A stretch of DNA of 52,543 nt. It comes from an uncultured Flavobacteriales bacterium. GTDB taxonomy: Bacteria > Bacteroidota > Bacteroidia > Flavobacteriales_D > Sanyastnellaceae. Of this stretch, positions 1-52,543 are shown one piece after another. The translations under genes and the position numbers were made by a program. Below the pieces are notes generated by a model that did not search any database, was not told the DNA's origin, and saw nothing but the letters and a program-made list of their open reading frames with translations. Location of the stretch: positions 1-52,543 of the forward strand of contig CAJQKK010000041.1 in assembly GCA_905478895.1 (NCBI GenBank), read 5' to 3'. The first letter of the stretch is position 1; each line of letters begins with the position of its first letter.

Positions 1-127
1 GAATACAGGCTTTCCTTTGAAGGGGGATTACACCGTGAAAATAGCGCACGGAATGCGCGTGGATCCGCTTCCAGGGATGTTGGATGTCGGATTCCGCCTC
101 GAGCCTACATCGATCGGAAAGGAGTAG
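1..127 (+). CDS. gldH: GldH-like gliding motility lipoprotein, C-terminal fragment
   Basis: The reading frame is open from the window edge (first full codon at base 2) to a TAG at 125-127 and gives the last 41 residues. The end pattern, a YTVKIAHGMR stretch followed by LPGMLDVGFRLEP, resembles the conserved C-terminus of GldH, an outer-membrane lipoprotein needed for Bacteroidota gliding. The rest of the gene lies outside the window. It converges with the rhodanese gene, with only two bases between the stop codons. The assignment rests on this short tail and on recall of the family, so it is probable rather than certain. Confidence 0.6.
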   Translation, partial: NTGFPLKGDYTVKIAHGMRVDPLPGMLDVGFRLEPTSIGKE

Positions 128-129
128 GC

Positions 130-585
130 TCAATCGGCCTTCTGGGCGAGGGGTACAGGCTCATCAAAAGCCAGTGGTCGATCATTTTCCAACCATTGTT
201 CCATTCCTCCGATCAAGTCAAAAATGTGCGGATGACCAATGATACGAAGCTCCTCAGTGACCACTCCACTCCGCCCGCCGGCCTCGCAATAAACAAATAC
301 GGGACGGTCCCAAGGAATGCCGCTCAACGGATCTTTGCGATGATCCCAATCAAACGAAACATAACTGGCTCCTGTCAAATGTCCTTTGGCCCACTCCTCA
401 TCGGATCGCACATCGAGCAGGACGGCTTCGGGATGAGCATGCTGAAGAGAGTCCAAATTTAGAATGGAAATTTCGGTGACTTGCTCGTGATCAAGGGAAG
501 CCGGTGCCACACTGTTTCCACAACTGAACAAACTGGCTGAGGCGATGAGCATGAACACAAAGCGGAGTTGGTTGGGAAAATTCAT
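130..585 (-). CDS. Rhodanese-domain lipoprotein
   Basis: This is a 151-residue exported protein. The N-terminus is a lipoprotein signal with lipobox LFSC (Cys22), so it should be anchored in the envelope. Residues 40-140 form one rhodanese domain. The active-site loop CEAGGRS carries the nucleophile Cys100 and the Arg five residues later, so sulfurtransferase chemistry looks possible; LLDVRSDEEW is the usual first-half motif. Single-domain periplasmic rhodaneses are common in Bacteroidota and their acceptors are mostly unknown. The start is an ATG directly ahead of the signal peptide. It is divergent from the M43 protease gene across 81 bases and appears monocistronic. Confidence 0.85.
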   Translation of the reverse strand: MNFPNQLRFVFMLIASASLFSCGNSVAPASLDHEQVTEISILNLDSLQHAHPEAVLLDVRSDEEWAKGHLTGASYVSFDWDHRKDPLSGIPWDRPVFVYCEAGGRSGVVTEELRIIGHPHIFDLIGGMEQWLENDRPLAFDEPVPLAQKAD

Positions 586-666
586 GCCGTGAAATTAAGC
601 AGTGAGGCCTCGGTTTCATCGATGAGGAGAAAAATCGAGTAAATTGCCCATTCAAGATTTTGAAAC

Positions 667-2784
667 ATGCTTTATTCTCTGATGACTTCACGGCTCAACC
701 GTGTCACTTTTGTTTTGTTTGGACTTGCCTTGTTCGCGTTTGAAACAACCATTGCGCAAGACGGATCCCCTATTCGTTATTGCGGTCAGTGGAAAATGGA
801 ACAGGCATTTTTCAATGCCCATCCCGAGCAGAGAGCCATTGCGGAGCAAGCGGATGCACGCCTCGAATGGGAGACGAGAAACTTCACAGATGCCAATCGC
901 GACGAACTCATTGTTATTCCGGTGGTGTTCCACGTGATTCATTACAACGGCCCCGAGAACATCAGTGATGAGCAGGTCTTGAGCGGAATAGAAGTGATGA
1001 ACCGTGATTTCCGGAAGCTAAACCCCGATGTGGATGATGTGATATCCGAATTTGAAGGCATCGCGGCGGATTCGGAGATTGAATTTCGGCTGGCTCAAAT
1101 TGACCCACAAGGCGATTGCCACACGGGCATTAATCGCATTGTCTCCCCATTGACCTATGACGGAGGTGGTGAGGTCAAGGACCTGATCCAATGGCCACGG
1201 AACAGTTATTTGAATATTTGGGTCGTCGAAAATGCCAACGGCGCGGCAGGCTACAGCCTTTATCCCGGATCCGTAAATGGCGCGCAAGGAGCCGGAAATG
1301 ATGGAATCGTAGTCGCCCATGACTACACGGGTAATATTGGCACCAGTAATAATTACCGATCTCGGACCCTGACACATGAGGCAGGTCACTGGATGAACTT
1401 GCGTCACCTTTGGGGGAACAGCAACAATCCGGGGGATTCGGAAAACTGCGACATGGACGACCAGGTTTCGGATACCCCTGTGACCAGCGGATGGACATCG
1501 TGCAATGTGGATGGTTCCACCTGTGGCTCCCTCGATAACGTGCAAAACTACATGGAGTACTCGTACTGTGGCCGTATGTTTTCGGAAGGACAGCGTACGC
1601 GGATGAGGGCCGCTATGAATAGTGGAGTAGCACAAAGGAATCAGCTTTGGACCCCTGAAAACTTGGCAGAAACGGGAGTGAATCTCGAACCCATTCTTTG
1701 CGAGGTTCGGTTTGGTGCGAGCCGGCAAACCATCTGTGTGGGGGACACCGTTCAGTTTTTCGATGATAGTTACCATGGTGTTACGGGTTGGGCATGGGAA
1801 TTTGGGGATGGCAATTCTGCCAATGACGAGAATCCATTTCACACGTTTGACGAGCCGGGGAACTACGACGTAACGTTGACTGTTTCAAATGGGGGCGATG
1901 AAGTTTCATTGACAGAGACGGCCTTTATCCAAGTGCTGGATCCTGATGGCATGGCCCTCCCATTCACCGAGAATTTTGAGGCAGAAGAGTTGGATGAAAA
2001 TTGGTTCATGGTGGATGTTTCCAATGATGGAGATGGCTGGGAAGTCACCTCTGTCGCAGGATATACAGGCGAACAAAGCCTCCGGATCCACAATTGGTCC
2101 AACAACGTTGAATTCAATCGCGACCAGTTGATTTCCCAGGCCATTGACATGTCAGAGGCGGAATTGATCCAAGTCACCTATAAGTGGGCATATTGCTACA
2201 AAGGCAACAATGAAGACGAAGATGATACCGACGATCGATTGAAGGTGTATGCATCTCCCAACTGCGGAGAAACATGGAGTTTGCGACGCATGCACCGTGG
2301 TTTTACGGACTTGCCCTCTGCTCCGCCGCACCCGTTTGTCTTCACACCAAATGGTCAGGATGAGTGGAATAGTTACGTTTTGGACATCCCGTACGCGCAG
2401 TTTTATACAGAAAACTTTCGCATCATGTTTGAGTTTGAAAGCCGTTTGGGGAACAACATTTTCCTGGACGACATCAACATCACGGCATACACGGCGAGTG
2501 ATCTGCTCGAATTGGAAGTGGGAGAAGGGGTCGACTTTGAAGTTTACCCGAACCCTGCGCATGACGAAGCGACCGTTTCCTTTTCCACGCGTCTTACCTA
2601 TCAGACGATGGACATTGCGTTCATGGATTTGACTGGAAGAACGCTTTGGTCTCAGGCCCAGCGCAATGTCATTCCGGGCTTACACCTTATCGATCTGCCA
2701 ATCGTTGAATGGTCTGCAGGCACGTACTTGGTGTCCGTTGTCTTGGACGGACGTCGTTTCACGAAGCAGTTGGTGATTCAGTAA
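667..2784 (+). CDS. Secreted M43 (cytophagalysin/pappalysin-type) metalloprotease with PKD domain and T9SS signal
   Basis: This 705-residue protein starts with a signal peptide ending near AQ at residue 31. The zinc site HEAGHWMNLRH at 237-247 gives ligands His237, His241 and His247 with catalytic Glu238, as in peptidase family M43B. The Met-turn region follows with NYMEYS near 298. Residues about 345-425 are a PKD domain (WEFGDGNSANDENPFHTF). Residues 430-615 look like an all-beta adhesion or carbohydrate-binding-type domain. The last 80 residues begin with VYPNPAHDEATVSF and are a type A T9SS sorting domain, so the enzyme should be secreted or attached to the cell surface. It probably degrades external protein. 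A strong terminator follows the stop codon. Confidence 0.93.
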   Translation: MLYSLMTSRLNRVTFVLFGLALFAFETTIAQDGSPIRYCGQWKMEQAFFNAHPEQRAIAEQADARLEWETRNFTDANRDELIVIPVVFHVIHYNGPENISDEQVLSGIEVMNRDFRKLNPDVDDVISEFEGIAADSEIEFRLAQIDPQGDCHTGINRIVSPLTYDGGGEVKDLIQWPRNSYLNIWVVENANGAAGYSLYPGSVNGAQGAGNDGIVVAHDYTGNIGTSNNYRSRTLTHEAGHWMNLRHLWGNSNNPGDSENCDMDDQVSDTPVTSGWTSCNVDGSTCGSLDNVQNYMEYSYCGRMFSEGQRTRMRAAMNSGVAQRNQLWTPENLAETGVNLEPILCEVRFGASRQTICVGDTVQFFDDSYHGVTGWAWEFGDGNSANDENPFHTFDEPGNYDVTLTVSNGGDEVSLTETAFIQVLDPDGMALPFTENFEAEELDENWFMVDVSNDGDGWEVTSVAGYTGEQSLRIHNWSNNVEFNRDQLISQAIDMSEAELIQVTYKWAYCYKGNNEDEDDTDDRLKVYASPNCGETWSLRRMHRGFTDLPSAPPHPFVFTPNGQDEWNSYVLDIPYAQFYTENFRIMFEFESRLGNNIFLDDINITAYTASDLLELEVGEGVDFEVYPNPAHDEATVSFSTRLTYQTMDIAFMDLTGRTLWSQAQRNVIPGLHLIDLPIVEWSAGTYLVSVVLDGRRFTKQLVIQ

Positions 2785-2820
2785 TCAGATCCGGGACGAT
2801 TTAACTTTTGCATGAAAACA

Positions 2821-2850
2821 AAAAACGGCCGCTGAGAAGCGGCCGTTTTT
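2821..2850. terminator. Bidirectional intrinsic terminator
   Basis: A perfect inverted repeat has 13-base arms (2821-2833 and 2838-2850) and a four-base loop. The stem core is ACGGCCGCT, flanked by A5 on the left and T5 on the right, so it gives a U-tract on either strand. It sits between the convergent stop codons of the M43 protease (2784) and the small secreted protein (2877), as expected for a shared terminator. Confidence 0.92.
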
Positions 2851-2876
2851 GATAGGAATAAGGAAAAAAGGAATCG

Positions 2877-3302
2877 TTAGCTCTTGGAGCCAACGAGAAC
2901 GGTTACGCATCCTTCATGCATGATAGCAGAGCGCGTCTCTGGGACGTGCACTTGCACTTGCAGTTGTTGCGTAGTCTCCATATTGAAATCGACGTAGCTA
3001 ATCTCAGGCTCATTCTTTCTGCTGTCAAAAAGACGTTTGCCATTGGCATCAAAGATCTCATAAGTGACATCACCTAATACCGGATGGCTGCAGACGAGCA
3101 AGCGGTATTCTTGGCCTGCAAGAAAGGTCAACATCAACTGTGCCTCGTCACCGGGAATGAGAATGGCGCTGTTGTAATTGTCATTTTGAATGTAGCCTTC
3201 CAATTCGGTGAGGCAATTCTTTTTGGTAAATGACCGGCACTGGGCATCTGCATTTGTTGCAAAGAGCCCGAGGGTCAATAGGAGGATTATGGTATGCTTC
3301 AT
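2877..3302 (-). CDS. Small secreted protein of unknown function
   Basis: This is a 141-residue protein with a clear signal peptide (MKHTIILLLTLGLFATNADAQ). The mature part contains GDEAQLMLTFLAGQEYRLLV and a predicted beta-rich pattern (VTYEIFDANGKRLFDS), which suggests a small beta-sandwich. It carries four cysteines after the signal. I do not recognise a named family. The ATG at 3302 is chosen because it begins the signal peptide; an in-frame GTG at 3329 would overlap the upstream gene. It lies 14 bases downstream of the His-rich lipoprotein gene on the same strand, so the two are probably co-transcribed. The terminator at 2821-2850 ends the unit. Confidence 0.75.
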   Translation of the reverse strand: MKHTIILLLTLGLFATNADAQCRSFTKKNCLTELEGYIQNDNYNSAILIPGDEAQLMLTFLAGQEYRLLVCSHPVLGDVTYEIFDANGKRLFDSRKNEPEISYVDFNMETTQQLQVQVHVPETRSAIMHEGCVTVLVGSKS

Positions 3303-3316
3303 CGTACTTCTTGACT

Positions 3317-4240
3317 TTATTGGATGCACGCCGTTCGAACAGATTCAACGGCTGTGGCAATGGCTAATATGGTTGCATCATCCGCAGCAAAGGTTGTCCC
3401 TCCGCCGATGGTAAATGAACCGGATTCTTCTCTGTTTGTGGTGCTTTCACCGCTGGTTGATGCTACCCCCCCGAAAGCGTTTTCAATCGATTGCATGGAA
3501 GCAAGTAGGTTGGTGAGTGCTGGCGTTTGCTCGTAGCTATTGCACAGTCCCATTACGTCATTCAATACGAGCTTTTGCTCGGCAATGCGTTGCTTCAACT
3601 CGTCCGGAGCTGCATCGAGGTGACGGGTGGCTAAGTACATGCCTTCGACCCATCCTGATGCAACGACGAGACCAGCCAAATCCTCTTGACCATTGAATTT
3701 CAAACGTTCATTGAGGTCGTAGAAGGTCTCGGAAACGATGTCCATGAGTACATCGCGATCGTTGCGATTCTCTTCCACTTCGTTCATGACTTCTTCGCTC
3801 AGAACATCGCTAACCCCCAAGGCCTGGCTCAATGACTTAATCGAAGCTAAGTAGTCGAGACTTGTGCTGTTTTCTTCGAAAATGGTCGCATAACTGAGGT
3901 CTGCTCCATAGATGCCGAGGTTGATTGCCTGCTTGTCACTTGTGGTATAGCGATTGTATTCATTCGCAGCGTTCAATGCATCGGAATGGAAATGGGCTCC
4001 GCTCCGCTTGATCAACGAGGCAGTCTCCATGGGAGACGGTGCAGCGTGAAAAATCTTTGTCAAGGTGTTTTGTCGGCTTGTGACCGCCATGCCGTCGCTA
4101 TCCATTTCGGCTTCGCTGTGGCTGTGGTTGCCATGGTCATGACCGGCATGGTCATCCGCTGTTTCTCCGCATCCTGCGATGAGAAATAAGCCCAAACCGA
4201 AGGCGATGGGCAATGCTTGAATTCGTTGGTTAATGCGCAT
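3317..4240 (-). CDS. Histidine-rich lipoprotein of unknown function
   Basis: This 307-residue exported protein starts with MRINQRIQALPIAFGLGLFL and a lipobox ending at Cys24. Directly after the acylated Cys is a flexible His/Asp-rich segment (DDHAGHDHGNHSHSEAE) with five histidines in eleven residues, a plausible metal-binding tail. The rest is predicted to be mostly alpha-helical, with a recognisable NLGIYGADLSYATIF core that I recall from unnamed Bacteroidota proteins but cannot assign to a family. The ATG at 4240 is preferred over upstream in-frame starts because it begins the signal sequence. The downstream small secreted protein is probably in the same transcript. No transporter or metal regulator is adjacent to confirm a metal role. 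Confidence 0.75.
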   Translation of the reverse strand: MRINQRIQALPIAFGLGLFLIAGCGETADDHAGHDHGNHSHSEAEMDSDGMAVTSRQNTLTKIFHAAPSPMETASLIKRSGAHFHSDALNAANEYNRYTTSDKQAINLGIYGADLSYATIFEENSTSLDYLASIKSLSQALGVSDVLSEEVMNEVEENRNDRDVLMDIVSETFYDLNERLKFNGQEDLAGLVVASGWVEGMYLATRHLDAAPDELKQRIAEQKLVLNDVMGLCNSYEQTPALTNLLASMQSIENAFGGVASTSGESTTNREESGSFTIGGGTTFAADDATILAIATAVESVRTACIQ

Positions 4241-4347
4241 GATTATAGTTCTGGATATTGAAGCACAATTTGCTTCGTACCCGACTCGTATACGCAAGGG
4301 AGCTCAAAAAGTTCCACACACAACAATGTTCAGGAAGGATGTTGGAT

Positions 4348-7206
4348 TCAGTGGGCTTCCAACCAGTCTTTCCCCGAAGACATGTCAACCGCTAAGGGGA
4401 CGGACAAGGCGACAGCTTCCGTCATGGCCGGGCCGATCAAGGCCTCCAACTCACTTACTTCTGATTGGGGGACATCAAACACCAATTCATCGTGCACTTG
4501 CATGATCATTTTGGCGCGCAATCCTTTTGCCTTGAGCGCCGCATCAATCTTCACCATGGCGACTTTGATGACGTCGGCGGCAGACCCTTGGATGGGCGCG
4601 TTTACGGCATTTCGTTCTGCAAAAGCCCGCACGGTGGCATTGTTGGACTGGATATCGGGCAGGTAGCGGCGCCGACCGAGCACGGTTTCTGCATAGCCTT
4701 TGTCCCGAACTTCATCTACACACTGCGCCGTGAAGGCTTTGAGTGCAGCGAATTGTTCGAAATAAGCATCGATGATTTCTTTGGCTTCTCGTCGCGGGAT
4801 ACCCAAGTTTTGGGCCAATCCGAACGCCCCTTGACCATACAGGATTCCAAAATTGACTGCCTTGGCTTTGCTTCGCATGTCGCGGTCAACGGCTTCAGGA
4901 GAGACTTGAAAAACTTTCGCAGCAGTGGCCGTATGAATGTCCATGCCCTGGACAAATGCATCTACCAATCCACTGTCTTGGCTCAAGGCCGCGGCAATGC
5001 GCAATTCTACTTGGCTGTAATCCGCGGCGATAAGCACGTGGTGCTCATCTCGTGGGATGAAGGCTTTTCGAATGGCACGTCCTTCCGGCGTGCGGATGGG
5101 AATGTTTTGCAGGTTTGGGTCTTTCGAACTCAAACGACCCGTTGCGGCAACCGTTTGCTGGTATGTGGTGTGGATGCGACCCGATTGGGCGTTGACCAAT
5201 TTTGGCAGCGGTTCGACATACGTGCTATTGAGCTTTTTCAATTTTCGGTACTTCAGTACCAATTCGATGATGGGATGGGCGGATTTGAGCTTTTCAAGCA
5301 CTTCTTCGCCGGTAGGGTATTGGCCCGTTTTTGTTTTTTTCACCTTGGCAGGGATGGCAAGGGTCTCAAATAAAATGGGTCCCAATTGCTTGGGGCTGTC
5401 AATGTTAAACGACATCCCTGCATGCTCTTGAATGGCCTGTGTTAATTCGTCAATTTTAGTCCCCAATTCGACACTGTATTTTTCGAGTTCTGGGACATTG
5501 ATGCGGACACCCTCCAATTCCATGTCAGCAAGGATAACGGCGAGCGGCATTTCAACATCCCAAAACAGGGCTGTACTAGCCACGTCCTCTAACTGCGGGG
5601 CAAGGCGCTCGCGCAACTGAAAAGCAATATCGGCATCTTCGCAAGCATAGTCGGTGATGCTCGCAGGGTCCAATTGCCCCATGTGCTTTTGGTCTTTTCC
5701 CGATTTGCCGATGAGTTCCGTGATGGGCATGGTGGCATAGCCCAATTCCGTCTCCGCCAATCGATCCAATTTGTGAGAACTTTCCGGCTGGATGAGGTAA
5801 TGTGCAATCATGGTGTCGAATGCGCGGCATCTAAATTGCACGCCTCGTCGTGCGAGGATTTTATAATCGAATTTGAAGTGATGGGCGATGGCTTCTTTGG
5901 ACGAATCAGAGAAAATAGTGCCCAGGCGTTCGAGCAATGTAGCCTCGGTCCAATCGTCGCTGGCGACAGGAACCCACCAGGCTCTGCCAACTGCAGTAGC
6001 GAAGGACAACCCTACCAAATCGGCGGTCAGGGTGTTCAGTCCAGTGGTTTCGGTGTCAAAAGCAAAACATGAAGAATCCGTAAGCGCCTCCATCAAGGCA
6101 TCCAATCCGTTAGAATCTTGCACCAAGGTATACGTGTGCGTTGTCGTCGCGAGGCTGGCGTAGCCCGCATCTTCCGGGTCAGCGGTTGCGAAATGATTCG
6201 AGGATGCGGAATCGACCGATCCTTCGGGTGTTCCGAACAAATCGAGTTGGGCTTCTTGTGCCTTTGGTTGCTGCTGCGCAACAGCTGCTGAAGGAGTTGA
6301 TGAAGCGGAATCGCTCCCGGGATCACCGAACATGCGCCGAGCGAGCGTCCGAAACTCCAAATTTTCGAGGGTTTCCTTGAGCGTTTCAGCGCTGGGTTCT
6401 TCCAAGTCCATTTGATCCCAGTCAATTTCCATGGGTATGTCAAGGCAAATAGTCGCCAGGGATTTTGAGAGCTTGGCCAGTTCGACGTTTTCTTCGACCC
6501 GTTCTTTTAATTTGCCTTTGAGATTACCGCTGTTTTCGATGACACCTTCCAAACTGCCATATTGCTTCAATAATTTGGAGGCTGTTTTGGCTCCCACACC
6601 CGGAATTCCGGGGATATTGTCGGCACTATCGCCCATCATGCCAAGCAGATCAATCACCTGCAACGGGTGGTCAACTCCAAATTTCTCGCAAATTTCTTCG
6701 GGCCCCCAGACTTCAGCAGGACTGCCTCCGCGTCCAGGGCGGTACATTTTGACCTGGTTGGACACCAGCTGGCCGAAATCTTTATCGGGGGTCATCATGT
6801 ATACTTCAAACCCTTTTTCTTCCGCTTTCTTGGCCATGAATCCAATCACATCATCCGCTTCAAACCCTTTTTGGGTAATGGCGGGAATGTTCATTCCCTC
6901 CAGCAATTCGAGGATCCAGGGCACGGAGCGTTTGATGTCTTCCGGGGTTTCGTCTCGATTGGCCTTGTAATCCGGATACTGCTCATTTCGGAATGAGCCG
7001 CCCGGGGGATCGAACACGACAGCGATGTGGGATGGCTTTTCTTTGCGAATGACTTCGAGCAGCGCATTGGTAAATCCGAAGATTGCGCTGGTGTTCAGCC
7101 CTTTCGAATTGATGCGTGGGTTCTTGATGAAGGCGTAATACGCTCGGAAAACGAGTGCATAGGCATCAACAAGGAAAAGTTTACGGTCGGAGGGGGCGGA
7201 AATCAT
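4348..7206 (-). CDS. polA: DNA polymerase I
   Basis: This 952-residue protein fills gaps and removes primers during replication and repair. Three domains are visible: an N-terminal 5'-3' nuclease (about 1-295, with FEADDVIGF and GIPGVGAKTASKLL), a 3'-5' exonuclease (about 345-530) and a family A polymerase (to the end). The exonuclease keeps its metal ligands (DTETTGLN, Asp384 and Glu386), so proofreading should be active. Polymerase motifs are intact: DYSQVELRI (A), RSKAKAVNFGILYGQ (B) and VHDELVF (C). Start: ATG 7206; an in-frame GTG at 7230 is the alternative. It follows DUF2480 and dxs on the same strand, 45 bases after DUF2480, and may be read with them. Confidence 0.97.
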   Translation of the reverse strand: MISAPSDRKLFLVDAYALVFRAYYAFIKNPRINSKGLNTSAIFGFTNALLEVIRKEKPSHIAVVFDPPGGSFRNEQYPDYKANRDETPEDIKRSVPWILELLEGMNIPAITQKGFEADDVIGFMAKKAEEKGFEVYMMTPDKDFGQLVSNQVKMYRPGRGGSPAEVWGPEEICEKFGVDHPLQVIDLLGMMGDSADNIPGIPGVGAKTASKLLKQYGSLEGVIENSGNLKGKLKERVEENVELAKLSKSLATICLDIPMEIDWDQMDLEEPSAETLKETLENLEFRTLARRMFGDPGSDSASSTPSAAVAQQQPKAQEAQLDLFGTPEGSVDSASSNHFATADPEDAGYASLATTTHTYTLVQDSNGLDALMEALTDSSCFAFDTETTGLNTLTADLVGLSFATAVGRAWWVPVASDDWTEATLLERLGTIFSDSSKEAIAHHFKFDYKILARRGVQFRCRAFDTMIAHYLIQPESSHKLDRLAETELGYATMPITELIGKSGKDQKHMGQLDPASITDYACEDADIAFQLRERLAPQLEDVASTALFWDVEMPLAVILADMELEGVRINVPELEKYSVELGTKIDELTQAIQEHAGMSFNIDSPKQLGPILFETLAIPAKVKKTKTGQYPTGEEVLEKLKSAHPIIELVLKYRKLKKLNSTYVEPLPKLVNAQSGRIHTTYQQTVAATGRLSSKDPNLQNIPIRTPEGRAIRKAFIPRDEHHVLIAADYSQVELRIAAALSQDSGLVDAFVQGMDIHTATAAKVFQVSPEAVDRDMRSKAKAVNFGILYGQGAFGLAQNLGIPRREAKEIIDAYFEQFAALKAFTAQCVDEVRDKGYAETVLGRRRYLPDIQSNNATVRAFAERNAVNAPIQGSAADVIKVAMVKIDAALKAKGLRAKMIMQVHDELVFDVPQSEVSELEALIGPAMTEAVALSVPLAVDMSSGKDWLEAH

Positions 7207-7251
7207 GGGGTTTCGAGGCGTGTGTGACACTTCGAAGTTACCACCTGACGC

Positions 7252-7782
7252 TTAATTTTTTGCCTGATTTTTCGGCCGTTTGTAAACGGGAACGGTTGAG
7301 CATGGCTCGCCGTAAAAAATCGAAAGCGCCACGGGTTGCAGATGCCGGATGGCCGCTGCGAGGCTTTCTGCATTGGTACCTGAAGAGCAACCTTTGATGA
7401 CAATCCGGGCGTCGGTAAATTCCTCGAGCGGAAGGCGTTGAATGGCTTCCAGCAAAAGCGTTTGCTTGACTCCGCTCGGTGTACCAATGGCAACCGAAGC
7501 GCCGCAGGCTGTGAGCTGTGAAGTTGCCAGCATCCACGCCCATTCTGGAATGATTGCATCGTTGCTGCAATGGAGCGCTACAATTTTGTCCGCCCATTCT
7601 TCTGGATGCAAATTTTTCAGTGTCTCGCGGAATGGCTTTTCCCTGAGGATCAGGCCATTTTCCAGGCACTCTGCCAAGTCGAAGCGCATCACCGGCTTCT
7701 GGAGAATAAGGTCGTCCAGATCCAGGGCAGTCAAGCCACTTTCGTCTACACGGTTGCGGATTGCACCGGAGGCTTGTTCCAT
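7252..7782 (-). CDS. DUF2480 family protein
   Basis: This 176-residue cytoplasmic protein matches my memory of DUF2480, a Bacteroidota family without a known function. Characteristic parts are NRVDESGLTALDLDD at the N-terminus, a central GLILREKPFRETL, ARIVIKGCSSG, and the strongly conserved end IFYGEPCSTVPVYKRPK. Two conserved cysteines (in KGCS and EPCS) could form a metal or redox site, but that is inference. It starts three bases after the dxs stop codon on the same strand, so it is very likely translated from the dxs transcript, and polA follows 45 bases later. Confidence 0.85.
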   Translation of the reverse strand: MEQASGAIRNRVDESGLTALDLDDLILQKPVMRFDLAECLENGLILREKPFRETLKNLHPEEWADKIVALHCSNDAIIPEWAWMLATSQLTACGASVAIGTPSGVKQTLLLEAIQRLPLEEFTDARIVIKGCSSGTNAESLAAAIRHLQPVALSIFYGEPCSTVPVYKRPKNQAKN

Positions 7783-7785
7783 GAA

Positions 7786-9735
7786 TCAGGCAGATTGTAT
7801 GTTCTGAGAACGACTGGTTGCAGTCGCAGCAACCAATTCCTCTGCGACTGCGGCAATTGCGGCGGCGTCGTAGCCATTTTCCGCGTAAAGTTCGGCTTGT
7901 GTTCCATGTTCAACATAGTGATCTCCAAGTCCAAGGCGCTTCATCTGTACTTGGTATCCATTGTCTCCCATGAATTCTGTAACGGCACTGCCAAAACCAC
8001 CCATGAGGCATCCGTCTTCTACGGTGATCACCGCATCAAACTTTCCGAATATTTCGTGAAGCATTACCTCGTCCAGGGGCTTCACAAATCGCATGTCATA
8101 ATGCGCTGCGGAAATGCCGCTTTTTTCAAGTGAATCGATGGCATTCGTGACCTGTGAACCGATGGCGCCAATGCTCAATAGTGCGATGTCGCTTCCCGTT
8201 TTCAATCGGCGGCCTTGACCAATTTGAATGGCTTCAAAGGGTTGCCTCCAGTTGACAATGGTGCCTGTCCCTCGGGGGTACCGAATGGAGAATGGACCGC
8301 TCTGCTTTTCAGCAGCAGTGTACATCATGTTGCGCAACTCCACTTCATCCATGGGGGCGGCTACAACCATATTTGGGATACAGCGCATGTATGCCATGTC
8401 ATAAGCGCCATGATGGGTCGGGCCGTCCGCGCCGACTACGCCTCCTCGATCGAGGCAGAATACAACGTGCAGGTTTTGAATGGCCACATCGTGCACGACC
8501 TGGTCATAGGCACGTTGCATGAAGCTGGAATAAATATTGCAGAATGGAACTTTTCCTTGCGTTGCCATGCCCGCGCTGAATGTCACGGCATGTTGCTCTG
8601 CGATGCCCACATCAAAGGCTCGATCAGGCATGGCCTCCAGCATGTATTTGAGGCTGCAGCCCGAAGGCATGGCGGGTGTGACACCCACGATACGTTCATT
8701 TTTTTCGGCCAATTCGATGACGGAGTGACCAAAGACATCCTGAAATTTGGGTGGTTTCGGATGGGTCGATGCGCTTTTTGCAATTTCTCCGGTTTCCTTG
8801 TTGAAGAGTCCGGGTGCATGCCAAGTGGTTGCGCTGCCCTTTTCCGCGGGCTCGTAACCCTTGCCCTTCATGGTGACACAATGAAGCAGCTTAGGACCTG
8901 GAATGTCTTTGATATCCTCCAGGATTTGAGCCAAATGCACGACGTCATGGCCGTCGACGGGACCGAAATAACGGAAGTTGAGCGATTCAAATAAATTGGA
9001 CTGCTTGAGCAGGGCCGACTTCATGGCCACTTCAATTTTTTGTGCAACAGCTTGTGCGTTCGGCCCAAACTTTGAAATGCGGCCGAGCAAATGCCAGACT
9101 TCATCCTTGGCCTTGTTGTAGGCTTTGGACGTTGTAATGTCCGTGAGGTATTCTTTGAGCGCTCCAACATTCGGGTCGATTGACATGCAGTTGTCATTCA
9201 AAATGACGAGCATATTGGTATCTTCCGCGCCACCGTGGTTTAGCCCTTCGAATGCCAGTCCTGCCGTCATGGCCCCATCTCCGATGACCGCCACGTGCTG
9301 ACGTTGTTTGTCACCTTTGAGTTTGCTGGCAACTGCCATGCCCAATGCAGCGGAAATGGAGGTGGAACTGTGTCCCACACCGAATGTGTCATATTCACTC
9401 TCCGTTCGCTTGGGAAAACCACTCAGGCCTTTGTACTGGCGATTGGTGTGGAACTTTTCCCGCCGACCGGTCAGGATTTTGTGTCCATAAGCTTGGTGTC
9501 CCACGTCCCACACGATTTGGTCGTCGGGGGTGTTGAAGGCATAATGCAAGGCTACCGTCAACTCAACAACGCCGAGGCTTGCACCGAAGTGTCCGCCTTT
9601 TTCAGAAACAACGTCGACAATAAATTGCCTCAATTCATCGCAGATTACGGGCAAATCTGTCTTTTGAAAAAGCTGCCGCAGGTCTTCCGGCGTTTTGATG
9701 CGAGAAAGGTGCGGTCCGGCTGGGAAGTGACTCAT
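7786..9735 (-). CDS. dxs: 1-deoxy-D-xylulose-5-phosphate synthase
   Basis: This enzyme condenses pyruvate and glyceraldehyde 3-phosphate with thiamine diphosphate, the first step of the MEP isoprenoid pathway. The 649-residue protein has the three transketolase-type domains. DVGHQAYGHKILTGR (His80) and the cofactor motif GDGAMTAG (from Gly152) are in the first; GIAEQHAVTFSAGMA is in the pyrimidine domain; the C-terminal domain ends the chain. Length is normal for the family. It is the first gene of a probable dxs-DUF2480-polA unit. A promoter box and an inverted repeat lie just upstream. Isoprenoid supply connects functionally with uppS at 43.9 kb. Confidence 0.97.
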   Translation of the reverse strand: MSHFPAGPHLSRIKTPEDLRQLFQKTDLPVICDELRQFIVDVVSEKGGHFGASLGVVELTVALHYAFNTPDDQIVWDVGHQAYGHKILTGRREKFHTNRQYKGLSGFPKRTESEYDTFGVGHSSTSISAALGMAVASKLKGDKQRQHVAVIGDGAMTAGLAFEGLNHGGAEDTNMLVILNDNCMSIDPNVGALKEYLTDITTSKAYNKAKDEVWHLLGRISKFGPNAQAVAQKIEVAMKSALLKQSNLFESLNFRYFGPVDGHDVVHLAQILEDIKDIPGPKLLHCVTMKGKGYEPAEKGSATTWHAPGLFNKETGEIAKSASTHPKPPKFQDVFGHSVIELAEKNERIVGVTPAMPSGCSLKYMLEAMPDRAFDVGIAEQHAVTFSAGMATQGKVPFCNIYSSFMQRAYDQVVHDVAIQNLHVVFCLDRGGVVGADGPTHHGAYDMAYMRCIPNMVVAAPMDEVELRNMMYTAAEKQSGPFSIRYPRGTGTIVNWRQPFEAIQIGQGRRLKTGSDIALLSIGAIGSQVTNAIDSLEKSGISAAHYDMRFVKPLDEVMLHEIFGKFDAVITVEDGCLMGGFGSAVTEFMGDNGYQVQMKRLGLGDHYVEHGTQAELYAENGYDAAAIAAVAEELVAATATSRSQNIQSA

Positions 9736-9749
9736 GGTTTTCGGGTCTT

Positions 9750-9786
9750 ATTGCTCCTGTGCGTCTTCAACAAAATTAGGAGCAAT
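9750..9786. repeat. Inverted repeat in the dxs 5' region
   Basis: The nine-base arms ATTGCTCCT (9750-9758) and AGGAGCAAT (9778-9786) are perfect complements separated by 19 bases. The repeat lies 15-51 bases upstream of the dxs ATG and overlaps the probable promoter box at 9771-9778, so it could be an operator or a leader hairpin. There is no U-tract, so a terminator is unlikely. Confidence 0.45.
9771..9778 (-). promoter_or_regulatory. Probable promoter -7 box for dxs
   Basis: On the minus strand this reads TAATTTTG, an exact match to the Bacteroidota -7 consensus TAnnTTTG, 35 bases upstream of the dxs start. No clear -33 TTTG was found at the usual spacing, so it is only moderately supported. 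Confidence 0.5.
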
Positions 9787-9858
9787 GATGTTCAGTTGAA
9801 CGCATGGGAATCCGAACTTTTCCGAGCAATGGAAGCTCTTATGCCCAATAAACGTCAT

Positions 9859-10551
9859 TCATGCCTCAATGAGTGCAGCTAATCCCGATAAGATTTGGGC
9901 GCCATCTGTGTTCCCAAGGTCGCTGCTTGCGGCGCGTTCGGGATGGGGCATCATTCCGAAAACATTCATTGCGTCGTTGGCAACACCCGCAATGCTATCA
10001 ATTGATCCGTTCGGATTGGACCAAGGGTTCACTTTGCCATTTTCATCGCAATAGCGAAACAGGATTTGGTCCTGATCTTGTAGCCTCTTCAGTCCGTCAT
10101 CATCGATGAAGTAATTGCCCTCGCCGTGCGCAATAGGGATGGTGATTGCGCTGTTGGAATCGATGTCACGTGAGAGGCAGGCGGTTCGGGAAACAGGTTT
10201 GAGTTGAACGTTGCGGCAAATGAATTTACGGCTTTCGTTGTGGAGCAGCGCCCCCGGGAGCAGCCCCGATTCGCAAAGAATTTGGAATCCGTTGCACACC
10301 CCAAATACGCGTCCCCCTTTTTGCGCATGGGCAACAATGGACTCCATGATTGGTGAGAAACGAGCAATTGCTCCACTACGGAGGTAGTCACCATAGCTAA
10401 AACCTCCAGGAAGAATTACGATGTCCGCGCCTTCTAGGTCTCGGTTTTTATGCCAGAGTTGGACGACATCGAACTGTAAGTCGTGTTCCATTGCATGCAC
10501 CATGTCCATGTCGCAATTGGAACCGGGAAAAGTGACCACTCCTATTTTCAT
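9859..10551 (-). CDS. purQ: Phosphoribosylformylglycinamidine synthase, glutaminase subunit
   Basis: This 230-residue class I glutamine amidotransferase subunit supplies ammonia for the FGAR-to-FGAM step of purine synthesis. The N-terminus VVTFPGSNCD is typical of PurQ. The catalytic triad is visible: Cys86 in FGVCNGFQ, and His203 and Glu205 in MPHPERA. Being a stand-alone small subunit, it should need PurL and PurS encoded elsewhere. DUF6427 lies 27 bases upstream on the same strand and purD is 1.3 kb away, giving a loose purine cluster. Length is normal. Confidence 0.95.
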   Translation of the reverse strand: MKIGVVTFPGSNCDMDMVHAMEHDLQFDVVQLWHKNRDLEGADIVILPGGFSYGDYLRSGAIARFSPIMESIVAHAQKGGRVFGVCNGFQILCESGLLPGALLHNESRKFICRNVQLKPVSRTACLSRDIDSNSAITIPIAHGEGNYFIDDDGLKRLQDQDQILFRYCDENGKVNPWSNPNGSIDSIAGVANDAMNVFGMMPHPERAASSDLGNTDGAQILSGLAALIEA

Positions 10552-10578
10552 AGGACGAAGTTCGTGAATTCGTTGCTT

Positions 10579-11550
10579 TTATTGAGCGTAATTCAACCCA
10601 AAAACAACCAACAGCGTACCAACAAAAACGACCCAACCCAAACCATCGAGGGCACTGAGCTTGTCTCCTTTTCGTTCGCGTTTCGGAACAAGGCTGACGG
10701 TAAGAAACCCCAGAGCCAAAGCGGAAACTGCCGCCCAATGCGCCGTGCATTGAGACGCGGGCCCCAGGCCTCTTATTTCTGGGGTACCGGTTCCGAAAAA
10801 CAGGCTTGCGGTCCCAGCGAGTGCCAAGAGGAGAAAGATCGCATTGTAGCGGGTGTTTTTCGTCTTGAGTACCAAACGCGGGTTTTCTCGAATGAGCATG
10901 AATAATCCAAAAATCCCGGCGGTTATCATACCGGCGGCACGCCATAATTGCCGTGTATTTTGACCGGTTTCAGGCACCTCTGTCGCAGCACTTCCTATGA
11001 ATTCGCTGAAGAAGGGGAGTGTCCAACAAAACCCAGCGATGAGCAAACCATGTGCAATCCCAAAGGCCAACATGATCCATTCGCGAAAAATTGCTGGCCG
11101 AGTGCGGATTTGAACGGCAATTAAGCCCAGCAGAATGCCAGCATTGAGCGGTTGAATGCTCACGGCAAGCCCTGCAAGGAGCCCCGCTCGAAATTGGATG
11201 TTGCTTGTTGACGGTTGGCGGTGCATGCGCAAGGTTAGATCCAATGCTCCGCAGAGCATGAGCAGGCTTGTCCACGTTTGAATGCCTTCCATGGGCTCGG
11301 ACACCGGGACCAAGACGATCCCCCAAGCGACAAAGGACCAAGCCAGGGCAGAATCGCCTCGCTCGACAAAATTTCTTTGCACGTACAAATGATGCGAATA
11401 CCCTGCCACCGTTAGCAGCCCAATGCCATAGATGGCAAGGGATAGAACAGGTGTGTGCGCGTGCCAAAAGTGCCAGAGCACACCCCCCAAAATGGTCAAT
11501 GGAACAATGGACCATGCAATCGGTTGGTTCGAACGGAGGATAGAAATCAA
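10579..11550 (-). CDS. DUF6427-like polytopic membrane protein
   Basis: This 323-residue inner-membrane protein has about nine to ten hydrophobic segments, for example IVPLTILGGVLWHFW near the N-terminus and WVVFVGTLLVVFGLN at the end. The start is a TTG; no ATG exists near the conserved-looking N-terminus MISILRSNQPIAW. Size, N-terminal pattern and position between purine genes and the small DUF6341-like gene match what I recall of DUF6427 in Flavobacteriia, so the family call is by synteny plus resemblance. Function is unknown. It is divergent from the DUF6341-like gene (33-base gap) and precedes purQ. Confidence 0.65.
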   Translation of the reverse strand: MISILRSNQPIAWSIVPLTILGGVLWHFWHAHTPVLSLAIYGIGLLTVAGYSHHLYVQRNFVERGDSALAWSFVAWGIVLVPVSEPMEGIQTWTSLLMLCGALDLTLRMHRQPSTSNIQFRAGLLAGLAVSIQPLNAGILLGLIAVQIRTRPAIFREWIMLAFGIAHGLLIAGFCWTLPFFSEFIGSAATEVPETGQNTRQLWRAAGMITAGIFGLFMLIRENPRLVLKTKNTRYNAIFLLLALAGTASLFFGTGTPEIRGLGPASQCTAHWAAVSALALGFLTVSLVPKRERKGDKLSALDGLGWVVFVGTLLVVFGLNYAQ

Positions 11551-11558
11551 GGCTTGCT

Positions 11559-11566
11559 TATTTTTG
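11559..11566 (+). promoter_or_regulatory. Probable promoter -7 box for the DUF6341-like gene
   Basis: TATTTTTG is an exact match to the Bacteroidota TAnnTTTG consensus, 17 bases before the ATG at 11584. On the opposite strand, 11570-11577 reads TAAATTCG, one mismatch from the same consensus and suitably placed for DUF6427, so two divergent promoters may be packed into this 33-base gap. No -33 element was identified. Confidence 0.45.
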
Positions 11567-11583
11567 CTCCGAATTTAGCACTT

Positions 11584-11772
11584 ATGAATACGCAAGAAAT
11601 CATCACTCCGGTTGCAAAGTTTATCGAATGGACATTTGAAACCGTTCTCGTACCTATGAGTGATCCCTTCAATTCGGGGGTCATTGTTCTGGGATTGGCG
11701 GGTTTGCTGTTCTGGCTGCGCTTGCAGAAAAAGTACACCCAAAAAGCGGAGCAGGACGGGGACTTGGTGTGA
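11584..11772 (+). CDS. DUF6341-like small membrane protein
   Basis: This is a 62-residue protein. A short amphipathic N-terminus (FIEWTFETVLVPMSDPFN) leads into one transmembrane helix (SGVIVLGLAGLLFWL) and a charged tail (RLQKKYTQKAEQDGDLV). This layout is what I recall for DUF6341, which accompanies DUF6427 and purD in Flavobacteriia. The ATG at 11584 is chosen because an exact promoter box lies just before it; the frame is open further upstream but that part overlaps DUF6427 in antisense. Function is unknown. It converges on purD with a 39-base gap. Confidence 0.65.
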   Translation: MNTQEIITPVAKFIEWTFETVLVPMSDPFNSGVIVLGLAGLLFWLRLQKKYTQKAEQDGDLV

Positions 11773-11811
11773 AGTAAAGCTTGCGCCGCACCGGATTTAA
11801 TCCTGGGCCAA

Positions 11812-13098
11812 TCAAGCCAAATCTAAGATGTCTGCACCGATGTCCATGCGGCAATAGGCCCCTTCGAATGTGATTTTCTCTATTTTCTCGTAGCTGCGTT
11901 TCAACGCATCTTCCACGGTCGCACCTCTGCCTGTGACCGCAAGGACTCGACCACCGTTTGTGTAGAGTTTGCGCCGAGAAATTTTCGTTCCGGCATGGAA
12001 AACCATTCCGTCCCAATTCGGGTCCTCAACAACGCCTTTGATTTCACGGTTTGTTTCATAGGCTCCTGGATATCCTTCGCTTGCCATGACCACGGTGGCG
12101 GCCGCTCGCTCATCAATTTCCAAGTCGTATTCTGAAAGCAACCCGGAACCTAGGCTTTCGAATAGGTGCAGTAAATCACTCTTAATCCTTGGCAACACGA
12201 CTTCTGTTTCGGGATCACCCATGCGGCAATTGTATTCAATGACATACGGGTCGCTTCCCACTTTCATGAGGCCAAAGAAAATAAATCCGTGGTAGGGGAT
12301 TTCGTCTTTGGTCAATCCTTTGATCGTGGGAATGATGATTTGATTCAAGGCCTTCTGCTGAAATTCTTCGGACAAGTACGGAACCGGCGAAATGGCACCC
12401 ATGCCGCCCGTGTTGAGACCCGTGTCACCTTCTCCAATTCGTTTGTAGTCCTTCGCCGAAGGCAGAATGTGATAGCTTTTACCATCCGTCATGACAAACA
12501 TGCTCACTTCCTGTCCCGTGAGGAATTCTTCAATCACAACGCGCTTTCCAGCTTCTTTGAATGCCCCGCCCTCCAGCATGGCTTTCAGGGTATCTGTCGC
12601 CTCTTTTTTTGATTCGGTGATGATCACTCCTTTGCCACCCGCAAGCCCATCGGCCTTGATGACATAGGGTGCCTGAAACGCGTCCAACGATTGCACCGCT
12701 TCAGCAAGTTGGTCGCTTCCAAAGCTCGCATAGCGAGCCGTTGGAATGTTGTGACGCTGCATGAAATTTTTGGCGAACTCCTTGCTGCCTTCGAGCATTG
12801 CGCCTTGTTTTTTAGGGCCAACGACCGTTACGGATGTCTTTTGTGAAGCTTCAAAGTAATCTGAAATTCCAGCCACGAGAGGAGCCTCTGAACCGACTAC
12901 AATCAGGTCAATTTTGTGCCTCCGGACATAGCGTTCAACGGCTTGAAAATCCATTGCATCCAGATCTGCCATGGTCCCCAGCTCATGCATTCCTCCGTTT
13001 CCGGGGGCAATGTGGAGATCACGCAACATCGAAGATTCACTTAGTTTCCATGCCATCGCATGCTCACGGCCTCCGCTTCCCAACAAAAGTACATTCAT
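11812..13098 (-). CDS. purD: Phosphoribosylamine-glycine ligase (GAR synthetase)
   Basis: The enzyme joins 5-phosphoribosylamine and glycine with ATP, step two of purine synthesis. The protein has 428 residues, the normal PurD length. The N-terminus MNVLLLGSGGREHAMAWKL and the region VIKADGLAGGKGVIIT of the ATP-grasp domain are diagnostic; MGDPETEVVLPR is the conserved metal/ATP site in the C-terminal half. The ATG at 13098 is chosen because it starts the conserved N-terminus; the frame is open 18 codons further but without resemblance to the family. A promoter-like pair lies directly upstream. Confidence 0.96.
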   Translation of the reverse strand: MNVLLLGSGGREHAMAWKLSESSMLRDLHIAPGNGGMHELGTMADLDAMDFQAVERYVRRHKIDLIVVGSEAPLVAGISDYFEASQKTSVTVVGPKKQGAMLEGSKEFAKNFMQRHNIPTARYASFGSDQLAEAVQSLDAFQAPYVIKADGLAGGKGVIITESKKEATDTLKAMLEGGAFKEAGKRVVIEEFLTGQEVSMFVMTDGKSYHILPSAKDYKRIGEGDTGLNTGGMGAISPVPYLSEEFQQKALNQIIIPTIKGLTKDEIPYHGFIFFGLMKVGSDPYVIEYNCRMGDPETEVVLPRIKSDLLHLFESLGSGLLSEYDLEIDERAAATVVMASEGYPGAYETNREIKGVVEDPNWDGMVFHAGTKISRRKLYTNGGRVLAVTGRGATVEDALKRSYEKIEKITFEGAYCRMDIGADILDLA

Positions 13099-13102
13099 GC
13101 CG

Positions 13103-13133
13103 TAAAAATAATGGGTCTCAGTGCGCAAGCAAA
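13103..13133 (-). promoter_or_regulatory. Probable purD promoter (-33/-7)
   Basis: On the minus strand a TTTG (13130-13133) is followed after 19 bases by TATTTTTA (13103-13110), one mismatch from TAnnTTTG. Spacing fits the Bacteroidota sigma consensus. The -7 box ends only four bases before the purD ATG, so the transcript would have almost no leader. Confidence 0.45.
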
Positions 13134-13198
13134 GAATCGTTCGAAACTTCATGTTTGTGAGCAGTAACTTGCAAGGAATTCGCCGTTAGACAATCCGT

Positions 13199-15001
13199 AT
13201 GGATCAACCTTTTTTGTCCGCCGTCATCATCGCTTACAATGAAGCGCAAAACATCGAACGGTGTTTGCTGTCTTTGCAGGCCGTTGCGGATGAAATTGTG
13301 GTAGTGGATTCGGGTTCTACGGATGATACCGTTATGAAAAGCGAATCGATGGGCGCTCGGGTGTTAAGCCACCCATTCGAAGGGCACATACAACAAAAAA
13401 ATTGGGCGGCAAATCAGGCCAAAGGGCAGTGGATCATTTCTTTGGATGCGGATGAAAGTTTGGGCGAAGAATTGAAAGCTTCGCTCCGCGAATGGAAAAA
13501 AAGCGCTCATGATTCGCGGGCATATCGTTTCAATCGATTGACTTCTTACTGTGGCCATTGGGTGCGCCATGGCGGATGGTATCCCGATCAAAAACTTCGG
13601 CTTTGGAAAAATGGAGCGGCACAGTGGACGGGCGAAAACCCCCACGATCGCTTGGAATTATTAGCCGGTGAAAACGCGGGCAAAAGCATCGGTCATTTGG
13701 AGGGAGACTTGTTGCACCATTCTTATCACACGGTCGAGGACCATATCCGTCAGATCGCCTACTTCTCCGACATTGCAGCGGTGCATTATGAGGGGCCGCT
13801 TTGGCGAACAAATCCCTGGATTCGGCCATTGAAGATGGCATTTCAATGGACCAAGAATGCATGGATTCGGGGGGGGTGGAGAGATGGTTGGGCCGGTTGG
13901 ACCATTGCGAAATACAGTGCAATTGCCACGGCTCGGAAATACGAAAAAGCGCGTGTTTATGGGCGTTCGAAGCGGTTGTTGGAGGCCGCTGGAAAAACGA
14001 AAATCCAACGGATTTTGATATGCCGAACGGATGCCATTGGGGATGCCGTACTAACCTTGCCTGTTGCCGGGTGGATCAAAGCTTCTGCATCCAATTTACA
14101 GGTGGACTTTCTGGTCCGGTCGTATGCCGCTCCTGTTGCCGCTGCTGCGGAAGATGTGGATGACGTGGTAATTTGGTCGCCAAAATCGCCACCAGATTTG
14201 TCGGGGTACGATGCGGCGGTCGTGGCATTTCCAGATGTGGAGGTGGCTCAGACCCTTCGGGAACAGGGCGTGCCAATTGTGGTTGGGACTTCCCGAAGGT
14301 GGCCTTTTCGGCGTTGGATGACGCACCACAATCACACGTCGCGCAAAGTTTCAGGACAACACGAAGCGTGGCATGGCATTGAATTGGCGAAGACGATGCA
14401 TCCGTCTCCGGGTTGGGAGAGACCGGGGCTGCAACTTCCAAAATCACCCGGTGAAATTGCGCAGTGGGGTCGATTGAAACCCCGGGCGTGGGAAGAGGTG
14501 AAAGGCCAGATCGATGGTGCAAAGGATTGGCTGGAGGTCGATCAAAAACACATCATTGTTCACCCGGGGTCAGCGGGCAGTGCCAACAACTATTCCCAAG
14601 AAAGCTACCTCACACTCATTGACGGCCTTTGCGATGCGGGCCTGCGCGTCATTTTGACGGGCACAGCGGCGGAAGCGGAACAATTTGGTGTTTCACGATG
14701 GAGCGATCAAGAAGGAGTGATCAATACGATGGGCCGCATGACCTTGGATCAATTGCTTGCCCTCATAGGCGCCTCGGATGGCCTCGTGGCTTCGAGCACG
14801 GGTCCGCTGCACATGGCGGCAGCCTCTGGAGTGATGTGCATGGGCCTATACGGTCCTGAAGCACCGGAGTGGCCGGAGCGATGGCACCCGGTTGGTCCGC
14901 GGGCGCATTGGATAACGGCGAAACGCCTCGCTTCGGACGGAGCATTGGAAATCGAAGTGTCGGAGGTTTTGGCGAAGATTCTTTCAGTCCTCAGCGAATA
15001 G
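13199..15001 (+). CDS. Fused GT2-GT9 glycosyltransferase (LPS-core type)
   Basis: One 600-residue frame carries two glycosyltransferases. Residues 1-250 are a GT2 (WaaE/KdtX-like) domain: SAVIIAYNEAQNIERCLLSL, VVDSGSTDDT, and the metal-binding DAD at 83-85 in SLDADES. From about 266 a GT9 (ADP-heptose:LPS heptosyltransferase-type) domain begins with ILICRTDAIGDAVLTLPV and continues with IIVHPGSAGSANNYS and SSTGPLHMAAASGV. Both keep family motifs, so both may be active, probably adding successive sugars to a surface glycan at the inner membrane. It runs into the O-antigen-ligase-like gene on the opposite strand with an 11-base overlap of 3' ends. There is no sign that the join is a frameshift artefact. 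Confidence 0.9.
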   Translation: MDQPFLSAVIIAYNEAQNIERCLLSLQAVADEIVVVDSGSTDDTVMKSESMGARVLSHPFEGHIQQKNWAANQAKGQWIISLDADESLGEELKASLREWKKSAHDSRAYRFNRLTSYCGHWVRHGGWYPDQKLRLWKNGAAQWTGENPHDRLELLAGENAGKSIGHLEGDLLHHSYHTVEDHIRQIAYFSDIAAVHYEGPLWRTNPWIRPLKMAFQWTKNAWIRGGWRDGWAGWTIAKYSAIATARKYEKARVYGRSKRLLEAAGKTKIQRILICRTDAIGDAVLTLPVAGWIKASASNLQVDFLVRSYAAPVAAAAEDVDDVVIWSPKSPPDLSGYDAAVVAFPDVEVAQTLREQGVPIVVGTSRRWPFRRWMTHHNHTSRKVSGQHEAWHGIELAKTMHPSPGWERPGLQLPKSPGEIAQWGRLKPRAWEEVKGQIDGAKDWLEVDQKHIIVHPGSAGSANNYSQESYLTLIDGLCDAGLRVILTGTAAEAEQFGVSRWSDQEGVINTMGRMTLDQLLALIGASDGLVASSTGPLHMAAASGVMCMGLYGPEAPEWPERWHPVGPRAHWITAKRLASDGALEIEVSEVLAKILSVLSE

Positions 15002-16604
15002 TCCGTTTGCCAATCAGTCCAATTAAGAACCCAGCCAAGGTCACACCGGCTTGTGTTTCCAATGTGTCTTCCGTCATGCAGGACAATGCAAGAATGAAAC
15101 CTGCCAAGCACGCCACTCGAATTGGGTAAGTGGGAAATGCACTGCCCGATACCGACACCAAGGCCACCAAAATGGCCATCCATAGCAACATGGATAGTGG
15201 CCCGCCAGAAATCAAAAATGTGATGTATTGATTGTGTGGTCTGAGCCTGAATTCGGGCCTAAGAGGAGAATTGGCCTGTTCGTATGATGCGGCAATGGCA
15301 TCCGGCACATCACCGGTTCCCACGCCCAAAGCCGGATGGCTCTGAAATACCCCAAACGCATTTTTCAAAAACAGAAATCGTTGAACAAGTGAGTGACCAC
15401 TGGGATTTCCACCATCTACGGCATTCCATATTTCAAATTGAACAATGTCCCATCGTCGCCTCAATCCACCGTGTTTGACTTCTAAAACGGTGGGCACTCC
15501 GGATTCAATGAGCTGCACGTCTGAGGGGGTGAGAGCCAAAACACCCAATCGATCCTTTTTGAGTCCCATGGAGGACAGGTAACGGAGCAACGTCATTTCC
15601 AACGCTTGGTTCCGCTCGTCCATTCCCTTGAAGGCAATTGTGCTTCGTTCATTCCACGTTTCACTCAATTCGCTCCACGCAATGTTTGTCCAAACGTGTT
15701 CGCCGTTTTCGCGCAGGCACCGTTCTGTAAAATGCTGGTATTGTTCGCCTCCTTCGGATTTCACGCCCAATGCCTCGGGATCCGGGTAGCGGGGCCACAG
15801 GCTATTCATGGCGAAAGCGACCATAGCCAGAAACACAGTCAGTAGGCCGATGAACCCATTCCTTCGGAATGCAACTTTACTTGAACGACGGTCCGCCTCA
15901 CCAGTTCCCGCCAGGAGGAAGGCCAGTAGGCCCGAGAGTGGAATCAAGGTAGCGCCTGTGATCGAAGCGGTTTTCCATGTAAATGCAGTGCCGAGAACGC
16001 AGAGGACCAAGGCGGTTCCCCATGCTTTCCATTGTTTGGTCTCGAACGCCCGAAGCAACCACCAAGACCAAATGAAGGCAATCATCAAACTGAACCGAAT
16101 GTGCGATATGAAGGGCGACCAATCGCGTGCTTCAACGGTTTCAGCAGCTGCGCTGCCTGACCACAAGGCACCAACGCAAGCCGCAGTGACTGAAAAAGCT
16201 AACGTATGTTGGACCAGTTCAAGGCCACGAGTTTGATTCCATCGGCCAGTGATCAGAACCAAAGGAAAAGCCAGAAGGGGAAGTTGGATTCGCAGCGCTC
16301 GCCATCCTTGGGCTACGTCTTCGGTCCAAAGCTGCCCCAAAAGTTGCCAGGCGAATAAGGCCAATACAGCCCAGAGCAGCGGCTGTGAACGCCAGAATTT
16401 CCAGGAACGATTGCGAAAAATGGGGCCGTAATGCCAGCGGTCAAGCGCCCAAGCGAAGAGCAGTAAGAAAGCTCCCTGGCTCATGAGAAAATTGGAGAAA
16501 GGAAGGGCAATCGCCGTAATAATAAGCGCCAAATCATACGCCCGCTGTACTTGGCGATTTTCGCCGATTACTTGGGAGCTTGTATTTGTTCTTGGCGGCA
16601 TCAT
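14991..16604 (-). CDS. O-antigen ligase/polymerase-like membrane protein (Wzy_C type)
   Basis: This 537-residue inner-membrane protein has about ten to twelve hydrophobic helices and one long soluble loop at roughly 255-440. After the loop, RPHNQYITFLISGGPLSMLL resembles the Wzy_C/WaaL signature in which a His on the periplasmic side takes part in glycan transfer. It probably joins polymerised or preassembled glycan to lipid A-core or another acceptor; the substrate cannot be told from sequence. Start: the first of two adjacent ATGs at 16604. It begins seven bases after the S41 protease stop codon, so it is likely in the same transcript, and it overlaps the tail of the convergent GT2-GT9 gene by 11 bases. 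Confidence 0.82.
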   Translation of the reverse strand: MMPPRTNTSSQVIGENRQVQRAYDLALIITAIALPFSNFLMSQGAFLLLFAWALDRWHYGPIFRNRSWKFWRSQPLLWAVLALFAWQLLGQLWTEDVAQGWRALRIQLPLLAFPLVLITGRWNQTRGLELVQHTLAFSVTAACVGALWSGSAAAETVEARDWSPFISHIRFSLMIAFIWSWWLLRAFETKQWKAWGTALVLCVLGTAFTWKTASITGATLIPLSGLLAFLLAGTGEADRRSSKVAFRRNGFIGLLTVFLAMVAFAMNSLWPRYPDPEALGVKSEGGEQYQHFTERCLRENGEHVWTNIAWSELSETWNERSTIAFKGMDERNQALEMTLLRYLSSMGLKKDRLGVLALTPSDVQLIESGVPTVLEVKHGGLRRRWDIVQFEIWNAVDGGNPSGHSLVQRFLFLKNAFGVFQSHPALGVGTGDVPDAIAASYEQANSPLRPEFRLRPHNQYITFLISGGPLSMLLWMAILVALVSVSGSAFPTYPIRVACLAGFILALSCMTEDTLETQAGVTLAGFLIGLIGKRTIR

Positions 16605-16611
16605 TCAGCGA

Positions 16612-18312
16612 TTATTCGGCGCCGGCGAGGATCATTTCGTACTGCCCAGAATTGAGCATTTGAATGGCTGTGGAAACCGTCGAGTCGCGCGGCAGGGACC
16701 ATTGAAATACGCCATCCTGAAGGTAATAGCGCATGATGATTTCTTCTTCCAAGGACATTTGAATTTGTTCCCGGAATTCCTCGAGGTCCCGAACGATGTT
16801 GGGCTTCAACGCCGCCTCCAATTGTTCGAATGCATTAGGATCCAAGGTGTAAACCGCCTCATCTTCAGCCACCTCTTTTAGTTGCTCCCACATCACGGAA
16901 GTTTGTGATTCGTATTGTGTCGCTGCATTGGCCTCAGCAAAGTCGACAAACTCCGTCCAGTCGGCTTCGGTCAATGCGAACCCCTCGGGTGGGGCGATGC
17001 TGTCGCGCTGCGCGGTCCACGCATTGGCGAAATCAAACAAGGTTCCACTTTCATAAAGTCCTTCCAGCACATATCCAAGGGGAGGCAGGAGCGTCGGGAC
17101 ATCTGGCTGAACTCCCTTTCCATCGACCACCGGACGACCATTGCGGGTATAGAACACTTCAATCAGGGAGTCGGCGACAGCTTGCGCGCTTCCGTCCTCA
17201 CCGCGATTCCCACCGTAATCAAGCCGTTGAATGCAGCGTCCGCTAGGCGTGTAATATTTGGCTACTGTGACCTTCAATTTGGTCCCATAGGCCAATTGCT
17301 TGGATTGTTGAACCAGGCCCTTACCAAAACTCTCTTGGCCTACTATGATCGCTCGATCCAAATCTTGAAGGGTGCCCGAAACAATTTCCGAAGCGGATGC
17401 TGACATGCCATCAATCAACACTGCAATTGGCAAATCGGGAAGCAAGGCGTCGGCCATGGTGCTGTAACTCTTTTCCCATTCTTCTGTTTTGCCGCGGGTG
17501 CTCACTACTTCTTCTCCTTTGCCAATGAATAAATTGACAATGCTGATGGATTCCTGCAGTAGGCCGCCTCCATTGCCTCGAAGGTCAACGACTAGCTGTT
17601 TCATGCCGATGCTGTCGCGGAGGTAACGAATGGCTTGCCGCAATTCGAAGGATGACCCGCGTGTGAAGGCAGAGAGTGCCACATACCCTGTGCTGTCGCG
17701 AAGCACAGTGCGGAAGGGAACTGCGGGGAGTTTGATTTTGGCGCGTTTCATCACCACAGACTCTTCCGTTTTCGTTGCATTCCGAATGAAGCTCACTTCT
17801 ACGTCTGTGCCGCTGGCTCCTTGAAGCATTTCCGGAATGAGGTCTTCCTCTACATCGGCCAATCTCATTCCATCGACGGCGGTCAGCTCATCGCCGATTT
17901 TTATTCCCGCCTTGGCCGCCGGGAATTCAGGCAGTACGTCGATGAAGAGTTGTCGTCCCCCCATCATTTGAATGCTTGCTCCAATGCCGCCATATTCACC
18001 GGTACTCATGAATCGAAGGTCCTCCACCCGCGACTCCGGGTAATAGATGGTGTAAGGGTCCAGGCTCGACACCATCGCATCAATCCCAGTTTCCATCAGT
18101 GCTCCCGGTTGAATTTCATCCACGTAAAAGATGTTCAATTCACGGAATAGCGCATTCATGATCTCCAGTTGCTTCGACAATTCGAAATAGTTTTCCCGAA
18201 CCGGAACAGCTGCGATGAACAGCCCCAACAGCGGCAGCAACAAGAGCTTAGATCTGTTTTTTTTCTTGGTTGGAAGCGTGGCTAGGGGATGGGAGCGTTT
18301 CTCGTTCTTCAC
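16612..18312 (-). CDS. S41 C-terminal-processing peptidase (CtpA/Tsp family)
   Basis: This is a 566-residue membrane-anchored periplasmic serine protease. After a basic N-terminus there is one signal-anchor (SKLLLLPLLGLFIAAVPV), then a PDZ domain (GIGASIQMMGGRQLFIDVLP to LTAVDGMRL) and the S41 core. The catalytic Ser306 in SASASE and Lys331 in ESFGKGLVQ have the same 25-residue spacing as E. coli Tsp Ser430/Lys455, so it should be active. A C-terminal helical region of about 150 residues follows. Start is uncertain: a GTG at 18312 lies four bases after the rnpA stop codon; a TTG at 18366 would overlap rnpA. The rnpA-S41 adjacency is common in Bacteroidota. Confidence 0.92.
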   Translation of the reverse strand: MKNEKRSHPLATLPTKKKNRSKLLLLPLLGLFIAAVPVRENYFELSKQLEIMNALFRELNIFYVDEIQPGALMETGIDAMVSSLDPYTIYYPESRVEDLRFMSTGEYGGIGASIQMMGGRQLFIDVLPEFPAAKAGIKIGDELTAVDGMRLADVEEDLIPEMLQGASGTDVEVSFIRNATKTEESVVMKRAKIKLPAVPFRTVLRDSTGYVALSAFTRGSSFELRQAIRYLRDSIGMKQLVVDLRGNGGGLLQESISIVNLFIGKGEEVVSTRGKTEEWEKSYSTMADALLPDLPIAVLIDGMSASASEIVSGTLQDLDRAIIVGQESFGKGLVQQSKQLAYGTKLKVTVAKYYTPSGRCIQRLDYGGNRGEDGSAQAVADSLIEVFYTRNGRPVVDGKGVQPDVPTLLPPLGYVLEGLYESGTLFDFANAWTAQRDSIAPPEGFALTEADWTEFVDFAEANAATQYESQTSVMWEQLKEVAEDEAVYTLDPNAFEQLEAALKPNIVRDLEEFREQIQMSLEEEIIMRYYLQDGVFQWSLPRDSTVSTAIQMLNSGQYEMILAGAE

Positions 18313-18316
18313 AGGT

Positions 18317-18718
18317 TCAGTCTTGGTCGGGTTGGCTAGGAAACATTTTGTGCACGAGTAAGGCAACAGATGAGCGCACCGTCTCGAAATCAGGCATTTC
18401 GTTTCCTACAAATATGAAAACGATTGCCCGTTGTTTTTCGTCTGTGAGTAGACGATTTTCCAAAGCGGGCTTTTCAAGCCTCCACGCTTCCCGCATCAAT
18501 CGTTTGACGCGGTTGCGGTCCACGGCTCGCTTGAATTTCTTCTTGCTCACGCTTACCATGGCCTGGATGGCGACGGGCTCGGGCAATGGCGTATCGATGA
18601 AGCGTCCAATGATGGGAGGAGCTTTAATTTTTGCGCCCTTCGCAAAGACGAGGTCCGAGAGTTTTTTGGACTTCAGTCGCTGGTTGCGGGGAAAGGAAAA
18701 GGAGCCAGTTTCGGACAA
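18317..18718 (-). CDS. rnpA: Ribonuclease P protein component
   Basis: This small basic protein (about 133 residues) binds the RNase P RNA for tRNA 5' maturation. The RNR signature is clear in FKRAVDRNRVKRLMREAWR, preceded by SFSFPRNQRLKSKK, the usual start region of RnpA. No ATG is available: TTG at 18718 gives a normal N-terminus eight bases after the hemD stop codon, while TTG at 18751 would overlap hemD by 26 bases. It lacks the usual rpmH neighbour, which in Bacteroidota is often elsewhere. It sits tightly between hemD and the S41 protease. Confidence 0.92.
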   Translation of the reverse strand: MSETGSFSFPRNQRLKSKKLSDLVFAKGAKIKAPPIIGRFIDTPLPEPVAIQAMVSVSKKKFKRAVDRNRVKRLMREAWRLEKPALENRLLTDEKQRAIVFIFVGNEMPDFETVRSSVALLVHKMFPSQPDQD

Positions 18719-18725
18719 GGGCGCT

Positions 18726-19469
18726 TTATTTGCCCTGAATGTAATGCTCAATGGCCATAGTCATGGAAGGAGCTTTCGGCGTGGGTGCCGAAATGTCCAC
18801 ACGAAGGTTGGCTTCAGCAGCAGCTTTTGCAGTAGTCGGCCCAAATGTGGCAATCCGAGTTTCTCCCTGTTGAAAATCGGGGAAGTTCTTGAATAAGCTC
18901 TCAATCCCGCTTGGGCTGTAAAAAACCAACAAGTTGTACTTCACATCGCTCAAGTCACTGAGGTCTGAGCATACGGTTCGGTACATGGTGGCTCGTGTGT
19001 AGTCAATTTTCCCCTCTTCTAGGAATTTTGGAATTGATGGCTTCATCAGGTCACTGCACGGCAACAAGAATTTTTCGTTCTTGTGCTTCTTGATCAATTC
19101 CATGAGGTCCTGGAAGCTCTGTTTCCCGAAGAAAATTTTTCGCTTTCGGTACACAACATATTTCTGCAGGTAATAGGCAGTCGCCTCGCTGATGCAAAAA
19201 TATTTCATGGTGTCGGGCACTTCAAACCGGAGCTCTTCGGCCAAACGAAAGAAATGATCAATGGCATTTCGGCTGGTAACAATCAGTGCAGTGTGCTCTG
19301 CGAAATCAATCCGCTGTTGGCGAAACTCTTGACTCTCAATTCCTTCCACGTGAATGAAGGGGCGGAAATCGATGGTGAGTTTTTGTCGCTCTGCTAAATC
19401 AAAATACGGCGACTTTTCCGTTGTCGGCTTCGGTTGTGATATCAGAATGGTCTTGACTGTTTGCGCCAT
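18726..19469 (-). CDS. hemD: Uroporphyrinogen-III synthase
   Basis: The enzyme closes hydroxymethylbilane to uroporphyrinogen III with ring D inversion in haem synthesis. The 247-residue protein shows the two-lobed HemD pattern: TALIVTSRNAIDHFF in lobe one, YNLLVFYSPSGIESLF in lobe two, and ATFGPTTAKAAAEANLRV near the end. The N-terminus KTILISQPKPTTEKSPY is typical of the Bacteroidota form. Start: ATG 19469; a TTG two codons earlier is less likely. Other haem genes are not in the window. It follows the DUF4271 gene on the same strand, an arrangement common in the phylum, and precedes rnpA. Confidence 0.9.
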   Translation of the reverse strand: MAQTVKTILISQPKPTTEKSPYFDLAERQKLTIDFRPFIHVEGIESQEFRQQRIDFAEHTALIVTSRNAIDHFFRLAEELRFEVPDTMKYFCISEATAYYLQKYVVYRKRKIFFGKQSFQDLMELIKKHKNEKFLLPCSDLMKPSIPKFLEEGKIDYTRATMYRTVCSDLSDLSDVKYNLLVFYSPSGIESLFKNFPDFQQGETRIATFGPTTAKAAAEANLRVDISAPTPKAPSMTMAIEHYIQGK

Positions 19470-19502
19470 ATTCAAGGGGTTCCATGCTTGCTCGATTGGA
19501 CG

Positions 19503-20171
19503 TCAAACTTGCTTGAAAAGCAGGTAAGTCGGACCAATTTCGAAGGTGCAAAGATACACAATTCCCCACCCAAAAGGAAGCCCATTGTGAACGACCGATT
19601 GAAGTTGACGTAACCATTTCATTGTCAACCATCCCCACCATATCCAAACGGCTTGTTCCCAAAGTATATTCCGGCTGCTAAATGGGATGTTTTGCCCCAA
19701 ATGAAAGATGCAAAAAACCATCAACCCCCACAGCAACCAATTGCGCATGTGACGGTCAATTTCCAAACCACGTTCGGTTGCTTCGGGAGCAAGCGTGATC
19801 CAACCGCCGATCCAAGCTGCAATAACCCGTAAGATGATTGTTGCGACCCCCAATAGTGCCCCGTAGCCCATCCCGACCCATAAGCCTTCGAGCGTTGCAT
19901 CAACCTGACACAATGCCCAGGCACTTCCGAGGATGCACCAGGCTAATACACCAAGAAGGTGACTTGTTAAGGTGCCACCCGTGCGAGCGGACTCGTCCGC
20001 CAATCGCTGCCACACCCGCTTGATGTTGTAAGAAGTCCAAATTGTCAAGCTCCATTCGCGTTCGAAACGGATCCGTAACAATACAGTCGCCCAGAGACCC
20101 AAACCAATGGATAGAAGCATCGCCGCCAAAAACTCATAGGATGCGTGGGGTATGGGCTGTCCTTCGAACAT
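19503..20171 (-). CDS. DUF4271 family membrane protein
   Basis: This 222-residue protein has about six hydrophobic helices (for example YEFLAAMLLSIGLGLWATVL at the N-terminus). Its position immediately upstream of hemD and its helix pattern match DUF4271, a Bacteroidota membrane family without an assigned role. Start: ATG 20171, preferred over a TTG at 20186 because it directly precedes the first helix. There is a 33-base gap to hemD, so co-transcription is likely. Confidence 0.75.
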   Translation of the reverse strand: MFEGQPIPHASYEFLAAMLLSIGLGLWATVLLRIRFEREWSLTIWTSYNIKRVWQRLADESARTGGTLTSHLLGVLAWCILGSAWALCQVDATLEGLWVGMGYGALLGVATIILRVIAAWIGGWITLAPEATERGLEIDRHMRNWLLWGLMVFCIFHLGQNIPFSSRNILWEQAVWIWWGWLTMKWLRQLQSVVHNGLPFGWGIVYLCTFEIGPTYLLFKQV

Positions 20172-20207
20172 GGCGCGAAGATTCAAAATTTTCCAATTGC
20201 TGGGACT

Positions 20208-23200
20208 TCAACGCCACGGCATTATGTGAATTGGACGTAAAAATTTATACACGTCTTGGGATTCGTGCTGCTCAAAATGGGCCGTGATCCAATACGAGCC
20301 GGGTGGAGGAATTCGTGTCCCTACGAATCCATCCCACTTTACCGTTTGGTCCTCTTCTTGGGAAACCCAAATGGGATCATCTGTGAGCATTGAAATTATA
20401 AGCCCGGTGGCATTGTGGAGGGTTAAGTGTGCTTTCCAGGCACCTGCTCCGGGCGCCCGTAACAAAACTTGGATCGGCTCAATTGCCCCGCTGGCGGCGA
20501 ACCTCCACGTATCGTTCAAAACAACCAAGGAGTTTAGCGCTTGATCTGCTCCGAATTGATGTTTCTGCCAACTGTTCCATTTTCCAGGAGTCGCCCCGAG
20601 TTCATCCAAGGAAGATTCCCATTGACGGGGAGGCGAAATGCATTCGGTTTCCAGTGAAAAAGGTGCGCCAACTCGTTCCAATGAACGCAAATGATGCCAG
20701 TCGTTCCAGGGTGATTCGAGATCGGGGTGGAGGTGGATGCTATCGATTCGAGCGCCTGACCGCGCCAATTGTACTTCTCGGTTTCCCCACAGGCTCGGCA
20801 AATTGCAAGGAATGATTCGTCCTTGCTGCTGCATCCACCGGCTCGGACATCGGCTGAATGCAACCGGGGTGTCCTTTGGAATGAGCCATCGGATTTCGGT
20901 CGTCAGGGGCAGCCAATCAATCGGGTTGGGGCTTGTCGCAGTTGTCAATTGAAGTCCATCCGTCCTGAGCCAAGGGTGCACATGGTGTTTGATTTCAATG
21001 AAAGGCTCTGGACCATCGAGCTTCAATTGTTGCACCTCATTCAATGAAAAGTCGCATTCCAACTCGTCGACTACGAATGGACTGGAGGGACAGATGGAGG
21101 CAATGGATAAAGCTCCTTCCGCCCAATGCAGTTGGGCGATGCTGTCCTCCAATGCATCGAATTGGGAAGGTCCCTTCCAGAGCTGCTCGGCATCCAGGCC
21201 GTCGGCCCAACCTCCGAGGTCTTCCGGATCCACAGCAGTCCATATTGTCGACTCAATTTCAACAGGACCGTTGAATAAAACAACCCATTGGTTTTCTGAA
21301 ATACCGCACAGGATGGGCACTGCATTGACCGTTACCGGTTCTTCAGCCAGATCGCTGATGCCTGGAGAACAACCACGAGAATCCATGCTGCTGTTCCAGT
21401 TGAACGCACCGTGCAATCCGGGAATGAGATCCAAACGAACGAGGCTTTTTCCGCTCCCTTCATTTTTCCGTTCGCGGTGCCAACAATTGGAATAATGTAC
21501 TTCATCAATCAAGGTTCCGTTGGCCGCACGAATGGCCACAAGCCCAGTACTATTAGGCAAATCGATTTCGTAAAAACAATGCCGTGCTCCCGGTGCCAAG
21601 GTGATGCGGTGGAGGGGAGAGGAGCCATTGCATTGGAGCCCCCCCAATTCGAGGGTGTCCGTTTCGTGTACATTCGTTACCTCAACGAAAGAGCCCCACA
21701 CATCAGTCATGCCATTGGGATCATGTGCAATTTCAGTAATTAGCAAATCCTGAAAAGCTGGAAAGCGATGAGGTTCCAATTGAATCGTCCACGCGGAGAC
21801 GGGCAGTGCCGAAGGAACGCAGGGCATAATACCTGTCACGTCAAATGCAACCTTCCCATTTGAAAGTTGCGAATCAATTTGCCAAGCCAGCGTTTTGTGG
21901 TCTTCATTCATCAAGGTCAAGTGACCGGCATTGATTCCGCGGAGATGGAACGGAGCTTGCGGGTCGAGTGGTTGATTGAACGTGAGCAATCCTCTCGTTT
22001 CCCCAGTTGGAGTGATTGCCACCAATTCCAGGGGGAGGGTTTCTGAAATTGGGGTGTTTTCCTGGGGCGAAGAAGCGCCCGGAGTGCTTCCGAGCGGATG
22101 AAGCGATGGCTCCCAATTGCTTGGGCCATTGCACGCGTCCCAATTTCTAACTTGCAAGGAGACTCCCCCATCGGTCAACCCCGCCATCCAATCGGAGCTG
22201 TATTGCACTTGATCGGCGATGGATCCATCCTCGCCCAGCAACATCAGGGATTCCCCTGCATTGTTCAACCCTGGCCAAGGAATTCCTTCGGCCTGCAGCG
22301 TGGAATCGCCGGCAATGCTCACGTCACTCCCACTGACAATGACACGTTTTCCCGGCGCCAAAATCCCATCCCAACCAAATTGAGGGATCAGATTGGACTG
22401 GGTTTCGGAACTGCCGTCCAGAAGAATGAAATCTTGGATGGAATAATGTGACTCCGAGCGGTTGATGATTTCCAGCCACTCCTCTTCGGGCAAACCAAGA
22501 GACGGCGAAGGATCAAACATGATTTCTGTGAATTGCACCGCATGTGGCTCGATGCCTTCGGATGAAGTGCGCAGCACTTCAATGGCCCCCTGGATTCCTT
22601 CGATTCCATGAGCATCCTGGATTCCGTGCAAGGACAACTGACGCACTTGACCAATGGGCCAATGCCCTGGGAAGATTCCAATCCGTTTATTGCTCTCAGG
22701 GCTTTCTGCAATGAAAAAAAGGGAATCGCCATTGTTCCAGGTGCCAAATCCAGTGGAGCTGGACAGGGGTTCGTTGAACTGCAATTCAAGGGCGTGGGTG
22801 CCGAGCCAATGGTAGTCGACACATACCGGAGGGATGGTGTCAGGCACATGGGGAGATAATGAAGCGACTTCAATGCGAAAGTCATTGACGTGGCTTGCGG
22901 TAAATTTTGCGCTAAAACCAATGCAATCAGGCACTAAACCAGCACTTCCTTCCATGGCATGTGTCCACTCTAACGGCTCTGAAGAAGCGCTCCATTGAAG
23001 GAATGTGGAGTCTGACGCAGGATGCTGGTTCCACATCATCCAGTGGTCGATTTGTCCCGCCAACATCGGTGAAGGAGCGGCCGCGATTTGTCCGTGGCTT
23101 TCGCCCACCTCGGTGTTCATCCAGCGCAAGGAATCCGCGCTTCCGCTCTCGCCGAGGTGCAGAAAGTTGCCCGGATCAACGCCTAAAATGGCAGAGTCGG

Positions 23201-23570
23201 TTTGCCAGCTGGAAACTGAAAATGGTGGTATGTTGGCTCCGCTCCATTCAAGATTGGATCGAGGGATCAAGTGCACCCGGCTGAAATTCTGCGTGGAGCC
23301 AGCGAATTGCTGTGACCAGTGAAACATGATTGTACGACCTGCGGAATCCGCAATGCTATCCACAGGGCAAAAGCAAATCCAGGACTCACCGGGTTCTTGG
23401 GTGTTGAGTTGCCATCCGCTGTCGGAAGGAATCCAATCGTCCTCATGCATGTGGATTTCCCAGAAATCAGGTGATTGGCCCGGCGAATGCCCCACCGCGC
23501 CAAACAAAAATGGAACCAGCAGAAAATGCAGTTTTTCATTCCAATTCAGCCGCCTCAAATCCTTCTTCAT
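20208..23570 (-). CDS. Large secreted protein with two lamin-tail-like domains
   Basis: This 1,120-residue exported protein has a signal peptide (to about residue 32, ending GHSPGQ). Two lamin-tail-type beta domains are visible: at about 345-455 (FTEIMFDPSPSLGLPEEEWL, then SIQDFILLDGSS and LAPGKRVIVSG) and about 605-700 (LLITEIAHDPNG, then LAPGARHCFYEIDL). The last 100 residues (WKAHLTLHNATGLIISMLTD, then TVKWDGF and PPGSYWITAHF) resemble a FlgD-type Ig-like domain. No standard T9SS tail is obvious. Lamin-tail domains in bacterial surface proteins are usually linked to adhesion or nucleases, but no catalytic domain is seen here. ATG 23570 is chosen over TTG 23576. It is first in the minus-strand run leading to DUF4271 and hemD. 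Confidence 0.8.
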   Translation of the reverse strand: MKKDLRRLNWNEKLHFLLVPFLFGAVGHSPGQSPDFWEIHMHEDDWIPSDSGWQLNTQEPGESWICFCPVDSIADSAGRTIMFHWSQQFAGSTQNFSRVHLIPRSNLEWSGANIPPFSVSSWQTDSAILGVDPGNFLHLGESGSADSLRWMNTEVGESHGQIAAAPSPMLAGQIDHWMMWNQHPASDSTFLQWSASSEPLEWTHAMEGSAGLVPDCIGFSAKFTASHVNDFRIEVASLSPHVPDTIPPVCVDYHWLGTHALELQFNEPLSSSTGFGTWNNGDSLFFIAESPESNKRIGIFPGHWPIGQVRQLSLHGIQDAHGIEGIQGAIEVLRTSSEGIEPHAVQFTEIMFDPSPSLGLPEEEWLEIINRSESHYSIQDFILLDGSSETQSNLIPQFGWDGILAPGKRVIVSGSDVSIAGDSTLQAEGIPWPGLNNAGESLMLLGEDGSIADQVQYSSDWMAGLTDGGVSLQVRNWDACNGPSNWEPSLHPLGSTPGASSPQENTPISETLPLELVAITPTGETRGLLTFNQPLDPQAPFHLRGINAGHLTLMNEDHKTLAWQIDSQLSNGKVAFDVTGIMPCVPSALPVSAWTIQLEPHRFPAFQDLLITEIAHDPNGMTDVWGSFVEVTNVHETDTLELGGLQCNGSSPLHRITLAPGARHCFYEIDLPNSTGLVAIRAANGTLIDEVHYSNCWHRERKNEGSGKSLVRLDLIPGLHGAFNWNSSMDSRGCSPGISDLAEEPVTVNAVPILCGISENQWVVLFNGPVEIESTIWTAVDPEDLGGWADGLDAEQLWKGPSQFDALEDSIAQLHWAEGALSIASICPSSPFVVDELECDFSLNEVQQLKLDGPEPFIEIKHHVHPWLRTDGLQLTTATSPNPIDWLPLTTEIRWLIPKDTPVAFSRCPSRWMQQQGRIIPCNLPSLWGNREVQLARSGARIDSIHLHPDLESPWNDWHHLRSLERVGAPFSLETECISPPRQWESSLDELGATPGKWNSWQKHQFGADQALNSLVVLNDTWRFAASGAIEPIQVLLRAPGAGAWKAHLTLHNATGLIISMLTDDPIWVSQEEDQTVKWDGFVGTRIPPPGSYWITAHFEQHESQDVYKFLRPIHIMPWR

Positions 23571-23661
23571 CAACAAGGCAAACCTCGAAAAAAAGTTGGA
23601 GTTTTACACCATCGTTCGTGAACCACACGGCGGCATTTAAAAATTAGTTCAGCGCATAAAA

Positions 23662-24669
23662 ATGGATGAAGGTTTGAAAGTCTGCATCGTCGGAGCGACA
23701 GGATTGGTAGGAAGAACCATGCTTCAAGTTTTGGAAGAACATGCCTTCCCGGTCAGCGAATTGTTGCCGGTGGGAAGTGAGCGCAGCATTGGCACAGATG
23801 TTTATTTCAAGGGTGAGGCGTTGGAGGTGCTTTCGATGGAATCGGCTCTAGCGAAAATGCCGCAAGTGGCTCTTTTCAGTGCAGGGGGCTCGGTCAGCGA
23901 AGAATGGGCTCCGCGATTTGCCGAGGCTGGGACCACGGTCATCGACAACAGCAGCGCTTGGCGAATGAACGGGGATTGTCCGCTGGTTGTGCCGGAAGTC
24001 AATGGCCACGCCATCCAATCGCATCACCGGATCATCGCCAATCCGAATTGCACGACCATGCAACTGGTGATGGCACTGAAGCCGCTCCATGACCTTTTCC
24101 AAATCAAGCGTGGCATTGTGAGCACCTACCAAAGTGTAACGGGCACTGGCAAGGCAGCCATCGTGCAGTTGGAGGAAGAACGAAGAGGTGATGTGCCAAG
24201 TGCACCGGTTTATCCGCATTCCATAGACATGAATTGCCTTCCCCATTGTGATGTTTTTGTTGAAGACGGATTTACCCGGGAGGAAATGAAGGTTTGGCAC
24301 GAAACCCAGAAAATTCTCGGAGATGATTCCGTGTCTGTGACGTGCACTGCCGTTCGCGTGCCGGTCCAAGGCGGTCATAGCGAAAGCGTTTACCTCGAAT
24401 TCGAGCGTGACTTTGACTTGGGCCAAGTCCGTGCGGCGTTATCAAACTTCCCGGGTGTTGTGGTGGTAGACAATCCGGAGTCCAATTCCTATCCGATGCC
24501 GCTGACCGCGCATGGCAGCGATGATGTTTTTGTCGGGCGCATCCGACGCGACTTGGCGCATCCGAAAGGGCTTCATTTGTGGGTAGTGGCTGACAACTTG
24601 AGGAAAGGAGCTGCCACTAATACGGTTCAGATTGCGCGGTACCTATTCGATCGCGGTCGCTGGTCGTGA
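23662..24669 (+). CDS. asd: Aspartate-semialdehyde dehydrogenase
   Basis: This 335-residue NADP-dependent enzyme reduces aspartyl phosphate to aspartate semialdehyde, feeding lysine/diaminopimelate, methionine and threonine. The N-terminal Rossmann motif is VGATGLVGRTML. The catalytic Cys130 sits in IIANPNCTTMQL, and VRVPVQGGHSESV carries the conserved active-site Arg and His. Length is normal. It is divergent from the lamin-tail gene across 91 bases and appears to be a single-gene unit; a promoter for the following TonB-dependent receptor probably lies after its stop codon. Confidence 0.97.
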   Translation: MDEGLKVCIVGATGLVGRTMLQVLEEHAFPVSELLPVGSERSIGTDVYFKGEALEVLSMESALAKMPQVALFSAGGSVSEEWAPRFAEAGTTVIDNSSAWRMNGDCPLVVPEVNGHAIQSHHRIIANPNCTTMQLVMALKPLHDLFQIKRGIVSTYQSVTGTGKAAIVQLEEERRGDVPSAPVYPHSIDMNCLPHCDVFVEDGFTREEMKVWHETQKILGDDSVSVTCTAVRVPVQGGHSESVYLEFERDFDLGQVRAALSNFPGVVVVDNPESNSYPMPLTAHGSDDVFVGRIRRDLAHPKGLHLWVVADNLRKGAATNTVQIARYLFDRGRWS

Positions 24670-24676
24670 GCCGTGA

Positions 24677-24707
24677 TTTTGCACTTGCTGGTTTCGGGTT
24701 AAATTGC
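24677..24707 (+). promoter_or_regulatory. Possible promoter for the TonB-dependent receptor
   Basis: TTTTG (24677-24681) is followed after 18 bases by TAAATTGC (24700-24707), which shares six positions with TAnnTTTG. Placement 50 bases before the ATG at 24758 is reasonable. The match is imperfect, so this is tentative. Confidence 0.35.
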
Positions 24708-24757
24708 GCTCAATTCGCGTCACACCGCGGCTGGATTCACACTTCAATCAAGTTCAA

Positions 24758-27646
24758 ATGAATGCACAAAACCTCCTATCAATGCGTCGATTTCTGGTGA
24801 CGCTCGGACTTCTTTTGTTTGCGATTGCAGGGCAAGCACAAACCCAAGTTTACGGAACAGTGTTGGACGCTGAGAATGGAGAACCGCTTATTGGCGCTTC
24901 GGTATACTTGGAAGAATACAGCATGGGTTCGGTTACCGATTTTGATGGTCGGTTTCGATTCACAACGAAACAGACCGGCGAGGCTCACGTGGTGGCAAGC
25001 ATGATCGGCTACGAGAATAGCCGAAACTACATTCAGTTGCCTGCCCGCCAAGGAGGAATGGCTGTGGGCTTGGCGGTGATCGACATGGGAGTGCTCCGAT
25101 TGGCGGCCTCCACGATAGGTTTGAATGAAGCGAATGTGATTGCCTCAGTAGCCACTAGTCGCGAGACGCCTGTGGCAGTGTCCACGTTGGACGCGCGCAC
25201 CATTCAGGAGCAGTTGGGAGACAAAGAATTGGTCGAGACGTTGAACATTACGCCAGGAGTTTATGCCACAAAAAGCGGGGGTGGCTATGGTGACAGCCGG
25301 ATCAATATTCGCGGATTTGACCAAACCAATGTGGCGGTTTTGATCAACGGAATTCCCGTGAACGATATGGAAAATGGTCGTGTGTACTGGTCAAATTGGG
25401 CGGGATTAGGTGACGCTGTCAATACCATGCAGGTACAACGAGGGCTCGGAGCTTCGAAGCTGGCCATCAACTCTGTGGGCGGCACGTTGAACATCATAAC
25501 GAAAGCCACAGACATGAAAAAGGGCGGCAGTCTTTTGCAAAGTGTCACCGATTATGGCCGCTACAAGACCATGTTGTCTTTGAGTTCGGGCATCATGAAA
25601 AATGGATGGGCGGTGAGCGCCGTTGGGAGCCGCACCATGGGCAATGCATATGTAGATGCCGCTTTCATCGATGCGTGGAGTTATTTCCTCACCGCCGCCA
25701 AAGACTTTGGAGCGCATCGCCTGGTTTTGACAGCCATTGGCGCTCCACAAACCCACGGACAACGTCGAGGTCAGTTGAGTGTGGATCGGTTCAATGACCT
25801 CAATGCACTGGGATACGAAGCACACCGTTGGAACGATGACTGGGGTTATTTGAACCGCGGCGGAGCCACGGAGGAAGTGCTGAATTCCCGTGTCAATGGC
25901 TACCACAAACCCCAGTTCGCCTTGAACCATTATTGGCAGTTGAGCGAACGATCGCACTTGGCGTCTAGTTATTACGTGAGTGTGGGGCAAGGATACGGTT
26001 CACGTTACGATGGAACGAGTTCGCCACGCCTCAGCGAAACGTACGAGGATGCCGATGGTATGACCCGGACGGTGAAGACGAATCTCAATTGGGATTACCT
26101 CTGGGACTCGAATGAGAACAACACGCAGCCGGTCACGTATGCGGCCAATCAGATTGGTTATGACGCGTCGGCCCAAGCTTGGTTGGACACGGTACACATG
26201 TTTGGCGACCCCATTGTCGTTGAAGGAGACACGGTGGTGGGTGGCCGAAGCCGAAGCGTAATTGAGAATGCGCACAACGAACATTTTTGGACGGGCGTAT
26301 TGTCCACGTTGCACCACGAAGTCAATGACCGCGTCAACCTCATGGTTGGCGTCGATGCGCGTTATTACAGCGGTAAGCACTTCACACGAGTCAATAATTT
26401 GCTCGGGGGAGACTTCTATTTGCAATCTTTCAGCAGTTCGGACGGATATGGCATCAATCCAGACTATGAGCTCATGGCGCAGCCGGGGGATAAAGTCGAT
26501 TATGATGACATAGGGTTGGTCCGATACGCGGGTGGGTTTGCACAAGCGGAATACAAAGATGATCGCTTTAGCTTGTTTGTTGCGGGCACCATGAGTTTGA
26601 CTGGATATCGGCGCATTGATCCCTACAAGTACTTCCGATACGCGGAGACGGGGGTTCAGGAAGTCACAGAACTGAATGAAACAACGGGCAACATTGAAAC
26701 CACGGAGCAATTTGTCTATGGCGAGAAATCACTCAAGGCAAGCAGCGTTGGTTACAACGCCAAGGCTGGAGGGAGTGTGCGCATAGGAGAGACGAGTCAC
26801 CTATACGTGAATGGTGGAGTGTACTCACGCGCTCCCTTCATTCGGTATGTCTTCACGAATTACTCCAATGTTTTGAGCAACGATCGTTTGACCAATGAGA
26901 AAGTGGCAGCATTCGAAGCGGGCTATCGCTTCCGCTGGCGTGGAATTTCATTGGATGTCAATGCCTATCACACCCAATGGCGGGACAAGAGCATCATGAG
27001 CAGCCCGCTTTTACGACCTGACGGTACGGAATACAGGGCGTTCATTACGGGCTTGGTGCAAACGCATGAGGGCATCGAGTTTGAGTTGAAAACGCGGCCC
27101 CTGCCAAAGTTGGAAATTGGAGGAATGGCGTCCTTTGGCGATTGGCGCTGGGACAACGATGTCAACGCCGAAATCACCGCGGAGGAAGGGGGAGAGGTTT
27201 TGGAAACGCTTTACATCTATTCCGCGGGCCTCAAAGTCAGTGATGCGCCGCAGTCTCAGGTCGGCCTTTTAATGAACTACTCACCGACGAAGGGCCTTCG
27301 GGTCGGCGCCAACTATGTCCACAATTGGAATTTGTATGCGCGTTTTGAGGTCGACGCTGACCGTACGAATCCAGACCGAGCAGGATTGCAACCCGTCATG
27401 CTTCCTGAATTTGGCTACCTCGACTTGCGCGCGAGTTATCGGTTCGAAACGGGTGGGTTGGGATGGATGGCCAGCCTGAATGTTCAAAATGCCTTGGACA
27501 ACATCTACATCAGTGACGGTTTTGAGACGTTCGTAACCAACCCACAGACCGGGGTAAAAGAGCAGGGAACCGTTGAAAACGGAAAGTTAGAGGGCTATTG
27601 GGCTTACGGCCGAACCTTATCTGCCACGCTCAAGATGATGTTCTGA
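24758..27646 (+). CDS. TonB-dependent outer-membrane receptor
   Basis: This 962-residue outer-membrane transporter imports an unidentified ligand using TonB energy. After the signal peptide (MRRFLVTLGLLLFAIAGQAQ) comes a carboxypeptidase-regulatory-like domain (VYGTVLDAENGEPLIGASVY, about 30-105), then the plug (LVETLNITPGVYATKSGG, INIRGFDQTNVAVLINGIPV) and a 22-strand-type beta-barrel ending in aromatic LKMMF. No SusD partner or regulator follows, so a polysaccharide-utilisation locus is not supported; the ligand could be a siderophore, vitamin or peptide. Start options are ATG 24758 or 24782; the latter would begin directly at the signal peptide. Its TGA abuts the TGA of metG on the other strand without any gap. 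Confidence 0.92.
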   Translation: MNAQNLLSMRRFLVTLGLLLFAIAGQAQTQVYGTVLDAENGEPLIGASVYLEEYSMGSVTDFDGRFRFTTKQTGEAHVVASMIGYENSRNYIQLPARQGGMAVGLAVIDMGVLRLAASTIGLNEANVIASVATSRETPVAVSTLDARTIQEQLGDKELVETLNITPGVYATKSGGGYGDSRINIRGFDQTNVAVLINGIPVNDMENGRVYWSNWAGLGDAVNTMQVQRGLGASKLAINSVGGTLNIITKATDMKKGGSLLQSVTDYGRYKTMLSLSSGIMKNGWAVSAVGSRTMGNAYVDAAFIDAWSYFLTAAKDFGAHRLVLTAIGAPQTHGQRRGQLSVDRFNDLNALGYEAHRWNDDWGYLNRGGATEEVLNSRVNGYHKPQFALNHYWQLSERSHLASSYYVSVGQGYGSRYDGTSSPRLSETYEDADGMTRTVKTNLNWDYLWDSNENNTQPVTYAANQIGYDASAQAWLDTVHMFGDPIVVEGDTVVGGRSRSVIENAHNEHFWTGVLSTLHHEVNDRVNLMVGVDARYYSGKHFTRVNNLLGGDFYLQSFSSSDGYGINPDYELMAQPGDKVDYDDIGLVRYAGGFAQAEYKDDRFSLFVAGTMSLTGYRRIDPYKYFRYAETGVQEVTELNETTGNIETTEQFVYGEKSLKASSVGYNAKAGGSVRIGETSHLYVNGGVYSRAPFIRYVFTNYSNVLSNDRLTNEKVAAFEAGYRFRWRGISLDVNAYHTQWRDKSIMSSPLLRPDGTEYRAFITGLVQTHEGIEFELKTRPLPKLEIGGMASFGDWRWDNDVNAEITAEEGGEVLETLYIYSAGLKVSDAPQSQVGLLMNYSPTKGLRVGANYVHNWNLYARFEVDADRTNPDRAGLQPVMLPEFGYLDLRASYRFETGGLGWMASLNVQNALDNIYISDGFETFVTNPQTGVKEQGTVENGKLEGYWAYGRTLSATLKMMF

Positions 27647-29740
27647 TCACCGGATGGTGTCACCTGCAGCGGTGCCCTCCTCAGGGGTCACGAAGCGCAA
27701 TGAACCATCGGCTGATTCCGCCATTAACACCATTCCTTGGCTTTCTACGCCACGGATTTTGCGCGGTGCCAGGTTGGCCAATAACGTGACCCGGCGACCG
27801 ACGACATCCTCTGGCTCGAAATGCTCTGCGATTCCGCTCAATACCGTCCGCTCATCCAATCCCGTACGGATGGTCAATTGCAGCAATTTGTCGGCTTTCG
27901 GGACCCGCTCGCATGCAATTACTTCGCCGACCCGGAGGTCCATTTTTTGGAAATCATCAAAAGTCATCATGGGCTTAAGGGGTTCGCAAGTCGAAGCAGG
28001 TGCTGCGCTTGCTTGTGCAGATTTTAATTTTTCAACTTGAGCGTCCACGGTGGATTGTTCCACTTTTTCGAACAGGATGGGCAAATCACCCAATCGCTCA
28101 CCCGGCTGCATCATGGTGCCGCTGGCTTGCTCCCATTGGGCGTTCGAAATCCCAAATGCAGCTTGCATTTTTTGCGCGGTTTGTGGAATGAAGGGCTCCA
28201 ACAATACCGAGCAATTTGCCGCAACTTGGATGCAGGTGTTGAGGATGACTGCCGTGCGTGCCTCATCTGTTTTCTTGATCTTCCACGGCTCTTGCTCTGT
28301 CATGTATTTATTGCCCAAACGTGCTACACCCATGGCGGCTTGCAAGGCATCGCGGAAACGGTTGCGCCGAATCAATTCAGCGACTTCGCCTGGAGCGGAT
28401 TCCAACGCTTGAACGATAGCGTCCTCGTCGGTAGTCCATTTCGTGCGGTCTATTTCAGGCACTGCAGAATCGTAATACTTCCGGGTCAAGACGATGACGC
28501 GATTGATGAAGTTTCCGAGTACATCGGCTAGCTCATTGTTCACCCGTTCGCGGTAATCGGACCACGTGAATTCGCTGTCCTTCTGCTCGGGCATGATGCT
28601 CGCAAGAACATACCGCAATTCGTCGCTTTTGCCAGGAAATTCTTCGAGGTAATCTTTCACCCAAACCGCCCAATTGCGGGATGTTGAAATTTTATCCCCT
28701 TCCAAATTCATGAATGCATTGGCCGGCACATTGGTCGGAAGGTTGAATGCCCCGTGTTCTTTCAATAGAATGGGGAAGATCAAACAGTGAAAAACGATGT
28801 TGTCCTTTCCGATGAAGTGAATCAATTCGGCATCGTCAGACTGCCACCAATCTTGCCAATTTTGTCCAGTATTGGCCGCCCACTCCATCGTGGAAGTGAT
28901 GTATCCTATTGGGGCATCAAGCCAAACGTAGAGCACTTTTCCATCGGCACCTTCGACGGGCACGGGTACGCCCCAGTCCAGGTCACGGGTCATGGCTCTG
29001 CTCTGCAGTCCTCCATCGATCCAGCTCCGGCATTGGCCAGTGACGTGTGATTTCCAGCTGCGCGCATCGTGGTGCGCTGCACCATTGAATTTTCCGTTGT
29101 CGATGTAATCTCGGAGCCAATCTTCGTGCCGTCCCATGGGCAAGTACCAAAGGGTGGTATCCTTCAAAATTGGTGTTGCGCCGCTTAAAGTTGAGGTGGG
29201 CTCGATCAAGTCCGTTGGCGATAAGGCGGAACCGCATTTTTCGCACTGGTCGCCATAGGCACCGGGCGATTCGCATTTGGGGCACGTGCCTGTGATGTAG
29301 CGATCGGCCAAAAATTGCGATGCTTCGGGGTCGAAAAACTGTGCGTCAGTTTTCACTTCAAAGCTTCCGGACTCCAGCAATTTCAAGAAAAAATCCTGAG
29401 CAACTTGATGGTGTTTTTCGCTCGAAGTGCGTGAATAATGGTCAAAAGCCATGCCGATGCCTGCAAATGCTTCTTGCATTTCGGTGTGGTACCGGTCGAC
29501 AATTTCGCGGGGCGTGACACCGTCCTTCTTGGCCCGCAGCGTGATGGCGGCCCCATGCTCGTCGCTTCCGCAGACCCACAAAACTTCAGAACCTGCCATG
29601 CGTTCGAAGCGCGCTCGAATGTCACCGGGCAGGTATGCGCCGGCAATGTGTCCAATGTGGATGGGGCCATTGGCGTATGGCAAGGCCGAGGTCATCATCA
29701 ATCGGCGGGGGTGGCGAAATGGGCGAGGCGTTGGAGTCAT
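27647..29740 (-). CDS. metG: Methionyl-tRNA synthetase
   Basis: This 697-residue enzyme charges tRNA-Met. The class I core shows ALPYANGPIHIGHIAG (HIGH motif), a zinc knuckle with CPKC and CEKC about residues 145-162, and a KMSKS variant reading KISTS in EGDKISTSRNWAVW. The C-terminal 110 residues (FQKMDLRVGEVIACERVPKA onward) are the OB-fold tRNA-binding/dimerisation domain. Length is normal for the long form. ATG 29740 is chosen; an ATG at 29698 would also keep the catalytic core. It diverges from the LD-carboxypeptidase gene across 80 bases and ends directly against the receptor gene. Confidence 0.97.
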   Translation of the reverse strand: MTPTPRPFRHPRRLMMTSALPYANGPIHIGHIAGAYLPGDIRARFERMAGSEVLWVCGSDEHGAAITLRAKKDGVTPREIVDRYHTEMQEAFAGIGMAFDHYSRTSSEKHHQVAQDFFLKLLESGSFEVKTDAQFFDPEASQFLADRYITGTCPKCESPGAYGDQCEKCGSALSPTDLIEPTSTLSGATPILKDTTLWYLPMGRHEDWLRDYIDNGKFNGAAHHDARSWKSHVTGQCRSWIDGGLQSRAMTRDLDWGVPVPVEGADGKVLYVWLDAPIGYITSTMEWAANTGQNWQDWWQSDDAELIHFIGKDNIVFHCLIFPILLKEHGAFNLPTNVPANAFMNLEGDKISTSRNWAVWVKDYLEEFPGKSDELRYVLASIMPEQKDSEFTWSDYRERVNNELADVLGNFINRVIVLTRKYYDSAVPEIDRTKWTTDEDAIVQALESAPGEVAELIRRNRFRDALQAAMGVARLGNKYMTEQEPWKIKKTDEARTAVILNTCIQVAANCSVLLEPFIPQTAQKMQAAFGISNAQWEQASGTMMQPGERLGDLPILFEKVEQSTVDAQVEKLKSAQASAAPASTCEPLKPMMTFDDFQKMDLRVGEVIACERVPKADKLLQLTIRTGLDERTVLSGIAEHFEPEDVVGRRVTLLANLAPRKIRGVESQGMVLMAESADGSLRFVTPEEGTAAGDTIR

Positions 29741-29820
29741 CAAAGGGGCGAAAAGAAGTGCGAATTTCGGGCTTTTTCGCTATCCATTGCCATCTTGCCG
29801 CATCCCATTGCTCGGAAGAC

Positions 29821-30717
29821 ATGAACACACCTGACTATTTGACCAAAATGCCTGAGCCTTTGCAGCCCGGAGATCATGTGATGCTTGCCGCTCCTGCCCG
29901 CCATGTGACCAAGGTACAAGTGGACGCGGCAACCGAGGCCATCGAAGCGGGGGGATTCACTGCCGTGATGCCTGAGGGGTTGCTCGCTCAGCAGGGGCAG
30001 TTTGGAGGATCCGATGCACACCGCGCGAGGGTGATGAATCAAGGATTTGAGTCGCTAAAAATCAAAGCGATATGGGTGATGCGCGGGGGTTACGGATGTG
30101 CACGGATTTTGCCACTTTTGAACCAGCAGGCATTTTCGGACGCGCCCACTTGGATGGTCGGGTTCAGTGATGCAACTGCCCTGCATGCGTGGGCAAATCG
30201 CCTTGGTGTGATGACGCTCCATGCGCCGGTTGCCAATACATTTTCGTCATGCGCCGATAGGGAGAAGCAGGCGTTTTGGAGAAGTTTGACAGCTCCCTAT
30301 GCAGGGGGGGAAGAGTCATTGGTTGTTGGAGGTAATTTGAGTGTCTTGTACAGTTTAATGGGCACGCCTTATTTCCCCAATTTGAAAGGGAATTGGCTGT
30401 TGATTGAAGACGTGGATGAATACCTCTATCACGTGGATCGCATGATGCTCGCCTTTCGCTTGGCGGGCATTTTGGATGAGGTCAAAGGGGTTTTGGTGGG
30501 GTCTTTCACGCAGCTTCATGACAACACCATCGCATCCGGTCAATCCACCAATAATCCCTTTGGTCAAACGTTGGGAGAAATCATCGTTTCACATGTCCCT
30601 TCGAACAAACCCATTCACTGGGATTTGCCCATTGGCCACGGAACAAAAAACGTTCCTGTCGTGTTGGGTGCAAGTTGGGAAAGCCAAATGCACCACTTCG
30701 CTCTGGAAATCGCCTAA
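29821..30717 (+). CDS. LD-carboxypeptidase family protein (S66)
   Basis: This 298-residue protein resembles LdcA, which removes the terminal D-Ala from tetrapeptides during peptidoglycan recycling in the cytoplasm. Seen motifs: [16 protein letters not shown] at the N-terminus, [17 protein letters not shown] (S66 family glycine-rich segment), [14 protein letters not shown] with the presumed nucleophile Ser in GFSDAT, and [16 protein letters not shown] with the conserved Glu. The final His lies in LPIGHG. No signal peptide is seen, consistent with a cytoplasmic enzyme. kbl follows 32 bases downstream on the same strand. Confidence 0.9.
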
Positions 30718-30749
30718 TTTCGCGACGTAAAACCAAAACTCTTGCCTCT

Positions 30750-31955
30750 ATGTACGGATCTATGAAACAGCACCTTCGCGACGAATTGTCGCAGATTGAA
30801 GCGGCCGGTTTGTTCAAGAAAGAGCGGGTCATTGCCGGAGCGCAAGACGTGGAAATCACCTTGGATGACGGTTCCAAGGTCCTGAATTTCTGCGCGAACA
30901 ATTACCTGGGCTTGAGCAACCACCCACAGGTGAACGAAGCAGCGAAAAACGCCATTGACAGCCATGGGTTTGGGATGTCAAGCGTTCGATTCATCTGCGG
31001 AACACAGGACATTCACAAGCGGCTGGAACAGCGCATCGCTGAATTTCACGAGACCGAAGACACCATCCTTTATGCGGCAGCATTTGACGCCAACGGGGGT
31101 GTTTTTGAGCCGTTGTTGGGCCCCGAAGATGCGATCATTTCCGACGCATTGAATCATGCCTCCATCATCGATGGCGTGCGCCTCTGCAAAGCAGCGCGTT
31201 ATCGGTATGCCAACAATGATATGGAAGATTTGGAGGTGCAATTGAAGAAGGCTGTTGAGGCCAAGCACCGCTTCAAAATCATTGTAACGGATGGGGTCTT
31301 TTCGATGGACGGCTATGTGGCTCAGATTGGCAAAATTTGCGATCTCGCTGAGCGCTATGATGCCTTGGTGATGGTGGATGAATGCCACGCCACAGGATTC
31401 ATTGGGAAGACAGGAAGAGGTAGTGTCGAATTGGGGAATGCGCTGGGCCGAGTGGACATCATCACGGGAACACTCGGCAAGGCCATGGGTGGAGCGATGG
31501 GCGGCTTCACAACGGGCCGGAAGGAAATCATTGAAATGCTGCGCCAGAAGTCGCGTCCATACCTCTTTAGCAACAGCCTAGCACCGAGCATCGTCGGTGC
31601 TTCCTTGGAGGTGTTCAATATGCTGAGTGAATCCACTGAATTGCGGGATCGCTTGGAAGAAAACACCCGTTATTTCAAAGCTGGGATGCGCCGTGTTGGT
31701 CTGCCGATCAAGGATGGGGAATCGGCCATTGTTCCGGTGATGTTGGGTGACGCGAAGCTCTCACAAGAAATGGCGAATCGTCTTTTGGAGGAAGGAATTT
31801 ATGTCATCGGATTTTTCTACCCTGTTGTTCCAAAGGAGCAAGCGCGCATCCGCGTTCAGTTATCTGCGGCGCATACCCGAGACCAACTGGATCACGCCAT
31901 TGCTTCGTTTGAGAAAGTGGGCCGTGACTTAGGTGTTCTCGAGGCGGCGGTTTGA
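30750..31955 (+). CDS. kbl: 2-amino-3-ketobutyrate CoA ligase (glycine C-acetyltransferase)
   Basis: This PLP enzyme cleaves 2-amino-3-ketobutyrate with CoA to glycine and acetyl-CoA in threonine breakdown. The 401-residue protein aligns by eye with E. coli Kbl almost throughout: [46 protein letters not shown] and [16 protein letters not shown]. The PLP lysine is Lys244 in [11 protein letters not shown]. This close match argues against the related KBL-fold enzymes BioF and serine palmitoyltransferase. ATG 30750 begins the homologous region. No threonine dehydrogenase gene is adjacent. The next gene starts inside its stop codon (TGATG). Confidence 0.95.
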
Positions 31956-33016
31956 TGGCGCAACGTTTTCCTAAAAAGGTCTTGATTGTTGGTGACGGTT
32001 TGGCCGGCACCTTGATGGCTTGGGAGTGCGTGAAAAGAGGGCTGATTTTTGAGCAATGGTCCAATGGTTCTCCAGCGGCTTCGGACGTTGCGGCGGGGAT
32101 GTTCAACCCCGTTTCCTTCCGAAGGATTTTACCGCAGTGGGATGCTGCCAATCATGCAGCGCGTGCGCGAATTGCTTTCCAAGGCATTGAAAAGTCACTG
32201 GGAATCACGTTGTGGCATGAGGTGCCAATTATTCGTGTTTTCCCAGATGCTCAATATGCGAGTCTCTGGGCAGAAAGAGCATCGGGTACCCACGAAGTGT
32301 CACCGTTCATTGAAACGCTCAGCCGTGGTGATTTGCACCCCTCCATCCACGCGCCGCATGGGGCCGGTTTGGTCCGAGAATCGGGCTGGGTTGATGTGCA
32401 ATTGTTGACCGAAAAAAGCCGGAAGCATTGGCAGCGGCAAGGGCAATGGAAAGCAGAAGCGTGGTGCATGGAGGACGGCTGTCCGTCTGAATTTGATGCT
32501 GTCATGGATTGCCGGGGCGTCGGTGCTGTGGATGATTTGGCCAAATTCGGTCTGGAATTGCGGCCAAACCACGGAGAGGTAATCACGGTTCAAACCGAGT
32601 TGGAATGGGGGCAACAGATAGTGAACAATGTGACTTGGGCTTTGCCGCTCGGTTCGGGGACTTACCGCATCGGTTCAACATACCGCTGGGACATGGACGA
32701 GCCAACGGTCCTCGCTGCATCGTTGGACCACCTGATTGATCAGGCGAATTTGGCTCGAACGGGTCCTGCTTTGGTTGCGACTGAAGCCACAAGCCATCGA
32801 GCAGGCCTTCGGCCATCATGTTTTGATCGTCGACCCATTTTGGGTCAAGTCTCCGTCCAATCGCCATGGTATTTCGCGTGCACAGGCTGGGGCACCCGTG
32901 GAGTCACCATCGGCCCAACCATGGTGGATTGGACGTTGGATGTTGCGCTCGGCCTCATCACCGACGTCCCCGATGAGGTTCATCCCAAAAGATTTAGTAC
33001 TTTCACAAAAAATTGA
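31955..33016 (+). CDS. FAD-dependent amino-acid-oxidase-type oxidoreductase (DAO family)
   Basis: This 353-residue flavoprotein has an N-terminal dinucleotide-binding motif (VLIVGDGLAGTLMAWECVKRG) and a C-terminal FAD-contact segment (FACTGWGTRGVTIGPTMVDW) typical of the D-amino-acid oxidase/glycine oxidase/MnmC-C fold. The substrate is not evident; glycine, sarcosine or another amine are possible from the family. Its ATG overlaps the kbl stop codon as TGATG, which indicates translational coupling. That neighbour makes a glycine-related substrate tempting, but this is inference only. Confidence 0.82.
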   Translation: MAQRFPKKVLIVGDGLAGTLMAWECVKRGLIFEQWSNGSPAASDVAAGMFNPVSFRRILPQWDAANHAARARIAFQGIEKSLGITLWHEVPIIRVFPDAQYASLWAERASGTHEVSPFIETLSRGDLHPSIHAPHGAGLVRESGWVDVQLLTEKSRKHWQRQGQWKAEAWCMEDGCPSEFDAVMDCRGVGAVDDLAKFGLELRPNHGEVITVQTELEWGQQIVNNVTWALPLGSGTYRIGSTYRWDMDEPTVLAASLDHLIDQANLARTGPALVATEATSHRAGLRPSCFDRRPILGQVSVQSPWYFACTGWGTRGVTIGPTMVDWTLDVALGLITDVPDEVHPKRFSTFTKN

Positions 33017-33031
33017 AAGTTAATTTTACGC

Positions 33032-33553
33032 GTGATTTTTCAAGAGGTAACCATCGCTGAGCAATCCTTCATGGAGCATTGGCTGGAAATCGGCAAGCAT
33101 TGGGGCGTCCCCAAAGCCATGTTGGCCGTGCATGCCTGGTTGCTATTAAAGCCTCAGCCGCAGTCGACGGATGATGTGATGTACCACCTGAACATAAGCC
33201 GAGGCAATGCACATAACATGTTGCTGGAGCTTGTGGAATGGGAGCTGGTTCATCCCCTCAAAACGCTCGGAAAACGCCAGGTGCTTTTCGTTGCTGAGAA
33301 AGAAGATTGGGCCATGATGACGGCGATACTTCGGGTAAAAAAGAAGCGCGAATTGGACCCTTTTTTGACGTTGGACGATTGGCGGCAGGTCCATTCGGAC
33401 GAGTTATCGTCGGGAGAACACGATGGCTTGGATGCACGGCTGAAGAGTTGGATGGTAACGGCGCAGAAACTGGATCGACTGGCTCATTTGGCGTCCCGGG
33501 AGGACGAATCGTGGTGGAAGAGGTGGATGTTTTCGGCACTGCGAACAAAATGA
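33032..33553 (+). CDS. GbsR/MarR-type transcriptional regulator
   Basis: This 173-residue DNA-binding protein has a winged helix-turn-helix at about 20-85: WGVPKAMLAVHAWLLLKPQP, then TDDVMYHLNISRGNAHNMLLELVEW as the recognition region and a wing at LKTLGKRQVLFV. The pattern is that of the GbsR subfamily, of which the Bacillus member responds to choline. The C-terminal part is helical. The start is a GTG at 33032; an ATG at 33071 would still include the HTH. It lies 15 bases after the FAD oxidoreductase and 19 bases before the YfiR-like gene, so it could regulate either set. Confidence 0.8.
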   Translation: MIFQEVTIAEQSFMEHWLEIGKHWGVPKAMLAVHAWLLLKPQPQSTDDVMYHLNISRGNAHNMLLELVEWELVHPLKTLGKRQVLFVAEKEDWAMMTAILRVKKKRELDPFLTLDDWRQVHSDELSSGEHDGLDARLKSWMVTAQKLDRLAHLASREDESWWKRWMFSALRTK

Positions 33554-33572
33554 AAATCCATGGGAAGGCCGA

Positions 33573-34286
33573 ATGAATCGCTTAACTTCGAAACAAATTC
33601 AATCCATGCACGCTGTGTCCGATGAGCTTTCTGCCCGCCAAGCATCCCCGTCTTTTTCGACGCGGGAGCGCAAGGTTATGGTGCGTGGGAAGGAACGTTT
33701 CGGCTCATCGACTTGGAAGTCGAGCCGGGTGGCTCGGGGTTTCATCGCCGCATTGATCTGCTGCATCTGCGGGATTGATGTCCCCACTCTTGAAGCGCAA
33801 AGTCAGTTCACGCAGACAAGCACGCTCGATGAGTCGGACACTCGTTCCATCACCAAGGCCAATTTTCTCTTTCACTTTGCCGCATCCAATGAGTGGCCTT
33901 CGGAATTCATGGAAGGCCCTTTTCGGCTGGCAATCATTGGAAACCCTTCGCTGCACGCTATTCTTTCCGACAAGTATGCGATGAAATCCATAGGTCTCCA
34001 GTCGTTGGAAATATTGGGCTTTGAAGATGTGGCATCTTTGGAATCCGCTCCTTTCGTACATGTAATTTATTGCGAAGAATCGGGCGCCAAATTGCAGCGA
34101 ATTGCCGATGCTATTTCGAATGCCCCGGTGCTCTTAATTTCAGATGCTTCGGACGGATTGCAAAATGGAGCACTCATCAACTTTGTTTCGGTCAACAACC
34201 GCATTCGCTATGAAATCAATTCTGAGGAAGCTGCGAAACGCGACCTTCTCATTGGAAATCGAATTTTGTCTTGGGCTGTAAAATGA
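33573..34286 (+). CDS. YfiR-like (DUF4154) periplasmic protein
   Basis: This 237-residue exported protein has the DUF4154/YfiR domain at about 90-235: ITKANFLFHFAASNEWPSEF, FRLAIIGNPSLHAIL, APVLLISDASDGLQNGALIN and NRIRYEINSEEAAKRDLLIG all follow the family pattern. In Pseudomonas, YfiR holds the cyclase YfiN inactive from the periplasm. Here the mature part has only one Cys (in VIYCEES), so the disulfides of Pseudomonas YfiR are absent. A hydrophobic stretch ARGFIAALICCICGIDV near residue 55 serves as the signal sequence, unusually far from the first Met; ATG 33678 is an alternative start. The stop codon overlaps the next start (ATGA). Confidence 0.82.
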   Translation: MNRLTSKQIQSMHAVSDELSARQASPSFSTRERKVMVRGKERFGSSTWKSSRVARGFIAALICCICGIDVPTLEAQSQFTQTSTLDESDTRSITKANFLFHFAASNEWPSEFMEGPFRLAIIGNPSLHAILSDKYAMKSIGLQSLEILGFEDVASLESAPFVHVIYCEESGAKLQRIADAISNAPVLLISDASDGLQNGALINFVSVNNRIRYEINSEEAAKRDLLIGNRILSWAVK

Positions 34287-35209
34287 GCGCTATGAAAATC
34301 GACATACGATCCTTTTTGTTGGCCTGCGTGGTCGTCAGTGCTTCACTTTGCTCTTCGTTATGGGCACAGAGTGAAGTGGATCGGGCGACGGAACTCGGGC
34401 GATCGGGCGACTGGACGGCAGCCAAACAAGCGCTCCGGCCGGTCCTCAATACCCCTGCTTATCAAACGAATGGCCGTGCGTGGTTTGTGATGGGTTTCAT
34501 CCACAAGGAATTGCACAAATCCACAGGTGAATTTGGTTCAGATGCACCGGAGCGCTTGGAGGCGATAACTTGTTTGCAAAGGGCGATGCAATTGGGGATG
34601 AACCCAACGGACCGCGCTGTCGCGGTCGAAGCCATGGACTTCTTGTCGCGCAGCTATTTTCGGGAAGCGATTGGGATGGTGGAAGGATTTACGTGGGGTT
34701 CAACCGATGAGATTCAGGCGCTATATGGTCGATACGAAGCACTGGAAATGAGCCTGAATCCCACCAAGGATTTGGCGCCTCAACGGTCTGATCTAAGCCG
34801 TTATTTGGGCCAGGCGCATGCCATGCTTTTGGAGTCAGAATCGCCGAGATCCTCAGCAGAATTGAAGGCAATCTTCGAGGCCGCGATTGGTCATTACGGC
34901 GACGCTTTGAAAGGCAATCCGAATGATTATGCCGCACAATACAACCTTGCCATTACCCTCTACAACGAAGGGGTGCGCAAATTGAAGCGCATCAATCATG
35001 AAACGTCCATGTTTGAGCTGATGGAAATCCAGGACGGATGCATCGATTTATTCGAACGAGCGTTGAGCCCAATGCAAGCCGCTCATGCGCAGCAGCCCAA
35101 TCGATTGGAAACGCTGAAAGGCTTGATGACATTGCATTATGCCCTGTCTCAGAAAACGGCATCCGATGCGTACCGAGCTCAAATCGAGCAGATTTTAGGG
35201 AATCGCTGA
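34283..35209 (+). CDS. Exported TPR-like helical protein
   Basis: This 308-residue protein has a signal peptide (IRSFLLACVVVSASLCSSLWAQ). The mature part is almost entirely helical, with TPR-like helix pairs such as ELGRSGDWTAAKQALRPVL and YGDALKGNPNDYAAQYNLAI; the latter is a good TPR consensus. It probably acts as a periplasmic protein-protein adaptor. The ATG at 34283 overlaps the stop codon of the YfiR-like gene as ATGA, so the two are translationally coupled; ATG 34292 is an alternative. The SpoIIE phosphatase starts 53 bases downstream. The partner is inferred, not seen. Confidence 0.8.
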   Translation: MSAMKIDIRSFLLACVVVSASLCSSLWAQSEVDRATELGRSGDWTAAKQALRPVLNTPAYQTNGRAWFVMGFIHKELHKSTGEFGSDAPERLEAITCLQRAMQLGMNPTDRAVAVEAMDFLSRSYFREAIGMVEGFTWGSTDEIQALYGRYEALEMSLNPTKDLAPQRSDLSRYLGQAHAMLLESESPRSSAELKAIFEAAIGHYGDALKGNPNDYAAQYNLAITLYNEGVRKLKRINHETSMFELMEIQDGCIDLFERALSPMQAAHAQQPNRLETLKGLMTLHYALSQKTASDAYRAQIEQILGNR

Positions 35210-35262
35210 ATCAAACGCTGGCGCCAGAAGGGTTTGCACCGTTCTCGCGTTAACTTGGCCGC

Positions 35263-37083
35263 ATGATTCGCACACAGGGGCCAGGCCGAAAGAGCCAGCA
35301 TATTCCTGGGAAATTTCAATGGGGCATCGGATGGCGCATCTCGGTGGGTTTTGGAATTTTTGGGGTGGCCGTGGGTGCACTTTTCCTTCTCACGCGAAGC
35401 ACACTGGAGGAAAGTCAAAAACTCAGTCAACACATTGATGGTGTCCTGACTCCGAGCATTCAATCCCTGGAAGAACTTGACCGGTCCGTAGGCGAAACGC
35501 GCATCTTGATTCGCCATTGGTTGTCGGTTCAATCGGGTTCCCGCGACCCCGAAAAACGGGACTTACTCGAGCTCATGGACTCAGATGTTCCTGAGCAAGT
35601 GGCTGCGATGCAACCATTGGTTGAATCTTGGAACGCGCCAATGCAGCTGCAGTTTGATTCCCTCCGCCGCGATGTAGAATACCTGTTTTTGGCATATTCA
35701 GAAGTGATTCGTTTGCTGCCGGACTTTCGTGCTTACGATGATCCATTGGCAATGATGGAGGCGGAATATTACGCATTGGATGGCTCCAGTATTCCGCGTT
35801 ACACCGCGAGCATCCGCAAGCGCATGGACACCATGTCGCTGGCCCAGACCGATGCACTCACCGCATCCACGGCACAGATGGATTTATTGAGCAATCGATT
35901 GAAGTTGTATGCGGGCAATGTGGCTTTGGGTATTTTAATCCTTGGTTTTCTGATTGCTTGGGCGGTGACACGATCCATTGTTCGGCCTATTGGTGAATTG
36001 AAACGTGCCTTACTCTACCTCGGTCGAGGCGTACCATTGGCCAATGAAGTGGAACCCACGTCTGACGAAATCGGTGAAATGGCACACGCAGTGAACCGGC
36101 TCGCGGATGGATTGAATCGAACACGTGCGTTTAGCATGCGCGTTGGACAAGGAGAATTTGATGCGGATTACCAGCCCTTGAGTGCGGATGACGCGCTGGG
36201 GCATGCCATCTTGAAAATGCGCGATGACTTGGAGAGCAATGAACAGGAACTGGAAGGAAAGGTGCAAATGCGAACGGCGGAGGTAGAGCAGCAAAAGAAG
36301 CGGGTTGAATCGTTGTATGTAGACCTGAAAGACAGCATCAATTATGCCGAGCGGATTCAAAAAGCCATTTTGCCTTCCGTCGAAGATCGAGCAAAGGTTT
36401 TTGAGGAGACGGCTGTTTTCTACCGCCCTCGTGACGGGGTTTCAGGGGATTTTTATTGGTTCCATACCGTGGGCCGTGTGCGCATGTTTTCGGCCATCGA
36501 TTGCACGGGTCATGGTGTGCCCGGCGCATTCATGAGCCTGATTGGTCACAATGCACTGGAACGGGTTACCAAGGTCTACACCCAGCCAGATCGCGTTCTT
36601 GAGCAATTGAATCGAGCCGCATGTGAATTGCTCCGCCCACAGGGATTTGGAGAAGACGAAGGCATGGCAGCGGTTCAGGACGGCATGGATTTGGCCATGG
36701 CTACCGTGGACCTGGAAAAAATGGAGCTGGAATACAGCGGTGCCAATTGTCCGCTTTACCTCGTGCGCAAGGGAATGCTCCAGGAATTGAAGCCAGACAA
36801 GATGGCCATCGCCTCGTTTGAGCCCGGCACCCGTAGCTTTGAGATGCAAACGGTGCCGTTGGTTTCTGGCGATGTGATCTTCGTCGCGACGGATGGATTT
36901 CCAGATCAATTTGGAGGCCCGAAGGGCAAGAAGTTCATGCGCAAGCGCTTTCGCGAGTTGCTGGTCCGCGTGGCCCCATTGCCGCCCCAAGACATGGAGA
37001 ATGCTTTGGCGGAAGCGTTCAATGAATGGAAAGGTGACGAAGAACAAGTCGACGACGTGCTGGTCGTTGGTGTTCGAATTTGA
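35263..37083 (+). CDS. Membrane HAMP-SpoIIE (PP2C-type) phosphatase
   Basis: This is a 606-residue sensor phosphatase. TM1 lies at about 25-45, a predicted helical periplasmic sensor at 46-213 and TM2 at about 214-236, followed by a HAMP domain (SIVRPIGELKRALLYL), a coiled coil (about 325-365, MRTAEVEQQKKRVESLYVDL) and a SpoIIE domain. Metal-binding acidic residues are kept: Asp396 in SGDFYW, Asp413 in IDCTGHGVPGAF, Asp544 in ATDGFPDQF, and Asp597/Asp598 near the C-terminus, so phosphoserine/threonine phosphatase activity is expected. Targets in such systems are often anti-sigma antagonists, but none is encoded nearby. It forms a probable unit with the YfiR-like and TPR-like genes. Confidence 0.9.
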   Translation: MIRTQGPGRKSQHIPGKFQWGIGWRISVGFGIFGVAVGALFLLTRSTLEESQKLSQHIDGVLTPSIQSLEELDRSVGETRILIRHWLSVQSGSRDPEKRDLLELMDSDVPEQVAAMQPLVESWNAPMQLQFDSLRRDVEYLFLAYSEVIRLLPDFRAYDDPLAMMEAEYYALDGSSIPRYTASIRKRMDTMSLAQTDALTASTAQMDLLSNRLKLYAGNVALGILILGFLIAWAVTRSIVRPIGELKRALLYLGRGVPLANEVEPTSDEIGEMAHAVNRLADGLNRTRAFSMRVGQGEFDADYQPLSADDALGHAILKMRDDLESNEQELEGKVQMRTAEVEQQKKRVESLYVDLKDSINYAERIQKAILPSVEDRAKVFEETAVFYRPRDGVSGDFYWFHTVGRVRMFSAIDCTGHGVPGAFMSLIGHNALERVTKVYTQPDRVLEQLNRAACELLRPQGFGEDEGMAAVQDGMDLAMATVDLEKMELEYSGANCPLYLVRKGMLQELKPDKMAIASFEPGTRSFEMQTVPLVSGDVIFVATDGFPDQFGGPKGKKFMRKRFRELLVRVAPLPPQDMENALAEAFNEWKGDEEQVDDVLVVGVRI

Positions 37084-37100
37084 TCGCCCTTCATTTTATC

Positions 37101-37145
37101 GGGTTCACTTTGCCCCAACCAACAAGCGGAGCTGAAGTGAAAACC
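37101..37145. terminator. Weak candidate terminator between convergent genes
   Basis: GGGTTCACTT (37101-37110) pairs imperfectly with AAGTGAAAACCC (37135-37146 region) across a 24-base loop, between the stop codons of the phosphatase and UspA. The loop is long and the T-tract poor, so the call is tentative. Confidence 0.2.
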
Positions 37146-37158
37146 CTGCAACGCAACC

Positions 37159-37992
37159 TTACTGAGCAAAGACGGACCCTCGGACGACGCGCGTCTCAAT
37201 GGGATTAATGATCAAAACAGGAATCTGGGCTTCATTCGTAATGATTTGCTGCTCATATGTTTGACCCAAAATGCCCATCAGGCTTTTCTCGTGCAAGTTC
37301 ATTATGCTGATCAAGTCGGCTTCTATGGCCGCCGCATGCCGCACGACATCTTTGACGAAAGCGCCGGAACTGTGCTCGGAGATTTTGACCGTGTACTCAA
37401 TGTTGCGTTCACTGAAGTATTCTTTGGCATAGTCAATGTTCCGGTTCAATTGGTTTTTCAAGAATTCATCCGTCTCTGCAGGACTGATGATGTGCACGCG
37501 TCCGCTGAAATACGTGGCCATTTCAGCAACCGTTGACAGCTTTTGCTTGGTGTCTTGGTGCAAGTCGAGGGGAACCACAATATCATCGTACCCGGTTTCT
37601 TTGATCCCCTTTTCCTGGGTGATGATAAAAGGGGTCGAACAATTGGTGACAATTCTCAAGGCGCGCCCTCCGGTAAGGAACTGCATGCCTTTTAAGCCGT
37701 GGGTCCCCATAATGACCAAATTGGCATCCTGTTCAATGGCAACATCGTCGATGTCTTCAAAAATCGACCCGATGCGGATGGCGGTTTTGATGGTGTGTGG
37801 GTATTTCCCATCGAACCGCTCCATCAGAACTTTCACTCGAAGCCGCGCATCCGTCATTTCCTTTTTGGAGGAGATGATGTGCAGCAAGAGGATTTCACTC
37901 TTGAATGCTTTTCCGACGACAAAAGCGTGTTCCAAAGAAATTTCACTCACAGGAGTGAAATCCATGGGGACGAGGATGCGATGTTGAGACAT
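37159..37992 (-). CDS. Tandem universal stress protein (UspA family)
   Basis: This 277-residue cytoplasmic protein has two Usp domains (about 1-143 and 148-270). The first carries the ATP-binding pattern G-x2-G-x9-G in MGTHGLKGMQFLTGGRALR, so nucleotide binding is likely there. The matching region of the second (NLHEKSLMGILGQTYEQQI) lacks the glycine pattern, so the second domain may be structural. ATG 37992 opens with RILVPMDFTPVSEISLEHAF, typical of the family. A consensus promoter box lies 25 bases upstream. It is divergent from the ClC gene. Confidence 0.9.
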   Translation of the reverse strand: MSQHRILVPMDFTPVSEISLEHAFVVGKAFKSEILLLHIISSKKEMTDARLRVKVLMERFDGKYPHTIKTAIRIGSIFEDIDDVAIEQDANLVIMGTHGLKGMQFLTGGRALRIVTNCSTPFIITQEKGIKETGYDDIVVPLDLHQDTKQKLSTVAEMATYFSGRVHIISPAETDEFLKNQLNRNIDYAKEYFSERNIEYTVKISEHSSGAFVKDVVRHAAAIEADLISIMNLHEKSLMGILGQTYEQQIITNEAQIPVLIINPIETRVVRGSVFAQ

Positions 37993-38016
37993 GGTGATTG
38001 TTAATCAATTTCCAGG

Positions 38017-38024
38017 CAAAGTTA
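38017..38024 (-). promoter_or_regulatory. Probable uspA promoter -7 box
   Basis: On the minus strand this reads TAACTTTG, an exact match to the Bacteroidota TAnnTTTG consensus, 24 bases before the UspA ATG. No convincing -33 TTTG at normal spacing was found. Confidence 0.5.
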
Positions 38025-38058
38025 CGAGCAAAGGGATGATTCCGACGAAATTTGTCGC

Positions 38059-39840
38059 ATGCGGAGGCAATGGTTTTTAAAAATGTTTGCGGTTGGTTTT
38101 AACCGATGGAAAGAGTCGGATCAGTCCATGATGGGCTGGGCGGTGTTGACGGGTTGTGCAGCGGGTTTGCTTGCGGTATTGTTGAAACGAACGGTTGGTG
38201 CGATGCACTTCGCTATGAACGGGATTGCCGGGTTTCTTGACGCGCCATGGTGGCTGGGAATTGGGCCACTCATGGGACTTCTCTCCACCCGGTGGGTCGT
38301 GCGCAAGTGGCTGCGAGGCGACCATCCGGGTCCAGGAGTTCCGAGCATTTTGCATGCATTGTCGCAGCGGCACGGACGCATCAAGCGAATGTGGATGTTT
38401 GCGCCATTGATCACGAGTTCACTTTCAGTGGGTTTGGGAGGGTCCGGAGGGTTGGAGGGGCCATCGTTGCAATCTGCGGCAGCCATTGGATCAGAGATTG
38501 GCAGGCAGACCAAAAGGGCCTTCAATCGGCGTATGCTGTTGATTGGTTGTGCTGCTTCTGCCTCATTGGCCGCGTTGTTCAAAGCCCCGGTGGCAGCCAT
38601 TATTTTCGCTGTTGAGGTGATCATGATTGATTTGACAGCGGCCAGTTTGGTGCCTTTGCTCATGGCATCGTTGGCAGGTTTGATCACCGCCAGCTTGTTT
38701 CAGGGACAAAATGATATTTTGACCATTTCGAATTTGGCTGATTTTGAATTGAAGACGCTTCCTTGGTACCTGCTGCTCGGCGCTGCATGTGGCGTTGGTT
38801 CCGTGTTTTTCTCAAGGCTTTATTTGGGTGCGAGTCACGCCGTGACCCTTTTGCCCTCGCACCGACTGCGCATATGGATCGCTGGAATTGGCATTGGAGC
38901 TGCGCTCTTGCTTTTCCCTTCGCTCTATGGCGAGGGCTATCAAATTGTGAATGCGCTGTTCGAAGGAAAGGTTGAAATGCTGGCTTCTGGGATTCAACTC
39001 CAAAGTTTGGAATTGAATGGATGGATGCTCATCGGATTCTTGATGTTGGCGTGGGTGCTCAAGCCAATTCTGACGGGTATGACTTTGGGAGCTGGCGGTG
39101 TGGCAGGGGTTTTCGCTCCGGCTATTTTTTGCGGCGCGCTGCTCGGCCATCAATTCGCCATCGTAACGGAATGGATCAGCAGTTCTTGGGCGTTGCCTAT
39201 GGGCCATGCGGTTTTGGCGGGTCTTGCGGGGATGTTGGCGGGAGTTCTGCATGCGCCATTGACAGCCATTTTGCTGACCGCAGAAGTGAGCGGGGGCTAT
39301 GCCTTGTTCGTGCCGGTCATGTTGACCTCTGCCATTAGTTTTCGAATTTCCAAAAGCTGGATGAAGCATACGGTCTACACGCGGGAGCTTGCTGAGCGGG
39401 GCGAATTGCTGACGCACGACAAAGACCAATCCATTTTGACATTGATGAACCTGATGGACCAGGTAGAAAGTGACCACGAAGTCGTGAATCCGCATTGGAC
39501 GCTAGGCCAGCTCATTCCCATCATTGAACGCAGCCGTCATGAGGTTTTTCCGGTATTGGATCGGAATGGTCAATTGCTTGGATTGATTGAATTGCAGGAG
39601 ATTCGTGAGGTGATGTTTGACCGTGAATTGTATGACAGCATGCATGTCCACGACATGATGAATATTCCAATGGCGACCATTGATGTCACCATGCGAATGG
39701 ATGAAGTCATGGCGATTTTTGAACGCTCAGGGGCCTGGCGTTTGCCGGTTTTGGCGGACACCCAATTCAAGGGCTTTGTATCGCAGACGAATTTGCTGTC
39801 GAACTACCGAAATTGGCTCAAAGCCTCGAGCATCGAGTGA
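38059..39840 (+). CDS. ClC-family anion channel/transporter with C-terminal CBS pair
   Basis: This 593-residue inner-membrane protein has the ClC fold (about 25-445) and two CBS domains (about 468-590). Filter motifs: GPGVP at 91-95, GLEGP at 131-135 with gating Glu133, GVFAP at 350-354, and Tyr414 in SGGYALFVP. Pro92 replaces the Ser that favours chloride in E. coli ClC; a Pro at this site favours nitrate in plant ClC-a. The internal proton glutamate position (E. coli Glu203) is Val187, after Glu186, as in ClC channels. So transport may be uncoupled or differently coupled. The CBS pair suggests nucleotide control. Start: ATG 38059; ATG 38083 is an alternative. Confidence 0.92.
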   Translation: MRRQWFLKMFAVGFNRWKESDQSMMGWAVLTGCAAGLLAVLLKRTVGAMHFAMNGIAGFLDAPWWLGIGPLMGLLSTRWVVRKWLRGDHPGPGVPSILHALSQRHGRIKRMWMFAPLITSSLSVGLGGSGGLEGPSLQSAAAIGSEIGRQTKRAFNRRMLLIGCAASASLAALFKAPVAAIIFAVEVIMIDLTAASLVPLLMASLAGLITASLFQGQNDILTISNLADFELKTLPWYLLLGAACGVGSVFFSRLYLGASHAVTLLPSHRLRIWIAGIGIGAALLLFPSLYGEGYQIVNALFEGKVEMLASGIQLQSLELNGWMLIGFLMLAWVLKPILTGMTLGAGGVAGVFAPAIFCGALLGHQFAIVTEWISSSWALPMGHAVLAGLAGMLAGVLHAPLTAILLTAEVSGGYALFVPVMLTSAISFRISKSWMKHTVYTRELAERGELLTHDKDQSILTLMNLMDQVESDHEVVNPHWTLGQLIPIIERSRHEVFPVLDRNGQLLGLIELQEIREVMFDRELYDSMHVHDMMNIPMATIDVTMRMDEVMAIFERSGAWRLPVLADTQFKGFVSQTNLLSNYRNWLKASSIE

Positions 39841-39842
39841 AG

Positions 39843-40622
39843 TCAATTCGCCAAAAAGTCCAAGGTGACTTCCCGGAACTCTTCCGGGTGTGAGGCATGC
39901 AGCCAATGGCCGGCTTCCTCAATGCAGTGAATGTCCAATTGCATGCAGGCTCGGTCGAAAGTCTCCAGCGCCTCCTGATTGACATAGTCAGATTTCCCAC
40001 CATAGATGACCAAGGTGGGGAGGGTGTTCAGCTCCAGTGGGACGGCGCCGACAACAGCGCCTAATGCCTTTTCAAGCACGGCGATGTTGGGCCGCCATTG
40101 AAACCCTCCCGCTTTCAATCGCCGGGCATTTTTCATCAAAAAAGACACCACACCCGGATCGTTCAGTTGCTCGAGCAAGTGGTGCTGAATCTTGCTTCGA
40201 TCGGAGTGGCCGGCAATGGGCGCGGATTGGATGGCGTCGAAAATCGATTGGTGATGCGGTGAATACGCGTGAGAAGCGATATCTGCTATAATGAGTTTCT
40301 CGACGCGATCTGGGAAGGCGTCCGCAAAGGCAAGAGCGGTTTTTCCGCCCATGCTGTGGCCCATGATCGAGGCTTTTTGGAGGTTGTTTTCTGTGCAATA
40401 GCGCTCCAAGTCCCGCGCCATGGACACATAAGTGTGTTCTTCATGGTGGGCGCTGCGGCCGTGATTGCGCTGGTCGATGAGGTGCACGCAATGGGTTTCG
40501 GCGTAGGCACGTCCCAGGGTTTGCCAGTTATCGGATGTTCCCAAGAGGCCATGAAGGATGACCAGATGAGGGCGGTCTGACGTTCCCAGAACACGCGCGT
40601 GCAAGGCAATGGTATCGTTCAT
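39843..40622 (-). CDS. Alpha/beta-hydrolase (YbfF-like esterase)
   Basis: This 259-residue cytoplasmic hydrolase has an oxyanion-hole motif in [13 protein letters not shown] and the nucleophile elbow GHSMGG with Ser90. The C-terminal [13 protein letters not shown] supplies the catalytic His. [12 protein letters not shown] is a hallmark of the YbfF group of acyl-CoA/short-ester hydrolases. The physiological substrate is unknown. Its ATG overlaps the pdxJ stop codon by four bases, showing translational coupling with vitamin B6 synthesis, though a functional link is not established. It converges on the ClC gene with two bases between them. Confidence 0.9.
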
Positions 40623-41353
40623 TCTTCCGAAAAAGCAGAAAATTGCAAACGCGCGAGGTAGTGCTTGACGGTTGTTTCAAGTCCGAGGTACAGGGCATCT
40701 GAAATCAAAGCGTGACCAATGCTTACCTCAGCTAAGTAGGGCACGTTTTTGGCAAAATGTTCGAGGTTTTGGAGGTCCAAGTCATGTCCGGCATTTACGC
40801 CCAGCCCACAACTGTGGGCGAAAGCAGCCCCCCGGGCAAATGGAATGACAGCATCCGCATCGCCGCGGGCGAACCCTACCGCATACGGCTCCGTGTACAA
40901 TTCAATGCGATTGGCGCCAATGTCAGCGGCAGCTTCGATTTGAGATTCATCGGTCGAAGTAAAAAGACTGACACGAATCCCCGCTTCTTGCAATTCCTCG
41001 GTGGCACTCTTGAGGAGATTGGATTCGGCTAAAACATTCCATCCCGCATTCGAAGTGAGCACATTGGGGCCATCGGGCACAAGGGTCACTTGTTCGGGTT
41101 TGACCGCCAAAACGAGCTGTAAAAACCCCTCAGAGGGGTAGCCTTCAATGTTGAATTCCGTGCGGACAGCGGCCTTCAAATCCCGTACGTCAGCGTATCG
41201 AATGTGTCTTTCGTCGGGGCGCGGATGAACTGTAATCCCCTGAGCACCAAAGGATTGAATTCTTTTTGCGGCCTCGACAACATTCGGCGCATTGCCGCCG
41301 CGAGCGTTGCGCAGCGTAGCAATTTTATTGACGTTGACGCTGAGTCGTGTCAT
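40619..41353 (-). CDS. pdxJ: Pyridoxine 5'-phosphate synthase
   Basis: PdxJ condenses 3-amino-2-oxopropyl phosphate with deoxyxylulose 5-phosphate to give pyridoxine phosphate. The 244-residue TIM-barrel protein starts [20 protein letters not shown] and shows [43 protein letters not shown] and [12 protein letters not shown], all typical. The start at 41353 is set by the family N-terminus. Its deoxyxylulose 5-phosphate substrate is the Dxs product encoded at 7.8-9.7 kb. It is divergent from the CBS protein gene over 48 bases and coupled to the downstream esterase gene. Confidence 0.96.
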
Positions 41354-41401
41354 TCGTACCTTTAGGTTCCAACACCTCCGGTGCATTCCATCGGTGGATA
41401 G

Positions 41402-42067
41402 ATGCAAAATTACACCATGTATGCAGAGCGCATAATGAATTTAAATCTTCCATTTGTGCGGCCCGAAGACTCGGCTGCGCAAGTGCTGGGATTGATGGAC
41501 GAATACAAGGTCCGTCACCTTCCTCTGGTCAACGGGGAAGAATTTCAAGGCCTCGTTTATGAAGAAGATTTGATGGAAATCGATAGCGAGACGCCGATGG
41601 CAACGCTTCATGCCCGTCCGGTGTCAGTGTCTCCGCAATGCCATTTGTACGATTTGGTTGCGCAGTGGGTCAATGCCGAGGTGGATGCGATGCCGGTGAT
41701 CGATCAGGGAAAATACGTTGGAACCGTTGACGCTCCATCGATTCTTCGGTTCTTGGCCGAGCAGACCCATTGGGCGGAAAGAGGGGCTGTCATCGTGTTG
41801 GAAGTCGCCGAGCGTGACTTGGCGATTTCTGAGATTGCCCGCCTAGTGGAAGGGAATGGCACAAAAATCATTGCGTGCACTACCTCGCAAGCAAGTGATT
41901 CCAGCAATGTTGTTGTTACCCTCAAGCTGCATTCGGAAGATGTGCAGCCAGTAATCGCGACATTCCAGCGTCATGCCTACACGATACAAACCTTTTTGCA
42001 CGCTCCAAAAGCGGAGGAGGAAATGCGGGAACGTTACGATGCATTTATGCGTTTTTTGAAACAATAA
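41402..42067 (+). CDS. CBS-pair plus ACT-like regulatory protein (AcuB-like)
   Basis: This 221-residue cytoplasmic protein has two CBS motifs (about 10-60 with [20 protein letters not shown], and 70-125 with [16 protein letters not shown]), then an ACT-like region at about 135-210 ([20 protein letters not shown]). This order is that of AcuB-type proteins, which sense adenine nucleotides. No enzyme domain is present. The start could be 41402, 41417 or 41435. It lies three bases before nadK, and the pdxJ-CBS-nadK order is a recurrent Bacteroidota arrangement, so a role in sensing nucleotide or NADP state is plausible but inferred. Confidence 0.85.
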
Positions 42068-42070
42068 GTC

Positions 42071-42949
42071 ATGAAAATCGCAGTCCACGGTAAGGCTTTT
42101 TCTCCGGATTATGATGATGCGGTTAAGCAAATTCTGAAGCGAATCAAGTCGATTGACGATGCGCCAATTTTGGAATTTCATTTCAAGCGTTTTTTGGAAG
42201 AACGCATGTCGTTGACAAGTGATTGGGAATCTTTCGATGAGGCACATCAGGTGGAAGCAGTTGATTTGCTCATTGCCATTGGAGGCGATGGTACGGTGCT
42301 GGAAGCGGCCACGCTTGTTCGCAATACAGAAATCCCAGTGCTCGGCGTCAATACGGGTCGCCTGGGCTTCTTGAGCAATGTCCGGATTGATGAAATTGAT
42401 TTGGCCATGGATGCCGTTGCGGCGGGCAAGGTTTGGTATGAAAAGCGGTTGCTGCTTCAAGTAGAAGTGGACGGCATGGATTTTGGCGGATTCCCATGTG
42501 CATTGAATGAAGTTGCGATCATGAAACGGGATACCTCGAGCATGGTGGCAGTGGAGGTGGAGCGAGATGATGTTTTTGTCAATAATTATTGGGCCGATGG
42601 CCTCATTGTGTCGACGCCCACGGGGTCAACGGCGTATTCGCTTAGTGCAGGCGGTCCCATCGTCATGCCCGGTGCGGAGATCCTTTGCATCAATCCCGTT
42701 GCACCGCATAACCTCAACAATAGGCCCCTTGTCATCCCGGCTGATGGCGAATTGCAACTCACGGCGGAAGGGAGGGAAAATCAATTTTTACTCAGTTTGG
42801 ATTCGCGTATGTTCATCCTCGATGGTGGCCGAAAAGTGCGCGTGAGGCCGGCACCATTCCGATTCGTTTTGATGAATTTGGAGCATCAGGAATTTTTCAG
42901 CACAGTTCGCGCCAAGATGCACTGGGGCATTGATCCACGTGACCGCTGA
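42071..42949 (+). CDS. nadK: NAD kinase
   Basis: NadK phosphorylates NAD to NADP with ATP or polyphosphate. The 292-residue protein contains the catalytic GGDGT motif (71-75, Asp73) in LIAIGGDGTVLEAATLV, NTGRLGFLSN, and the second conserved region ADGLIVSTPTGSTAYSLSAG, which binds NAD. Length is typical. It starts three bases after the CBS gene stop codon and is thus likely co-transcribed; a new promoter before the DUF6089 gene lies after its end. Confidence 0.96.
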   Translation: MKIAVHGKAFSPDYDDAVKQILKRIKSIDDAPILEFHFKRFLEERMSLTSDWESFDEAHQVEAVDLLIAIGGDGTVLEAATLVRNTEIPVLGVNTGRLGFLSNVRIDEIDLAMDAVAAGKVWYEKRLLLQVEVDGMDFGGFPCALNEVAIMKRDTSSMVAVEVERDDVFVNNYWADGLIVSTPTGSTAYSLSAGGPIVMPGAEILCINPVAPHNLNNRPLVIPADGELQLTAEGRENQFLLSLDSRMFILDGGRKVRVRPAPFRFVLMNLEHQEFFSTVRAKMHWGIDPRDR

Positions 42950-42991
42950 CTTTCGTGAATAACATCCCTTCTTTGTTGGCCGTTTTTTGCA

Positions 42992-43020
42992 TTTGATTCA
43001 GGCAATTCAGCGTATTTTCG
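42992..43020 (+). promoter_or_regulatory. Probable promoter of the DUF6089-uppS-bamA-ompH unit
   Basis: TTTG (42992-42995) is followed after 17 bases by TATTTTCG (43013-43020), one mismatch from TAnnTTTG. It lies in the 98-base gap between nadK and the DUF6089 gene and 27 bases before the ATG at 43048, the right place to start the envelope operon. Confidence 0.5.
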
Positions 43021-43047
43021 TGCGTTAAGATTCACTCGAGCTTGATC

Positions 43048-43950
43048 ATGCAATTGTCCGTGTCTTCGATACCTGTACATATTTTTCGATTGGCCCTGCG
43101 CACTTTGTTCTGCATGGGATGTCTGATTGTTGCATGTCATGAGGTTTCGGCTCAGCGCCAATTTGATGAATCGAAAGAGGTTGGTTTTGCGTTCGGAACC
43201 GCCTATTACATGGGTGATTTGAACGCTGGAAAGCATCTGCAAGGCCGTTTTTCTCCCAGTTATGGTGCGTTTTATCGGCACAATTTCTCCCAGCGAATAT
43301 CGGTTCGAGTCAATTACTTCCAGGGGCGTGTGGAGGCCTGGGATGCAGACAGTTCAGATCCTTGGCGCCAAAATCGCAACCTGCATTTTCGAAATGAGAT
43401 CCGCGAGTTGAGTGGTTGGGTGGAGATCAATTACCTCGATCACCGTTTGGGAGATCCAGGAGATCGTTTTACGGCATTCCTCTTCGCAGGGCTCGCGGCA
43501 TACAATCACATGCCGGAGGCAGAAATTGATGGGCAATGGGTTCCGCTTCAGCCTCTGGGCACTGAGGGCCAAGGAACGACTTGGGGGGAAGCTCAAGGTG
43601 TGGAGTCCTATGCAACTTCGGGTGTTTCCGTGCCCATAGGGTTTGGTTTCAAATCGAATATTGGGGCTTTTACAGCCATTACATTTGATTGGGGCGTTCG
43701 GAAAACGTGGACGGATCACTTGGATGATGTGAGCGGACTCTATGCAGATCGAGCGGTGTTGCTCCAAGAGAGAGGTGAAATGACGGCGGCTCTGGCTGAC
43801 CGGACATTGATCCAAGAAGGTGAGTTGGTGAACCAGGGAGGGTTGCAGCGTGGGGATGCCTCGCGGGATGATTTTTATGGATTTGTTTCGGCTTCCATCA
43901 GCTTTCGAATCAGCAAAAAGCCTACCACATGTTGGTCGGAAATCCAATGA
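43048..43950 (+). CDS. DUF6089-like outer-membrane beta-barrel protein
   Basis: This 300-residue exported protein has a signal peptide (FRLALRTLFCMGCLIVACHEVSAQ, near residue 31). The mature part opens with KEVGFAFGTAYYMGDLNAGK and YGAFYRHNFSQRISVRVNYF, which is the pattern of DUF6089, a Bacteroidota barrel family encoded before uppS and bamA. Alternating hydrophobic strands continue to the end (FVSASISFRI). Function is unknown; its conserved position suggests a link to outer-membrane biogenesis. The stop codon overlaps the uppS start as ATGA. Confidence 0.8.
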   Translation: MQLSVSSIPVHIFRLALRTLFCMGCLIVACHEVSAQRQFDESKEVGFAFGTAYYMGDLNAGKHLQGRFSPSYGAFYRHNFSQRISVRVNYFQGRVEAWDADSSDPWRQNRNLHFRNEIRELSGWVEINYLDHRLGDPGDRFTAFLFAGLAAYNHMPEAEIDGQWVPLQPLGTEGQGTTWGEAQGVESYATSGVSVPIGFGFKSNIGAFTAITFDWGVRKTWTDHLDDVSGLYADRAVLLQERGEMTAALADRTLIQEGELVNQGGLQRGDASRDDFYGFVSASISFRISKKPTTCWSEIQ

Positions 43951-44711
43951 ACGCGCAACAACTCGAAGTATGTGAGGTACAAGGGTTGAATGCCAGTCGC
44001 ATTCCCCGCCATGTTGCGATCATCATGGATGGAAACGGACGCTGGGCCGAGGAGCGCGGAGAGTCCCGCGTTTTTGGTCACATGCATGGAGTGGAAGCCG
44101 TTCGCCTGTCGGTCGAAGCCGCCATGGAACTAGGGGTTCGGCATTTGACGCTCTACGCATTCAGCACAGAAAATTGGAATCGCCCAAAGGAGGAGGTTGA
44201 AGCCTTGATGAATTTGCTTGTAGATACGCTGGTCAAGGAAGTGCGAGAATTGGGAAACAAGGGGGTGCGGTTGCGCACCATAGGAGACATCGCGGCTTTG
44301 CCAGAAATATGCCAAACCCAATTGAAGGAAGCGGAGTCGGCGACGAAACAAAACGAAGGTTTGGATTTGATTTTGGCGCTTAGCTACAGCTCAAAATGGG
44401 AAATGGTGGAGGCCATCAAGCAATTGATTGATTCCGGTATTTCGCCGGAGGAAGTGACTGCGGAATGCGTCAGTGACCACCTTTCTACCAAAGGGATCCC
44501 AGATCCAGAATTGATGATTCGAACGAGCGGCGAGCACCGGATCTCCAATTTTTTGCTCTGGCAATTGGCCTATGCGGAGTTCCACTTCACACCCACATTG
44601 TGGCCAGACTTCAAGAAAGCGTCTTTCTTCGATGCGGTCCGGGATTTTCAAAATCGGGAACGGCGGTTTGGAGGATTGCTTGATACCAATCACAATGTAA
44701 CGGTGAAATGA
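43947..44711 (+). CDS. uppS: Isoprenyl transferase (undecaprenyl diphosphate synthase)
   Basis: The cis-prenyltransferase makes undecaprenyl diphosphate, the carrier for peptidoglycan and surface glycans. The 254-residue protein has HVAIIMDGNGRWAEERG with catalytic Asp28, LTLYAFSTENWNRP, and the terminal substrate motif PELMIRTSGEHRISNFLLWQ, all canonical. The ATG at 43947 overlaps the DUF6089 stop codon; ATG 43929 is an in-frame alternative. Its own stop codon overlaps the bamA start, so three genes in a row are translationally coupled. Confidence 0.96.
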   Translation: MNAQQLEVCEVQGLNASRIPRHVAIIMDGNGRWAEERGESRVFGHMHGVEAVRLSVEAAMELGVRHLTLYAFSTENWNRPKEEVEALMNLLVDTLVKEVRELGNKGVRLRTIGDIAALPEICQTQLKEAESATKQNEGLDLILALSYSSKWEMVEAIKQLIDSGISPEEVTAECVSDHLSTKGIPDPELMIRTSGEHRISNFLLWQLAYAEFHFTPTLWPDFKKASFFDAVRDFQNRERRFGGLLDTNHNVTVK

Positions 44712-47254
44712 GAAATTTTGAAATGAAAAGAGGAGGTTTTTACGGTGCGATTTTCATGTTGTGCTTCGGTGTGATGGCCTCGATCGCAGGCGCTCAGACC
44801 GCTCCGTCGGCTGAGACCTCTCAGACGTATACCCTCGGCGGTTTGACGGTGATTGGAGCAGAATACACCGACCAGCAAGCCGTCAAACTTTTTAGTGCTT
44901 TGCAAATTGGGCAAGAGTTGACGATTCCAGGAGAAGAGATTACACGAGCCATTCGCAACTTGTGGGGCCAAGATCTTTTCTCTGACATTGCGATTGAGCT
45001 TGCCGAGGTCCGAGACAACCGAGCTTATCTGGTGATTCAAGTGGATGAACTTCCACGCCTGACGCGCTACACCTTCAATGGCGTGAGCCGATCTGAGCAG
45101 GAGACATTGAAGGGAAAAGTAGAATTGTTGACGGGTCGGGTGGTCAACCAGAATGTTGTGAAAACGGCCCAAAAACGCCTGTACGATTATTACTACGATA
45201 AGGGATTCTGGGATGCACGTGTTGATATCACACAAGCGAACGATACCGCATTTGAAAACGGCGCTCGCCTGCAAATTGCCATTGATAAGGGCAGCAAAGT
45301 GAAAATTGGCGAAATCGTGCTGACCGGAACGTCGAATCTGGATCAAAAGAAGGTGCGCCGTTCTATGAAGGACTTGAAAAGCAAAAAATGGTACCGCATT
45401 TTCAAGTCGAGTAAATTTGTGGAGGCAAACGTTGAGCTCGCGAAGGCAAGTATTTCAGGGCTATACAACGCTGAGGGGTATCGCAATGCACGCGTTATGT
45501 CGGATTCGATTTACCGCCTTGCTGATGGCAATGTTGGGATTGAGTTTGAGGTCAATGAAGGCAATCAGTTTTACTTCGGGGACGTTTCTTTTTCTGGCAA
45601 TACCAAATACCGCAGCACGCAACTGGATTCCATCCTGGGCATTCGCAGGGGCGACACCTACAGTTTGGAACGCCTCGAAACACGGGTGTTTATGGATCCT
45701 AAGGGGATGGACCTCAGTTCCTTGTACCAAGACGACGGTTACCTGACGTTCCAGGCGATGCCCATGGAAACCCGCATTGAAAATGACACCATCGATATCG
45801 AGGTGCGGATGATGGAGGGCAAGCAGTTTCGCATCGGAAGGATCCTTGTAAAAGGGAATACCAAGACCAATGACCATGTCATTTACCGGGAGATTCGCAC
45901 GAGTCCGGGTGATTTGTTTTCGCGGACCGATATCATTCGAACCCAGCGAGAGCTGGCTCAGTTGAATTATTTCAATCAGGAAGCATTTGGAATTAACCCC
46001 ATTCAGCATCCCGAGGATGGAACAGTGGACATCGAATATGCAGTAGAAGAAAAACCATCGGATCAGATTGAACTTTCCGGAGGTTGGGGCGGTGGACGTG
46101 TCGTGGGGACATTGGGAGTGAGCTTCACCAATTTCAGTGCCCGAAACATGTTCAAAAAGGGCGCTTGGAAGCCGATCCCAACGGGGGATGGCCAGCGCGT
46201 GTCGCTGAGGGCACAGTCGAATGGACTGTTTTTCCAGAGCTATAACTTCAGCTTCATGGAGCCTTGGTTGGGGGGCAAAAAACCCAACGCCTTGAGCTTC
46301 AACGTTTGGAGATCGGTGCAGTCCAATGGCCAACCCAAGCGGGTCGATGGTGAGTTGAACGATTTGCGGCAGTCGCTCCAAATTACGGGTGTGCAGGTGG
46401 GCTTCGGCCAGCGCTGGAAGAAGCCTGATGACTGGTTTACCATGAACTTGGCACTGAGCTACCAGCACTTTCAATTGAATGACTACGGGGTGTTCTTCAG
46501 TTTCGCGGATGGAACCGCGAACAACTTGGCGGCGAATTTCACGCTATCGCGCAACTCGATTTCCGATCCCATTTATCCGGTTTGGGGGTCCAATGTTTCT
46601 CTATCGGTGAAGGCAACTCCGCCATACAGTGCCTTCCGGGGAGAGGGTGACGAATACTATGCCGACTTGTCAGATCAAGACCGATTTCGATGGGTGGAAT
46701 ACCACAAGTGGAAGGTGAAAGCCGAATGGTACACTCCTTTGACGCAATCAGCAGGTGAAAACCCGCGAACATTGGTCTTGCGAACCCACGCGGGAATCGG
46801 ACTCATCGGCCAATACAACCGCGTTGTTGGGCTGTCGCCATTTGAGCGCTTCTACCTGGGAGGTGTATTCCTCAGCGGTTTCGTATTGGATGGAAGAGAA
46901 ATCATCAATTTGCGTGGGTTCGATGATCTATCCTTGACCATGCCCGATCAGAATACGGGTGCGCCTGTCATCGCAAAATATGGCGCGGAGTTGCGCTACC
47001 CGCTTTCTACCAATCCGAGCGCAACCATATACATGCTTGCATTCATGGATGCTGGAAAGACGTGGGCGGATGCGCGCGAGTTCAATCCGTTCGAAGTTTA
47101 TCGATCGGCAGGAGTGGGGATGAGAATCTTCCTTCCTATGTTTGGCCTGCTTGGTTTGGATTATGGCTGGCGCTTGGATGACATTCCAACACAACCCAAT
47201 ATGTCGCGCGGTCAATTTCACTTTAGCATCGGCATGAATACCGGTGACCTCTAA
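44708..47254 (+). CDS. bamA: Outer-membrane protein assembly factor BamA
   Basis: BamA inserts beta-barrel proteins into the outer membrane. The 848-residue protein has a signal peptide (to about 30, IAGAQ), five POTRA repeats (about 38-440; for example LGGLTVIGAEYTDQQAVKLF, and RIGRILVKGNTKTNDHVIYR in the last) and an Omp85 barrel to the C-terminus. YGAELRYPLSTNPSATIY and FSIGMNTGDL end the barrel; FERFYLGGVFLSGFVLDGRE is in the position of the conserved loop 6 region. The ATG overlaps the uppS stop codon (ATGA). The two OmpH genes downstream probably chaperone its clients. Confidence 0.95.
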   Translation: MRNFEMKRGGFYGAIFMLCFGVMASIAGAQTAPSAETSQTYTLGGLTVIGAEYTDQQAVKLFSALQIGQELTIPGEEITRAIRNLWGQDLFSDIAIELAEVRDNRAYLVIQVDELPRLTRYTFNGVSRSEQETLKGKVELLTGRVVNQNVVKTAQKRLYDYYYDKGFWDARVDITQANDTAFENGARLQIAIDKGSKVKIGEIVLTGTSNLDQKKVRRSMKDLKSKKWYRIFKSSKFVEANVELAKASISGLYNAEGYRNARVMSDSIYRLADGNVGIEFEVNEGNQFYFGDVSFSGNTKYRSTQLDSILGIRRGDTYSLERLETRVFMDPKGMDLSSLYQDDGYLTFQAMPMETRIENDTIDIEVRMMEGKQFRIGRILVKGNTKTNDHVIYREIRTSPGDLFSRTDIIRTQRELAQLNYFNQEAFGINPIQHPEDGTVDIEYAVEEKPSDQIELSGGWGGGRVVGTLGVSFTNFSARNMFKKGAWKPIPTGDGQRVSLRAQSNGLFFQSYNFSFMEPWLGGKKPNALSFNVWRSVQSNGQPKRVDGELNDLRQSLQITGVQVGFGQRWKKPDDWFTMNLALSYQHFQLNDYGVFFSFADGTANNLAANFTLSRNSISDPIYPVWGSNVSLSVKATPPYSAFRGEGDEYYADLSDQDRFRWVEYHKWKVKAEWYTPLTQSAGENPRTLVLRTHAGIGLIGQYNRVVGLSPFERFYLGGVFLSGFVLDGREIINLRGFDDLSLTMPDQNTGAPVIAKYGAELRYPLSTNPSATIYMLAFMDAGKTWADAREFNPFEVYRSAGVGMRIFLPMFGLLGLDYGWRLDDIPTQPNMSRGQFHFSIGMNTGDL

Positions 47255-47268
47255 ACGAACCTTTTGAA

Positions 47269-47961
47269 ATGAAACGAAATAAAAATTTGCTCATTGCCGC
47301 AGTTGCTGTCTTAGCGGGAATCTCCGCTGCGGAGGCACAAAAGTTTGCATACGTCGATACCGACTACGTGCTGCTGCATTTGCAGGAATATGCCGATGCA
47401 CAGTCCGAACTCAACCAGTTGGCCATTGATTGGCAGGTGGAAATTGAAACAAAGATCCAATCCATTGAACGTTTGGAGTTGGCGTATCGTGCGGAGCGTG
47501 TTTTGTTGACTGCAGAGATGCGGGCAAAACGCGAAGAGGAAATCAGCACCAAACGATTGGAGGCCCGGGAACTGCAGAAATCGAAATTTGGCGTCGACGG
47601 GGAATTGTTTCAAAAGCGCCAGGAATTGATCCAGCCTGTGCAAGACCAGGTATTCGAAGAACTCAAGGACATCGCGAGTGGAAGCGGTTACATGGTGGTC
47701 TTTGACAAGAGCAATCAAAGCAACATGCTCTACACCAATCCGAAGTACGATATCTCGGATCGCTTGATTAAGGCATTGGGATATGTGCCGGGCGAAACAT
47801 TGGAATCCGATACAAAAGAGGGCGACGAAGGCAAGTCATTGAAAGACAAGGCCAAAGATGCCATGGAGAAAGGAAAGGGAACGGCGACAGATCGAATGCG
47901 CGGAGCAGCGAGTGGAGGGATGCGAGGAGGAAATACAGTAAACAGCAAAGGCAAAAATTAG
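47269..47961 (+). CDS. OmpH/Skp-family periplasmic chaperone (first copy)
   Basis: This 230-residue protein has a signal peptide (LLIAAVAVLAGISAAEAQ), then KFAYVDTDYVLLHLQEYADA and a long charged helical arm (IQSIERLELAYRAERVLLTA to LQKSKFGVDGELFQKRQ), the jellyfish-type Skp layout that holds unfolded outer-membrane proteins. The core ends with KALGYVPG near 180. A C-terminal tail of about 50 residues, rich in Lys, Gly and Arg (SGGMRGGNTVNSKGKN), is unusual for the family and looks disordered. It follows bamA by 14 bases. A second copy follows. Confidence 0.88.
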   Translation: MKRNKNLLIAAVAVLAGISAAEAQKFAYVDTDYVLLHLQEYADAQSELNQLAIDWQVEIETKIQSIERLELAYRAERVLLTAEMRAKREEEISTKRLEARELQKSKFGVDGELFQKRQELIQPVQDQVFEELKDIASGSGYMVVFDKSNQSNMLYTNPKYDISDRLIKALGYVPGETLESDTKEGDEGKSLKDKAKDAMEKGKGTATDRMRGAASGGMRGGNTVNSKGKN

Positions 47962-48016
47962 CGCGGAGGGCTTGCAAGTCCTCCCATCATCAATTAAGTA
48001 TCAAATCATTTACAAT

Positions 48017-48511
48017 ATGAAGCACGTTATAATGGTCATCGGAATGGTGACCGCCATTTCATTTTCAGGTTTAGCACAAAAGTTCGGACACATTGATTCG
48101 CAGGAAATCCTGCTCAATATGCCGGAAAGAGCAGATGCCCAGACTGCCATTGAAGCACGAGCTGCTGAGTACGAAGCCGAAATTGCACGCATGCAACAGG
48201 ATTTGCAGACGAAGTTTGCGGAATACCAAGCGAAGGGTGAGACTTGGCCAGATGCCATCCGCCAGCAGAAAGAACGCGAACTGCAATCGTTGGACCAAGG
48301 CATGCAGGAATTTGGAGCGACCGTCCAGAACGAATTGGCCCAATTGGAACAGCAGTTATTGATGCCCATGATTGAGCGGGTTCAGGAAGCAATCAATGGC
48401 GTGGGGGCGGAAAATGGATTCACTTACATCTTTGACACAAGTTCTGGAGCTACTGTTTACACAGGAGGTGAAGATGTAGGCGGATTGGTGCGCTCTAAGC
48501 TCGGCATGTAA
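48017..48511 (+). CDS. OmpH/Skp-family periplasmic chaperone (second copy)
   Basis: This 164-residue protein has a signal peptide (VIMVIGMVTAISFSGLAQ) followed by KFGHIDSQEILLNMPERADA, closely parallel to the first copy, a helical arm (IARMQQDLQTKFAEYQAK) and NGFTYIFDTSSGATVY at the end. It has normal Skp length and lacks the basic tail of the first copy. The ATG at 48017 starts the signal sequence. The pair probably arose by duplication, an arrangement frequent in Bacteroidota. murI starts three bases after its stop codon. Confidence 0.9.
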   Translation: MKHVIMVIGMVTAISFSGLAQKFGHIDSQEILLNMPERADAQTAIEARAAEYEAEIARMQQDLQTKFAEYQAKGETWPDAIRQQKERELQSLDQGMQEFGATVQNELAQLEQQLLMPMIERVQEAINGVGAENGFTYIFDTSSGATVYTGGEDVGGLVRSKLGM

Positions 48512-48514
48512 GCT

Positions 48515-49330
48515 GTGCCAAAGGCCTTTCGACCCATCGGAATATTTGATTCTGGAATCGGAGGATTGACTGTCGCTCGGGCGATTTCAAAACGGTTTCC
48601 ACAGCATCCTCTGATTTATTTTGGGGATACTGCGCATCTTCCTTACGGGGAGAAAAGCCCTGAATTGATCCAGCATTATGCGGCTCGAATCACGCGGGAA
48701 TTGGTGGATTTGGGATGCGGAGCGATTGTAATCGCCTGCAATTCGGCATCGAGCAATGCGCTGAAGGAGGTGCGAAGCATCGCTGGGGCCTCAATTCCGG
48801 TCATTGATGTAATTCAACCGGTGGTTGAGGCGGTAGCCCAACGATTTGAAGGACAATCCATTGGTGTGATCGGTACGCGGGCAACCATTGACTCTGGCTG
48901 GTATCAGCGGTTGTTGCAAGAGCGCGGTTGTCGGGTCAAAGCCAAGGCCACACCGTTGCTGGCTTCTGCGATAGAAGAAGGTTTCCATGCAGGCAAAGTT
49001 TCGTCCACATTGATTGAAGCTTACTTAACAAAGGGAGCCTTTGATGGCATCAAAGCGCTCGTTTTGGGGTGCACGCATTATCCGCTCATTTCTCAAGAGA
49101 TTTTGAGCTTGCTGCCCGAAGGAGTGGAGGTCATCGACAGTGCAGATTCGGTCGCTCGCGCATTGAGTGATCTGAGCGATGACTTTGCGATGGGAGAGTC
49201 AGATTCCCAAAATCCGGGACTGAGGCGATTCATCGTTTCAGATTTGACGCGTTCGTTCCAGCTGGGAGCGGAGCGATTTTTCGGATCTCCTGTGATTTTG
49301 GAAGAACGGAAGTTGAGCGGTCAGGCCTAA
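48515..49330 (+). CDS. murI: Glutamate racemase
   Basis: MurI makes D-glutamate for peptidoglycan. The 271-residue protein has the two catalytic cysteines, Cys75 in IACNSAS and Cys186 in LGCTHYP, plus the Asp12 motif GIFDSGIGGLTV and YFGDTAHLPYGEKS. The start is a GTG at 48515, three bases after the second OmpH gene, so it is probably translated from the same transcript. It is the last gene of the plus-strand envelope run and converges on the gamma-carbonic-anhydrase-like gene with 21 bases between. Confidence 0.95.
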   Translation: MPKAFRPIGIFDSGIGGLTVARAISKRFPQHPLIYFGDTAHLPYGEKSPELIQHYAARITRELVDLGCGAIVIACNSASSNALKEVRSIAGASIPVIDVIQPVVEAVAQRFEGQSIGVIGTRATIDSGWYQRLLQERGCRVKAKATPLLASAIEEGFHAGKVSSTLIEAYLTKGAFDGIKALVLGCTHYPLISQEILSLLPEGVEVIDSADSVARALSDLSDDFAMGESDSQNPGLRRFIVSDLTRSFQLGAERFFGSPVILEERKLSGQA

Positions 49331-49351
49331 GCGGTTTCGTCTACGGGGAAT

Positions 49352-49876
49352 TCAATCAAACCACTTGGTGTAATCAACGTAACGTTTTGAAACATCGGCT
49401 AGGGAGGTCTTTAATGCCTCGCTGACCATCCCTCGGTTCGTAGCGGGAACGCCGGCCCAGAGGGTATGAGGAGGCACATCTGTTTTTTCGAGGATGACCG
49501 CTCCTGCCGCAACGACGGCTCCCCGACCAATCGTCGCTCCGTCCATGACGATTGCGCCCATTCCGATCAATGCGCCGGACCCAACTAGTGCGCCATGAAC
49601 GATGGCATTGTGCCCAATACTGGCATCATCATCAATGGTGGTTTGGCTCTTGTCGAGCGTCCCGTGAATGACCGCACCGTCCTGAATGTTGACCCGCTTT
49701 CCAATGCTGATGGGTGAAACATCCCCCCGGATAACGGCATTGAACCAACACGAACTTTCTTCGGCCATCGTGACCTGGCCAATTACGGATGCATTCGGAG
49801 CCAGCCAGCAACTGCTATGGATTTGAGGGATAACCCCCCTGCAGGCAATCACATGGTGTGAAGGTTTAGGATTCAT
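49352..49876 (-). CDS. Gamma-carbonic-anhydrase-family hexapeptide protein
   Basis: This 174-residue protein folds as a left-handed beta-helix of hexapeptide repeats (VIGQVTMAEESSCWFNAVIR onward). Three potential metal-binding histidines, His71, His89 and His94, with conserved VIRGD, match the gamma-CA/YrdA arrangement. Activity is not assured because many YrdA-type proteins are inactive or bind other ligands. The ATG overlaps the comM stop codon by four bases, so translation is coupled, although no functional link to comM is known. Confidence 0.9.
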   Translation of the reverse strand: MNPKPSHHVIACRGVIPQIHSSCWLAPNASVIGQVTMAEESSCWFNAVIRGDVSPISIGKRVNIQDGAVIHGTLDKSQTTIDDDASIGHNAIVHGALVGSGALIGMGAIVMDGATIGRGAVVAAGAVILEKTDVPPHTLWAGVPATNRGMVSEALKTSLADVSKRYVDYTKWFD

Positions 49877-51465
49877 CGTATTTCCGTTTTAGTTGCTTCA
49901 GAGGGATAATTGCGCCAATTGGTGCTTTGTCCATTTTTCCACCAGTTGGGACGGTCAAATATCCGGAATTGGCAGGCGAAAGCAACACTTTCCATGTCAA
50001 TTTCAGGCCTTGAGTTGTTGGAGCATTCGGGCCATTCCTTGATCAATGCATGCGTGCGAGCGATGCTTTTCAACGAATGCACTTCCCGGAGGGAACAGCG
50101 ATGGTATCCCACATGATCTTCCAAGGCCTGAGCGCTCCCAGTGTCCCAAGTGAGATCGAGGCGAGGCTGGTCGGTGAGGATCTTTCTGACCTGCTGAACA
50201 GCAGCGCGCGCATTTGCCAATGAGGACAACCCTGTCGGTGCTTCAGAAGGCAGCTCTGCAGCCAAGCTCTGCTCGACAGTGGTTTCCAAATGGAGTTGAA
50301 AACGCGCGCTGATCGGTCCCGTGATGCGATGCAAGTAGCGGTTGATGACGCTGGCCGTGCATGAGCATTTACGTTGTCTGTCTTGAAAAAAACCACAGGG
50401 GCACGGATTCGCTGTGGCGACTACTAGGGCTTGAAAAGGCAAATGGAGCGCGCCGGAAGTCCGCCCGATTTGGATGGTTTGTCGTTCCATGGGTGTGCGC
50501 AGGCTTTCAATGCAACTCCGATTGAATTCAGGGAATTCGTCCAAGGCAAGAACCCCTCCATGGGCCATGGTGCACTCACCGGCAATGGCACGTTCTTTAT
50601 TCCATGTGCCAAAGAGTCCAGCGGCGGACGATTGGGCGTGTGGAGCCCGAAACGGAGGGACTTCAGAGAGGGGCATGGTTTCGCCGCGTGAAGTGCACCA
50701 TGTTTGAAGCTGCAGCGCCATGGCTTCATTCAATGGAGGTAGAAGTTCATGGATGCACCGTGCCATCATCGATTTTCCCGTGCCGGGAGGCCCAATGATC
50801 AAGGCGTGATGCTGTCCTGCAGCTGCCACCAGTAACGCAAGGCGCTGCTGTTTGTCGAGCCGAATGGTTTCGAATAGGGATGCGGTTTCGTCCGTTCGTT
50901 TGAGGCGTCCATTCCAGTTGTTTTTCGATCTCAAAACAGGCAACTGCCGTTGACCATTCAACGCTTCCACTAACTCACTTAAGTGGCTGCATCGGCGATG
51001 AATGTACCTTTTTTCTCTGGTTTGTGTCGAAGGCAGGATCAGCGCGGGGGTGTAAATGTTCCACGCGTTTCGAGGGGATTGAGCGCTGACCATTTCGAAT
51101 TGAGGGATGGCTGTGGTTGAGGAGAGACTTCCATCCAACGCGATTTCTCCAATGAAAAGGGAATGTTCCAAAGCTTCGTAGGGGATTTTGCCCATGCTCG
51201 TGAGGAGACCAATGGCAATGGGTAAATCGAGGTGAGCGGTAAGGGCATGGTGCATTTCAGGGCCAACGTGCAAGGTGATCGCACCAGAAGGCCTCTGCCA
51301 CCCACATGTTTCAAAGGCGGCAAAAACCCGCGCGAGGCAATGCCTCAGTGCATTCCATGAAATCCCCGAAGCGTGAATCCGTGCGCCTTTGGTGCGGTGA
51401 ACTTGAACCGATACCATACGCGCGCTCGAGCCGGAAATTCCGACTCCGTGCGTTGAAGCCAACAT
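49873..51465 (-). CDS. comM: YifB/ComM-type magnesium-chelatase-like AAA ATPase
   Basis: This 530-residue protein has an N-terminal Lon-protease-like ChlI domain (about 1-170), then an AAA+ module with Walker A GPPGTGKSMMARC and Walker B VLALDEFPEF, and a C-terminal Mg-chelatase helical domain. Cysteines in ANPCPCGFFQDRQRKCSC match the conserved cluster of the family. ComM is a helicase that promotes branch migration during natural transformation in other bacteria; most Bacteroidota members are untested. It lies 11 bases after gmhA on the same strand. Confidence 0.92.
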   Translation of the reverse strand: MLASTHGVGISGSSARMVSVQVHRTKGARIHASGISWNALRHCLARVFAAFETCGWQRPSGAITLHVGPEMHHALTAHLDLPIAIGLLTSMGKIPYEALEHSLFIGEIALDGSLSSTTAIPQFEMVSAQSPRNAWNIYTPALILPSTQTREKRYIHRRCSHLSELVEALNGQRQLPVLRSKNNWNGRLKRTDETASLFETIRLDKQQRLALLVAAAGQHHALIIGPPGTGKSMMARCIHELLPPLNEAMALQLQTWCTSRGETMPLSEVPPFRAPHAQSSAAGLFGTWNKERAIAGECTMAHGGVLALDEFPEFNRSCIESLRTPMERQTIQIGRTSGALHLPFQALVVATANPCPCGFFQDRQRKCSCTASVINRYLHRITGPISARFQLHLETTVEQSLAAELPSEAPTGLSSLANARAAVQQVRKILTDQPRLDLTWDTGSAQALEDHVGYHRCSLREVHSLKSIARTHALIKEWPECSNNSRPEIDMESVAFACQFRIFDRPNWWKNGQSTNWRNYPSEATKTEIR

Positions 51466-51476
51466 GCAATTTCGAT

Positions 51477-52052
51477 TTACTGCTGACGCTCGATGGCATC
51501 AATCCAGGCGTGAATGACCTTGATGTGCACCTCTTGAACCCGATCGGCAAAGCCATTCCATGGCACGTCGATCACGACGTCGCACAACGCTTTGAGCTTT
51601 CCGCCACCTCTTCCAGTGAGTCCAATGACCGACATGCCTTTGGCTTTGGCTTCCTTTGCCGCTTCTAAGACATTCGCACTGTTACCACTGGTAGATATAG
51701 CGAGGAGTACATCGCCTGTTTTTCCTACAGCTTCCACAAATCGCGAGAAGATAAATTCAAATCCGTAGTCGTTGCCCACGCAGGTAATGTGCGATGGATC
51801 ACTGCACGATATGGCGGCAATTCCGGGCCGATGCTCTCGGTAACGGCCGCTCAACTCTTCGGCAAAGTGCATGGCATCGCTCATCGAGCCTCCGTTGCCA
51901 CACGATATGATTTTCCCTCCTGCAGCGATGCATTTTGCCATTGCATCAGCACCAATTTCGACAGATTCCATGAATTCCGAATCGCTACGAACCTGCTCCA
52001 ATAATTGGGCGGCTTGTTCAAAGTGCTCGGATATGCGTTCCTTTTTATTCAT
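51477..52052 (-). CDS. gmhA: Sedoheptulose 7-phosphate isomerase
   Basis: GmhA converts sedoheptulose 7-phosphate to D-glycero-D-manno-heptose 7-phosphate, the first step to ADP- or GDP-heptose. The 191-residue SIS-domain protein matches E. coli GmhA closely: SCGNGGSMSDAMHFAEELSG (metal-site His62 and a neighbouring Glu), ITCVGNDYGFEFIFSRFVEA, LLAISTSGNSANVLEA, and the C-terminal QEVHIKVIHAWID with the conserved Gln and His. ATG 52052 is chosen because the homology begins there; an upstream extension has none. No other heptose gene is adjacent, but a GT9 heptosyltransferase-type domain is encoded at 14-15 kb. Confidence 0.94.
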   Translation of the reverse strand: MNKKERISEHFEQAAQLLEQVRSDSEFMESVEIGADAMAKCIAAGGKIISCGNGGSMSDAMHFAEELSGRYREHRPGIAAISCSDPSHITCVGNDYGFEFIFSRFVEAVGKTGDVLLAISTSGNSANVLEAAKEAKAKGMSVIGLTGRGGGKLKALCDVVIDVPWNGFADRVQEVHIKVIHAWIDAIERQQ

Positions 52053-52122
52053 GGTGCGAAGCTGCGGCGTTAACTCAAATGCGTGAGAAAGTTTTTGTGG
52101 TTGCCCGTGTGCATTTCGTCTT

Positions 52123-52543
52123 TCACTTTTGGAATTGTTGAATGCCTCGTTCAAGGAAGTCAACAAATACCTCGGGATCGGGATCGTATCCGACGCCTTC
52201 AGATAGGGGCTGACCGTCATGATCGAGCAAAACGTAGAAGGGCTGTGAATTGGTGTTGAATTCTGACGCCTGCAGGTACGACCATTTGTTTCCGACGGTT
52301 TTGATCTTAAAGGATTTGCCGCCGTACATCTCTTCTCCTTGTTCTAATGCGGGCAAGGCTTTGCGCTCATCGACATAGAGCGAAACGAGCACAACATCAT
52401 TCATGAGCATGTCCGCGACTTCTGCGTCGGGCCAAACTTGCTCCTCCATTTTCCGGCAATTCACGCAGGCCCAACCGGTGAAGTCCAAAGCAAGAGGCTT
52501 GTTCTCAGCGATGGCCGCAGCGAGGCCTTCTTCGTAATCCGTG
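52123..52543 (-). CDS. DsbD-like thiol:disulfide interchange protein, C-terminal thioredoxin domain (partial)
   Basis: The gene enters from the right edge, and only the last 139 or so residues are visible. They form the C-terminal thioredoxin domain of a DsbD-like protein: LALDFTGWACVNCRKMEEQV with the CVNC redox pair, then FYVLLDHDGQPLSEGVGYDP and a final helix. In DsbD this domain passes electrons from the cytoplasm to periplasmic thiols. The membrane part expected upstream is outside the window, so a stand-alone exported thioredoxin cannot be excluded. gmhA follows 70 bases downstream. Confidence 0.85.
   Translation of the reverse strand, partial: TDYEEGLAAAIAENKPLALDFTGWACVNCRKMEEQVWPDAEVADMLMNDVVLVSLYVDERKALPALEQGEEMYGGKSFKIKTVGNKWSYLQASEFNTNSQPFYVLLDHDGQPLSEGVGYDPDPEVFVDFLERGIQQFQK

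Follow-up and report, generated by a model that had tools for sequence, protein, structure and literature searches.

In the YfiBNR (TpbB) system of Pseudomonas aeruginosa, the periplasmic DUF4154 protein YfiR is encoded together with a signalling enzyme of the layout TM-periplasmic-TM-HAMP, which carries a PAS domain in the periplasm and a GGDEF output domain. The system also includes the OmpA/Pal-like lipoprotein YfiB, and YfiR contains two disulfides (Cys71-110 and Cys145-152). The YfiR-YfiN[PAS] core is modular and was described with outputs of the GGDEF-EAL, HPT or histidine kinase type (Malone 2012, PMC3375315). Swapping of the output is already published; in the main text of that paper, a phosphatase occurs only inside a reference title and Bacteroidetes are absent. 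A literature search, with subscription papers and preprints outside its scope, found neither a phosphatase output of YfiR modules in print nor a title describing a YfiR-TPR-phosphatase operon. The second closely related system is SiaABCD of P. aeruginosa, in which SiaA combines two transmembrane segments and a HAMP domain with a PP2C phosphatase, accompanied by the kinase SiaB, the phosphoprotein SiaC and SiaD with its GGDEF domain. The partner switches of RsbU, SpoIIE and RssB have the PP2C domain and the phosphoprotein-kinase-phosphatase logic in common with the locus described here, with a similarity lower than that to SiaA. In known stress pathways, the substrates of PP2C/SpoIIE phosphatases are STAS proteins.

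The window, i.e., the whole stretch of DNA analysed, comprises 52,543 nucleotides and originates from a marine bacterium. Four consecutive open reading frames on the plus strand at 33032-37083, described in a previous sequence-only reading, were confirmed, and the ATGA at 34283-34286, common to the end of the YfiR gene and the start of the TPR gene, was read directly. The features are as follows.

33032..33553, plus strand: GbsR/CudC-like winged-helix regulator (NCBIfam CudC), a neighbour outside the module core
33573..34286, plus strand: YfiR/DUF4154 periplasmic protein (Pfam PF13689, 2e-24; PDB YfiR via the relatives' profile)
34283..35209, plus strand: predicted TPR superhelix protein with signal peptide (model pLDDT 91; fold match to TPR proteins)
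35263..37083, plus strand: membrane phosphatase with TM, periplasmic sensor, TM, HAMP, coiled coil and SiaA-type PP2C/SpoIIE domain
35398..35901, plus strand: periplasmic sensor, phosphatase residues 46-213, predicted four-helix bundle (model, conservation)
35965..36117, plus strand: HAMP domain, phosphatase residues 235-285 (Pfam PF00672, 1e-6)
36493..37077, plus strand: PP2C/SpoIIE catalytic domain, Pfam residues 411-605 (1.4e-21; 6k4e fold match)

The proposed identity of the product of 33573-34286 as a periplasmic YfiR-like protein was borne out by Pfam (PF13689, 86.7 bits versus a curated cut-off of 24.9), with the DUF4154 domain at approximately residues 95-235. Judging by the length conserved among relatives, the gene may start later than 33573. 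The window protein scored 15.3 bits with the YfiR equivalog of NCBIfam (NF053586), the curated cut-off of 85 not being reached, and a phmmer search of the PDB with this single sequence returned chance matches only; a profile of 28 relatives matched the YfiR structure at 2e-7. Unlike YfiR of Pseudomonas, the module protein is devoid of the four cysteines forming the disulfides, as had been noticed before. The mature window domain has one cysteine, and of the four positions at which Pseudomonas has cysteines, just one is seen again in the family (35/83). The likeness to YfiBNR includes the surface residue of YfiR proposed to bind YfiN (F162): 78 of 83 relatives have F or Y at this position, and 76 of the 83 have E directly after it, giving a conserved [FY]-E motif.

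Adjacency in other Bacteroidota had been named beforehand as a check, and a tight YfiR(DUF4154)-TPR-[sensor-HAMP-SpoIIE] operon was found in 50 of the 52 DUF4154-bearing relatives, five of whose loci were cut by contig ends. Under strict rules, the tight triplet was present in 83 of 155 loci, with gaps mostly overlapping or near zero, and the module also occurred in eight of nine loci missed by the ORF caller. In the class sample it was detected in 63 of 198 genomes. The phylum-wide sample contained the sensor in 9 of 198 genomes, with only two strong matches, both from the family of the source organism; therefore, the module is frequent in the class draw but not in the phylum-wide set. The gene order could merely reflect an inherited neighbourhood devoid of functional meaning, as the neighbours USP, CLC and upstream KBL/DAO are conserved within the family, too. 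We consider this highly improbable, since class genomes from 23 families retain the triplet while these neighbours change, translational overlaps occur within it, and DUF4154-SpoIIE fusions exist separately. The observed gene arrangement is more than chance.

Of 134 DUF4154 places, 100 regions and nine further places were read, in addition to those already covered with the relatives. Fifteen natural DUF4154-SpoIIE fusions were found, none of which has a separate sensor domain; they provide evidence of an independent kind that the phosphatase receives input from YfiR. In a tree of 149 DUF4154 domains, which was built on few columns, the tandem and fused forms fell apart into separate groups. 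The adjacency in relatives and the natural fusions support the earlier proposal that periplasmic control of the YfiR type has been attached to protein dephosphorylation.

The same reading had placed a GbsR-type regulator at the head of the module. Such a gene lies within three genes upstream in just 17 of the 83 triplets, all from the family of the source organism (in the genus, upstream in 21/22 loci), and GbsR as a general module leader was rejected; it is a lineage neighbour only. The assignment as GbsR is weak for the window copy (18.8 bits to CudC, the NCBIfam cut-off of 218 not being reached), and another family member (L043) matched CudC better, with 52 bits. Ferritin is encoded between GbsR and YfiR in 15 of the 22 genus loci, and 30 of the 83 triplets have it at most three genes upstream; none was found in the assembly of the source organism, which is 64% complete. 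This gives only a hint of ferritin or iron as a signal. A PADLOC search (E 0.01) yielded no match for any of the four proteins, and a role in anti-phage defence was rejected.

The TPR-like nature of the product of 34283-35209 was corroborated by an AlphaFold2 model (pLDDT 91) matching TPR superhelices, on which the assignment as a predicted TPR superhelix is based; all Pfam TPR matches were under the curated cut-offs. Its gene stands at the place that YfiB occupies in YfiBNR.

For the product of 35263-37083, the layout TM-periplasmic-TM-HAMP-SpoIIE was confirmed by Pfam (HAMP 1e-6, SpoIIE 1.4e-21). The resemblance to YfiN holds for the order of the membrane elements, but not for the sensor, which was modelled as a four-helix bundle (pLDDT about 90) and not as a PAS domain; in this, the module also differs from the core described by Malone (2012, PMC3375315). 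Binding as between YfiR and YfiN is therefore not simply transferable to YfiR and this sensor. Conserved sensor residues are P64, W86, P110, W123 and Y158. The locus L220 was excluded from the structure alignments because of an unknown residue. When the complete phosphatase was used for the fold search, PP2C matches dominated; the sensor match comes from a second look, in which the ligand-binding domain of the chemoreceptor MCP2201 was the best structural match (Z 16.2 and 15.6), a kind of score that comes easily to helical bundles. The MCP2201 domain binds citrate directly, and the phosphatase could likewise sense ligands by its own four-helix domain, with YfiR and the TPR protein being co-expressed envelope proteins that transport or bind something else without any contact with it. 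Histidine kinases without adjacent DUF4154 carry the sensor as well, which favours this explanation and led to the rejection of a sensor exclusive to DUF4154 partners. Nevertheless, we give direct ligand sensing little credence, because DUF4154 lies one gene (922-1355 bp) upstream of 62 of 63 strong matches in a sensor-only search of the class sample (only 9 of 18 mid-scoring matches have it adjacent), because the fusions do without the four-helix sensor, and because sensor and YfiR diverge in a correlated fashion. Sensor distances correlated with YfiR distances at r 0.68, compared with 0.45 for those of the PP2C domain, which shares its polypeptide with the sensor (partial correlation 0.58; 65 of the 83 triplets, 17 same-genus loci having been dropped and one having failed the length rules), which may partly be due to fast evolution of envelope proteins.

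The catalytic half of the phosphatase matched the SiaA model of NCBIfam (NF038263) with 223 bits over residues 286-606; the equivalog cut-off of 700 was not reached, and the periplasmic half, in contrast to SiaA, was unmatched by this model. SiaA is the closest solved structure (PDB 6k4e, Z 30.8, 242 residues aligned), and RssB and RsbU were also among the fold-search matches at lower similarity. The PP2C aspartates D396, D413, D537, D544, D597 and D598 are conserved in 82-83 of the 83 relatives; one row is truncated at that region. The phosphatase has the HAMP domain, the PP2C fold and the catalytic aspartates of a SiaA-type PP2C and is, judged by its sequence, SiaA-like. Exactly two SpoIIE proteins are encoded in 21 of 22 genus genomes; the second one in the genome of the source organism is soluble, of a different type, and reaches 52 bits to SiaA.

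This genome also encodes the phosphoprotein and the kinase of a SiaABC partner switch, namely SiaC (PF09345, 6.4e-37), which carries the NTSS phosphosite motif, and SiaB (DUF6272/SiaB, 1.8e-18; 73.8 bits with the SiaB subfamily model, under its cut-off of 85). Both are located on another contig (G000:C47), unlinked to the module; SiaC, with SiaB as its kinase, is the likely target, overlooked in the earlier description. Of the 198 Bacteroidia genomes in the class sample, 123 encode SiaC-family proteins, namely 63/63 module genomes versus 60/135 others (raw counts, ancestry not corrected). In several lineages siaB/siaC stand beside the module (L136, L137, L156, L299, L106, L279), and in L137 a second SpoIIE gene precedes siaB. 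YfiR might also control a phosphatase whose substrate is not SiaC, for example an anti-anti-sigma factor of the STAS type (RsbU/RsbV-like) or several proteins. The substrates of the stress pathways, the fold matches to RssB and RsbU and the unlinked position of siaBC would agree with this, as would G030, one of three module-bearing relatives without a SiaC match (the others are G012 and G021; one of the three is 98% complete). We regard another substrate as unlikely, given the much higher score of the catalytic half to SiaA than that of the other SpoIIE protein, the consistent co-occurrence of SiaC in the class sample and the lineages in which siaBC adjoins the module.

In contrast to SiaABCD, neither SiaD nor any GGDEF domain was found in the genome of the source organism. 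GGDEF was likewise absent from all 63 module genomes and was detected in 6 of 198 Bacteroidia genomes of the class sample; unlike in the setting of YfiBNR, nearly all genomes searched in this phylum are without c-di-GMP enzymes. A c-di-GMP output was rejected because the module genomes lack GGDEF: with no diguanylate cyclase in cells carrying the module, the output is not c-di-GMP.

We therefore favour, with some reservation, a c-di-GMP-free phosphoprotein switch of the Sia type, to which the module adds YfiR and the TPR protein as envelope input and in which SiaC is the likely substrate. The three genes would form one envelope-to-cytoplasm signalling module. In it, the YfiR-like protein would be secreted and act on the four-helix sensor in the periplasm, with the TPR protein, likewise secreted, as a helper or scaffold. 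The state of the sensor would be passed through HAMP and the coiled coil to the SiaA-type PP2C domain and set its activity; this domain would most likely strip phosphate from SiaC, which SiaB would phosphorylate, and the phosphorylation state would decide whether SiaC binds or leaves a partner. The conservation of the operon, the fusions, the domain make-up, the presence of SiaB and SiaC, their linkage to the module in some lineages and the lack of GGDEF were observed, whereas the contact between YfiR and the sensor, SiaC as the substrate, the sign of control and the signal are inferred. A wider view, which is conceivable though we hold it more tentatively, is a general envelope-response pathway of Bacteroidia, in which DUF4154 would be an exchangeable input, acting either in trans, via a dedicated four-helix sensor and the TPR adaptor, or, when fused, in cis, and in which SiaA-type phosphatases would set the phosphorylation of SiaC, whose target would be no diguanylate cyclase.

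If this is true, the c-di-GMP switches Yfi and Sia of Pseudomonas would be rearranged versions of pieces that cooperate elsewhere without c-di-GMP. The module also broadens the published idea of a modular periplasmic YfiR regulator by a sensor fold and an output that are new to it. The single-protein DUF4154-SpoIIE fusions allow direct study of the signalling step. For the SiaC switch of Bacteroidia, in which GGDEF is nearly absent, the module would provide a defined input as well as a compact genetic test.

The sequence-only reading had described four consecutive plus-strand genes with an ATGA overlap and a HAMP–SpoIIE ending, all of which are present, with the ORFs where it had placed them:

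33032-37083, plus strand: cluster of four genes
33573-34286, plus strand: YfiR-like gene (Pfam DUF4154, 86.7 bits, far above the cut-off)
start at 34283, plus strand: TPR-like gene, overlapping the YfiR-like gene by ATGA
35263-37083, plus strand: phosphatase gene (HAMP and SpoIIE domains, two hydrophobic helices)

The PP2C active site of the phosphatase is intact; the first gene resembles CudC/GbsR only weakly. Two genes kept next to the module in its own family encode a two-domain universal stress protein (37159-37992, minus strand) and a CBS-domain chloride channel (38059-39840, plus strand).

Conservation of the YfiR–TPR–phosphatase operon is nearly certain. Of 60 genomes from the same genus, family and order, 52 carry DUF4154 (the window's genome counted). 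Adjacency of the DUF4154, TPR and HAMP–SpoIIE genes in related genomes, the test set beforehand, was found on reading the loci in 50 of these 52 relatives (45 whole, five cut by a contig end); the remaining two (G042 and G054) have a histidine kinase beside YfiR. In a class-wide draw, 85 of 198 Bacteroidia genomes carry DUF4154. A strict rule (same strand, YfiR, then a gene of 200-420 aa, then SpoIIE) gave the triplet at 83 of 155 loci, the window among them, with YfiR–TPR gaps mostly of −25 to +24 bases. For nine loci without a called YfiR ORF, a six-frame search completed the module in eight and showed it truncated in one. At 21 of 22 genus loci a GbsR gene precedes YfiR, but its proposed role as leader of the module is unjustified, because the same-strand run also takes in KBL and DAO; moreover, at 15 of the 22 a ferritin gene separates GbsR from YfiR, and the window and six other loci have none at that position. 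Across the order, ferritin is found just 5' of YfiR, within three genes, in 30 of 83 triplets (L034, 9134-9736; L075, 9424-9948; L065, L078 and other loci); the window's sub-lineage lacks it at that place.

In a reverse search, the class draw was queried with an alignment of the phosphatase periplasmic region (residues 46-213) alone, which held 22 rows and no DUF4154 information. This sensor was matched in 79 of 198 genomes. Strong matches (E 1.5e-45 or better) numbered 63, one per genome in 63 genomes, counted as 23 families. In all but one (G066), a DUF4154 gene in the same orientation precedes the sensor by 922-1355 bases, a distance of one TPR gene; a sensor-bearing phosphatase thus almost always has a YfiR partner. 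Among the next 18 matches DUF4154 is adjacent in only nine, some of which have another output: three are hybrid histidine kinases (L150, L131, L144) and one is a protein with GAF and PAS domains (L172). YfiR partners are not the only carriers of the sensor, since kinases without adjacent DUF4154 have it too (L303, L304, L309, L310). A second DUF4154 class lies directly 5' of histidine kinases (L108-L112, L114, L116, L120, L129), mostly with an upstream gene of 640-880 aa that is TonB-dependent receptor-like as judged by size alone.

The best sequence evidence that YfiR would feed the phosphatase is the fusion pattern. Seventeen proteins >350 aa have an N-terminal DUF4154, and 15 of them end in SpoIIE (two, L071 and L101, checked with Pfam). 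None of the 15 has a separate sensor domain: the phosphatase carries the sensor when DUF4154 is separate and lacks it when DUF4154 is fused. When 149 DUF4154 domains, 14 SpoIIE fusions among them, were placed on a tree built from few columns and rooted for drawing only, label changes numbered 2 for the fusions (shuffled mean 13.6) and 9 for the tandem forms (shuffled mean 48.6). At L071 (5259-9457), two TPR-TM-SpoIIE genes stand in tandem directly 5' of a DUF4154-TM-SpoIIE fusion; TPR domains are therefore also fused to such phosphatases.

Divergence points the same way. Over 65 loci, same-genus copies left out, the correlation of sensor distances is 0.68 with those of YfiR but only 0.45 with those of PP2C, although sensor and PP2C share one polypeptide. 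With PP2C controlled for, the partial sensor–YfiR correlation is 0.58, a value that none of 500 permutations reached. TPR distances correlate too (0.62 to 0.65), and fast evolution common to envelope proteins could contribute. Overall, the predicted action of YfiR on the window phosphatase is likely.

The family profile matches the solved YfiR structure (4zhy, 2.2e-7). The patch of YfiR proposed to bind YfiN is described as having the conserved Phe162 at its centre (Malone 2012, PMC3375315); by the profile alignment, 78 of 83 family members have F or Y at this position (the window copy has Tyr213), and in 76 of 83 the next residue is Glu. Cysteine recurs at just one of the four Pseudomonas positions, Cys110 (35 of 83), so the redox disulfides described in print (PMC4887326) are absent here; the window copy lacks this cysteine as well, as had been noted from sequence. 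In the model of the phosphatase, made from 13 sequences with a mean pLDDT of 80.7, the periplasmic part is a four-helix bundle at about pLDDT 90, whereas Pseudomonas YfiN is described with a PAS domain there (PMC4887326). The best structural match of the sensor is the MCP2201 chemoreceptor domain (Z 16.2, 130 residues, 1.9 A), and that of the PP2C domain is SiaA (6k4e; Foldseek 6.4e-17; VIA Z 30.8, 242 residues, 2.1 A). The TPR protein forms a TPR superhelix (pLDDT 91) with generic structural matches.

The C-terminal half of the window phosphatase scores 223 bits against a SiaA model, compared with 52 bits for L197 (406 aa), the one further SpoIIE protein detected in this genome. In 21 of 22 genomes of the genus the number of SpoIIE proteins is exactly two. 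In Pseudomonas, Thr68 of SiaC, within LLYLNTSSIK, is reported to be dephosphorylated by SiaA and phosphorylated by SiaB (PMC7647112). The window's assembly has a single pair side by side, on contig C47: a kinase of the SiaB family and a SiaC with LEYFNTSSSK. In the class draw, all 63 module genomes have SiaC, versus 60 of 135 others (Fisher p about 1e-17, uncorrected for ancestry, total entered 199). Among the relatives it occurs in 47 of 50 module genomes; the search of that set found none in G012, G021 and G030.

At most module loci, that of the window among them, the SiaBC genes lie elsewhere in the genome. Linkage to siaB/siaC was counted at 7 of 155 loci in the main set, at 3 of 11 DUF4154-bearing loci in a second (L224 with SiaB only, L227, L279) and at L299 among 20 loci in a third. 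In one genus, siaB and siaC lie directly 5' of YfiR (L136, L137, L156), an additional SpoIIE gene preceding siaB at L137. SiaC begins 10 bases after a DUF4154–SpoIIE fusion at L106, the pair lies two genes past a fusion at L279, and it is within a few genes at L118, L122, L127 and L227. At L299, siaB/siaC are downstream of YfiR and a sensor-HAMP-GAF-SpoIIE phosphatase; this stretch (5834-7405) comprises two consecutive SiaB-family genes, then SiaC. Taken together, SiaC is a fairly likely, still putative, substrate of the phosphatase. A siaB–siaC pair of the window's own family stands beside a large ABC-transporter-like gene (L196, 6432-7363 and 7364-10291), a neighbourhood that could be a place to look for the SiaC target.

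Unphosphorylated SiaC is reported to activate the diguanylate cyclase SiaD in Pseudomonas (PMC8457831). No GGDEF domain was found in the window's assembly, which is 64% complete; GGDEF occurs in 2 of 60 relatives, in one of them with a score above the cut-off. Six of the 198 class genomes have it, and none of these is among the 63 module genomes. SiaC in these Bacteroidia must act with a partner other than a SiaD-type cyclase.

YfiR modules whose output is GGDEF-EAL, HPT or a kinase have already been reported and their core called modular (Malone 2012, PMC3375315); in the main text of that paper 'phosphatase' appears in a reference title only and Bacteroidetes nowhere, and our literature search returned no publication joining YfiR with SpoIIE or PP2C. 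The modularity being published, the novelty is confined to variation within a known idea: new are the phosphatase output, the sensor fold and the TPR partner and, probably, SiaC as the target.
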